DNA from: Amniculibacterium aquaticum
Lineage (GTDB): Bacteria; Bacteroidota; Bacteroidia; Flavobacteriales; Weeksellaceae
DNA: 38,426 nt
Reading direction: 5' to 3'
Assembly: GCF_003852705.1 (NCBI RefSeq)
Contig: NZ_REFA01000022.1
Location: forward strand, 1 to 38,426
The position numbers were made by a program, and so were the translations under genes. The notes beneath the pieces are model-generated. The model saw nothing but the letters and a program-made list of their open reading frames with translations. It was not told where the DNA came from and made no database searches. Every line of letters starts with the position of its first letter. Position 1 is the stretch's first letter. This document shows positions 1 to 38,426 of the stretch, one piece after another.

Positions 1-51
1 ACTTTTGTAAGCCTCAATTTTGTATCTTTGTTCAAGCGTTAAATGTCCCAT
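1..51 (-). CDS. IS30-family transposase, N-terminal fragment cut by window edge
   Basis: Reading leftwards from an ATG at 51-49, the first 17 codons give MGHLTLEQRYKIEAYKS. This matches the typical opening of IS30-family transposases (a helix-turn-helix start of the form MxHLTxEQRYxIEA). The rest of the gene lies outside the window. AAAAAAGG sits directly before the start. The outer end of the element should lie within roughly the next 30 bases (52-80), but no terminal repeat can be defined without the other end. The family call is by resemblance of a short N-terminus, so it is probable rather than certain. Confidence 0.7.
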   Translation of the reverse strand, partial: MGHLTLEQRYKIEAYKS

Positions 52-99
52 CCTTTTTTGTAGTGTAGTGACCACAAAATAAGGTGATTTTTTTTCGCC

Positions 100-146
100 A
101 ACCAAGGGAAGTGTTTTGCCCCTGGGGAAAAACACTTCCCTTGGTT
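100..146. repeat. Perfect 18-bp inverted repeat (strong hairpin)
   Basis: AACCAAGGGAAGTGTTTT (100-117) is exactly complementary to 129-146, with an 11-nt GC-rich spacer (118-128) that can itself pair CCCC with GGGG. There is no long T-run directly after either arm, so it is not a textbook terminator on either strand. It lies about 20 bases beyond the presumed outer end of the IS30-type element. Some IS30 elements prefer palindromic or terminator-like targets, so it may be an insertion target. Its function is unknown. Confidence 0.8.
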
Positions 147-275
147 ATTTTAAATGCTGTTGCATTTATTAGTTGAATCTAAGCCTTTGAAATTTGTCGA
201 AGCTTAAAAATTGTTCTATGAGTTGTTTTCTAATTTTTAATTCCATAATTTCGTAATATTCAATTAAAATAAAAT

Positions 276-755
276 ATGAAGAATAAAATTTTAATTAGCT
301 CATTAGCTTTCTCATTAGTATTAGCTTCTTGTAATGAAAGAGTAGCAGATGAGATTCCAACAAATAAGTTGCAAAAAGAAAGTGTTATGTCTCACAGTAT
401 GAAAAAAGGAAGTGTTTCTTTTACCTTTAGATTAGGAAGAGTTTCCAAAAATTGTGCAGGACTTGGAATTTGTGAATTGTCTGCTTTAGGTGTAACCATT
501 GTAGAAGGTCCTGTGAAAATTACTGTCACGCATAGTTTTGAAGAAGATGCGCCTGATTTTGAGTTAAAAGGAACTTATAAACTTAATTCTACGGAAGAAC
601 TCGAAGGACTTGAAGATACTACATTTTATGTTGATCAGGATTTTTATTCTACAGATGGGGACGGAGATAAATACATTTTTCATAAGGGTGAGTATAATTT
701 TGACCCCACAATTGGAGAATTCGGTGGTTATGCAATTAGTGTTTCGAAATTATAA
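276..755 (+). CDS. Hypothetical lipoprotein
   Basis: The 159-residue product has a type II signal peptide: MKNK, then a hydrophobic stretch and the lipobox LVLASC, with Cys19 as the likely lipidated residue. The mature part is acidic and predicted soluble, with Cys60 and Cys66 close together (NCAGLGIC). I do not recognise a family. It probably sits on the inner or outer membrane. It lies 29 nt upstream of a thioredoxin-like gene in the same direction, so the two may be cotranscribed, and both lie between IS remnants in an accessory segment. A weak promoter-like TAATTTCG lies near 244-251, one base off consensus. The ATG at 276 follows an A-rich stretch without a clear Shine-Dalgarno site. Confidence 0.6.
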   Translation: MKNKILISSLAFSLVLASCNERVADEIPTNKLQKESVMSHSMKKGSVSFTFRLGRVSKNCAGLGICELSALGVTIVEGPVKITVTHSFEEDAPDFELKGTYKLNSTEELEGLEDTTFYVDQDFYSTDGDGDKYIFHKGEYNFDPTIGEFGGYAISVSKL

Positions 756-784
756 TATAAATTATTAGCTTAAGGATTTTGAGA

Positions 785-1396
785 ATGTTGTTTTTTTTGG
801 GAAAAGCTAAATTTTTTATTGCTCTACTTTTACTCTGTTTCGTCAAAGTATTTTCTCAAACCCCCATTGAGAAGTGCAAACTGCCTGAGTCGCATTACAA
901 AAACATTTATTCAGTAACGAGTGAGGATGTGAAATGTTTAGCAAAATTTTCTAACCAGCCTAATACACTTTTTTTTACTTTTGGGAGTTGGTGTGCACCT
1001 TGTATCTATCATATACCTACTTTTTTTTTAATTGGCGAAGTTTATAAAGTTGATCTTTATGTATTGTTGGTCGATAAAGAAAATCATCATTGGACAAAGG
1101 AGTCAAGAGACATGGTTTTGGAAACCTATCCTAATGCTAAGATTCTTGTTATTAATGACATAGAAGGTAAAGGAAAATCAAAGAAATACAAAAATTTTCT
1201 TACGAAGATAACACCAGCAAAACTTGAAAATATAGATGATATGTCAAAATATATCGTGTTGAACAAAGAAGGAGAAGTACAATTAGTTACTAATTACAAA
1301 GATTCCAAAAATGATCCTGATTGGAAAAGTGATAAACCAATGGTTAAAAGGATTGTTTTACCTTTATTAGAAAAGAAACTTATTGAAACAAAATAA
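785..1396 (+). CDS. Secreted thioredoxin-like protein
   Basis: A 203-residue product starting at ATG 785. An in-frame TTG lies 6 nt earlier, but the ATG follows AAGGA (773-777) at suitable spacing. A signal peptide (a hydrophobic run ending VFSQ) predicts export to the periplasm. The fold signature is FFTFGSWCAPC, a WCxxC thioredoxin-type redox motif about 65 residues in, followed by the usual alternating strands and helices. It resembles the TlpA/ResA-like exported thioredoxins of Bacteroidota, which reduce or isomerise disulfides. The usual cis-Pro is not obvious: ITPAKLENID near residue 140 is a candidate. It follows the lipoprotein closely and is followed by an intrinsic terminator. The substrate cannot be inferred. 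Confidence 0.65.
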   Translation: MLFFLGKAKFFIALLLLCFVKVFSQTPIEKCKLPESHYKNIYSVTSEDVKCLAKFSNQPNTLFFTFGSWCAPCIYHIPTFFLIGEVYKVDLYVLLVDKENHHWTKESRDMVLETYPNAKILVINDIEGKGKSKKYKNFLTKITPAKLENIDDMSKYIVLNKEGEVQLVTNYKDSKNDPDWKSDKPMVKRIVLPLLEKKLIETK

Positions 1397-1432
1397 TAAA
1401 GCCATTAGAAAATTGTAAGTTAATAGTAATAC

Positions 1433-1462
1433 AAAGCTCCACAGATTATTTGGAGTTTTTTT
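1433..1462 (+). terminator. Intrinsic terminator after thioredoxin-like gene
   Basis: A stem CTCCA/TGGAG, extended by A-T and G-T pairs, encloses a 9-nt loop and is followed by seven T residues (1456-1462). It lies 37 bases after the stop codon at 1396. Confidence 0.7.
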
Positions 1463-1520
1463 ATGGAGAAAAGATAAGGATAATTCTTGTTTGCATTGTA
1501 AAAAATTTTAATAAAAAGAG

Positions 1521-1951
1521 TTTAGTACACGACAAAAAATACAATCAATTAAAAATCAATTAATTAAGTTCGATTTTAATTGTTTAAAAAGCTTATTTTC
1601 AGTATGCTAAAGTGTTATTTCCTAGGTAATGCTTAAAAAGAAAAAACCAGCTCAAGCTACGAAGATACGCTTTTCCGAGGATTGAAATCAAGCGGTTTTA
1701 ATTTAGAAGACACTCATGTCACTCATTTAGATAGATTTGAAAGACTAATTCTTTTGGTAATTATAGCATTTGTTTGGTGTTATAAGATTGGGGATTACAT
1801 TGATAGCAGCATTAAACCGATCAAAATTAAAAAACACGGAAGCAGAACTGTAAGCATCTTCAGGTACGGATTGAACTATTTGTCAAGAACAATGATTACC
1901 AAAATTAACAATCTGAATATTGATGTATTAAAGTTTTTGTCGTGTACTAAA
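1521..1951 (+). mobile_element. Internally deleted IS4-family element (MITE-like), 431 bp
   Basis: The element is bounded by perfect 18-bp inverted repeats: TTTAGTACACGACAAAAA at 1521-1538 and its exact complement at 1934-1951. The inside holds about 100 bases of left-end DNA and then only the C-terminal part of a transposase. The catalytic core is therefore missing and it cannot be autonomous. No flanking target-site duplication was visible. The right repeat ends 19 bases before the -33 box of the purM leader promoter. Family assignment rests on the transposase C-terminus resembling short IS4-type transposases of Bacteroidota. Confidence 0.8.
1637..1951 (+). pseudogene. IS4-family transposase, C-terminal remnant
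   Basis: The reading frame is open from just after a TAA at 1634-1636 and encodes YEDTLFRGLKSSGFNLEDTH, then a hydrophobic stretch ending AFVWCYKIGDYID, then IKKHG, FRYGLNYL and KFLSC. This order (the E region of the DDE domain, then a conserved tail ending FLSCT at the right inverted repeat) is typical of small IS4-family transposases in Bacteroidota. The N-terminal 60-70 percent, including both catalytic Asp regions, is absent. The frame runs on past the element to a stop at 2098, but that extension is flanking DNA and not part of the transposase. Confidence 0.75.
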
Positions 1952-1970
1952 ATTTTTTTTGTGAATAATA

Positions 1971-2003
1971 TTTGCTTTCAATGGTTGAAAATTCCTACTT
2001 TTG
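1971..2003 (+). promoter_or_regulatory. Bacteroidota promoter for the purM leader
   Basis: TTTG (1971-1974), 21 bases, then TACTTTTG (1996-2003) matches the TTTG/TAnnTTTG consensus. Transcription should begin near 2008, giving a leader of about 230 nt before purM. Confidence 0.65.
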
Positions 2004-2014
2004 CAACAGTAAAA

Positions 2015-2098
2015 ATGATCAACTTGAACAGAAATTTTCAATATTATGTTGCTGATATCATCCAAAATATTGGGCATATATCATGCGCGAAAAAATAA
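2015..2098 (+). CDS. Possible 27-codon leader ORF upstream of purM
   Basis: An ATG about 11 nt after the -7 box opens a small ORF beginning MINLNRNFQYYVAD and ending AKK, with its TAA only 6 nt before the terminator stem at 2105. The purC leader also opens with ATGATYAAC directly after its promoter. No run of a single amino acid suggests a classical amino-acid attenuator. It may be a translated leader peptide, or just leader RNA that happens to be open. No Shine-Dalgarno site is seen. Confidence 0.3.
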   Translation: MINLNRNFQYYVADIIQNIGHISCAKK

Positions 2099-2104
2099 AA
2101 CAGG

Positions 2105-2134
2105 GCCGACAACTGAAAGATTGTCGGCTTTTTT
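2105..2134 (+). terminator. Intrinsic terminator in the purM leader
   Basis: GCCGACAA (2105-2112) pairs perfectly with TTGTCGGC (2121-2128) across an 8-nt loop and is followed by six T residues. It lies between the promoter at 1971-2003 and the purM start at 2236, with no other gene to terminate except the short leader ORF. It is therefore a likely attenuator. Confidence 0.8.
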
Positions 2135-2181
2135 ATTGAAGTAAATTGACGGAAAAGTTTGAAATAAATCTATTTAAACCC

Positions 2182-2215
2182 AGTACCTTGTGACTGATCA
2201 TCGCAAGGTACTTTT
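2182..2215 (+). promoter_or_regulatory. Second hairpin directly upstream of purM
   Basis: AGTACCTTG (2182-2190) pairs with CAAGGTACT (2204-2212) and ends in TTTT. The 7-base direct repeat AACCCAG occurs on both sides (2177-2183 and 2216-2222). It ends 20 nt before the purM ATG. It could be a weak second terminator, a translation-controlling stem or the trace of a small palindromic insertion. Confidence 0.5.
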
Positions 2216-2235
2216 AACCCAGAAAAAGAATTTTT

Positions 2236-3225
2236 ATGAGCAATACTTACAAATCTGCAGGTGTAGATAAAGAAGAAGGTTACAAAACCGTAGATAAAAT
2301 AAAATCTGCTGTGGCAGAAACTCACAATAAAAATGTACTAAACAATTTGGGAAGCTTTGGAGCTTTCTACGAAATTGGTGGCTACAAAAATCCGGTGTTG
2401 GTTTCTGGAACCGACGGTGTTGGTACCAAACTGAAAATTGCTTTGGATACTAAAAACTACGGATCTATCGGGATTGACTGCTTTGCAATGTGTGCCAACG
2501 ACATCCTATGTCACGGTGCCAAACCTTTGTTCTTTTTAGATTATCTGGCATGCGGTAAGTTGGAGTCCGAAGTGGCAGCAGAAATTGTGATGGGAATGGT
2601 GAAAGCTTGTAAAGACAACCAATGTGCATTGATCGGTGGCGAAACGGCCGAAATGCCGGGTATGTACCAACCGGGCGATTACGATGTTGCAGGATTTTGT
2701 GTAGGTATCGTAGAGAAAGATCAAGTAATTGACGGATCCAAAATAAAAAAAGGAAACAAAATTATTGCACTTCCAAGCTCTGGTTTTCACAGTAACGGAT
2801 TCTCTTTGGTAAGAAAAATTTTCCCAGATTTTCATGAAGAGTTTGAAGGAAAACCCATCTTTGAAACCTTATTGGTTCCTACAAAACTATACTACAACGA
2901 TGTTTTTAAATTGTTAGGCGAAATGTCCGTTTCCGGTATCGCACACATCACCGGCGGAGGAATTATCGAGAATATTCCAAGAATTATCCCTGAAGGTCTT
3001 TGTGCTGAAATCGTGACTTCGACCATTAAAGTTCCGACCATCATGCAAGAAATTGAAAAAAGAGGAAATATCGATCACATGGAAATGTTCGGTACCTTCA
3101 ACATGGGTGTAGGTATGGTTGTTGTCGTTGATGAAAGCCTTGCTTCTAAAGTTACAGAACTTATTCCTGATGCCTACGAAATTGGGGTAATCACTGAACA
3201 TTCTGAAAAAATAAATCTTTTGTAA
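2236..3225 (+). CDS. purM: Phosphoribosylformylglycinamidine cyclo-ligase (AIR synthetase)
   Basis: The fifth step of de novo purine synthesis: ATP-dependent closure of FGAM to AIR in the cytoplasm. The 329-residue protein has the PurM order: SAGVDKEEGYKTV at the N-terminus, GGYKNPVLVSGTDGVGTKL near residues 49-67, DCFAMCANDILCHGAKPLFFLDY, LIGGETAEMPGMY, LPSSGFHSNGFSLVRK and GIAHITGGGIIENIPRI. It is slightly shorter than the roughly 345-residue proteobacterial enzyme, which is usual in this phylum. It is the first gene of purM-purN-purH, which supply consecutive and nearby steps. Its mRNA probably starts near 2008 and must read through a terminator at 2105-2134, so attenuation is likely. No clear Shine-Dalgarno site; the start follows an A-rich stretch. 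Confidence 0.97.
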   Translation: MSNTYKSAGVDKEEGYKTVDKIKSAVAETHNKNVLNNLGSFGAFYEIGGYKNPVLVSGTDGVGTKLKIALDTKNYGSIGIDCFAMCANDILCHGAKPLFFLDYLACGKLESEVAAEIVMGMVKACKDNQCALIGGETAEMPGMYQPGDYDVAGFCVGIVEKDQVIDGSKIKKGNKIIALPSSGFHSNGFSLVRKIFPDFHEEFEGKPIFETLLVPTKLYYNDVFKLLGEMSVSGIAHITGGGIIENIPRIIPEGLCAEIVTSTIKVPTIMQEIEKRGNIDHMEMFGTFNMGVGMVVVVDESLASKVTELIPDAYEIGVITEHSEKINLL

Positions 3226-3237
3226 TAAAACGATATA

Positions 3238-3273
3238 CCTTCCGTGCGTTTCTATAATGTGCGGATGGTTTTT
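3238..3273 (+). terminator. Imperfect terminator-like hairpin between purM and purN
   Basis: CCTTCCG (3238-3244) pairs with CGGATGG (3262-3268) with one T-T mismatch. The stem extends by G-U pairs and is followed by TTTTT (3269-3273). It lies within the purM-purN gap and may reduce read-through rather than end the operon. Confidence 0.4.
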
Positions 3274-3284
3274 ATAGGATACAC

Positions 3285-3851
3285 ATGAAAAACATTGTTG
3301 TTTTGGTTTCTGGTGGAGGTACCAATTTGCAAAGAATCATCGATACCATAAAGTCTAACGAAATTGCAAATGCACAAGTATCGCTTGTCGTTGCAGATAG
3401 AGATTGTTACGGGTTGCAAAGAGCAGAAAATGAAGGGATTAAAAATAAAATGATCCCAAGAGGGAAAAATTTCTGTGAACTTCTAGAAAAAGAAATTCCG
3501 GAAAATGTGGATCTCATAGTTCTTGCAGGATTTTTATCCATCATGACACAGGATTTTTGCCAAAAATTTGAAGATAAAATCATCAACATACATCCGGCAT
3601 TGTTGCCAAAATTTGGTGGTAAAGGAATGTGGGGAATGCATGTACACAACGCTGTAATCGCAGCAGACGAGAAGACGAGTGGAGCAACCGTACATTTTGT
3701 AACTGCCGGTGTAGACGAGGGAGAAATTATACTACAAGGCAAAGTCGATATTTCTGAAAACGATACCCCAGAATCTTTAGCAGAAAAAATACACAGTGTA
3801 GAATACGATATTTTTCCGAAAGCAATCAATATCGTACTTCAAAATAAGTAA
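3285..3851 (+). CDS. purN: Phosphoribosylglycinamide formyltransferase (GAR transformylase)
   Basis: Transfers a formyl group from 10-formyltetrahydrofolate to GAR in the third purine step. The 188 residues open with IVVLVSGGGTNLQRIID, the phosphate-binding N-terminus of PurN. Catalytic Asn and His lie in NIHPALLPKFGGKGM, and the Asp loop is in GATVHFVTAGVDEGEIILQ. The GGKGMWGMHVH insert is usual for Bacteroidota PurN, which otherwise resembles the E. coli enzyme. The gene starts 59 nt after purM and ends 29 nt before purH. A weak hairpin in the purM-purN gap could set relative expression. Confidence 0.95.
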   Translation: MKNIVVLVSGGGTNLQRIIDTIKSNEIANAQVSLVVADRDCYGLQRAENEGIKNKMIPRGKNFCELLEKEIPENVDLIVLAGFLSIMTQDFCQKFEDKIINIHPALLPKFGGKGMWGMHVHNAVIAADEKTSGATVHFVTAGVDEGEIILQGKVDISENDTPESLAEKIHSVEYDIFPKAINIVLQNK

Positions 3852-3880
3852 ATCAAAAGTAAATTTAATAAAAAGAAAAA

Positions 3881-5398
3881 ATGAGCAAAAAACGAGTTTT
3901 AATCTCCGTTTCCGATAAATCGGGATTAGTAGAATTCGCACAATTTTTAGAAAGCAACCACTACGAATTAATTTCTACAGGAGGGACTTTTAAACATTTG
4001 AAAGAAGCAGGACTTCATCCAATTCAGATCGACGAGGTAACTGCTTTCCCAGAAATGTTGGACGGTAGAGTAAAAACCCTACACCCGATGGTACACGGTG
4101 GCTTGTTGGCGGTAAGAGACAATGAAGAGCACATGCAAACCGTACAACAACACGGTATTGGATTGATTGACATGGTGATTGTAAACCTTTATCCGTTTTT
4201 TGATAATGTCAATAAAGACATCTCTCTCGAAGATAAAATTGAATTTATCGACATCGGTGGACCTTCAATGCTTCGCTCTGCGGCTAAAAATTTCAAATCG
4301 GTAACCGTAATTACCAATGTGGAAGATTACTCAAAAGTAATGGACGAAATGAAAGCTTCAGGCGACTCCACTTACGAAACGAGAAAAATATTAGCCGGTA
4401 AAGTATTCAACTTGACTTCTGCCTATGATGCAGCAATCTCTCAAATGCTTTTGGATGAAGAATATCCTCAGTATTTGAATGCTTCTTACAAAAAAGTTTC
4501 TGACCTTAGATACGGAGAAAATCCACATCAATCTGCGGCATACTATGTTTCTACAACAGAAAATGGAGCCATGAAAGATTTTGAAATCTTGGGCGGTAAA
4601 GAGCTTTCTTTCAACAACCTAAGAGATATGGATCTTTGTTGGAAAGTGGTGAACGAATTCAAAAACGAAATGGCTTGTTGCGCTGTAAAACATTCCACAC
4701 CTTGTGGTGTTGCAGTCGGTAATACGGCTTTGGACACCTACAAAGATGCCTTCAATTGCGATCCAATTTCAATTTTTGGTGGTATTGTAGCCATGAATTA
4801 TAAAATAGATGCTGCAACGGCTGAAGAGCTGAACAAAACTTTCCTAGAAATTGTTATGGCTACAGACTTCGATGCAGATGCTGTGGAAATCCTTAAAACC
4901 AAAAAGAATTTAAGAATCATCAAAATCAAAAATTCTGTTGCCGACAATCAAACTTGGGTAAAAATTGATGGTGCTCTTTTGCTACAAAATACAGACAATC
5001 AGTTTTCCAATGACATCAAATGCGCTACCGAAGTTGCACCAACAACAGAGCAAGAAAAAGCATTGCTGTTTGCACAAAGAGTGGTAAAATATGTTAAATC
5101 CAATGCCATTGTTGTTTCCAATGGAACACAAGCTTTAGGAATCGGCGGTGGACAGGTGAACAGAATTTGGGCAACTCAACAGGCGATTGAAAGAGCCAAA
5201 GAAAAATTCACCGGAGATTTGGTACTGGCTTCAGATGCCTTTTTCCCTTTCCGAGATGTGGTCGATTTCTGCGCTCAAGAAGGTATCAAAGCAATCATCC
5301 AACCCGGAGGCTCCATGAGAGACCAAGACAGCGTTGATGCTTGTAACGAATATAAAATCCCATTGTTAATAACGGGAATGAGACATTTCTTACATTAA
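3881..5398 (+). CDS. purH: Bifunctional AICAR transformylase / IMP cyclohydrolase
   Basis: Catalyses the last two steps to IMP. The 505-residue protein has an N-terminal MGS-like cyclohydrolase domain (residues about 1-150: VLISVSDKSGLVEFAQFL, STGGTFKHL, LDGRVKTLHP, VIVNLYPF, DIGGPSMLRSAAKN). The C-terminal transformylase domain (about 195-505) has DLRYGENPHQSAAYY, the catalytic Lys-His in VKHSTPCGVA, FGGIVAMN, GIGGGQVNR, SDAFFPFRDVVD and QPGGSMRDQDS. The end MRHFLH is the conserved C-terminus. It is the last gene of purM-N-H, and a clear terminator follows at 5423-5452. An AAAAAGAAAAA stretch precedes the ATG. Confidence 0.98.
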   Translation: MSKKRVLISVSDKSGLVEFAQFLESNHYELISTGGTFKHLKEAGLHPIQIDEVTAFPEMLDGRVKTLHPMVHGGLLAVRDNEEHMQTVQQHGIGLIDMVIVNLYPFFDNVNKDISLEDKIEFIDIGGPSMLRSAAKNFKSVTVITNVEDYSKVMDEMKASGDSTYETRKILAGKVFNLTSAYDAAISQMLLDEEYPQYLNASYKKVSDLRYGENPHQSAAYYVSTTENGAMKDFEILGGKELSFNNLRDMDLCWKVVNEFKNEMACCAVKHSTPCGVAVGNTALDTYKDAFNCDPISIFGGIVAMNYKIDAATAEELNKTFLEIVMATDFDADAVEILKTKKNLRIIKIKNSVADNQTWVKIDGALLLQNTDNQFSNDIKCATEVAPTTEQEKALLFAQRVVKYVKSNAIVVSNGTQALGIGGGQVNRIWATQQAIERAKEKFTGDLVLASDAFFPFRDVVDFCAQEGIKAIIQPGGSMRDQDSVDACNEYKIPLLITGMRHFLH

Positions 5399-5422
5399 TT
5401 TTTTCATATAAAAATTGTTTGG

Positions 5423-5452
5423 GCTACTTCATTTCTTTGGAGTAGCTTTTTT
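5423..5452 (+). terminator. Terminator of purM-purN-purH
   Basis: GCTACT (5423-5428) pairs with AGTAGC (5441-5446), followed by six T residues. The loop contains the TTTG -33 element of the next promoter. Confidence 0.8.
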
Positions 5453-5466
5453 ATTTTTTATCTTTG
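5436..5466 (+). promoter_or_regulatory. Promoter of the S9 peptidase gene
   Basis: TTTG (5436-5439), exactly 19 bases, then TATCTTTG (5459-5466) is a full consensus match. The -33 box lies inside the loop of the purH terminator. The final TTG of the -7 box is an in-frame possible start codon, which argues that the true start is the later ATG at 5500. Confidence 0.8.
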
Positions 5467-5499
5467 AACCTTATCAAACAGAAATCAAGTTTTTACGAT

Positions 5500-7497
5500 A
5501 TGAAATTAAAATCCACCGTGGTCGCTGTCGCTGCAACTTCACTGTTAAATGCACAACAGGTCATGACCCCAGAAAAATTATGGACACTCAATAAGTTTTC
5601 GGTTTCGGCAGTAGCTCCGGATCACTCTTCACTCATCTATCAAGTGGGTACGGTCGATCTAAAAACCGAAAAAACAAAAAAGAAAAATTATTTACTTGGC
5701 TTAAAGGATAACGCCACAAAATCTTTTGATTTGGGCAAAAAATCCCTGATCCAATGGGACAAAAACGGAATCTATGCATTGGAAGATGGTAAAATTTATA
5801 TTTCTAAAGATGGCGGAACTTCGTGGACCGAATTTTATACCATTGGTGAAGTCGATAACATTATCATATCTCCGGATGCTAAAAAAATAGCATTCAGTAA
5901 AGCCGTGTTGGTGGAAGATGTGATGGGAACCAACAAATACAAAGACCTCCCTAAAAATACTGCTCAGGTCTATCACGACCTTAACATCCGCCATTGGGAT
6001 ACTTGGAACAAAGGAGAATACAGCCATGTATTTGTAGTCAATACCGACCAAGCTGTAGAAACGGCAAAAGATCTTTTGGCTGGAGAAAAATTCGATTGCC
6101 CACAAAAACCTCACGGCGGAAGCGAAGACTTTGTTTGGAGCCCAGACTCTTCTCAATTGTTGTATGTAACCAAGAAAAAATCCGGTGCCGAGTACGCTCA
6201 GAGTACCAACACCGACATCTATGTTTACTCCCTTTCTAATGGTAAAACTGAAAATATTTCTGAAGGAATGATGGGCTATGATGTTAATCCTAAATTCTCT
6301 CCGGACGGAAAATCTTTACTTTGGCAAAGCATGGCTCACGATGGATACGAGTCGGATAAAAATGATATTATCCTGATGGATTGGAAGTCCAAAACCAAAA
6401 AAAACCTGACCAAAAATTGGAACGAAACCGTAAGTGGAGAAACTTTTTGGAGCAACGATTCCAAGATGGTTTATTATAACGCCGCTATCCGAGGTACCGT
6501 TCAGCTATTTTCTTTAAATCCTAAAAATTCGGAGATTAAACAAATCACAAACGGCCAGTTTGATGTGGCTGGAATAATTGGACAAAATCAAAACAATTTA
6601 CTCATCACCAGAACGGACATTAACCACAGTCCGGATCTTTTTTCGGTTTCTTTAAAAGACGGATCCATGGTACAGGTTACCGACATCAACAAGGAAAATT
6701 ATGCACAAATTACTCCAGGAAAATCCGAACTGAAAATGGTGAAAACTTCGGACGGAAAAGAAATGGGAGTATGGTTTCATTACCCTCCGAACTTTGATCC
6801 GAACAAAAAATATCCGGCTTTGTTGTACTGTCAGGGCGGTCCACAATCGGCACTTTCACAATTTTTCTCCATTCGATGGAATTTTGCACTCATGGCAGCC
6901 AACGATTATATCGTAGTTGCACCCAACCGTAGAGGGATGCCGGGTTGGGGAGTAGAGTGGAATGCCGCCATTTCCAAAGATTGGGGAGGACAACCGATGA
7001 AAGATTATCTTTCCGCAGCCGATTTTGCAAAAACCTTACCCTATGTTGATGGGGACAGAATGGGTGTTGTAGGTGCCAGTTATGGCGGGTACAGCGTTTA
7101 TATGTTGGCCGGAATTCATGAAAATCGTTTCAAAACTTTTATTGCCCACAACGGATTGTTTGATATGAAATCCTGGTACGGAACGACGGAAGAATTGTTT
7201 TTTGCCAATTGGGATCTGGGTGGAAGCTATTGGCAGAAGCCACAACCTAAGGCGTACACCGAATTTAATCCGTCCAATTTTGTAGATAAATGGAACAAAC
7301 CGATGATGATCATCCAAGGAGGGATTGATTTCCGTGTGCCGTATGAACAAGGACAACAGGCATTCCAAGCAGCTCGATTGAGAGGTCTTAATGCTAAGTT
7401 TTTGTATTTCCCGAACGAAAACCATTGGGTATTGCACCCACAAAACGGTCTGGTTTGGCAAAGGGAATTTTTCGAATGGTTGAAAGAAACTCTTTAA
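5500..7497 (+). CDS. Secreted S9-family prolyl oligopeptidase-type serine peptidase
   Basis: A 665-residue exported peptidase. A TTG at 5464 would extend the frame, but that codon lies inside the -7 promoter box, so ATG 5500 is chosen; it gives a clean signal peptide ending NAQQ. Residues about 30-390 form a beta-propeller with repeats such as WSPDSSQLLYVT and KFSPDGKSLLWQS. The C-terminal alpha/beta hydrolase domain has the triad Ser527 (GASYGGYS), Asp610 (GGIDFRVP) and His642 (NENHWVL). The pattern YxxGGP near PALLYCQGGPQSA is the oxyanion region. It resembles S9C acylaminoacyl-peptidase or DPP5-type dipeptidyl-peptidases, which trim peptides in the periplasm for amino-acid use. It is monocistronic, with its own promoter and terminator. 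Confidence 0.9.
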   Translation: MKLKSTVVAVAATSLLNAQQVMTPEKLWTLNKFSVSAVAPDHSSLIYQVGTVDLKTEKTKKKNYLLGLKDNATKSFDLGKKSLIQWDKNGIYALEDGKIYISKDGGTSWTEFYTIGEVDNIIISPDAKKIAFSKAVLVEDVMGTNKYKDLPKNTAQVYHDLNIRHWDTWNKGEYSHVFVVNTDQAVETAKDLLAGEKFDCPQKPHGGSEDFVWSPDSSQLLYVTKKKSGAEYAQSTNTDIYVYSLSNGKTENISEGMMGYDVNPKFSPDGKSLLWQSMAHDGYESDKNDIILMDWKSKTKKNLTKNWNETVSGETFWSNDSKMVYYNAAIRGTVQLFSLNPKNSEIKQITNGQFDVAGIIGQNQNNLLITRTDINHSPDLFSVSLKDGSMVQVTDINKENYAQITPGKSELKMVKTSDGKEMGVWFHYPPNFDPNKKYPALLYCQGGPQSALSQFFSIRWNFALMAANDYIVVAPNRRGMPGWGVEWNAAISKDWGGQPMKDYLSAADFAKTLPYVDGDRMGVVGASYGGYSVYMLAGIHENRFKTFIAHNGLFDMKSWYGTTEELFFANWDLGGSYWQKPQPKAYTEFNPSNFVDKWNKPMMIIQGGIDFRVPYEQGQQAFQAARLRGLNAKFLYFPNENHWVLHPQNGLVWQREFFEWLKETL

Positions 7498-7510
7498 CGA
7501 AAAATTCAAA

Positions 7511-7540
7511 AAAGTCATCTCAGTTGGGATGACTTTTTTG
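7511..7540. terminator. Bidirectional terminator between convergent genes
   Basis: AAAAGTCATC (7511-7520) pairs with GATGACTTTT (7529-7538), with T-runs on both strands. It serves the S9 peptidase (plus) and the sigma-factor operon (minus). Confidence 0.85.
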
Positions 7541-7548
7541 TTTGTTAT

Positions 7549-8328
7549 TTATCTAAAAATAAAACCAGAAATAACCATAATAATCAATCTTACAATGGTG
7601 TAAAGGATTATTAACCAAATGATAAAGTTTAAAATAACAGAATATTTATCATTTAAAAATTTATTGAAAAAGACATGGGTGTATCCAACGAGTTTCATGA
7701 AAATATCAGTCTTTTCTTCTTCAATATTATCTTCGTACTGTATGAGTGTATTTATAATTTTTTCTGTTTGCAGGATGTATCTTTCGTAGTAATAATAAAG
7801 CCAAATTTTACAGCTTAAGTAAAGAGCAATACTTCCTGTGAAAAGAATTATCAAAAACATAATCATGAAAGGATTGAAATTACTAGGGTTTAGTACATTA
7901 TTATTCTGAAATATAATAACAATCTCCCCAAAAAGTATGGGTAAAAATGAAATATAATAACTCTTATACAAAACGATATTGTTATTTAAATCATATTTAA
8001 GTTCCATAAGATGATGGTAGGTTTTTAAGTTTTTCTCTGATATTTTTTTGTAGAGTCTATAGAACTGTAAATAGTAATACGATATTAAAACTAAAGAAAC
8101 AACAAGAAGAACCAAAGAATAAAAAAGAGTAATGGGATTGTCAATTTTTTCTACGAAAAAAAATATCAAAAAAGGTATGATAAAAAGAAGGGAATAAAAT
8201 TCCATTTTCATATTTGTTTTCACTTTGTCCAATGGAGAAAACAATCTGGTTTTTTGCTCTAAATTTATTTCAGGTTCGTTTTCTTGGGGTGTTTCTTTCC
8301 AAATATTTTTAAGAGTATCGATGTCCAT
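7549..8328 (-). CDS. Four-helix membrane protein paired with ECF sigma factor
   Basis: A 259-residue protein starting MDIDTLKNIWKE, with about 40 polar N-terminal residues before the first helix. Four clear hydrophobic segments follow: two between about residues 44 and 90, two between about 125 and 180. A cytoplasmic-type stretch comes next and then a C-terminal hydrophobic segment. It lies 7 nt downstream of the sigma-factor gene and is surely cotranscribed. I see no zinc-binding HxxxCxxC motif or FecR domain of the usual anti-sigma proteins. Location suggests that the polar N-terminus binds the sigma factor, but this is inference from gene order only. Similar DxxxLKxxW starts occur in uncharacterised sigma-linked proteins of flavobacteria. 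Confidence 0.65.
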   Translation of the reverse strand: MDIDTLKNIWKETPQENEPEINLEQKTRLFSPLDKVKTNMKMEFYSLLFIIPFLIFFFVEKIDNPITLFYSLVLLVVSLVLISYYYLQFYRLYKKISEKNLKTYHHLMELKYDLNNNIVLYKSYYISFLPILFGEIVIIFQNNNVLNPSNFNPFMIMFLIILFTGSIALYLSCKIWLYYYYERYILQTEKIINTLIQYEDNIEEEKTDIFMKLVGYTHVFFNKFLNDKYSVILNFIIWLIILYTIVRLIIMVISGFIFR

Positions 8329-8335
8329 AATGTAA

Positions 8336-8830
8336 TTATTTTGAAATTAATTCTTTTAGTTTTTGTTTTGCTCTGTTTAGTTTTACCCTCGCATTCACTT
8401 CGCTTATTCCCATATTTTCAGCAATTTCTTTTCCCGAATAATCTTCTAGGTAATAAAATATGATGGCTTTTTCTATTGGGTTAAGTTCGTGTATGGCTTT
8501 GTACATTTTAGATATTTGTTCTTCTTTTTGGTCGGTTGAAAAATCTATTGGATGCCTTAGATTTTCTAATTCTTCAATCGGACTGATAAACGGTGTTCTT
8601 TTTTCCTTTTTTAAAGAAATTATTGCCGTATTAAGTGCTATTCTATACATCCAGGTCGAAAATTGACTTTTTCTTTCGAAACTTGGATAAGCCTTCCAAA
8701 TCTGCAGTACAATTTCTTGGAAAAGATCTTCTTGATCTTCCCGATAATCCATATACATTTTAGAAATTTTGAAAAGAATACCTTTGTGCTTTTCTATTTT
8801 TATTAAAAAATCTTGTTCTACTTTTTTCAA
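8336..8830 (-). CDS. ECF-type RNA polymerase sigma factor
   Basis: The 164-residue protein has sigma region 2 (ILFKISKMYMDYREDQEDLF, then QEIVLQIWKAYPSFERKSQF and STWMYRIALNTA) and region 4 (LNPIEKAIIFYYLEDYSGKE, then IAENMGISEVNARVKLNRAK). It lacks region 3, as expected for extracytoplasmic-function sigma factors. The only start that preserves region 2 is a TTG at 8830; an in-frame stop lies 12 nt upstream, and the next ATG would remove half of region 2. A TTG start with no visible Shine-Dalgarno suggests low translation. The membrane-protein gene follows after 7 nt as its likely regulator. No -35/-10 autoregulatory site could be recognised. Confidence 0.9.
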   Translation of the reverse strand: MKKVEQDFLIKIEKHKGILFKISKMYMDYREDQEDLFQEIVLQIWKAYPSFERKSQFSTWMYRIALNTAIISLKKEKRTPFISPIEELENLRHPIDFSTDQKEEQISKMYKAIHELNPIEKAIIFYYLEDYSGKEIAENMGISEVNARVKLNRAKQKLKELISK

Positions 8831-9172
8831 TTTGAAAATTTACTTTTTAAAGGTTAGTTATGAAAAGTCAATAATGTTACAATTATTTGTTAAAAACATC
8901 AGATTTCTTATATTCTTTCTCAAATCCATTTTATCTTTTAGAATTTCGCCTAATAATTAATAAGAAAAACACAAATTTTATGAAATTATATAAATTCAAA
9001 TTTGTATAAGCTATAATTTTTGATGAAAATTAATTAATTATTTTTATCGAATCAAAAGAAAATTCATTAATAATTATTCTTTTCCCGAACAAGTTTGAAT
9101 ATTCGGAAAATACACAATCCATAGGTTATAAAAAAATAATAATTAGTATTTTTGTAGCATATCCAATTTGTT
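8831..9172. other. AT-rich divergent intergenic region
   Basis: This gap of 342 bases separates the divergent sigma-factor and E1 genes. It holds a short inverted repeat CCGAA/TTCGG (9085-9089 and 9102-9106, 12-nt loop) flanked by T and A runs, which could be an operator or a hairpin, and the E1 promoter at 9147-9154. Many stop codons in all frames; no small gene could be supported. Confidence 0.5.
9147..9154 (+). promoter_or_regulatory. -7 box upstream of the E1 fusion gene
   Basis: TATTTTTG matches TAnnTTTG. No good TTG lies 19-22 bases upstream. Transcription would start about 13 nt before the ATG at 9173. Confidence 0.5.
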
Positions 9173-11602
9173 ATGCAAACAACTTACATAGAAACTCAAC
9201 AAATCTCATTTCAAGATTTTAAAGAACAAATTTTAGCAGACTACCGATTGGGGAGAATCTCTCGTGAGATGTCTCTTTTGGGCAGAAGAGAAGTATTAAC
9301 AGGTAAAGCCAAATTCGGTATTTTTGGCGATGGTAAAGAATTGCCTCAATTGGCATTGTCCAAAGTCTTCAGAAATGGTGACTGGAGATCCGGTTACTAC
9401 AGAGACCAAACCATTGCTTTGGCGATCGGTGCATTGACTGTTGAGAGTTTTTATGCACAGTTGTATGCCGATACCTCTGCAGAAAGAGAACCTGCATCTG
9501 CAGGTAGACAGATGAACGGTCACTATGCCACCAGAACTTTGAACGAAGACGGAAGCTGGAAAAATCTAGCTCAACTTAAAAATATTTCATCCGATATTTC
9601 CCCAACAGCAGGGCAAATGCCAAGATTGTTAGGTCTTGCTCAGGCTTCTAAAGTTTTTAAAGAAGTAGCGTTTGAGGGTAAAGAAAATTTCACCAACAAC
9701 GGTAACGAAATTGCTTTCGGAACCATTGGTGATGCATCTTCTGCTGAAGGTCATTTTTGGGAAACATTAAATGCAGCTTGTGCCTTACAAGTCCCGATGA
9801 TCGTTTCTATCTGGGACGATGGTTACGGAATTTCCGTACCTACAAAAAACCAAAGAGCAAAAGCAGATATAGCAGAAATGCTTTCCGGTTTCCAAAGAAA
9901 AGACGGCGAAAACCAAGGCTGCGAAATTATACAAGTAAAAGCTTGGGATTACGCTGCTCTGCTAGAAGCGTATGCCAAAGCCGAACATTTTGCAAGAACA
10001 GAATCTGTGCCTGTTGTGGTGCATGTGATAGAGGTTACCCAACCTCAAGGACATTCTACTTCCGGTTCTCACGAAAGATACAAATCTGCTGAAAGATTGC
10101 AGTGGGAAGCCGATTTTGACGGTTTGGTGAAATTCAAAGAGTGGATTCTGAATTATTCTGTGGAAATTGAAGGCAAAGAAGAAGTTTTGGCCACTGCAGA
10201 AGAATTGGATGCCATAGAAAACGAAGCTAAAAAAACGGTAAAAGACGGTCAGAAGAAAGCTTGGGACAGTTATCAATCGACCATTACCGAACTTAAAAAT
10301 AAAATTCTTCCTTTGGTGGAAGCGTTGGCTCCCCAAAACTCTGAAGTAAGTGAAGAATTAAACAATTTCAAAAAAATCATTTCTGTAGGGAAAAGAGATG
10401 TTTTTTCTTTAGCAAGAAAATCGTTGCTGCTAACAAGAGCCAACAAAACTGCAGAGAGAAACGCCTTGCAACTGGCACTACAAGAAGTATTCGCAATTGA
10501 AGAAGACAATTATTCTTCACATCTTTATTCTCAATCTCAATGGAAATCTTCCGAAGTGAAAATGGTAGATCCCATCTATTCAGAAAATTCCGAAGAGGTC
10601 GATGGTAGAGTAGTCATCAGAAATAATTTTGATAAAATTTTTGAAAAATATCCACAAACTCTCATTTTTGGTGAAGATGCCGGAAATATTGGCGATGTAA
10701 ACCAAGGATTGGAAGGAATGCAAGAAAAATACGGAGAAACTCGTGTTGCTGATACCGGAATCCGTGAGGCAACCATCCTTGGACAAGGTATTGGTATGGC
10801 AATGAGAGGGTTGAGACCCATCGCCGAAATCCAATATTTAGATTATATTTTATACTGTTTGCAAGGGATGAGTGACGATTTGGCAACCGTACATTACAGA
10901 ACCAAAGGCGGCCAAAAAGCTCCATTGATCATCAGAACCAGAGGTCATCGCTTGGAAGGTATTTGGCATTCGGGATCACCAATGGCAGGGATTATCAACC
11001 TTTCCAAAGGGATTTTGGTATTGGTACCAAGAAACTTAACCAAAGCTGCCGGTTTCTACAACACCATGTTGCAAAGTGATGAACCGGCTCTAATTGTTGA
11101 ATGCTTGAACGGGTACCGTCTAAAAGAAAAACAACCGGATAACATTGGAGAATTTACCGTACCTGTGGGTAAAATTGAAGTAACCAAAGAAGGAAAAGAT
11201 GTGACTCTTGTGACTTACGGATCGACTTGGAGAATAGTTACCGAAGCTGCCAACGAATTAGAAAAAATCGGCATTTCTGCAGAAGTGATTGATATTCAAT
11301 CATTAATCCCATTCGATTTGTCCAACGAAATTGCTGAAAGTGTGAAGAAAACCAATAGATTGGTTGTGATAGATGAAGATGTAGAAGGAGGTACTTCGGC
11401 ATTTATTATGCAACAAATTTTGGAAAAACAAAAAGCTTTCCGTTACTTGGACAGCGATCCTATAACCATGTCTGCAAAAAATCACAGACCTGCCTATGCT
11501 AGTGATGGTGACTATTTCAGTAAGCCTTCTGCAGATGATATTGTAGAAAAGGTGTATGAAATGTTGTACGAAACCAACCCTACAAAATTTCCTAAAATTT
11601 AA
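9173..11602 (+). CDS. Branched-chain-type 2-oxo acid dehydrogenase E1, alpha/beta fusion
   Basis: An 809-residue thiamine-diphosphate enzyme that decarboxylates a 2-oxo acid and passes the acyl group to an E2 lipoyl domain. Residues about 1-390 are the E1-alpha part, with the ThDP/Mg site GDASSAEGHFWETLNAAC through SIWDDGYGISVP (about 185-225). Residues about 480-809 are E1-beta (LIFGEDAGNIGDVNQGLEGM, DTGIREATILGQGIGMAMRG, YRTKGGQKAPLIIRT, SYG-type TYGSTWRIV and the C-terminal HRPAYASDGDYFSKPSADDI). Such fused E1 genes are common in Flavobacteriia and are usually annotated as 2-oxoisovalerate dehydrogenase. The substrate is inferred; pyruvate is possible. No E2 or E3 partner is adjacent. sucB, 11 kb away, belongs with sucA. 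The gene is monocistronic, with its own promoter and terminator. Confidence 0.9.
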   Translation: MQTTYIETQQISFQDFKEQILADYRLGRISREMSLLGRREVLTGKAKFGIFGDGKELPQLALSKVFRNGDWRSGYYRDQTIALAIGALTVESFYAQLYADTSAEREPASAGRQMNGHYATRTLNEDGSWKNLAQLKNISSDISPTAGQMPRLLGLAQASKVFKEVAFEGKENFTNNGNEIAFGTIGDASSAEGHFWETLNAACALQVPMIVSIWDDGYGISVPTKNQRAKADIAEMLSGFQRKDGENQGCEIIQVKAWDYAALLEAYAKAEHFARTESVPVVVHVIEVTQPQGHSTSGSHERYKSAERLQWEADFDGLVKFKEWILNYSVEIEGKEEVLATAEELDAIENEAKKTVKDGQKKAWDSYQSTITELKNKILPLVEALAPQNSEVSEELNNFKKIISVGKRDVFSLARKSLLLTRANKTAERNALQLALQEVFAIEEDNYSSHLYSQSQWKSSEVKMVDPIYSENSEEVDGRVVIRNNFDKIFEKYPQTLIFGEDAGNIGDVNQGLEGMQEKYGETRVADTGIREATILGQGIGMAMRGLRPIAEIQYLDYILYCLQGMSDDLATVHYRTKGGQKAPLIIRTRGHRLEGIWHSGSPMAGIINLSKGILVLVPRNLTKAAGFYNTMLQSDEPALIVECLNGYRLKEKQPDNIGEFTVPVGKIEVTKEGKDVTLVTYGSTWRIVTEAANELEKIGISAEVIDIQSLIPFDLSNEIAESVKKTNRLVVIDEDVEGGTSAFIMQQILEKQKAFRYLDSDPITMSAKNHRPAYASDGDYFSKPSADDIVEKVYEMLYETNPTKFPKI

Positions 11603-11621
11603 TTTATTTAAATAATCAATT

Positions 11622-11659
11622 CCAAAAGGCTGCTTGGTACTCCAACAGCCTTTTGATTT
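11622..11659 (+). terminator. Terminator after the E1 fusion gene
   Basis: CAAAAGGCTG (11623-11632) pairs with CAGCCTTTTG (11646-11655) around a 13-nt loop, followed by ATTTTA. The strong stem supports the call, although the T-run is short. Confidence 0.65.
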
Positions 11660-11681
11660 TAAAATAGTCAAATAAAAAGAA

Positions 11682-12119
11682 ATGAAAATATTAATGGTGT
11701 GCCTAGGAAATATTTGTAGAAGTCCTTTGGCAGAAGGAATAATGAAAACCAAAGTTCCTCAAGATTTTTTTGTAGATTCGGCCGGGACCATTGCTTTGCA
11801 TAAAGGAGAGCATCCCGACGAACGATCCATAGAAGTTGCCAAGCAACACCATGTCGACATCAGCAAACAAAAATCAAGACTTGTGACAACGGCAGATTTG
11901 GATCAATTCAATTTCATTTTTTGTATGGACAAAAGCAACCTGAACGATGTATTGTCTTTGGCAAAAACCCAAGAACAAAAAAACAAAATATCTTTGATTA
12001 TGCCCGATGGATCCAATGTTCCGGATCCGTATTATGGAGGCATACAAGGTTTTGAAAATGTTTTTAGAATGTTGGATGAAGCCTGTACACAAAGAGCCGA
12101 AGAAATATTATCTTTTTAA
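11682..12119 (+). CDS. Low-molecular-weight protein-tyrosine phosphatase
   Basis: The 145-residue protein has the LMW-PTP P-loop CLGNICRS with nucleophile Cys7 and Arg13 near the N-terminus, and the general-acid Asp in PDPYYGG near residue 110. The length matches the family. It removes phosphate from tyrosine or arginine residues in the cytoplasm; in bacteria such enzymes often act on kinases for polysaccharide export, but no such genes are near. An AAAAAGAA stretch precedes the ATG. The methyltransferase gene follows 21 nt later, so the two are likely cotranscribed. Confidence 0.93.
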   Translation: MKILMVCLGNICRSPLAEGIMKTKVPQDFFVDSAGTIALHKGEHPDERSIEVAKQHHVDISKQKSRLVTTADLDQFNFIFCMDKSNLNDVLSLAKTQEQKNKISLIMPDGSNVPDPYYGGIQGFENVFRMLDEACTQRAEEILSF

Positions 12120-12140
12120 TTCTTATCCCAATTTTTAATT

Positions 12141-12839
12141 ATGCTATTTCTAATACCCGCCTATTTATCAGACGAAACCTCAATTGAACATTTTGCTCCA
12201 GTAATTAAAGAGTACATCCTAAAAACGGATTATTTTTTTGTGGAAAACGAAAAAACAGCAAGAAAAGTAGTGAAGTTTTTTTGTCCTGAAAAAAAACAAA
12301 GCGAATTGAAATTGTTTTTATTGGACAAATATTCTGAAACCGCAGATTTAAAAGAAGCTCAGCACCTGATGAAACAAGGTCAAGATTTTGGACTTTTATC
12401 CGAAGCGGGACTTCCTTGCATTGCCGATCCTGGAAATATTATGGTAAGCTGGTGCCATGAAAACGACATAAAAGTGATCCCCATCAACGGACCTAGTTCA
12501 ATCATCTTAGCACTGATAGCCAGTGGTTTCAACGGGCAAGAGTTTTCTTTCAACGGCTATCTTCCTATCGATCAATCGGCCAGGAAACAGAAAATTCAGT
12601 TTTTGGAATCTCAAGTTCAAAAATCAGGATATTCACAAATTTTTATGGAAACTCCGTACCGAAATAATCAATTAATAGAATCTTTGATTAAATTTTTGAA
12701 TCCACAGACCAAACTCTGCATTGCATCCAACATCAACCACCCAACAGAAGAAAAAATTAGGACTCTGAAAATTGCTGAATGGCAAAAAATAAAACCCGAT
12801 TTTCATAAAATCCCAACGGTATTTGTTTTGGGTCGGTAA
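12141..12839 (+). CDS. RsmI-like SAM-dependent methyltransferase (tetrapyrrole methylase fold)
   Basis: A 232-residue protein of the tetrapyrrole-methylase superfamily. The recognisable stretches are LFLIPAYLSD at the N-terminus (in place of the VATPIGNL of canonical RsmI), FGLLSEAGLPCIADPG near residue 90, VIPINGPSSIILALIASGF near 118, FNGYLP and the MET(P)YRNN region near 175. The GLPCIADPG and NGPSS stretches bind S-adenosylmethionine and substrate in RsmI, which methylates C1402 of 16S rRNA. This shorter variant lacks the C-terminal part of RsmI, so its substrate is uncertain. It follows the phosphatase gene by 21 nt. Confidence 0.85.
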   Translation: MLFLIPAYLSDETSIEHFAPVIKEYILKTDYFFVENEKTARKVVKFFCPEKKQSELKLFLLDKYSETADLKEAQHLMKQGQDFGLLSEAGLPCIADPGNIMVSWCHENDIKVIPINGPSSIILALIASGFNGQEFSFNGYLPIDQSARKQKIQFLESQVQKSGYSQIFMETPYRNNQLIESLIKFLNPQTKLCIASNINHPTEEKIRTLKIAEWQKIKPDFHKIPTVFVLGR

Positions 12840-12947
12840 TTAGAGCCCGCTAAAACTTTATTTTTAAAACTCAAAATTCATCTAAATATCTTTACAAAAA
12901 ATCGAGATATAAAATTTAAACAGTTTCTTAAAAAATAAACCAAAAAA

Positions 12948-12986
12948 ATACTCCTTTATGTATTTTATATATTCATAAAGGAGTAT
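12948..12986 (-). terminator. Terminator for the nucleoside phosphorylase gene (minus strand)
   Basis: A stem of about 13 bp pairs 12948-12960 with 12974-12986 around a 13-nt AT loop. On the minus strand it is followed by TTTTTTT. It lies about 100 bases beyond the stop of the minus-strand gene at 13084. The rest of the 12840-13083 gap is AT-rich with nothing else evident. Confidence 0.7.
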
Positions 12987-13083
12987 AGAGGTTTAACAAA
13001 TATATTTTGGACTTCAAAATTACATCATATTATTAAAATTTTCTTAAAATACTCATTCAATTTCTCAATTGAGGTAGATTGAT

Positions 13084-13938
13084 TTATGGAATAATTCTAT
13101 CCAAAACCCATTCAATCATATTTTTTTCAGATTGATGGTGGTCTGCAGAAAACTCGCCTCTTCGTCTGTTGGCGATAACACAGTTTACGGTAATGGCTTT
13201 ATGGCCTAATAATTTGGCCAAGCCATAGATGGCAGAAGTTTCCATTTCGAAATTGGAAACTCCAAGGTCATTCAGGGTTTCTAGGAATTGATCGTCCAAA
13301 GCTTTTAGTCGTAGTTGTCGACCTTGAGGTGCATAAAAACCCGGAAAAGTTGCGGTGTTTCCGTAGTATTTGGCATCTTTGTAATAATCGGAAATTTCTT
13401 CTGCCCAATCGGAAAAATAAAGCATGGGTTTTATTTTCTCGTAAGGAAATTTAGACAAAAAATTCTTAGAAAATTCATTCTCAAATTGATAATCTTGATA
13501 AAAGTGGAGTAGTCCGTCCAGTCCAACCACATTTTGTGTCACCAACATATTGTCCACCTCGATATCCGGATTTACACTTCCACAAGTACCCATACGGAAA
13601 AGTTGAAGAGATTTTTTCTCCGTTTTGAATTCTTTATTTTTCAAGTCAATATTGACCAACGCATCCAACTCGTTCATCACGATATCGATGTTTTCAGTAC
13701 CGATACCTGTGGACATTACGGTTATTCTTTCGCCTCTTAAAATTCCGGTGTGGGTATAAAATTCTCTTTTATTTTTTTTAATTTCAACGACATCAAAATA
13801 TTTAGAAACTCGAGGGACACGATCCGGATCGCCCACCAGCATAATTTTTTCGCCGATGTCTTCTGGCAAAAGATTTAAGTGATATACACTGCCATCGTCA
13901 TTCAATACCAATTCGGATGCTGCTAATTTTTGTATCAT
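13084..13938 (-). CDS. Nucleoside phosphorylase (PNP/uridine phosphorylase superfamily)
   Basis: A 284-residue member of the PNP_UDP_1 (NP-I) family, which cleaves nucleosides with phosphate to free base and ribose-1-phosphate for salvage. Visible motifs are MLVGDPDRVPRVSKYFD (phosphate site), MSTGIGTENIDIVMNEL, LFRMGTCGSVNPDIEV, and FEMETSAIYGLAKLLGHKA, with the Met-Glu that holds the ribose, then NRRRGEFSADHHQSEK. The insert between about residues 140 and 210 and the overall form are closer to uridine phosphorylase than to trimeric PNP, but base specificity cannot be read from sequence. In a window rich in purine synthesis genes a purine role is possible. The gene is monocistronic with its own promoter. 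Confidence 0.85.
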   Translation of the reverse strand: MIQKLAASELVLNDDGSVYHLNLLPEDIGEKIMLVGDPDRVPRVSKYFDVVEIKKNKREFYTHTGILRGERITVMSTGIGTENIDIVMNELDALVNIDLKNKEFKTEKKSLQLFRMGTCGSVNPDIEVDNMLVTQNVVGLDGLLHFYQDYQFENEFSKNFLSKFPYEKIKPMLYFSDWAEEISDYYKDAKYYGNTATFPGFYAPQGRQLRLKALDDQFLETLNDLGVSNFEMETSAIYGLAKLLGHKAITVNCVIANRRRGEFSADHHQSEKNMIEWVLDRIIP

Positions 13939-13963
13939 ATTGTTTTTTTTGTTAAAAGGACAA

Positions 13964-13995
13964 CAAATTTAGTCTAAATTTTAAGAATTAAGCAA
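13964..13995 (-). promoter_or_regulatory. Promoter of the nucleoside phosphorylase gene
   Basis: On the minus strand, TTG (13995-13993), 21 bases, then TAAATTTG (13971-13964). Transcription would start about 20 nt before the ATG at 13938. Confidence 0.65.
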
Positions 13996-14090
13996 TATTT
14001 CAGACCTTTTTGAAAAGTAGAGTCAAGATTGGTATCAATCACATTACTTTGACCTGTTTTATGAAAAATTCATATTAAAATTTAAAATTA

Positions 14091-14123
14091 TTGACATTAA
14101 ATTTATTAATTCTCTTACTTTTG
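14091..14123 (+). promoter_or_regulatory. Promoter of the endonuclease I gene
   Basis: TTG (14091-14093), 22 bases, then TACTTTTG (14116-14123). The start codon follows at 14143. Confidence 0.6.
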
Positions 14124-14142
14124 TTCGTCCAAATCCAGGTTT

Positions 14143-16020
14143 ATGAAGAAAATATATCTTTCAATTTGTTTATTTCCGTCTTTATTATGGTCGCAAATCC
14201 CGGCAGGATACTACAACGGTACTGCCGGTCTGACAGGTTTTCAGCTGAAGACTAAAGTTCATGAAATCATCTCTAAAAATTACAATTGGCATTACGGAGA
14301 TTTACCCAATTATTACGGCGTAACCGACTTGGACAAATATTATGAAAATGACAACAGTATTTTGGACATCTATTCGGAAAAGCCATCCGGTACAGACGCA
14401 TACAGTTATACCACAAGTAATATGATTGGAACTGCAAGTGCCGAGGGACAAGGCTATAACCGAGAACACATGATGCCACAAAGTACCTTCTTTTCGGAAT
14501 ATCCAATGTATTCGGATTTATTTTTTGTGGTTCCTACAGATGCCAGAATCAATCAGTTGAGAAGCAATTATCCGTACGGGATTTCTACAACAACTCCGTC
14601 CAATGTGTATTATACTTTTACCAACGGATCCAAAATTGGTAAAAATTCGGACACATCGTATTACACCGGCAGGGTGTATGAGCCGATTGACGAGTTCAAA
14701 GGCGATGTAGCCCGTGCCATGCTGTATTTTGCCGTTCGATACGAAGGTAAATTATCGTCCTTTAATTTTTTTCCAGGATCCACCAATGCCAACGATACCA
14801 ACCCCTTGAGTGGGACAGAAGAAAAAGCTTTTGATGCTTGGTACTTGAATCTGATGCTTCAATGGCACAATCAAGATCCGGTTTCTACACGAGAAATTGA
14901 CCGAAACAACTTGGTGTACGGTATACAAAAGAATAGAAATCCATTTATCGATCATCCAGATTGGGTCAATCTAATTTGGAGCCAAACTCCCAGTACAATT
15001 GCTCCATCTGCACCTCAAAATGTTGTGGCTTCTAATGTCAACTCTCATTTTATAGAGCTGAACTGGTCCCATACTTCACCAAGCGAAGCTATAGGATACA
15101 AAATTTTTGTTAACGGAAATTTCCACGGATACACCCACGATACCCATTATTTTGTAGATCATCTTCAGCCTTCAACAGCGTATTCTATAACCGTGAAAGC
15201 GTATAACAATTCTTATTTAGAATCTACAGAAGCATTGGTAAATGCCAATACAACGGCTTCGGATGCATTTGCAAAAGACCTGAAAATTACCAAATACATA
15301 GAAGGTACAACAAGCTCTACGAATTCAGTCTTCAACAACGCCATAGAAATTACCAATCAGACCGGACACGAAGTTAATTTGGACGGATACAAATTGAATA
15401 TTCAGAATTACAATTCGACGACAGCAACATATTATTTTTCTAATGCTTTTCAGTTAGAAGGTAAAATTGCCCAAGGAGAATCCTTTGTAGTCATCAATCC
15501 TTATTCTAATTTGACATGTTATACTTTAGATCAAGCTAAATTTGTGACCGCATCTACACCTCTTACTTTTACAGGTTCACAATATCTGGAATTGGCTTAT
15601 AAAGGCAGTCCGATAGATGCAGTGGGCACTAAGAGCAGCTACAATACCAACAACAATGTTTCTTTATACAGGAAGTCAACTATACTACAACCTAACATCA
15701 ATTTTGATTTGAATGAATGGCAAGCTTATCCCATGAACTATTGCGAAAACCTTGGAACCCTATCGTCTGAAGAAATAAAAACCAAGCAGCAAACAGAATA
15801 TACTTTATATCCAAATCCTGTAACTGAAGGTTTATTGCATGTGAAAGGTGAAGAACTTTCTAAAATAAAAACGGTGAAAATATTTGATGCACATTTAGGC
15901 ATGGTAAAAGAAATCTCACAGCCTTTCCAACAGAACAACCAATTGGAGGTAAATGATTTGAAAACAGGACTGTATTGGTTATTGATAGAAGGGAAAGCGA
16001 TAAAGTTTATCAAAAAATAG
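14143..16020 (+). CDS. Secreted endonuclease I with fibronectin III and T9SS sorting domain
   Basis: A 625-residue extracellular nuclease. It starts with a signal peptide (MKKIYLSICLFPSLLWSQ). Residues about 20-280 form the endonuclease I (EndA/NucM) domain, with the catalytic motif NREHMMPQS (His109) and SDLFFVVPTDARINQLRSN downstream. A fibronectin type III domain follows (about 288-372, SAPQNVVASNVNS to ESTEALV). Then comes a beta-rich region (about 378-540) resembling a lamin-tail fold (FNNAIEITNQTG, VNLDGYKLNIQNY). The last 75 residues (YTLYPNPVTEG to IKFIKK) are a type A T9SS C-terminal domain, so it is exported by type IX secretion. It probably degrades extracellular DNA or RNA for nutrients. 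It has its own promoter. Confidence 0.92.
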   Translation: MKKIYLSICLFPSLLWSQIPAGYYNGTAGLTGFQLKTKVHEIISKNYNWHYGDLPNYYGVTDLDKYYENDNSILDIYSEKPSGTDAYSYTTSNMIGTASAEGQGYNREHMMPQSTFFSEYPMYSDLFFVVPTDARINQLRSNYPYGISTTTPSNVYYTFTNGSKIGKNSDTSYYTGRVYEPIDEFKGDVARAMLYFAVRYEGKLSSFNFFPGSTNANDTNPLSGTEEKAFDAWYLNLMLQWHNQDPVSTREIDRNNLVYGIQKNRNPFIDHPDWVNLIWSQTPSTIAPSAPQNVVASNVNSHFIELNWSHTSPSEAIGYKIFVNGNFHGYTHDTHYFVDHLQPSTAYSITVKAYNNSYLESTEALVNANTTASDAFAKDLKITKYIEGTTSSTNSVFNNAIEITNQTGHEVNLDGYKLNIQNYNSTTATYYFSNAFQLEGKIAQGESFVVINPYSNLTCYTLDQAKFVTASTPLTFTGSQYLELAYKGSPIDAVGTKSSYNTNNNVSLYRKSTILQPNINFDLNEWQAYPMNYCENLGTLSSEEIKTKQQTEYTLYPNPVTEGLLHVKGEELSKIKTVKIFDAHLGMVKEISQPFQQNNQLEVNDLKTGLYWLLIEGKAIKFIKK

Positions 16021-16110
16021 AATACCAATCATTCTCTAAACCTTAAAATTGTTAAAATATTAATTGAAAAAAGCATTAGAATAAAACTTTTAATTATTAG
16101 TTATTTTCCT

Positions 16111-16118
16111 TATTTTTG
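16111..16118 (+). promoter_or_regulatory. -7 box of the purC leader transcript
   Basis: TATTTTTG matches TAnnTTTG and is followed by CATCATG, so the ATG at 16123 is 4 nt from the final G, about where transcription should start. No clear TTG was found 19-22 bases upstream. Confidence 0.55.
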
Positions 16119-16122
16119 CATC

Positions 16123-16407
16123 ATGATTAACATCCAAATTGGATATCGTATCAAAAAAGGATCAACATTCCATTGTTGGATTTTAAATTGTCTGAAACCT
16201 CATATTTCAGAAAGTTTGACAACAGATAAATTGGTTGAGCATAAAAAAGTAAATCACATGAAAAAAACGGAGGTTTTTCTCATAAATAATGCAAAAGATT
16301 TCAAATGGATCGTGGAAGAAATTTTCATGATGGTTAAATACAACACAGGGGATTTTGCCCTAAAACAACTGCACCGGAATTGTATAAATTCCGGTCTTGT
16401 TATTTAA
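16123..16407 (+). CDS. Possible leaderless 94-codon ORF in the purC leader
   Basis: The frame opens MINIQIGYRIKKGSTFHCW at the expected transcription start and runs 94 codons to a stop inside the tail of the terminator at 16373-16405. Its last codons encode the terminator stem, which makes full-length translation questionable. I recognise no family. The DNA also holds several hairpins: TCTGAAA/TTTCAGA near 16190-16210 and AAAAAC/GTTTTT near 16265-16279. Two readings are possible: a small protein, or a structured 5' leader controlling purC. The shared ATGATYAAC opening with the purM leader favours a regulatory role. Confidence 0.35.
   Translation: MINIQIGYRIKKGSTFHCWILNCLKPHISESLTTDKLVEHKKVNHMKKTEVFLINNAKDFKWIVEEIFMMVKYNTGDFALKQLHRNCINSGLVI
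16373..16405 (+). terminator. Intrinsic terminator in the purC leader
   Basis: ACCGGAATT (16373-16381) pairs perfectly with AATTCCGGT (16387-16395) over a 5-nt loop, followed by CTTGTTATTT. It lies 33 nt before purC, downstream of the only evident promoter, as in the purM leader. Confidence 0.75.
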
Positions 16408-16438
16408 AATAGAATATAAAAATCAATAAAAAGTAAAA

Positions 16439-17158
16439 ATGGAAAAAGGACAAATGCTCTACGAAGGGAAAGCGAAACAAGTTTTCGAAACCAACAATCC
16501 CCACGAAGTTATCGTACGATACAAAGACGATGCTACGGCCTTTAATGCACAAAAAAAAGGTCAGGTTGACAAAAAAGGAGAGTTGAACAACGCCATCTCT
16601 ACCCTTATTTTCGAGTATCTTCAGGAGAAAGAAATCCCAACGCATTTTATCAAGCAACTTGATGAAAGAGAGCAATTGGTAAAAAAAGTAGATATTATCC
16701 CTTTAGAAATGGTGGTAAGAAATTATTCTGCAGGTTCTATGGCTCAGAGATTGGGTGTTGAAGAAGGTATAAAATCTCCAGTAACCATTTTTGATATTTG
16801 TTATAAAAAAGACGAATTAGGAGATCCATTAATCAACGATCACCACGCTGTTTTCTTGGGAGCTGCCACTTATGAAGAGTTGGATGAAATGTATGAATTG
16901 ACCGATGTCATCAACGAGATCCTTATCGATCTTTTTGATAAAATGAACATCATCTTGGTTGATTTTAAAATTGAATTAGGAAAAACCCACGACGGAGAAA
17001 TTGTACTGGCCGACGAAATCTCTCCAGATACTTGCAGACTTTGGGACAAAGATACCATGAAGAAATTGGACAAAGACCGTTTCAGAAGAGATCTAGGCGA
17101 AGTTACAGAAGCGTATGAAGAAATTTATAACCGTTTGAAAAAAGTATTGAACAAATAA
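16439..17158 (+). CDS. purC: Phosphoribosylaminoimidazole-succinocarboxamide synthase
   Basis: Joins CAIR and aspartate with ATP to give SAICAR. The 239-residue protein shows the PurC signatures [11 protein letters not shown] (N-terminal nucleotide-binding strand), [31 protein letters not shown] near residue 90, and the C-terminal [20 protein letters not shown] near 182-202. The length is that of the short bacterial form. It forms an operon with purF, whose ATG is 19 nt after this stop. AAAAAGTAAAA precedes the ATG. The leader contains an intrinsic terminator, so expression probably depends on read-through or on a promoter I cannot see in the 33-nt gap. Confidence 0.97.
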
Positions 17159-17177
17159 TTTCTTGTAAAATTACCCA

Positions 17178-18656
17178 ATGAAAGATTTAGATCAGCATAG
17201 AGAAGATTATTTAAATCAATTTAAAAATCGTCCATACGGAAGAAACCTTCTTAGAAATCAAGAAGACGAACGATTGGACGCTCCTAATGAAGAATGTGGT
17301 ATTTTCGGATTGTATTCCGAAGATAATTTGGATACCTTTTCCTTATCCCAATTCGGATTGTTTGCCCTGCAACACCGTGGACAAGAGGCTTGTGGTATCT
17401 CTGTTGCCAATAACGGAAAGATATACAATGTAAAAGACGAAGGATTGGTTTTGGATGTTTTCAAAGAAATCAAAGATCCTGAAACTTTTATGGGAAATAC
17501 CGTAATTGGACACACCCGTTACAGTACGGCTGGAGATAAAAAGAAATACAATTTTCAACCGTTTTTTGCCAAAAACGAATACGACCAAATGGTGCTGTCC
17601 ATAGCTCACAACGGCAACCTAACCAATGCTAAAAAACTAAAAGCAGAGCTGGAAGCAGAAGGCGTTGTATTCCGTGCAACTTCTGACTCTGAGGTTATAC
17701 TAAGACTTATCCAGAAAAATTTGGACCTAGGACTTAGAGGCGCCATAAAAGCCACCATGGAAAAAATTGAAGGTGCGTATTCTGTTGTTGGAATTACACG
17801 AAATAAATTTTTTGCCTTTAGGGATTTCCACGGAATTCGACCTTTGGTGTTAGGAGCTATCGACGAGAAAACCTTTGTTGCGGCTTCTGAAAGCTGCGCC
17901 TTGGATGCAGTGGGTGCCCAGTATGTTAGAGACATCCTTCCGGGTGAGATTGTATACACCAGCGATAACGAAAAAGGCTTGAAATCCTACATGGTAAAAG
18001 ACGATTGCAAAAGAAAAATTTGCTCTTTCGAGTACATTTATTTTGCAAGACCCGACTCGACCATGGAGAATATTAATGTACACGAGATCCGAGAAAAATC
18101 GGGTGAGAAAATCTGGGAACAAGCTCCTGTAAAAGCCGATATGGTTATTGGAGTTCCAGATTCTGGAGTCCCTGCAGCCATTGGATATTCCAAAGCTTCC
18201 GGCATTCCTTTCAGACCGGTTTTGATCAAAAACAGATACATCGGTAGAAGTTTTATCGTTCCTACTCAAGAAATGAGAGAGAGAATTGTAAACTTAAAAC
18301 TAAATCCTATTGCTTCTGAAATAAAAGGCAAAAGTATTGTTATCATCGACGATTCTATCGTTCGAGGAACCACTTCTAAACGATTGGTGAAAATAATGAA
18401 AGAGGCAGGTGCTAAAGAAATTCACTTCAGAAGTGTTTCTCCACCTGTAATTGCTCCTTGTTATTTGGGGATAGACACACCTAATAAAGAGGATCTTATT
18501 GCTGCAAACATGACCAAAGAAGAACTTAGAGACTATTTGGATGTAGATTCTTTGGAGTTTTTGAGCGTGGAAAATCTCATTAAAATTTTAGGCTCTAGCG
18601 ATCACTGTTTTGGATGTTTTACTGAAAAATATCCAGTGCCTAAAGGCGATGAATAA
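17178..18656 (+). CDS. purF: Amidophosphoribosyltransferase (PRPP to phosphoribosylamine)
   Basis: The first committed purine step and usual feedback point. The 492-residue protein has an N-terminal class II glutamine amidotransferase domain whose nucleophile is Cys40 (NEECGIFGLY), exposed after removal of a propeptide. The 39-residue propeptide is long compared with about 11 in Bacillus subtilis. The PRPP-binding loop is SIVIIDDSIVRGTTSKRL near residue 390. Cysteines in KICSFEYIYF, IAPCYLGID and DHCFGCF match the 4Fe-4S ligands of the oxygen-sensitive B. subtilis-type enzyme, so this is probably an iron-sulfur PurF. It is cotranscribed with purC and ends at a terminator at 18681-18717. Confidence 0.97.
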   Translation: MKDLDQHREDYLNQFKNRPYGRNLLRNQEDERLDAPNEECGIFGLYSEDNLDTFSLSQFGLFALQHRGQEACGISVANNGKIYNVKDEGLVLDVFKEIKDPETFMGNTVIGHTRYSTAGDKKKYNFQPFFAKNEYDQMVLSIAHNGNLTNAKKLKAELEAEGVVFRATSDSEVILRLIQKNLDLGLRGAIKATMEKIEGAYSVVGITRNKFFAFRDFHGIRPLVLGAIDEKTFVAASESCALDAVGAQYVRDILPGEIVYTSDNEKGLKSYMVKDDCKRKICSFEYIYFARPDSTMENINVHEIREKSGEKIWEQAPVKADMVIGVPDSGVPAAIGYSKASGIPFRPVLIKNRYIGRSFIVPTQEMRERIVNLKLNPIASEIKGKSIVIIDDSIVRGTTSKRLVKIMKEAGAKEIHFRSVSPPVIAPCYLGIDTPNKEDLIAANMTKEELRDYLDVDSLEFLSVENLIKILGSSDHCFGCFTEKYPVPKGDE

Positions 18657-18680
18657 TTGAAATTGTCTTAATTAATAATA

Positions 18681-18717
18681 AAAGTGTGATAAAGCGAAAG
18701 ATTTATCACACTTTTTT
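18681..18717 (+). terminator. Terminator of purC-purF
   Basis: A perfect 13-bp stem, AAAGTGTGATAAA (18681-18693) with 18702-18714, is followed by Ts. Its T-tract runs into the -7 box of the next gene. Confidence 0.85.
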
Positions 18718-18718
18718 A

Positions 18719-18726
18719 TATTTTTG
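18719..18726 (+). promoter_or_regulatory. -7 box placing the start codon at the transcription start
   Basis: TATTTTTG is followed by CTTT and then ATG at 18731, a predicted leaderless arrangement. No matching -33 element was seen; the upstream bases are the purF terminator. Confidence 0.45.
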
Positions 18727-18730
18727 CTTT

Positions 18731-19771
18731 ATGCGTTGGTTAAAAATTACACTGTTTATCACATTTTTATTGGCCGTATTGTATTCTATTTCCATGTATT
18801 TTGTGGAAGAAAGTAAAGTATTGGTCGTAGAAAAAGATATTTCTTATCCCATTGAAAAAGTATTTCCTCAGTTCGAGAATTTACAGAATTTTTCAGAGTG
18901 GAATGTTTATTTTTCAGAGGATAAAGAATTGGTTTACAGCTTTTTCTCACCCTACCAAGGACAAGGGAGCTCCATGGCTTTTTATAATAAAAAAGAGAAC
19001 GATAAATCCGGAGAATTGTTTGTTCGATATGCCAATCCCAATAAAACAATTCGATATCAACTTTTTTTAGAAAATCAAGAAATGCCCTTTCTGATCGATG
19101 TGAAATTCAAAAAAGCATCTAATTTCATCACCAAAACCATTTGGACCATACATACCCCCAAGCAATCGTTTTTTAAAAGATCATTGAATTTTTTTGTTGA
19201 AAATTTTTCTGAAGATAACATCAATAAAAGCATGCAAAATCTTTCTACGATCATGAGCCGAAAAATTGTAAAAGACCAGTTGATGGCCAATATCAAATTG
19301 GACACCATTTTGGTAGAAAAATTACCCGCACAGATCCTATTGGGAGTGAGTATTAACACCAACAATAAAAAAGACAATTACCTGAAAAACATCATCATGA
19401 ATCACAATAAAGTTACCAATTTTGTTAAGATTGATTTGGGTAAAAAGGAAGATGAATACGGACTTCCAGTGATGATCACAGAACCTTCGCAATTCAAAAA
19501 CAAAGAAATTTCTTATTTCTATGGCATACCGGTTGCTTCAAAAGTTGGAGTTTCGGACAATAGTTTTAGTTTTAGAACTTTCAACGAAACTCAGGCATTG
19601 GTCATCTATTATAAAGGAAGTTTTGAAGGCCGTATGAGACCCATACAAATGTTGATGCAAAAGGCGAAAAAAGATACGATGAGAAATGGCGACTTAATAG
19701 AGTCTTTTATACAAGATCCTCAAGAAAATAAAGATTGTTTCATGAAAATAGCATTGCCTATTTATCGTTAA
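18731..19771 (+). CDS. Membrane-anchored SRPBCC/GyrI-like domain protein
   Basis: A 346-residue protein. A GTG at 18686 would add 15 residues but lies in the purF terminator, so ATG 18731 is chosen; it gives MRWLKITLFITFLLAVLYSI, an N-terminal membrane anchor. Residues about 30-165 have the SRPBCC pattern (VEKDISYPIEKVFPQFENLQ, FSEWNVYFSEDKELVYSF, the polyketide-cyclase type ligand-binding fold). The C-terminal half (about 200-346, with LPAQILLGVSINTNN, SKVGVSDNSF and ALVIYYKGSFEG) resembles a GyrI-like effector-binding domain. Similar two-domain proteins are common in flavobacteria with unknown role. It probably binds a hydrophobic small molecule at the membrane; this is inference from fold. 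Confidence 0.7.
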   Translation: MRWLKITLFITFLLAVLYSISMYFVEESKVLVVEKDISYPIEKVFPQFENLQNFSEWNVYFSEDKELVYSFFSPYQGQGSSMAFYNKKENDKSGELFVRYANPNKTIRYQLFLENQEMPFLIDVKFKKASNFITKTIWTIHTPKQSFFKRSLNFFVENFSEDNINKSMQNLSTIMSRKIVKDQLMANIKLDTILVEKLPAQILLGVSINTNNKKDNYLKNIIMNHNKVTNFVKIDLGKKEDEYGLPVMITEPSQFKNKEISYFYGIPVASKVGVSDNSFSFRTFNETQALVIYYKGSFEGRMRPIQMLMQKAKKDTMRNGDLIESFIQDPQENKDCFMKIALPIYR

Positions 19772-19813
19772 ATATTTGCTTGAAAAAATCTTTATCAACT
19801 CGCAAATTATTTA

Positions 19814-19821
19814 TACATTTG
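19814..19821 (+). promoter_or_regulatory. -7 box upstream of sucA
   Basis: TACATTTG matches TAnnTTTG and lies 46 nt before the sucA ATG. No well-spaced TTG is visible upstream. Confidence 0.45.
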
Positions 19822-19867
19822 TGTTTTATTAAAAAAAATACTATTCTAAACAGATAATCTGTACATA

Positions 19868-22651
19868 ATGGACAAATTTTCATTCCTAAATGCAGCTCAT
19901 TCTCAGTTAATTGAGGATTTGTATCAACAATATTTACAATACCCAGATTCGTTAGAACCTTCATGGAAATCCTTTTTCCAAGGTTTTGATTTTGCTCTGG
20001 AAAATTACAGCGACCAGGACTTTAGTCCCACTCAATATGCACAAAATTCCTTAGCCAACAACGGCGTTTCTGATGATATTCTTAATGAATTTAAAGTAGT
20101 TAATCTCATTGATGCATATAGAAGCAGAGGACATTTGTTCACCAAAACCAATCCGGTAAGAACCAGAAGACATCATGTTCCAACTTTGGATCTAGAAAAT
20201 TTTGGACTTTCGCAAAACGATTTGACTAAAAAATTCAATTCGGCTGTAGAAATTGGAATGAATGGTGCTGCAACATTGCAAGAAATCATCAACCAATTGG
20301 GGACCATCTATTGCGATTCCATCGGAGTAGAATACATGCACATCCTAAATGTTGAAGAAAAATCTTTTATCAAAAATTGGATTCAAAACAACAACAACCA
20401 AGCAAAATTAGAAGCGAAAGAAAAAGTTGAAATTTTACATAAACTCAACCAAGCTGTAGCTTTTGAAAACTACTTGCACACCAAGTTTGTGGGGCAAAAA
20501 AGATTTTCCCTGGAAGGTGGCGAATCGTTAATTCCTGCCTTGGATCAATTGATTACTCGATCTTCTCAACTGGGTGTAGACGAGGTGGTTTTGGGTATGG
20601 CTCATAGAGGTAGATTGAATGTACTGACCAATATTTTTGGAAAATCATACAAACAAATTTTCTCTGAGTTTGAAGGTAAAGAATTTGAAGAAGATGTATT
20701 CTCAGGTGATGTTAAATACCATTTGGGAGCATCAACAAAAATAAAAACAGAAAGAGGTGAGGAGGTTAAAATAAACTTAACACCAAACCCATCGCACTTA
20801 GAAACTGTTGCAGCCCTTGTGGAAGGGATCTGTAGAGCGAAAGTGGATATAGAATACAACGATTATAAAAAAGTTTTGCCAATCGTCATCCACGGTGATG
20901 GAGCCATTGCAGGACAAGGCATCGTGTACGAAATTGCACAAATGATGACTTTGGACGGTTATAAAACGGGAGGTACCGTACATATTGTTGTGAACAATCA
21001 GGTGTCCTTCACCACCAATTATTTGGATGCTCGTTCGTCCATGTATTGTACCGACATTGCAAAAGTTACAGACTCTCCTGTAATGCATGTTAATGACGAC
21101 GATGTAGAAGCAGTGGTACATGCCATTCGTTTTGCTGCAGAATTCCGAGCTCGATTTGGGAAAGATGTGTACATCGATCTTTTGGGGTATAGAAAATACG
21201 GACATAACGAAGGGGATGAACCAAGATTTACCCAACCCAATTTGTACAAATCCATCTCAAAACATCCAAATCCAAGAGAAATCTATAAGGATAAATTGTT
21301 GAAAGAAGGTATTGTCTCCGATGCGGTAATCAAAGAAATGGAAGGTGATTTCAAAAAATTATTGGACATTGACTATGACGCTTCTAAAGAAATTATCAAA
21401 AATGCCATGTCGGTTTTCATGGAAGATGTTTGGTCCAATTACTCTTTGGCAGAAAAAGGAGCTTTGCTTAAAAAATACAACACCAGCTATGATTTGGCTG
21501 CATTGAAAGCGTTGGCTCAACAAATTTCAACACTTCCAAAAGACAAAAAATTCCTCAATAAAATTACCCGTTTGTTTGAAGCCAGACTTAAAATGATTGA
21601 CAACAATTCTTTGGATTGGGCAATGGGAGAGTTATTGGCGTATGCCACACTATTAGCAGAAGGCAACAGCATCAGAATTTCTGGAGAAGATGTTCAGAGA
21701 GGGACTTTCTCTCACCGTCATGCGGTTTTAAAAACGGAAGATACTGAAGAAAAATATACGCCTTTGGCACAAGTAAACAGCAACCAAAGATTTGACATCT
21801 ACAACTCACACCTTTCAGAGTATGGAGTTTTAGGTTTCGATTACGGATATGCTGTAGCAGCTCCAAATACCATGACCATATGGGAGGCTCAGTTTGGTGA
21901 CTTTACCAACGGTGCTCAGATTATTGTAGATCAATATTTGGTTGCAGCTGAAGACAAATGGAAAATGCAAAACGGCTTGGTAATGCTACTTCCACACGGA
22001 TCCGAAGGTCAAGGTGCCGAGCACTCTTCTGCACGATTGGAAAGATTCCTTACCCTTGCTGCCAATGAAAATATCATCGTTGCCAATTGTACAACACCGG
22101 CTAACTATTTCCACTTGTTGAGAAGACAAATGAAATTCTCTTTCCGTAAACCGTTGGTGGTGATGACTCCGAAGTCTTTACTGAGACATCCTAAAGCAGT
22201 TTCTCAATTGGAAGATATGGCAAATGGCGAATTCCAACCGATCATAGACGATATCACGGTGGACGCAAGCAAGGTAGAAAAATTGGTATTCTGTTCGGGC
22301 AAATTGTACTACGAATTGCTATCGAAAAGAGAAGAACTAAACGATACCACGACCGCTTTGGTTAGAATGGAGCAATTGTATCCTTTACAGATGGATATAA
22401 TTGAAGAAATCTTAAACAAATATTCCAATAGAAAATCATTGATTTGGGCACAAGAAGAACCTGAAAATATGGGAGCTTGGTCATTCATCCTAAGACATTT
22501 TAGACATACCGATATGCAAGTGGTAGCTCCTGTACCTAGCGGTTGCCCAGCACCTGGAAGTCATAAAATGTTCGAAAAAAACCAAACCGATGTCATCAAC
22601 AGAGTTTTTGGTTGCAACGATGCACCAACTAGCAGACCTGTAACGGCATAA
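19868..22651 (+). CDS. sucA: 2-oxoglutarate dehydrogenase E1 component
   Basis: Decarboxylates 2-oxoglutarate with thiamine diphosphate in the citric acid cycle. The 927-residue protein begins with the short E1o helix (FLNAAHSQLIEDLYQQYLQY, SWKSFFQGFDF) that docks to E2 or E3. GMAHRGRLNVLTN lies near residue 243. The ThDP motif is HGDGAIAGQGIVYE to VNNQVSFTTN (about 342-382), followed by RFGKDVYIDLLGYRKYGHNE. The transketolase-like part has FSHRHAVL, WEAQFGDFTNGAQ and LLPHGSEGQGAEHSS. The protein ends in the C-terminal domain with QEEPENMGAW. Length matches the family. sucB begins 38 nt later, so the two form an operon. E3 is not in the window. Confidence 0.97.
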   Translation: MDKFSFLNAAHSQLIEDLYQQYLQYPDSLEPSWKSFFQGFDFALENYSDQDFSPTQYAQNSLANNGVSDDILNEFKVVNLIDAYRSRGHLFTKTNPVRTRRHHVPTLDLENFGLSQNDLTKKFNSAVEIGMNGAATLQEIINQLGTIYCDSIGVEYMHILNVEEKSFIKNWIQNNNNQAKLEAKEKVEILHKLNQAVAFENYLHTKFVGQKRFSLEGGESLIPALDQLITRSSQLGVDEVVLGMAHRGRLNVLTNIFGKSYKQIFSEFEGKEFEEDVFSGDVKYHLGASTKIKTERGEEVKINLTPNPSHLETVAALVEGICRAKVDIEYNDYKKVLPIVIHGDGAIAGQGIVYEIAQMMTLDGYKTGGTVHIVVNNQVSFTTNYLDARSSMYCTDIAKVTDSPVMHVNDDDVEAVVHAIRFAAEFRARFGKDVYIDLLGYRKYGHNEGDEPRFTQPNLYKSISKHPNPREIYKDKLLKEGIVSDAVIKEMEGDFKKLLDIDYDASKEIIKNAMSVFMEDVWSNYSLAEKGALLKKYNTSYDLAALKALAQQISTLPKDKKFLNKITRLFEARLKMIDNNSLDWAMGELLAYATLLAEGNSIRISGEDVQRGTFSHRHAVLKTEDTEEKYTPLAQVNSNQRFDIYNSHLSEYGVLGFDYGYAVAAPNTMTIWEAQFGDFTNGAQIIVDQYLVAAEDKWKMQNGLVMLLPHGSEGQGAEHSSARLERFLTLAANENIIVANCTTPANYFHLLRRQMKFSFRKPLVVMTPKSLLRHPKAVSQLEDMANGEFQPIIDDITVDASKVEKLVFCSGKLYYELLSKREELNDTTTALVRMEQLYPLQMDIIEEILNKYSNRKSLIWAQEEPENMGAWSFILRHFRHTDMQVVAPVPSGCPAPGSHKMFEKNQTDVINRVFGCNDAPTSRPVTA

Positions 22652-22689
22652 TACAAAAATAATTTAGTTTAAAATATAAAAATATACAG

Positions 22690-23910
22690 ATGTCAATATT
22701 AGAAATGAAAGTTCCTTCGCCAGGGGAATCCATCACAGAAGTGGAAATCGCAACTTGGTTAGTAAAAGACGGTGATTTCGTAGAAAAAGACCAACCCATA
22801 GCAGAAGTTGATTCCGACAAAGCAACTCTTGAACTTCCAGCTGAAGAAAGTGGTATTATCACTCTAAAGGCTGAAGAAGGTGAAGTGGTGCAAGTAGGTC
22901 AAGTGGTTTGTTTGATCGACAGATCAGCATCCAAACCTGAAGGTGCTGCCGAAGCTCCTAAAGCAGAGGTTAAAAAAGAAGAAGCTCCTAAAGCCGAAGC
23001 GCCACAACCTGCATCACAAGCGACAACTTATGCTTCTGGAACTCCTTCTCCAGCTGCCAAAAAAATATTGGACGAAAAAGGAATTGCTCCAGCTCAAGTG
23101 CAAGGAACGGGAAGAGACGGTAGAATTACCAAAGAAGACGCAACTGTAGCTTCTGTACCAGCAATGGGATCTACATTGGGAGGAAATAGAACTTCTACAA
23201 CCACAAAACTTTCTGTTCTTAGAAGAAAATTAGCAGCAAGATTGGTTTCTGTTAAAAATGAAACGGCCATGCTTACCACCTTCAACGAAGTGGATATGTC
23301 CGAAATTTTCAGAATCAGAAAACAATACAAAGACGAGTTCGCACAAAAACACGGATTTGGACTTGGTTTCATGTCTTTCTTTACAAAAGCAGTAACCAGA
23401 GCTTTGCAAATGTACCCGGATGTAAATGCATCCATCGATGGAGATTTCAAAATCAACTACGATTTCTGCGACATTTCTATTGCCGTTTCCGGTCCTAAAG
23501 GTTTAATGGTTCCTGTGTTGAGAAATGCTGAAAACCTAACTCTTAGAGGGGTAGAAGGCAGCATAAAAGACTTGGCTGAAAAAGTAAGAAACGGAAAAAT
23601 TACCGTTGACGAAATGACGGGAGGTACTTTCACCATTACCAATGGTGGTGTCTTCGGATCCATGTTGTCCACACCAATCATCAACCCACCACAATCTGCA
23701 ATTTTGGGTATGCACAACATCATCCAAAGACCGGTTGCCATCAACGGACAGGTAGAAATCCGACCAATGATGTATCTGGCAGTTTCTTACGACCACAGAA
23801 TTATCGACGGTAGAGAGTCTGTTGGTTTCTTAGTAGCTGTAAAAGAAGCATTGGACAATCCAGTAGAATTCTTAATGAACGGAGACGAAAGAAAAGCATT
23901 GGAACTGTAA
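22690..23910 (+). CDS. sucB: Dihydrolipoyllysine-residue succinyltransferase (E2 of 2-oxoglutarate dehydrogenase)
   Basis: Moves the succinyl group to CoA and forms the core of the 2-oxoglutarate dehydrogenase complex. The 406-residue protein has one lipoyl domain (about 1-77, with the lipoylated Lys in DSDKATLEL), an Ala/Pro/Glu-rich linker (about 80-115), a subunit-binding domain (about 117-150, [20 protein letters not shown] to GRITKED) and a catalytic domain. The catalytic His and Asp lie in [16 protein letters not shown], near residue 368. One lipoyl domain and this length match E2o. It is downstream of sucA and followed by a strong terminator. The start follows an A-rich stretch without a Shine-Dalgarno site. 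Confidence 0.97.
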
Positions 23911-23926
23911 TCCAATCAAAATAATC

Positions 23927-23958
23927 AAAAAAGGTCGGTTTTTTTTCCGACCTTTTTT
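23927..23958 (+). terminator. Terminator of sucA-sucB
   Basis: AAAAAAGGTCGG (23927-23938) pairs with CCGACCTTTTTT (23947-23958) around an all-T loop. Confidence 0.9.
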
Positions 23959-24012
23959 ATTCCTATTTTAACATACTGTTTTTTTTAGGAGCTTCAAAAG
24001 TTAAGATTCTTT

Positions 24013-24088
24013 GGTAGCCTCGTCCGACTGTCCGCTGTATCTTTTGTGCCAAGGCTTTTCCCTAGGCTTACAAAAGGATGCCGCTACC
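24013..24088. repeat. GC-richer structured element, nested inverted repeats
   Basis: GGTAGC (24013-24018) is complementary to GCTACC (24083-24088). Inside, CTTTTGT (24041-24047) pairs with ACAAAAG (24070-24076), and the stem continues with GCC/GGC and AGG/CCT around a 6-nt loop (24055-24060). The segment is clearly richer in GC than its surroundings and is open in one frame, which could be mis-annotated as an N-terminal extension of the next gene. It could be a dispersed repeat, a small mobile-element trace or a structured RNA. I have an unverified impression that similar sequences recur in related genomes. Confidence 0.45.
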
Positions 24089-24133
24089 ATTCGGGCTGGT
24101 ACAAAAAAAGAGAGATCTTCAAAAAAACCACAC

Positions 24134-25042
24134 ATGAACAGAATAGAAATTACACTTTTTCTCCTACTATTTTCAACAATCTTTTATTCGCAAAATAAAA
24201 AATCTTCATTAGAAATCATCGACCTTGGAACAAAAGAAATTCAAATTCTTGGAAAGATAGAACCTAAAAATTTTGAGTACCACAAAAATAATTTGATTAA
24301 ACAACTGTACCAACCGCATGAAAATCTATGGAAAGGATACTTGGGCGATGAAAAAGCATGGATTTCTTGGGTAGAAAAAACTGCACTTTCCAAACTACAA
24401 ACTTGGAAAAACAACAACCAAATCATTCCAAAAAAAATATACAGACAGTTGAAAAAACATTCAAAAAAAATGTTTCGTTTCACCGGTTATCAACCTCAAG
24501 GTAAATGGTATATTCTCTATGGACCTGCATGGACAGATCTTGGAGGTTTAGGAAGTGGAGAAATGATCATTGACCTTGCCAACAAACAAAACCATAGCAA
24601 CGATAGGATCATACAATTTCTCCCTCATGAACTTAACCATCAAATTTACAATATTTACCAGCCACAAACCGAGTTTAAAGTACTGAAAAGGATAATAGAT
24701 GAAGGATTTGCTACCTATGTCAGTCATGTTTTTCACCAACAAAAATATACACTTGCCCAAGAATTGGGGTATACCCAAACCGAATTCGAATTTTGTGTTA
24801 AAAATGAGGAAAAACTCTTACAAGTATTGGCAAAATATCACCTGAACAAGGAGGAAAGTGTAGCACGACAGTTTGCCGATAGAAATACCAAAATAGGAGA
24901 GGGATTTCCTGGAGCTATTGGTTATTTTATCGGTTATAGAATTGTTGAAGAATATGTCAAAAGGTACGGAAAGAACTCTTGGAAAGACCTCTACACAGCA
25001 TCTCCATTAGATATTCTGAATAAAAGTAGAATATTAAAATAG
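24134..25042 (+). CDS. Secreted HExxH putative zinc protease (DUF2268-like)
   Basis: A 302-residue protein. A TTG at 24011 would add 41 residues encoded by a structured repeat-like segment, so ATG 24134 is chosen; it gives a signal peptide MNRIEITLFLLLFSTIFYSQ. The zinc motif LPHELNHQIY (HExxH) is followed about 25 residues later by IDEGFATYVS, whose Glu is the likely third ligand (gluzincin pattern). The C-terminal PGAIGYFIGYRIVEEYVKRYG also fits the DUF2268/predicted Zn-dependent protease group. It is probably a periplasmic or surface peptidase. No partner gene is near, and no substrate can be inferred. A bidirectional terminator separates it from pncA. Confidence 0.7.
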   Translation: MNRIEITLFLLLFSTIFYSQNKKSSLEIIDLGTKEIQILGKIEPKNFEYHKNNLIKQLYQPHENLWKGYLGDEKAWISWVEKTALSKLQTWKNNNQIIPKKIYRQLKKHSKKMFRFTGYQPQGKWYILYGPAWTDLGGLGSGEMIIDLANKQNHSNDRIIQFLPHELNHQIYNIYQPQTEFKVLKRIIDEGFATYVSHVFHQQKYTLAQELGYTQTEFEFCVKNEEKLLQVLAKYHLNKEESVARQFADRNTKIGEGFPGAIGYFIGYRIVEEYVKRYGKNSWKDLYTASPLDILNKSRILK

Positions 25043-25048
25043 CAGAAA

Positions 25049-25080
25049 AAAAGATTGGAAGTTAGGCCTTCCAATCTTTT
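25049..25080. terminator. Bidirectional terminator between convergent genes
   Basis: AAAAGATTGGAAG (25049-25061) pairs perfectly with 25068-25080; a T-run follows on both strands. It serves the zinc protease gene (plus) and pncA (minus). Confidence 0.9.
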
Positions 25081-25089
25081 AAAAATTGT

Positions 25090-25695
25090 TTAACCCAAAA
25101 CAGAAACCCCATTTTCTACCAGTTGATAAATGGTATCTTTGGCAGAGTCTGGTTTTATATTTACCGCACGCGTTCCGTTGAAATGGATGCAGGTAATATA
25201 GTCCTGTTTTATGGCGTCCATGCAGGTGTATTTCACACAATAATCCAAGGCCAATCCAACAATTTCTACCAAGCCAATGTCGTGGTATTTTAAGAAATCG
25301 TCCAAACCGGTTTTCATAAAATGGTTGTTATCTTGAAAGCCACTGTAGCTGTCAATCTCTGTATTCTTTCCTTTTTGAATGATATGCGCACCTTCAGGGA
25401 CGATCAGATCTTTATGAAATTCTGCTCCAAAGGTTCCTTGTACACAATGATCCGGCCACATAAACTGTGGGATACCGCCTAGTATAATGCTTTCACCTAC
25501 TTTTTTATTGTTGTTGGATGCAAAACTTTTATGGTCAGCAGGGTGCCAATCTTGGGTTAATATGATTTGGTCATAGTCGTTTTCTTGTGTAAGATGGTTG
25601 ATGTACGGGATAATTTCATTGGCTCCAAGAACCGCCAATGCACCGCCTTCGCAGAAATCATTCTGAACATCAACGATTATTAATGCTTTCTTCAT
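25090..25695 (-). CDS. pncA: Nicotinamidase
   Basis: Hydrolyses nicotinamide to nicotinate for NAD salvage. The 201-residue isochorismatase-fold protein has catalytic Asp9 (IIVDVQNDFCEGG), Lys in IIQKGKNTEID and Cys in GLALDYCVKYT. The metal site is in TQDWHPADHKSF (Asp-His-His), and MWPDHCVQGTFGAEF is also typical of PncA. Length fits. It stands alone between a convergent zinc protease and the divergent ytxJ gene. No strong promoter box was recognised upstream of 25695, only a degenerate one. Confidence 0.95.
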   Translation of the reverse strand: MKKALIIVDVQNDFCEGGALAVLGANEIIPYINHLTQENDYDQIILTQDWHPADHKSFASNNNKKVGESIILGGIPQFMWPDHCVQGTFGAEFHKDLIVPEGAHIIQKGKNTEIDSYSGFQDNNHFMKTGLDDFLKYHDIGLVEIVGLALDYCVKYTCMDAIKQDYITCIHFNGTRAVNIKPDSAKDTIYQLVENGVSVLG

Positions 25696-25795
25696 GGACA
25701 GATTGTTAAATTCTAATTTTTTGGTAAATTTACAAAACGAATATTCAAACGAAGTATATTTCTAAAATAAACTATCGTGAAATTAATTTAAAAAC

Positions 25796-26170
25796 ATGGG
25801 AATTTTCAACTCAATTTTTGGTGACAAATCAAAAGAAGAAGCAAGTAGTATTTGGATCGATATAGATTCTGTTGAAAAGCTTCAACAAGCAATCGATCAA
25901 TCCTTTCAACAAAAAATTGCGATTTTCAAACATTCAACCCGATGTGGGATAAGTTCTAGAGTGAAGTCCAATTTTGAAAAAGAAATTTTAGAGAACAATC
26001 CTCCAAACATTCAATTTTATTATTTAGATCTTTTGTCTTATCGTGCTTTGTCCAACAAAATCGCAGAAGATTTTGGTATAAGCCACCAAAGTCCACAAAT
26101 TATTGTAATAGAAAAGGGTAGTGCCGTGCATCATGCCTCGCACAGTTCCATATTTCTTAACTTTTTATAG
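25796..26170 (+). CDS. ytxJ: Bacillithiol-system redox protein YtxJ (monothiol bacilliredoxin)
   Basis: The 124-residue thioredoxin-fold protein matches the YtxJ/DUF2847 family, proposed to remove bacillithiol from mixed disulfides on proteins. The active site is IFKHSTRCGISS, with a single Cys, as expected for a monothiol enzyme (the Bacillus form has TCPIS at this place). FYYLDLLSYRALSNKIAEDF and HQSPQIIVIEKG (with the cis-Pro) complete the fold. Its presence implies that the organism makes bacillithiol, although no bshA/B/C genes are in the window. The Crp-family regulator begins 2 nt after the stop, so the two are cotranscribed. Confidence 0.9.
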   Translation: MGIFNSIFGDKSKEEASSIWIDIDSVEKLQQAIDQSFQQKIAIFKHSTRCGISSRVKSNFEKEILENNPPNIQFYYLDLLSYRALSNKIAEDFGISHQSPQIIVIEKGSAVHHASHSSIFLNFL

Positions 26171-26172
26171 AC

Positions 26173-26757
26173 ATGACCAACATACAAAATTATCTTTCAG
26201 AAGTATTGGATTTACCAAAAGAATCTGTTTTTAAATGTAAAAATAATCTGACCATGAAAACGGTCAGTAAAGGAAGTTTTTTATTGGAAGCCGGAGAAGT
26301 CTGTCAACATACTTATTTTGTTGAAAAAGGTTTGCTCAGAATGTATTCTTTGGATAAAAATGGAAAGGAACATGTTATACAATTTGCACCAGAAAATTGG
26401 ATGATTTCCGATAGAAGTTCGGTTTTTTTTAATGAAAATTCTCGATTTTATATCGATGCCATTGAAGAAACAGAGGTGTTGATGCTGAACAATAATTTTT
26501 TCACAGAACTTTCCGTCCTATTTCCGGATTCAGCGTATAAAATAGATTTATTGTTGCAAAAGCACATCAGAAATCTTCAGAACCGTGTCCAATCCTTGTT
26601 ATCGGACACGGCTGAAGAACGCTACCTGAGTTTTATAAAAATGTATCCGGATATTCTGCAAAGAGTACCACAATGGATGGTCGCTTCATATTTGGGCATC
26701 ACTCCGGAAAGTTTGAGTAGAGTTAGAAAAAATCTGGTGAAAAAAGATGCAAATTAA
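26173..26757 (+). CDS. Crp/Fnr-family transcriptional regulator
   Basis: A 194-residue regulator with an N-terminal cyclic-nucleotide-binding-like beta-barrel (about 20-115: KGSFLLEAGEVCQHTYFVEK, LLRMYSLDKNGKEHVIQFAP). It ends in a winged helix-turn-helix (about 140-190: AEERYLSFIKMYPDILQRVP, then MVASYLGITPESLSRVRKNL). The Arg-Ser pair that binds cAMP phosphate is not present, so cAMP is an unlikely ligand, as is usual for this flavobacterial subgroup. No Fe-S cysteines of FNR are seen. It is cotranscribed with ytxJ, which suggests, but does not prove, a thiol-stress or redox signal. Its stop overlaps the stop of the convergent gene. Confidence 0.85.
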   Translation: MTNIQNYLSEVLDLPKESVFKCKNNLTMKTVSKGSFLLEAGEVCQHTYFVEKGLLRMYSLDKNGKEHVIQFAPENWMISDRSSVFFNENSRFYIDAIEETEVLMLNNNFFTELSVLFPDSAYKIDLLLQKHIRNLQNRVQSLLSDTAEERYLSFIKMYPDILQRVPQWMVASYLGITPESLSRVRKNLVKKDAN

Positions 26758-27233
26758 TAATGGATCACCAAATTTTCTTCTAAAGGTTTGTTTTTGGTAA
26801 TCCAAAATCCTTGAATTTTTTTGGAAATACTCCCCACCCAAATAGAAAAATATTTGGCATCGTTGGACTGTTCAGAGTCGATGTTGTACACAAACATTTG
26901 CACCGGATCATCCGTCATGTACTTGTGGTAATAGGCATTGTTGAATTTTTTAATTTCAATACTACCGTATTTTTTCTGGTTATCTTCACAAATGGATTTC
27001 ATATTTTTTCTAAGATAATTGTCCATAGGAATAGAAAGTTTGGCCGATTTGAAATTGGAATTGTATTCTTTATTTCGACATTTATCCAAAACTTCTTGGG
27101 CAAATTCTTGTGTAAATTTTAAGAAAATCCTATTGACTGCTCCTTCAGACATCTTATCGTATCGTACTTGTGAAAAGCTAAGTGTCGGTAGCACTATGAA
27201 TAGTGAAAATAAAAATAGTTTAGTTGGTTTCAT
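26754..27233 (-). CDS. Hypothetical secreted protein
   Basis: A 159-residue protein with a signal peptide (MKPTKLFLFSLFIVLPTLSFSQ). The mature part is basic, with two Cys (DKCRNKEY and SICEDN) and a possible beta-rich end (MFVYNIDSEQSND, YFSIWVGSIS, GFWITKNKP). I do not recognise a family. The gene converges on the Crp-family gene; the two coding regions overlap by 4 bases with no terminator between them. The upstream region lacks a good TAnnTTTG box. It is probably periplasmic or surface-exposed. Confidence 0.6.
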   Translation of the reverse strand: MKPTKLFLFSLFIVLPTLSFSQVRYDKMSEGAVNRIFLKFTQEFAQEVLDKCRNKEYNSNFKSAKLSIPMDNYLRKNMKSICEDNQKKYGSIEIKKFNNAYYHKYMTDDPVQMFVYNIDSEQSNDAKYFSIWVGSISKKIQGFWITKNKPLEENLVIHY

Positions 27234-27304
27234 TTTTTGAAAATATTGAGTTTTAATTGTATTAAAGTTTCAATTTTTTCTCAAAATGTGTTTTTTAGTT
27301 TAAA

Positions 27305-27341
27305 ATAAAAGCAAAGAAAAGGGAAATCTTTGCTTTTATCA
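27305..27341 (-). terminator. Terminator of scoA-scoB
   Basis: ATAAAAGCAAAG (27305-27316) pairs with CTTTGCTTTTAT (27328-27339) only a few bases beyond the scoB stop. On the minus strand it ends in TTTTATTTTA. Confidence 0.75.
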
Positions 27342-27346
27342 CATTT

Positions 27347-28003
27347 TTAGAAAGTCATTTCCGGAACATCATCCGCAATAATCAATTTTCCGGCAGTAGC
27401 TTTTTTAATTTCATCAACGCTTACGCCTGGAGCTCTTTCAACGCAGTGAAAAGCACCGTCCTTCACTTCGTATGCACCAAGTTCTGTGACAATTTTTTTA
27501 ATGCATTTTACACCCGTCAAAGGTAACGAGCAGGTGGAAAGCAATTTACTCTCACCGTGTTTGTTCACTTGTTGCATGGCTACGATAATATTTTTAGCAG
27601 AAGCTACCAAATCCATAGCTCCGCCCATGCCTTTAACCATTTTTCCTGGAATTTTCCAATTGGCAATGTCACCATTTTCAGAAACTTCCATGGCACCTAA
27701 GATGGTAAGATCTACTTTTTGAGCACGGATCATTCCGAAGCTGGTTGCCGAGTCGAAAATTACAGATCCCGGAAGGGTAGTGATGGTCTGCTTTCCGGCA
27801 TTGATAAGGTCTGCATCTTCTTCACCTTCAAACGGAAAGGGACCCATTCCTAACAAACCGTTTTCGGATTGCAAAACCACATTGATATTTTCTGGGATAT
27901 AATTAGCCACCAAAGTTGGAATACCGATTCCCAAATTAACATAAGAATTGTTGGAAATTTCTTTTGCGATGCGCATCGCGATTTGTTCTTTAGATAGTGC
28001 CAT
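27347..28003 (-). CDS. scoB: 3-oxoacid CoA-transferase subunit B
   Basis: The beta subunit of succinyl-CoA:3-oxoacid CoA-transferase, which moves CoA between succinyl-CoA and acetoacetate. The 218 residues carry the catalytic Glu in the motif QSENGLLGMGPFP (about 50), the sequence YVNLGIGIPTLVANYIP, and GMGGAMDLVASAKNIIVAM near residue 124. It begins 1 nt after scoA ends, so the two are translationally coupled. It probably works in ketone or branched-chain catabolism; the acyl specificity could differ (for example butyrate). A terminator follows immediately. Confidence 0.93.
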   Translation of the reverse strand: MALSKEQIAMRIAKEISNNSYVNLGIGIPTLVANYIPENINVVLQSENGLLGMGPFPFEGEEDADLINAGKQTITTLPGSVIFDSATSFGMIRAQKVDLTILGAMEVSENGDIANWKIPGKMVKGMGGAMDLVASAKNIIVAMQQVNKHGESKLLSTCSLPLTGVKCIKKIVTELGAYEVKDGAFHCVERAPGVSVDEIKKATAGKLIIADDVPEMTF

Positions 28004-28004
28004 A

Positions 28005-28709
28005 TTATAGGTTTTTTGCTCTTACAGTTTTTTGTTCAATTCTTTTTTCGTAGTGTTCACCTTGGAAAATTCTGTGTACGAAAATTCCTGGTGTATGGAT
28101 TTGGTCTGGATCCAGTTCTCCTGCAGGTACCAATTCTTCAACTTCGGCAATGGTTATTTTCCCTGCCATGGCCATCATGGGATTAAAGTTTCTGGCGGTT
28201 GAACGGAAAATTAAATTTCCGGCTGTATCGCCTTTCCATGCTTTTACGATGGCAAAATCCGAATCGAAAGCATATTCTAAAAGATAATCCTTACCGTTAA
28301 AGTTTCTAATTTCTTTACCTTCAGCGACTTCTGTACCAACACCTGCAGGAGTGAAAATTGCAGGCATACCGTAACCGCTTGCCATACAACGCGTTGCCAG
28401 AGTACCTTGTGGGATAAGTTCGACTTCTAATTCGCCTGAAAGTAATTGTCTTTCAAATTCAGCATTTTCGCCAACATAAGAAGCAATCATTTTTTTGATT
28501 TGTTTTTTTTGTAGTAACAATCCCAAACCAAAATTATCAACACCGGCATTGTTGGATATGCAGGTTAGGTTTTTCACATTTTTTCTCACCAATTCGGCGA
28601 TACTGTTTTCAGGAATACCACAAAGACCGAAACCACCAAGCATAATGGTCATTCCATCTTGGATACCTTCACAGGCTTCCTGTACATTTTTTACTGTTTT
28701 ATTGATCAT
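28005..28709 (-). CDS. scoA: 3-oxoacid CoA-transferase subunit A
   Basis: The alpha subunit partner of scoB. The frame is open up to 28763, but the family start is [20 protein letters not shown] at ATG 28709, giving 234 residues. A near-consensus box (TAATTTTA, one base off) lies between 28709 and 28763, which also argues against the longer form. Family motifs are [16 protein letters not shown] (the G-rich CoA-binding loop), [38 protein letters not shown] and [11 protein letters not shown]. It forms a tight operon with scoB, 1 nt apart. Confidence 0.93.
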
Positions 28710-28859
28710 TTTTAATGTATTATCTGTACTGCTAAAATTAAGACTTTTTTGGTATATCATCAAAATCTACTTTCTACAGTCGTGTTAAAAAAAATCCTAT
28801 AATTTATATTATGTTAAATTAGATGCGTTTTAGTAATAAACGGTTATTCTTTGGATTGT

Positions 28860-29381
28860 CTATTTATCTTCTAAAACTTTCTTAAGATTATCAGCATTTT
28901 GTTGAAAGCTGGCATTCATATCGTACATCAACGACATCAAATTAAACGGTATGGGAGTTTCACCATCTACTTCAATAGTCAATTTGGTTTTATTGGGGCT
29001 TAACTCATCCATTTCATAAACCAAATGATTGGCTTTGCTGTTGTCCATTAAGTACAAGTCGATTTCCACTTTTTTATTTTCTGAAAGATTTTTTATTTTT
29101 TGTTCGCCATTCCCTACAATTTCACTTTGCCATTTCAAGCCAGAACCAATTTCTCCGTCTTTACCGTAATAATTTTTGATGATGTTGGGATCTTCTTCAA
29201 ACCAAATGGAATACTCTTCTTGAGTTTTTATGCTTTTAACATAATTATAAACCTCGGAAATGGGTTTGTTAATGGTAGTTTCTCCTTTTGCATGAAATTT
29301 TTTAGGTGCAACTAGAGCGGCTATAAAAATCAATGCTGTAACGATCAGTAACCCGATAAGGACTTTTTTGAAAATATTCAT
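28860..29381 (-). CDS. Membrane-anchored SRPBCC-family protein
   Basis: A 173-residue protein with an N-terminal hydrophobic anchor (KKVLIGLLIVTALIFIAALVAP), then an SRPBCC/polyketide-cyclase-like domain (ETTINKPISEVYNYVKSIKT, then IWFEEDPNI; KWQSEIVGNGEQKIKNLSEN; KTKLTIEVDGETPIPFNL). It probably binds a lipid-like or other hydrophobic ligand; the function is unknown. It lies 54 nt before DoxX-family DNA on the same strand and may be cotranscribed with it. The window has a second SRPBCC protein at 18731-19771 with the same anchor design but a different C-terminal half. Confidence 0.75.
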   Translation of the reverse strand: MNIFKKVLIGLLIVTALIFIAALVAPKKFHAKGETTINKPISEVYNYVKSIKTQEEYSIWFEEDPNIIKNYYGKDGEIGSGLKWQSEIVGNGEQKIKNLSENKKVEIDLYLMDNSKANHLVYEMDELSPNKTKLTIEVDGETPIPFNLMSLMYDMNASFQQNADNLKKVLEDK

Positions 29382-29435
29382 AATCTTGTGTTTTAATTCT
29401 TGATGTACGACTTTCTATTTTCAAATCAAGATCTA

Positions 29436-29852
29436 TTACCATTCATACCTTCTTTTCTCAATCATGGCATCTACAGAAAATTTTCCTGCCGATAAAATGA
29501 GAAGCATGAGATACGATAAGAAATATAAAATTGGAAGTTCCATTTTACTAAAATCATCCTGAATATGCACCATAAAAATGGCAAATAACATGGTAAACAT
29601 GATCGGGATACACGCCAATCTTGTGAATAGACCGATGATGATGAAAAATGGACATAAAAATTCAGCAAATACGACCATTGCTAATGTAAAACCAGGACTG
29701 AGTCCCCACAAACTCATAAATTCAATTTTCCCAGACATAAGCATTTGTAACTTAGGATATCCGTGACTGAGCATGGACAATCCTATAACAATTCTCAATA
29801 ATAGCAGTCCAAAGTTGAGAAAATTTTTATTATATGTTGTGGATAAAAACAT
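29436..29852 (-). CDS. DoxX-family membrane protein
   Basis: A 138-residue protein with four transmembrane segments: LLLLRIVIGLSMLSHGYPKL, FTLAMVVFAEFLCPFFIIIG, IPIMFTMLFAIFMVHIQDDF and LPILYFLSYLMLLILSAGKF. The SHGYPKL and GRFSVDA-like ends fit the DoxX/DoxD group, linked to electron transfer or thiosulfate oxidation in archaea but of unclear role here. The frame reaches 29885, but the first 11 codons of the longer form lie in the era terminator stem and its T-tract. ATG 29852 (MFLSTTYNKNF) is therefore the likely start. SRPBCC follows in the same direction. Confidence 0.8.
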   Translation of the reverse strand: MFLSTTYNKNFLNFGLLLLRIVIGLSMLSHGYPKLQMLMSGKIEFMSLWGLSPGFTLAMVVFAEFLCPFFIIIGLFTRLACIPIMFTMLFAIFMVHIQDDFSKMELPILYFLSYLMLLILSAGKFSVDAMIEKRRYEW

Positions 29853-29856
29853 GATG

Positions 29857-29909
29857 AAAAAAAGAATTACACTCAAATTTAACATTATTTTGTCAATTTG
29901 AGTGTAATT
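29857..29909 (-). terminator. Terminator of era (minus strand)
   Basis: A perfect 15-bp stem pairs 29865-29879 with 29895-29909 (AATTACACTCAAATT and its complement). On the minus strand it is followed by CTTTTTTT, and it lies 24 bases beyond the era stop. It separates era from DoxX. Confidence 0.9.
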
Positions 29910-29932
29910 TTTAAAATAAATTTTGTCGATTT

Positions 29933-30823
29933 TTATCGATATCCAAAATTCTTAAGATCTCTATCGTTTTTTCTCCAATCTTTTTTGACTTTTACAAAAA
30001 GGTTGAGATGGATTTTTTTGTTAAAGAATTTTTCAAGATCCAATCGTGCTTGTGTACCTACTTTTTTTATCGCTTCGCCTTTATGTCCAATGATGATTCC
30101 TTTTTGGGTATCTCTTTCGACATATATGATGGAATCGATAAAAATGATGCCTTCTTTTTCTTTAAACTGTTCAGTGACAACCTCTACAGAGTACGGAATT
30201 TCTTTTTCATAATTCAAAAGAATTTTTTCGCGAACCGTTTCGTTTACGAAAAATCGTTCTGGTTTGTCGGTGTACTGGTCTTTGTCGTAGTATGGTGGGT
30301 TTTCCGGCAACAAAGATTTTAATTTTGGTAAAATAACATCGGTATTGAAGCCTTCTTGGGCAGAAATCGGAAGAATTTCTGCTTTGGGGATTTTATTGTG
30401 CCAAAACTCCATGATTCCTTCTAATTTCTCTTGATTGGAAACATCGATTTTGTTGATTAAAATAAGTACAGGAACCGGAATTTTATTCAGTTTTTCCACC
30501 AAAAATTCATTGGGTTCGGACGGATCTGTAATATCGATGATGAATAAAAATACATCGGCATCTTGCAAAGAATCCTTTACAAAATCCATCATTTTTTCTT
30601 GCAATCCGTACTTAGGATCCAAAACTCCGGGAGTATCGGAAAAGACAATTTGAACATCGTCTTCATTATAAATTCCAAAAATACGATGTCTTGTCGTTTG
30701 TGCTTTTTGGGTAACAATGGCCAACTTCTCGCCCATCAATCTGTTGAGAAGCGTAGATTTTCCGGCATTGGGTTTCCCAACGATGTTCACAAAACCAGCT
30801 CTATGGTTGTTATTTTCTGTCAT
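29933..30823 (-). CDS. era: GTPase Era
   Basis: A 296-residue GTPase that assists 16S rRNA and 30S subunit maturation. The G1 motif is GKPNAGKST, G2 lies in QTTRHRIFGIY, G3 is SDTPG and G4 is NKID. The C-terminal KH RNA-binding domain has ERDTQKGIIIGHKGEAIKKV near residues 235-255, and the protein ends FVKVKKDWRKNDRDLKNFGY, which is typical. Length matches Era. It follows the DEAD-box helicase gene by 44 nt on the same strand, and both act on RNA. A 15-bp-stem terminator follows. Confidence 0.97.
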   Translation of the reverse strand: MTENNNHRAGFVNIVGKPNAGKSTLLNRLMGEKLAIVTQKAQTTRHRIFGIYNEDDVQIVFSDTPGVLDPKYGLQEKMMDFVKDSLQDADVFLFIIDITDPSEPNEFLVEKLNKIPVPVLILINKIDVSNQEKLEGIMEFWHNKIPKAEILPISAQEGFNTDVILPKLKSLLPENPPYYDKDQYTDKPERFFVNETVREKILLNYEKEIPYSVEVVTEQFKEKEGIIFIDSIIYVERDTQKGIIIGHKGEAIKKVGTQARLDLEKFFNKKIHLNLFVKVKKDWRKNDRDLKNFGYR

Positions 30824-30867
30824 TCTATTTTCGTATTGAAATGGGTTTCACAAAATATAAAATACGA

Positions 30868-32220
30868 TTATTTCTTTCTTTTTGCAATCGATTTTGCTTT
30901 TTGCTGCGCTCTATTGGCACCGTGTTTTTTAGGTGGTTTTCTTTTGCTTGGTCCACCGAGATTAATTTTTCTATTTTTAGCTGCCTTTTCATGGAAAGCT
31001 CCTCCCCCTTCATTCAGTTTCACTTTTACAGGGTTTTTCATCAAAACCACTTCTTCTTCAGCTGCGATTTTCTTAGGATTAATCTTGACTTCGGATGGGA
31101 AATCGTTTATGAAAAGTTCTTTATCCATCAACATTTCTATTTCTAAGAGCGCTGTGTCTTCTTTTTCGGTGATAAAGGTGATGGCTTTTCCGTCCTTGTC
31201 TGCCCTACCCGTTCTACCAATCCTGTGGATGTATTGTTCTGGAACTTCCGGAACCTCGAAGTTGATGACATGGGTAATGTCCGAAATGTCCAAACCTCTT
31301 GCCATAACATCGGTAGTTATTAAGCCTCGAACTTCTTCATTTTCAAATTTTTTCAGGGCTTTTAGACGGTAGTTTTGTGATTTATTGGAGTGGATCACTT
31401 CGAAATCTTCTGGGAATAACTCTTCGATTTTGGTAAATAACAAATCGGCGTGTCTTTTATTATTCGTAAAAATCAAAACTTTGGAAAGATCATCATTTTG
31501 CTTTAAAAGATGTTCTAATAAATTCACTTTAGTGTTGAAATTAACTACCTTATAACCGCTTTGTTCAATTTTTTCTAGAGGTGTACCCGATTTGGCTAAG
31601 GATATTTCTATCGGACTGGCAAAGTATTCGTCCAACATTTCATCCACTGCTTCGGTCATGGTTGCCGAGAACAAAATATTTTGTCTCTTGGCTTTCATCA
31701 TTTCGAAAATATGGGTCAATTGTGGTCTGAATCCTAGGTTTAGCATTTCATCAAACTCATCAATGATTAAATTTTTAACTTCTTTTAAAGAAATTGAATT
31801 GTCTATCGCCAAGTCCATAACCCTACCAGGAGTACCTACCAAAATGTCGCAACCCTCGTTGAAGAGTAATTTTTGAGTATTGATGTTTTTTCCTCCATAC
31901 ACTCCGATAACACGGGTGGTAATGTTTTGACAAAGGTTTTGCAAAATTTCACTAACCTGCACCACCAATTCTCTGGTCGGTACCAAAACCAAAACCGTTG
32001 GGTTTCCATTTTTATTGTATTTCCAATTTTTGAGTACTGGCAAAAGATAGGCTAAAGTTTTACCCGTACCGGTTTGCGCAATTCCCATGATGTCTCTTCC
32101 TGAGAGTATCGGTTTAAAGCTTTTTTCCTGAATGGGTGTTGGTTCGAAAATTTCTAAGTCTGCTAATACATCTAAGATCTTTTCCGGTAATTCAAAATCT
32201 GCAAAAGTGAGTTTTTCCAT
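30868..32220 (-). CDS. DEAD-box-type RNA helicase with DEFD motif II
   Basis: A 450-residue superfamily-2 RNA helicase. The frame is open to 32358, but a TACTTTTG box lies at 32232-32225, so ATG 32220 (MEKLTFADFELPEKIL) is chosen. Motifs: Q region (FEPTPIQEKSFKPILSG), I (AQTGTGKT), Ia (VLVPTRELVVQ), Ib (VGTPGRVMDLA), II (IDEFDEMLNLG), III (FSATM), V (TTDVMARGLDI) and VI (HRIGRTGRAD). Motif II reads DEFD instead of DEAD. The C-terminus is a basic tail (KRKPPKKHGANRAQQKA) likely to bind RNA. It is probably a RhlE-like enzyme in ribosome assembly or RNA decay, consistent with era just downstream. Confidence 0.93.
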   Translation of the reverse strand: MEKLTFADFELPEKILDVLADLEIFEPTPIQEKSFKPILSGRDIMGIAQTGTGKTLAYLLPVLKNWKYNKNGNPTVLVLVPTRELVVQVSEILQNLCQNITTRVIGVYGGKNINTQKLLFNEGCDILVGTPGRVMDLAIDNSISLKEVKNLIIDEFDEMLNLGFRPQLTHIFEMMKAKRQNILFSATMTEAVDEMLDEYFASPIEISLAKSGTPLEKIEQSGYKVVNFNTKVNLLEHLLKQNDDLSKVLIFTNNKRHADLLFTKIEELFPEDFEVIHSNKSQNYRLKALKKFENEEVRGLITTDVMARGLDISDITHVINFEVPEVPEQYIHRIGRTGRADKDGKAITFITEKEDTALLEIEMLMDKELFINDFPSEVKINPKKIAAEEEVVLMKNPVKVKLNEGGGAFHEKAAKNRKINLGGPSKRKPPKKHGANRAQQKAKSIAKRKK

Positions 32221-32224
32221 GGTG

Positions 32225-32232
32225 CAAAAGTA
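32225..32232 (-). promoter_or_regulatory. -7 box of the helicase gene, directly before its ATG
   Basis: TACTTTTG on the minus strand is followed by CACC and ATG at 32220, with 4 nt between box and start codon. A leaderless transcript is predicted. No TTTG was seen about 19 nt upstream. Confidence 0.55.
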
Positions 32233-32258
32233 CGATTTATAAAAAGAATTAAAAATAA

Positions 32259-32290
32259 AAAAAATCCTTCCATAAAATGAAAGGATTTGT
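32259..32290 (-). terminator. Terminator of guaA (minus strand)
   Basis: AAATCCTT (32262-32269) pairs with AAGGATTT (32281-32288). On the minus strand TTTTTTTATTTTT follows. It separates guaA from the helicase gene. Confidence 0.75.
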
Positions 32291-32308
32291 AGGTATTTTT
32301 CTAAAAAA

Positions 32309-33838
32309 TTATTCCCACTCGATGGTTGCAGGTGGTTTGCTAGAGATGTCGTAAGCAACTCTATTAATGCCTCTCACTTCGTTGATAATTCTGTTGGAAA
32401 CCAACTCTAGAAACTCATACGGAAGTTTGCTCCAAGTGGCGGTCATAAAGTCGATGGTATTGGCAGAACGAACTACAGCTGTGTATTCATAAGTTCTTTC
32501 GTCGCCCATAACTCCTACAGATTTTACTGGAAGAAGAACGACAAAGGCCTGAGAAACTTTTTCGTACAAATCGTTTTTATACAATTCTTGAATGAAAATA
32601 TCATCGGCTTCTTGTAAAATTCTTACTTTTTCAGCATCCACTTCGCCTAAGATTCTAATGCCTAAACCTGGACCTGGGAATGGATGTCTGTACACCAAAT
32701 GGTGAGCGATACCCAACTCTTCACCTACTTTTCTTACTTCGTCTTTGAAAAGTTCTCTAAGAGGTTCCAATAATTCCATTTTCATGTCTTCTGGCAAACC
32801 ACCAACATTGTGGTGAGACTTGATTACTGCAGAAGGTCCTTTAACCGATTGACTTTCGATAACATCCGGATAGATGGTGCCTTGAGCCAAGAATTTCGCC
32901 CCAGAAAGGTTGGTAGATTCTTCATCAAAAACGGCAATAAACTCGTTTCCGATGATTTTTCTTTTTTGTTCAGGATCAGAAACACCTGCCAATTTGGATA
33001 AGAATCTTTCGGAAGCATCGACCATTTTGATGTTCATGTGGAAATGCTCACCGTAGTTTTCCATTACTTTTTTTCCTTCGTCCTTTCTTAACAGTCCGGT
33101 ATCTACAAAGATACAAGTGAGTTGATCGCCGATGGCTTTGTGGATGAGTACTGCTGCAACGGATGAGTCTACCCCACCAGAAAGTCCTAAAATTACTTTT
33201 TCTGTTCCTACTTTTTCACGAATTTCGGCAACGGTTTTATCGATATAATTGGTAAGTTTCCAATTTTTTTCGGCATTACAAATTTCAAAAACGAAGTTTT
33301 CCAACATTTTAGCTCCTTCTTCGGAATGAGAAACTTCAGGGTGGAATTGTACACAGTAGATGTTTTTGCTTTCGTTGGAAATGGCAGAGATCACATCGGT
33401 TTTCGCATTGATTTCAAAGCCTTCAGGTACTTGTTCAACCTCGTCAAAATGGCTCATCCACACGATGGAATCGGTAGAAACACCGTTGAAAAGTTTAGAA
33501 CTTTTATCGATGTGTAAGTTTGCTTTTCCATATTCTCCTTTTTCGCCTTTTTTTACTGTTCCTCCCAAAAGATGAGTGGTCAATTGCATGCCGTAGCAAA
33601 TTCCCAATACAGGAATTTCTTGATCAAATAGTGCTTTTTCTACCAAATGAGCGTCTTCTGCATTTACAGAACTTGGTCCACCAGAAAGGATAATCCCTGC
33701 AGGTTGTTTGGCCATAAGGTCTTTTATGGGTGTATTATAAGGTAAAACTTCTGAATAAACTCCCATTTCTCGAACTCTTCTGGCGATAAGTTGGTTGTAT
33801 TGGGATCCAAAGTCTAAAATTAAAATTCCGTTATTCAT
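32309..33838 (-). CDS. guaA: GMP synthase (glutamine-hydrolysing)
   Basis: Converts XMP to GMP with glutamine and ATP. The 509-residue protein has an N-terminal class I glutamine amidotransferase domain with Cys81 in GICYGMQ and the His-Glu pair in QFHPEVSHSE (about 165). The ATP-pyrophosphatase domain has the PP-loop LGLSGGVDSSVAAVL near residue 220. The C-terminal dimerisation domain has RHPFPGPGLGIRILGEVD and ends with RVAYDISSKPPATIEWE, as in other GuaA. It is downstream of purD on the same strand, but an intrinsic terminator lies between them (33876-33902). Confidence 0.98.
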   Translation of the reverse strand: MNNGILILDFGSQYNQLIARRVREMGVYSEVLPYNTPIKDLMAKQPAGIILSGGPSSVNAEDAHLVEKALFDQEIPVLGICYGMQLTTHLLGGTVKKGEKGEYGKANLHIDKSSKLFNGVSTDSIVWMSHFDEVEQVPEGFEINAKTDVISAISNESKNIYCVQFHPEVSHSEEGAKMLENFVFEICNAEKNWKLTNYIDKTVAEIREKVGTEKVILGLSGGVDSSVAAVLIHKAIGDQLTCIFVDTGLLRKDEGKKVMENYGEHFHMNIKMVDASERFLSKLAGVSDPEQKRKIIGNEFIAVFDEESTNLSGAKFLAQGTIYPDVIESQSVKGPSAVIKSHHNVGGLPEDMKMELLEPLRELFKDEVRKVGEELGIAHHLVYRHPFPGPGLGIRILGEVDAEKVRILQEADDIFIQELYKNDLYEKVSQAFVVLLPVKSVGVMGDERTYEYTAVVRSANTIDFMTATWSKLPYEFLELVSNRIINEVRGINRVAYDISSKPPATIEWE

Positions 33839-33875
33839 TATTACTTTTTATTTTTCAAATTTTTATAAAAATTTC

Positions 33876-33902
33876 TAAAAAAAAAGAGGGAAAAATCCCT
33901 CT
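33876..33902 (-). terminator. Terminator between purD and guaA (minus strand)
   Basis: AGAGGG (33885-33890) pairs with CCCTCT (33897-33902) around a 6-nt loop. On the minus strand a run of nine T residues follows. It lies 6 nt after the purD stop. Confidence 0.85.
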
Positions 33903-33907
33903 AATGT

Positions 33908-35146
33908 TTAGAATTTACCGATATCTTCTCTGTAATATTCATAATCGAAATGTACAGAAAGTGCATCAGCATATACTTTTTTTCTGGCTTCTTCGTAAGT
34001 TGGTGCAGTAGCGACAACATTTACGACTCTACCACCTGTGGTTACAATTCTGTCGCCTTGTTTTTGGGCACCGGCGAAAAATAAGTGTGAGTCTTTTACC
34101 TTTTCGATTCCTTTAATTTCGAAATCGGTTTCAATTTTTCCAGGATAACCTCCGGAACACATCACCAAACAAACCGCTTTTTTATCAGCAAATTTCAATT
34201 CGATGTCTTTTCCTTCTAGGCAATCTTGAATATGATCCAAAAGGTTACTTTCTAAAAGAGGCATAATCACTTGAGTTTCTGGGTCTCCCATTCTCATGTT
34301 GTACTCCAATAGATATACACCGTTGTTGGTAATCATCAATCCAAAGAAAATAAATCCTTTGAAGTTAAGATTTTCAGCATTAAGTCCTTTTAGGGTTGGT
34401 TCAAGGATGTTTTTTTCGAAATCGGCATAATGTTCTTGTGTGAATTTTGGACAAGGAGCAACGCTTCCCATACCGCCTGTATTGGCTCCTTTATCACCGT
34501 TTCCTACCTTTTTATAGTCTTTTGCAGTTACACAAGGGAAAAATTTATTTCCGTTAGAAAAAGCAATTATTGAAGTTTCAAAACCTTGCAAAAATTCTTC
34601 GATAACCAGTTGGATACCTGCATCGCCATAGATTCTGTCAATCATGAAAGCATGGATGGTACTAAGAGCATCGTCCAAGTTTTCACAGATTACAACACCT
34701 TTACCGCCTGCTAAACCAGAGGCCTTGATGACCAATGGGAAAGCTTGGGTTTTTACATATTCTGTAGCTTCTTTGTAGGCATCAAAAGTTACTGCTTTAG
34801 CTGTTTTGATACCATGAGTTTGCATGAATCTTTTTGAGAAAGCTTTGCTACCTTCTAGTTCTGCAGCTCTTTTCTTAGGACCAAAAACCTTAAGTCCGTG
34901 TTGTCTAAAATCGTCAACCAGACCTTCAACTAATGGAGCTTCTGGACCAACAATCGTAAGATCTATCTTCTCTCTGATGGCAAGATTTCTTAGTTCAACG
35001 ATGTCGTTTTCGTAAACATTTTGCCCCAAAAGATCCGTTGTTGCGTTTCCTTTTGCAAAATACATTTTAGAAATTCTGCTATCACTCTTTAGTTTCCAAG
35101 CAAGGGCACTTTCTCTCCCTCCGTTACCTACGATTAGAACTCTCAT
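33908..35146 (-). CDS. purD: Phosphoribosylamine-glycine ligase (GAR synthetase)
   Basis: The second purine step: joins glycine to phosphoribosylamine with ATP. The 412-residue ATP-grasp protein has MRVLIVGNGGRESALAWKL at the N-terminus, VGPEAPLVEGLVDDF near residue 65, VIKASGLAGGKGVVI near 140 (ATP lid), PCVTAKDYKKVGNGDKGANT, VAPCPKF and MRMGDPETQVIMPLL near 290. Length is close to the usual 420-430. It has its own strong promoter (35179-35209) with a 5' leader of about 30 nt and no leader hairpin, unlike purM and purC. A terminator directly follows, so guaA may depend on read-through or a separate promoter. Confidence 0.97.
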   Translation of the reverse strand: MRVLIVGNGGRESALAWKLKSDSRISKMYFAKGNATTDLLGQNVYENDIVELRNLAIREKIDLTIVGPEAPLVEGLVDDFRQHGLKVFGPKKRAAELEGSKAFSKRFMQTHGIKTAKAVTFDAYKEATEYVKTQAFPLVIKASGLAGGKGVVICENLDDALSTIHAFMIDRIYGDAGIQLVIEEFLQGFETSIIAFSNGNKFFPCVTAKDYKKVGNGDKGANTGGMGSVAPCPKFTQEHYADFEKNILEPTLKGLNAENLNFKGFIFFGLMITNNGVYLLEYNMRMGDPETQVIMPLLESNLLDHIQDCLEGKDIELKFADKKAVCLVMCSGGYPGKIETDFEIKGIEKVKDSHLFFAGAQKQGDRIVTTGGRVVNVVATAPTYEEARKKVYADALSVHFDYEYYREDIGKF

Positions 35147-35178
35147 AATTAGTTTTATAAATTTATTTTTCGGAACTA

Positions 35179-35209
35179 CAAAAGTAAGAATTTGACCAAA
35201 GATATCAAA
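35179..35209 (-). promoter_or_regulatory. Promoter of purD
   Basis: On the minus strand TTTG (35209-35206), exactly 19 bases, then TACTTTTG (35186-35179), a full consensus match. The start codon follows 32 nt after the box. Confidence 0.85.
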
Positions 35210-35351
35210 GTGTGAATCTTATTTTTTATGCTTCGACTTTTAATATTCTATAAATTGCTTAAATTATAGTATGGTTGTAGTATAATATCCAGATAAATAT
35301 TCAATTTAAAAAACAGATAATTTGTGGAGGTCTGTACCTTGATATCAAGAC

Positions 35352-37469
35352 CTAATTTTTCAAAAAAATCCCGAAATGTTCATCCATTTGTAAAACTCCT
35401 TCTACGATGTGTTCGGGATGCTGATTGAAGCCTTTTAGCTTAGAGGTTTTCTTTTTGATTATGAGATCGTGTATCTGTTTTTCGTTTAGTTTTTTGCCAA
35501 AAATCTCGAAAGGAATTTTGAAACCACAACTTTTATAATCGTTGCATCCAATTGCTGATTTCCCTTTTATCAATGCATGGTTCTTGCATTTTGGACATTG
35601 TATTTCTGACCATGAAATTTCTTTGGAAACGGCAGGTTTTTCAGATTTTTTCTTTTCTTTTTTCTGGGGTTCTGTTTCTAGTTGTATCAATTTTGCCTTG
35701 CTATCGATGACTTTTTTGGTCAGTTCTGTCACCATGGCTATCAATTCTTCCTTAAAAACATCTGCGGAATATTCGCCTTTTTCAATTTTTCTTAGCTTAA
35801 ACTCCCATTCTCCGGTGAGTTCCGGGCTTTTTAGCAAATCGTCTTCTATGGTATCTATCAGATCCACACCGGTAGAAGTTGCAAAAAGATTTTTCCTTTT
35901 TTTCTCGATGTATTTTCTTTTGAAAAGGGTTTCGATAATGTTGGCTCGAGTGGATGGTCTTCCGATGCCATTGTTTTTCAGCATTTCACGAAGTTCTTCG
36001 TCTTCCACTTGTTTTCCGGCGGTTTCCATAGCCCGCAAAAGAGTCGCCTCGGTGTACGGTTTTGGTGGCGAGGTTTTCCCCTGATGTACGATGGGGAAAT
36101 GCGTCCCTTTTTCGCCAATTGCAAATTCCGGTATCGTTTGTTCTTCGTCTTTATTTTGGTTTTCGGATTCGTCTTTTTTATCTTTGGAATAAATCAAACG
36201 CCAACCCGGTTCTAGGATTTGTTTTCCTGTGGCTTTGAAGGGGATTTCTCCCACTTTTCCTTCCACCAAAGTATTTGAAATTTTACATTCTGGATAGAAA
36301 ACAGCGATAAATCTTCTGGCCACCAAATCATAAATTTGTTTTTCCTCTCTGCTCAAAGAAGAGCTGGGAGCGATTTCTGTGGGTATAATTGCATGGTGAT
36401 CGGTAACTTTGGTATCGTCGAAAACCGTTTTGGACTTAGGAATTGGTTGGCTGAGCAACTCGGTCGTATATTCCTGATAATGAGTCATGGATCTTAATAT
36501 TCCTGCAATTTTAGGGTACAAACTTTCCGATAGATAGGTGGTATCTACCCTGGGATAGGTGGTGTGTTTTTTTTCGTATAACGATTGGATAAGTTTTAGC
36601 GTATTTTCAGCAGAAAATCCGTATTTTTTGTTGGCTTCAACCTGAAGACCTGTCAAATCGAATAACCGAGGATTTTTCTCTTTTCCTTCCTTTATTTCAA
36701 AAGATACAATCTCAAATTCGTGTTTTTTAAGATATTCTAAACCTTTCTCCGCTTTTTCTAAAGACTTCAAACGATCGATAGCCGCAGAAAAAAGCACTTC
36801 ACGGTAAGCCGTTTTTAATTCCCAATATTCTTCAGACTGGAAGGCATCAATCTCTTTTTGTTTTTGTACCAACATGGCCAAAGTTGGAGTTTGTACCCGA
36901 CCAATGGATAAAACGGCCTTGTTTCCGCCAAATTTTTTGGTAAACAATCGTGTGGCATTGATGCCCAAAAGCCAATCGCCAACAGCTCTGGCATTACCAG
37001 CCAAATAAAGTTTGTTGTATTCTTCGGCATTTTTTAAGTTATCGAAACCGTCTTTGATGGCCTCTTCGGTTAGCGATGAAATCCACAATCTTTTTACCGG
37101 TTTTTTGCATTTCGCTTTTTGCAGAACCCATCGTTGTATCAGTTCACCTTCTTGCCCGGCATCGCCACAGTTGATGACTTCATCACATTCTGAAACCAAT
37201 TTTTCAATGACTTTGAACTGGTTTTCTACTCCTTTATTGTCGATGAGTTTGATGCCAAAATTTTGAGGAATAATGGGTAGAAAAATCAGACTCCAGGATT
37301 TGTATTGAGGGCCGTAATCGTGAGGTTCTTTCAAGGTGCACAGATGTCCGAAAGTCCAAGTTACGCAATAACCATTGCCTTCCATATAGCCTTGTTTGGG
37401 CATATTGGCTCCGAGAACTTTGGCAATATCTCTGGCTACACTTGGTTTCTCGGCAATACAAAGTTTCAT
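35352..37469 (-). CDS. topB: DNA topoisomerase III (type IA)
   Basis: A 705-residue topoisomerase that decatenates and relaxes DNA by breaking one strand. The N-terminal Toprim domain (about 1-140) has MKLCIAEKPSVARDIAKVLG and the metal site in CGDAGQEGELI. The central type IA domain holds LSIGRVQTPTLAMLV near residue 190. The active-site Tyr305 is in TTYPRVDTTYLS; a TYPRTD form is usual, so Val replaces Thr. HHAIIPTE and NGIGRPSTRANIIETL follow. The C-terminus has one zinc-ribbon CPKC...GC...C and ends in a flavobacterial tail. Such TopB copies can be chromosomal or plasmid-borne; here it stands alone with its own promoter next to an IS. Confidence 0.95.
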   Translation of the reverse strand: MKLCIAEKPSVARDIAKVLGANMPKQGYMEGNGYCVTWTFGHLCTLKEPHDYGPQYKSWSLIFLPIIPQNFGIKLIDNKGVENQFKVIEKLVSECDEVINCGDAGQEGELIQRWVLQKAKCKKPVKRLWISSLTEEAIKDGFDNLKNAEEYNKLYLAGNARAVGDWLLGINATRLFTKKFGGNKAVLSIGRVQTPTLAMLVQKQKEIDAFQSEEYWELKTAYREVLFSAAIDRLKSLEKAEKGLEYLKKHEFEIVSFEIKEGKEKNPRLFDLTGLQVEANKKYGFSAENTLKLIQSLYEKKHTTYPRVDTTYLSESLYPKIAGILRSMTHYQEYTTELLSQPIPKSKTVFDDTKVTDHHAIIPTEIAPSSSLSREEKQIYDLVARRFIAVFYPECKISNTLVEGKVGEIPFKATGKQILEPGWRLIYSKDKKDESENQNKDEEQTIPEFAIGEKGTHFPIVHQGKTSPPKPYTEATLLRAMETAGKQVEDEELREMLKNNGIGRPSTRANIIETLFKRKYIEKKRKNLFATSTGVDLIDTIEDDLLKSPELTGEWEFKLRKIEKGEYSADVFKEELIAMVTELTKKVIDSKAKLIQLETEPQKKEKKKSEKPAVSKEISWSEIQCPKCKNHALIKGKSAIGCNDYKSCGFKIPFEIFGKKLNEKQIHDLIIKKKTSKLKGFNQHPEHIVEGVLQMDEHFGIFLKN

Positions 37470-37501
37470 GGAAAATAGAAATTGAAATTAAAAGAAAGCT
37501 T

Positions 37502-37533
37502 CAAAAGTAAAGAATATTTTGTCTTGGAACAAA
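37502..37533 (-). promoter_or_regulatory. Promoter of topB
   Basis: On the minus strand TTTG (37533-37530), 20 bases, then TACTTTTG (37509-37502). The topB ATG is 33 nt after the box. Confidence 0.8.
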
Positions 37534-37764
37534 TAAGATTGCTAAATGAAATCTTGTCTGCATCATCCATCAGAGAAAAGAAATATAAGTTATTCAATCC
37601 GATTTCAACTGCATTAAAAACGCCTTAACAAACTTTATTACACAAAATATTACAATTAACATCATGTGCTAAAGAAAGTTGTTTATAAAAAAAGAAGCCG
37701 ACCTTATCGAGGTCACTGAAAAACCATCTTTATTTTGAATAAGATTTAATTTCAGACAAGAATT

Positions 37765-37805
37765 AAGAGCTTATTACACGACTTTAAAATCGGTAATAAG
37801 CTCTT
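37765..37805. terminator. Strong hairpin downstream of the IS1182-type transposase
   Basis: AAGAGCTTATTA (37765-37776) pairs exactly with 37794-37805, and the stem continues inwards with C-G and CGA/TCG pairs. On the plus strand TTACATTTTTT follows. It may insulate the IS or terminate transcripts entering it. Confidence 0.6.
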
Positions 37806-37902
37806 TACATTTTTTGGAGTTCTAAATTTAATGGGTTTTGTAAAGCTTGTTTTGCTTTAATTGGAGCTGAGTTTTAAAGATGATGATTTTGTTCTCTTTT
37901 TC

Positions 37903-38426
37903 TTAGATTAATTTCAGGATTCTCTTCAAATTGACTGCGAAAATAGCCAATGCTCCCTGCATTTGCATGTTTTCTATTACATAAGAAGTGGCTCTTTTGT
38001 AACCATGAACATTTTTAAGTTCACTGTTTTTGGCTTCAATTTTATACCGGTGTTTCGATTTCTCCTTGTAATAATCACTTTCCTGAAAAGCCATCTGTTC
38101 TTGGTGTAATTCTGATTTTATAGAAACAGAATAGGTTTTAGATTTTGCTCCTTCTTTGTAACAACCTTCTCTTAATGGGCAAACTTTACATTTTTCAACA
38201 TCAAAATAATATACATCAACTTGATTTTTGCCGACATTCTTTCTATTCTGACGGGCTTTTCTGATGGCCAAATGTCCGGCAGGACAAACAAATCTGTCGG
38301 CATCCTTATTGTAATCAAACTGGTCTTTTTCTTTCCTACATCCTTGTGTAATGGATGGATTTAACTTTGCAACAATTTTTATATCCTGTTCGCTGGCAAT
38401 TTTCAGATTTTCTTTTCCACTATAAG
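37903..38426 (-). CDS. IS1182-family transposase, C-terminal part (cut by window edge)
   Basis: The frame is open from the right window edge to the stop at 37905-37903, so the gene continues beyond the window. An internal TTG at 38271 is not the start. The visible 173 codons show YSGKENLKIASEQ, IVAKLNPS, DQFDYNKDADRFVCPAGHLA, a Cys-rich CKVCPLREGC (zinc-finger-like) segment, then RYKIEAKNSELKNVHGYKRA, where the Glu is the likely third catalytic acid of the DDE domain, and MQMQGALAIFAVNLKRI. This order is that of IS1182-type (DUF772/DDE_Tnp_1_6) transposases. The visible part has no frameshift, so the copy may be intact. Confidence 0.85.
   Translation of the reverse strand, partial: YSGKENLKIASEQDIKIVAKLNPSITQGCRKEKDQFDYNKDADRFVCPAGHLAIRKARQNRKNVGKNQVDVYYFDVEKCKVCPLREGCYKEGAKSKTYSVSIKSELHQEQMAFQESDYYKEKSKHRYKIEAKNSELKNVHGYKRATSYVIENMQMQGALAIFAVNLKRILKLI

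Follow-up and report, generated by a model that had tools for sequence, protein, structure and literature searches.

We know of no account of how purine synthesis is controlled in Bacteroidetes. Purine and PRPP riboswitches stand before purine or one-carbon genes. The pfl (ZTP) riboswitch likewise stands before such genes (PMC2864571), a position shared by the leaders described here, and Bacteroid-trp is listed in the same source. In Escherichia coli, repression by ribosomes is almost complete for a terminator a few base pairs past a stop codon and is lost beyond about 30 bp (PMC4824070), and pyrBI exploits this repression of a terminator for its control (PMC5021804). For Flavobacterium psychrophilum, strong clues to leader-peptide attenuators before amino-acid operons have been described (PMC9723704, section 19). 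No report of a leader ORF at purine genes of Bacteroidetes was found in open-licence PMC papers.

The window analysed here is the whole stretch of 38,426 nt from Amniculibacterium aquaticum (contig NZ_REFA01000022.1, positions 1 to 38,426, forward strand). A leader with an ORF stands before purM and another before purC (Table 1), and the purM leader is the stronger finding of the two. The purC leader precedes purC-purF, and the gene on its 5' side encodes endonuclease I with a secretion tail.

Table 1. Features of the purC and purM leaders, in coordinates of the window
Feature	Position	Strand	Basis
TATTTTTG, -7 box, main promoter type of Bacteroidetes	16111..16118	+	Motif scan; consensus and place (-12 to -5) from PMC9723704
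purC leader ORF, 94 codons, ATG 4 nt behind the box	16123..16407	+	ORF list; predicted start at +1 by published spacing
9-bp hairpin within the final ORF codons, terminator-like, weak T tail CTTGTTATTT	16373..16395	+	
purC (SAICAR synthetase), gene served by the leader	16439..17158	+	PF01259, E 1.2e-88
TACTTTTG, box of the purM leader	1996..2003	+	Motif scan
purM leader ORF, 27 codons, MINLNRNFQYYVADIIQNIGHISCAKK; stop 6 nt 5' of the terminator	2015..2098	+	
purM leader terminator, GCCGAC...GTCGGC + T6	2105..2136	+	

Parts of the purC leader

The initial annotation had described a TAnnTTTG box with an ATG right behind it, a 94-codon ORF and a 9-bp hairpin before purC, and all three were recovered. 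The ORF opens with ATGATTAAC, and an open frame of 93 codons behind its ATG is rare in shuffled sequence (P 0.001). TAnnTTTG is a common motif, with 54 occurrences in the window against 51.9 expected, so that alone it is uninformative and becomes telling only through its place. On the forward strand between 15544 and 18719 the scan gave no TAnnTTTG other than the purC leader box, and thus no second consensus box between the hairpin and purC.

The stem has 9 bp, four of them G-C pairs, and a loop of 5, and it is followed by a tail (CTTGTTATTT) without a clean T run, whereas the purM terminator has TTTTTTATT. Around the purC leader three terminator-like sites were counted in 601 nt against a mean of 0.2 (sd 0.6) in shuffles, two of the three being one palindrome (16373-16395) counted on both strands. 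The hairpin exceeds chance expectation. Used as its own pattern, the sequence gave 1 match against 0.03 expected, which means only that it does not recur within the window. The further hairpins that had been listed for this leader did not hold up: the whole leader folds with z -1.99 (2 of 100 shuffles as stable), and once the terminator stem is removed (16123-16368) z falls to -0.75, with 41 of 200 shuffles equally stable. The extra hairpins are no more than chance provides.

No Rfam family, riboswitches included, matched the purC or purM leader at the gathering cutoff, and at E<=5 only chance matches far below cutoff appeared, the best for the purM leader being STnc240 (28.7 bits) and Thr_leader (23.1 bits), each with a cutoff of 55. 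The sole gathering match in the window is a Flavo-1 RNA on the reverse strand (24017-24101; 53.4 bits, cutoff 42).

Relatives and coding character of the purC leader ORF

Among 319 other genomes of the family, the 94-codon ORF found three weak matches (E 8.8e-4, 0.0033 and 0.0086 per genome), viral, plasmid and phage collections gave none, and the genome_contigs search returned one match of 11 residues. None of these is convincing, and the ORF appears to be an orphan. Its codon-use score is -0.05, a value that 25% of shuffles reach, whereas gene pieces have a median of 0.22. A single-sequence fold of its product gave a pLDDT of 50.7. The longest run of one residue in the product is 2.

The leader is missing in the sister species G001 of the same genus. 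There about four ORFs (L084 2354-4049), one of them restriction-like by eye, lie between an endonuclease gene of 71% identity and purC. No homologous promoter was recognised at the purC gene of G001, the alignment being matched or beaten by 78 of 200 shuffles, and a search for purC in G002, the remaining member of the genus, gave no match. When DNA was searched against 59 genomes, relatives matched only the region of the purC start (16402-16458), in G001 and G027, plus short pieces elsewhere. At other purC loci an ORF on the same strand ends at most 154 nt from purC in 27 of 29, often purL or DUF3307-like by eye.

Predicted leaderless start

The sigma-A box of F. psychrophilum is placed at -12 to -5, and leaderless transcripts make up 5.5% of the mRNAs with a mapped start (PMC9723704); among the 5' UTRs of Bacteroides thetaiotaomicron, about 3.7% fall below 10 nt (PMC7366714). 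Because the box is published at -12 to -5 and the gap at purC is 4 nt, the ATG of the purC leader is predicted to lie at +1 and the mRNA to be leaderless.

The spacing is not confined to this locus. Among 102 box-linked ORFs of at least 150 aa, the gap was 4-5 nt in 25, 14-33 nt in 60 and something else in 17; here the first M was taken as the start and the loci were partly chosen by such patterns, which makes the share of gap 4-5 too high. Gap 4-5 is a separate class of box-linked ORFs. In the genome of A. aquaticum itself, TAnnTTTG-N4-ATGAT occurs at 12 sites and the reversed pattern at 1. One of the 12 is the purC leader, and the others begin five ORFs of at least 109 aa (by eye prfB-, recF-, ABC- and queD-like, and one unnamed), one ORF of 84 aa and five very short ones.

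Similar arrangements at purC in other genera

The 420 nt on the 5' side of purC were scanned at 70 loci, that is 57 of 57 in a first set and 13 of 17 in an extra set, in which four regions were unparsed. A box followed after exactly 4 nt by ATGAT[AT] and an ORF was present in four of the 70 regions, which belong to four genera: the window (G000), G014, G026 and G004. All four boxes lie at least 100 nt upstream of purC, and the ORFs have 94, 42, 84 and 38 codons, opening with MIN, MIA, MIA and MIT, respectively. Judged by the published spacing of the box, all four are predicted to start at +1. The remaining six rows of the scan had gaps between box and start of 3, 8, 12, 12, 17 and 21 nt; two of them, L133 and L210, look by eye like upstream genes. 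The recurrence at purC was spotted post hoc, after looking.

A hairpin with a T tail lies within the leader ORF in three of the four (G000, G004 and G026), and no terminator was found in the purC leader of G014. The ORF of G004 spans a hairpin of 12 pairs (-16.5 kcal/mol) with a T run. That of G026 spans a weak one of 8 pairs (-5.9 kcal/mol), also with a T run, and continues beyond the start of purC. The G004 stretch is more stable than shuffles (z -2.53), and the G026 stretch, folded with its hairpin cut off, is not (z +1.43). Within 300 nt on the 5' side of purC, terminator-like sites were found in 6 of 57 regions, the three leader-bearing ones together with L019, L020 and L126, so such sites are not limited to leaders of the box-ATGAT type.

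By eye, the four leader peptides are alike in their first two residues only, and searches with the ORF of G026 gave weak matches only, many with stops. Since the peptides are unlike and G004 and G026 are the sole representatives of their genera in the genome set, common descent and convergence would look the same in this comparison. In the minimum-energy folds of G004 (L219 1837-1855) and G026 (L220 1641-1674) the AUGAUA... start of the ORF pairs with a stretch 10-30 nt downstream. This pairing would hide the start codon; it is missing from the centroid fold of G026, and the window has no such local hairpin.

The purM leader

In the window the purM leader spans 2004-2136. Box, ORF and a terminator of the form GCCGAY...GTCGGC-T occur at 23 of 30 purM loci, the window included, and seven are without the terminator motif. 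The 23 were selected by the motif GTCGGCTTTTT, and of their common features only the invariance of GCCGA, which holds across all 23 aligned leaders, is free of that choice. More distant relatives contributed 13 further purM regions, 10 of which were parsed. Nine of the 10 have no such terminator; the tenth (L138) has a similar leader whose hairpin is different, ACCGAT...ATCGGT, and whose 25-codon ORF ends within the first arm of that hairpin.

Of 316 family genomes, 238 were matched at E<=0.01 by a covariance model (R1) built from 14 purM leaders; about 20 of the 238 gave more than one match and the others a single one. The best 30 matches all lie on the 5' side of purM. For 20 genomes the match was compared with the known place of purM, and 19 agree by coordinates, G022 being the one that does not; many of these 20 helped to build the model. 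The purM leader is real and conserved.

The 52 purM leaders collapse to 41 distinct ones; L114, one of the 30 model matches, was unparsed for the ORF. All 41 contain an ORF of 23-32 codons that begins 11-27 nt behind the box, with TTG as the start codon in 20, GTG in 11 and ATG in 10. Its stop lies -8 to +12 nt from GCCGA in all 41 and 5-7 nt away in 31. This frame is open in 41 of 41. Read over the same span, one of the other forward frames is open in none and the second in 10 (0 and 2 in 16 representative leaders). Choosing, as was done, the ORF whose end is closest to the usual spot gives this frame an advantage; the control frames show that open frames are uncommon there.

Families of purM leader peptides are visible. 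Over 138 pairs pS was 0.36 and pN 0.27, with pS above pN in 103; the differences by codon position were 860, 835 and 903, and the closest pairs had no excess of pS. Strong synonymous constraint on the peptide was looked for and not found, the bias being weak. Selection seems to act less on the peptide than on whether an ORF is present and where it ends. The longest run of one residue is 1 or 2 in 40 of the 41 peptides, and L070 has LLL, its start codon included.

Beyond the terminator we claim no conserved structure. RNAalifold gave two-sided change in 1 of 16 pairs (alignment A2) and in 0 of 7 (A1), and the 5' arm of a stem within the ORF shifts register between sequences, by eye; single leaders do fold this stem (mean z -1.21; 14 of 23 below -1). 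No competing antiterminator was found. An A-rich stretch is visible by eye on the 5' side of the terminator in alignment A1, and it is a guess that this may be an ATP-responsive pause.

Two further observations concern the region behind the purM leader terminator. In the window a second hairpin, AGTACCTTG...CAAGGTACT (2182-2212), lies between the terminator and purM, and by eye it is also present in L049, L050 and L053-L055. In 11 of the 52 leader loci the terminator is followed within 120 nt by a box TTTGAAATAAA.

The two leaders compared

The initial annotation held that the two leaders share promoter, opening and terminator in the same order. The order of promoter, ORF, terminator and gene is indeed the same, and a distal promoter and a hairpin-bearing leader are present at purC; gap, ORF length, place of the stop and sequence differ. 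The start lies 4 nt behind the box at purC and 11 nt behind it at purM, the ORFs have 94 and 27 codons, and the stop codon is behind the hairpin at purC and in front of it at purM. Only the purM leader has a predicted untranslated 5' part, a stop before the terminator, a strong T run and a model match in 238 of 316 genomes. The purM model scores 119 bits at purM of the window, and its 16 matches at E<=10 do not include the purC leader. When the two leaders are aligned directly the result is borderline, with 10 of 200 shuffles scoring as high. The purC leader is not a copy of the purM leader, and the design is common only as a plan.

A common origin of the two leaders is not borne out, nor is the single signal that had been proposed for both clusters. 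A lack of similarity between the two leaders in any relative had been named in advance as counting against the initial annotation; it is seen in the window, and relatives were compared through the covariance model only.

Possible mechanism and alternatives

We tentatively suggest, at somewhat below an even chance, that the purC leader is a leaderless transcript with an orphan 94-codon ORF and a weak intrinsic terminator in its last codons, working as a coupling attenuator. We observe its parts, an ORF length that is rare by chance, no later box before purC and a like plan in three other genera; its transcription start, translation, termination and signal are our inference. The transcript would begin at or beside the A of the ATG. 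While a ribosome translates the ORF and stays close to RNA polymerase, the hairpin would be blocked and transcription would enter purC-purF; where translation lags or fails, the hairpin could form and part of the transcripts would end on the 5' side of purC. The purM leader would be a separate device of the same elements, whose leadered ORF stops shortly before the terminator. As both leaders have the terminator near the ORF, translation of the leader should favour read-through and a lagging ribosome should favour termination.

Codon use and T tail are weak and relatives are missing, which makes another reading almost as likely: the ORF would be a small orphan gene that happens to lie before purC, carries its own weak terminator and may be cargo of a variable slot, and purC would be expressed by plain read-through with nothing sensed. 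The occupation of the same slot by other genes in G001 fits such a gene, as do the missing convincing relatives and the atypical codon use. The like leaderless ATGAT[AT] start at purC in three other genera, two of them with the hairpin within the ORF, argues against it. It is clearly unlikely, in our view, that the leader is instead a riboswitch or other noncoding structured RNA with an accidental ORF. Codon use that is not gene-like and the clear terminator-like hairpin would agree with that; the absence of any Rfam match above far sub-threshold level, the folding no better than shuffles without the terminator stem, the absence from the sister species and the improbable length of the open frame speak against it. 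The initial annotation had favoured a noncoding leader on the grounds that the last codons encode the stem. This argument is unsupported. All 41 distinct purM leaders are open up to the terminator, the purC leader ORF of G004 spans its terminator too, and an ORF running over the terminator is what a coupling attenuator requires.

Both leaders combine promoter, ORF, terminator and a purine gene, and G000 and G004 carry both, which could suggest a single regulatory family answering to one purine signal. We hold this to be very unlikely in view of the missing match of the purM model at purC, the borderline alignment, the opposite placing of stop and hairpin, the different gap from box to start and the small share of genomes (about 20 of 238) with more than one model match, the rest having one. 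Least probable of all is that the palindrome serves as an operator bound by a protein instead of as a terminator. Its perfect 9 bp and weak T tail would suit an operator, but its core is present as a single copy in G000 and was not found in G001 or G002 with at most one mismatch allowed, so no regulon is seen.

To return to the coupling attenuator, a wider and more doubtful proposal is that purine operons of the family may be run by two separate devices of this kind, one widespread at purM and a scattered, leaderless one at purC. The purM ORF would be leadered and end about 6 nt before the terminator, without amino-acid codon runs, and the purC ORF would run through the terminator. If so, purine genes would read the closeness of ribosome and polymerase, perhaps as set by ATP, GTP or initiation on leaderless mRNA.

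Comparison with known systems

The closest likeness is to pyrBI of E. coli, where the leader ORF (pyrL) overlaps or adjoins the terminator and a close ribosome prevents the hairpin (PMC5021804, PMC4824070). The same geometry was found here, with the purC hairpin within its ORF and the purM stop near GCCGA. The leaders differ from pyrBI in serving purine rather than pyrimidine genes and in the predicted leaderless start at purC; a nucleotide-dependent pause is only conjectural here. With the trp, his and Bacteroid-trp (RF01692) attenuators they share a short ORF, hairpins and a terminator before a biosynthetic operon. They are unlike them in that the purM peptides (40 of 41) and the purC ORF have no residue run above 2, no codon run for a product amino acid being found at purM or purC, and no competing antiterminator was found. 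From the purine, PRPP and ZTP riboswitches they are set apart by reaching only sub-threshold scores in Rfam. A leader ORF without telling codon runs, placed 6 nt from a terminator and present in much of the family, makes a clean case for sensing of nucleotides or of coupling, to which the purC leader may add a leaderless version.
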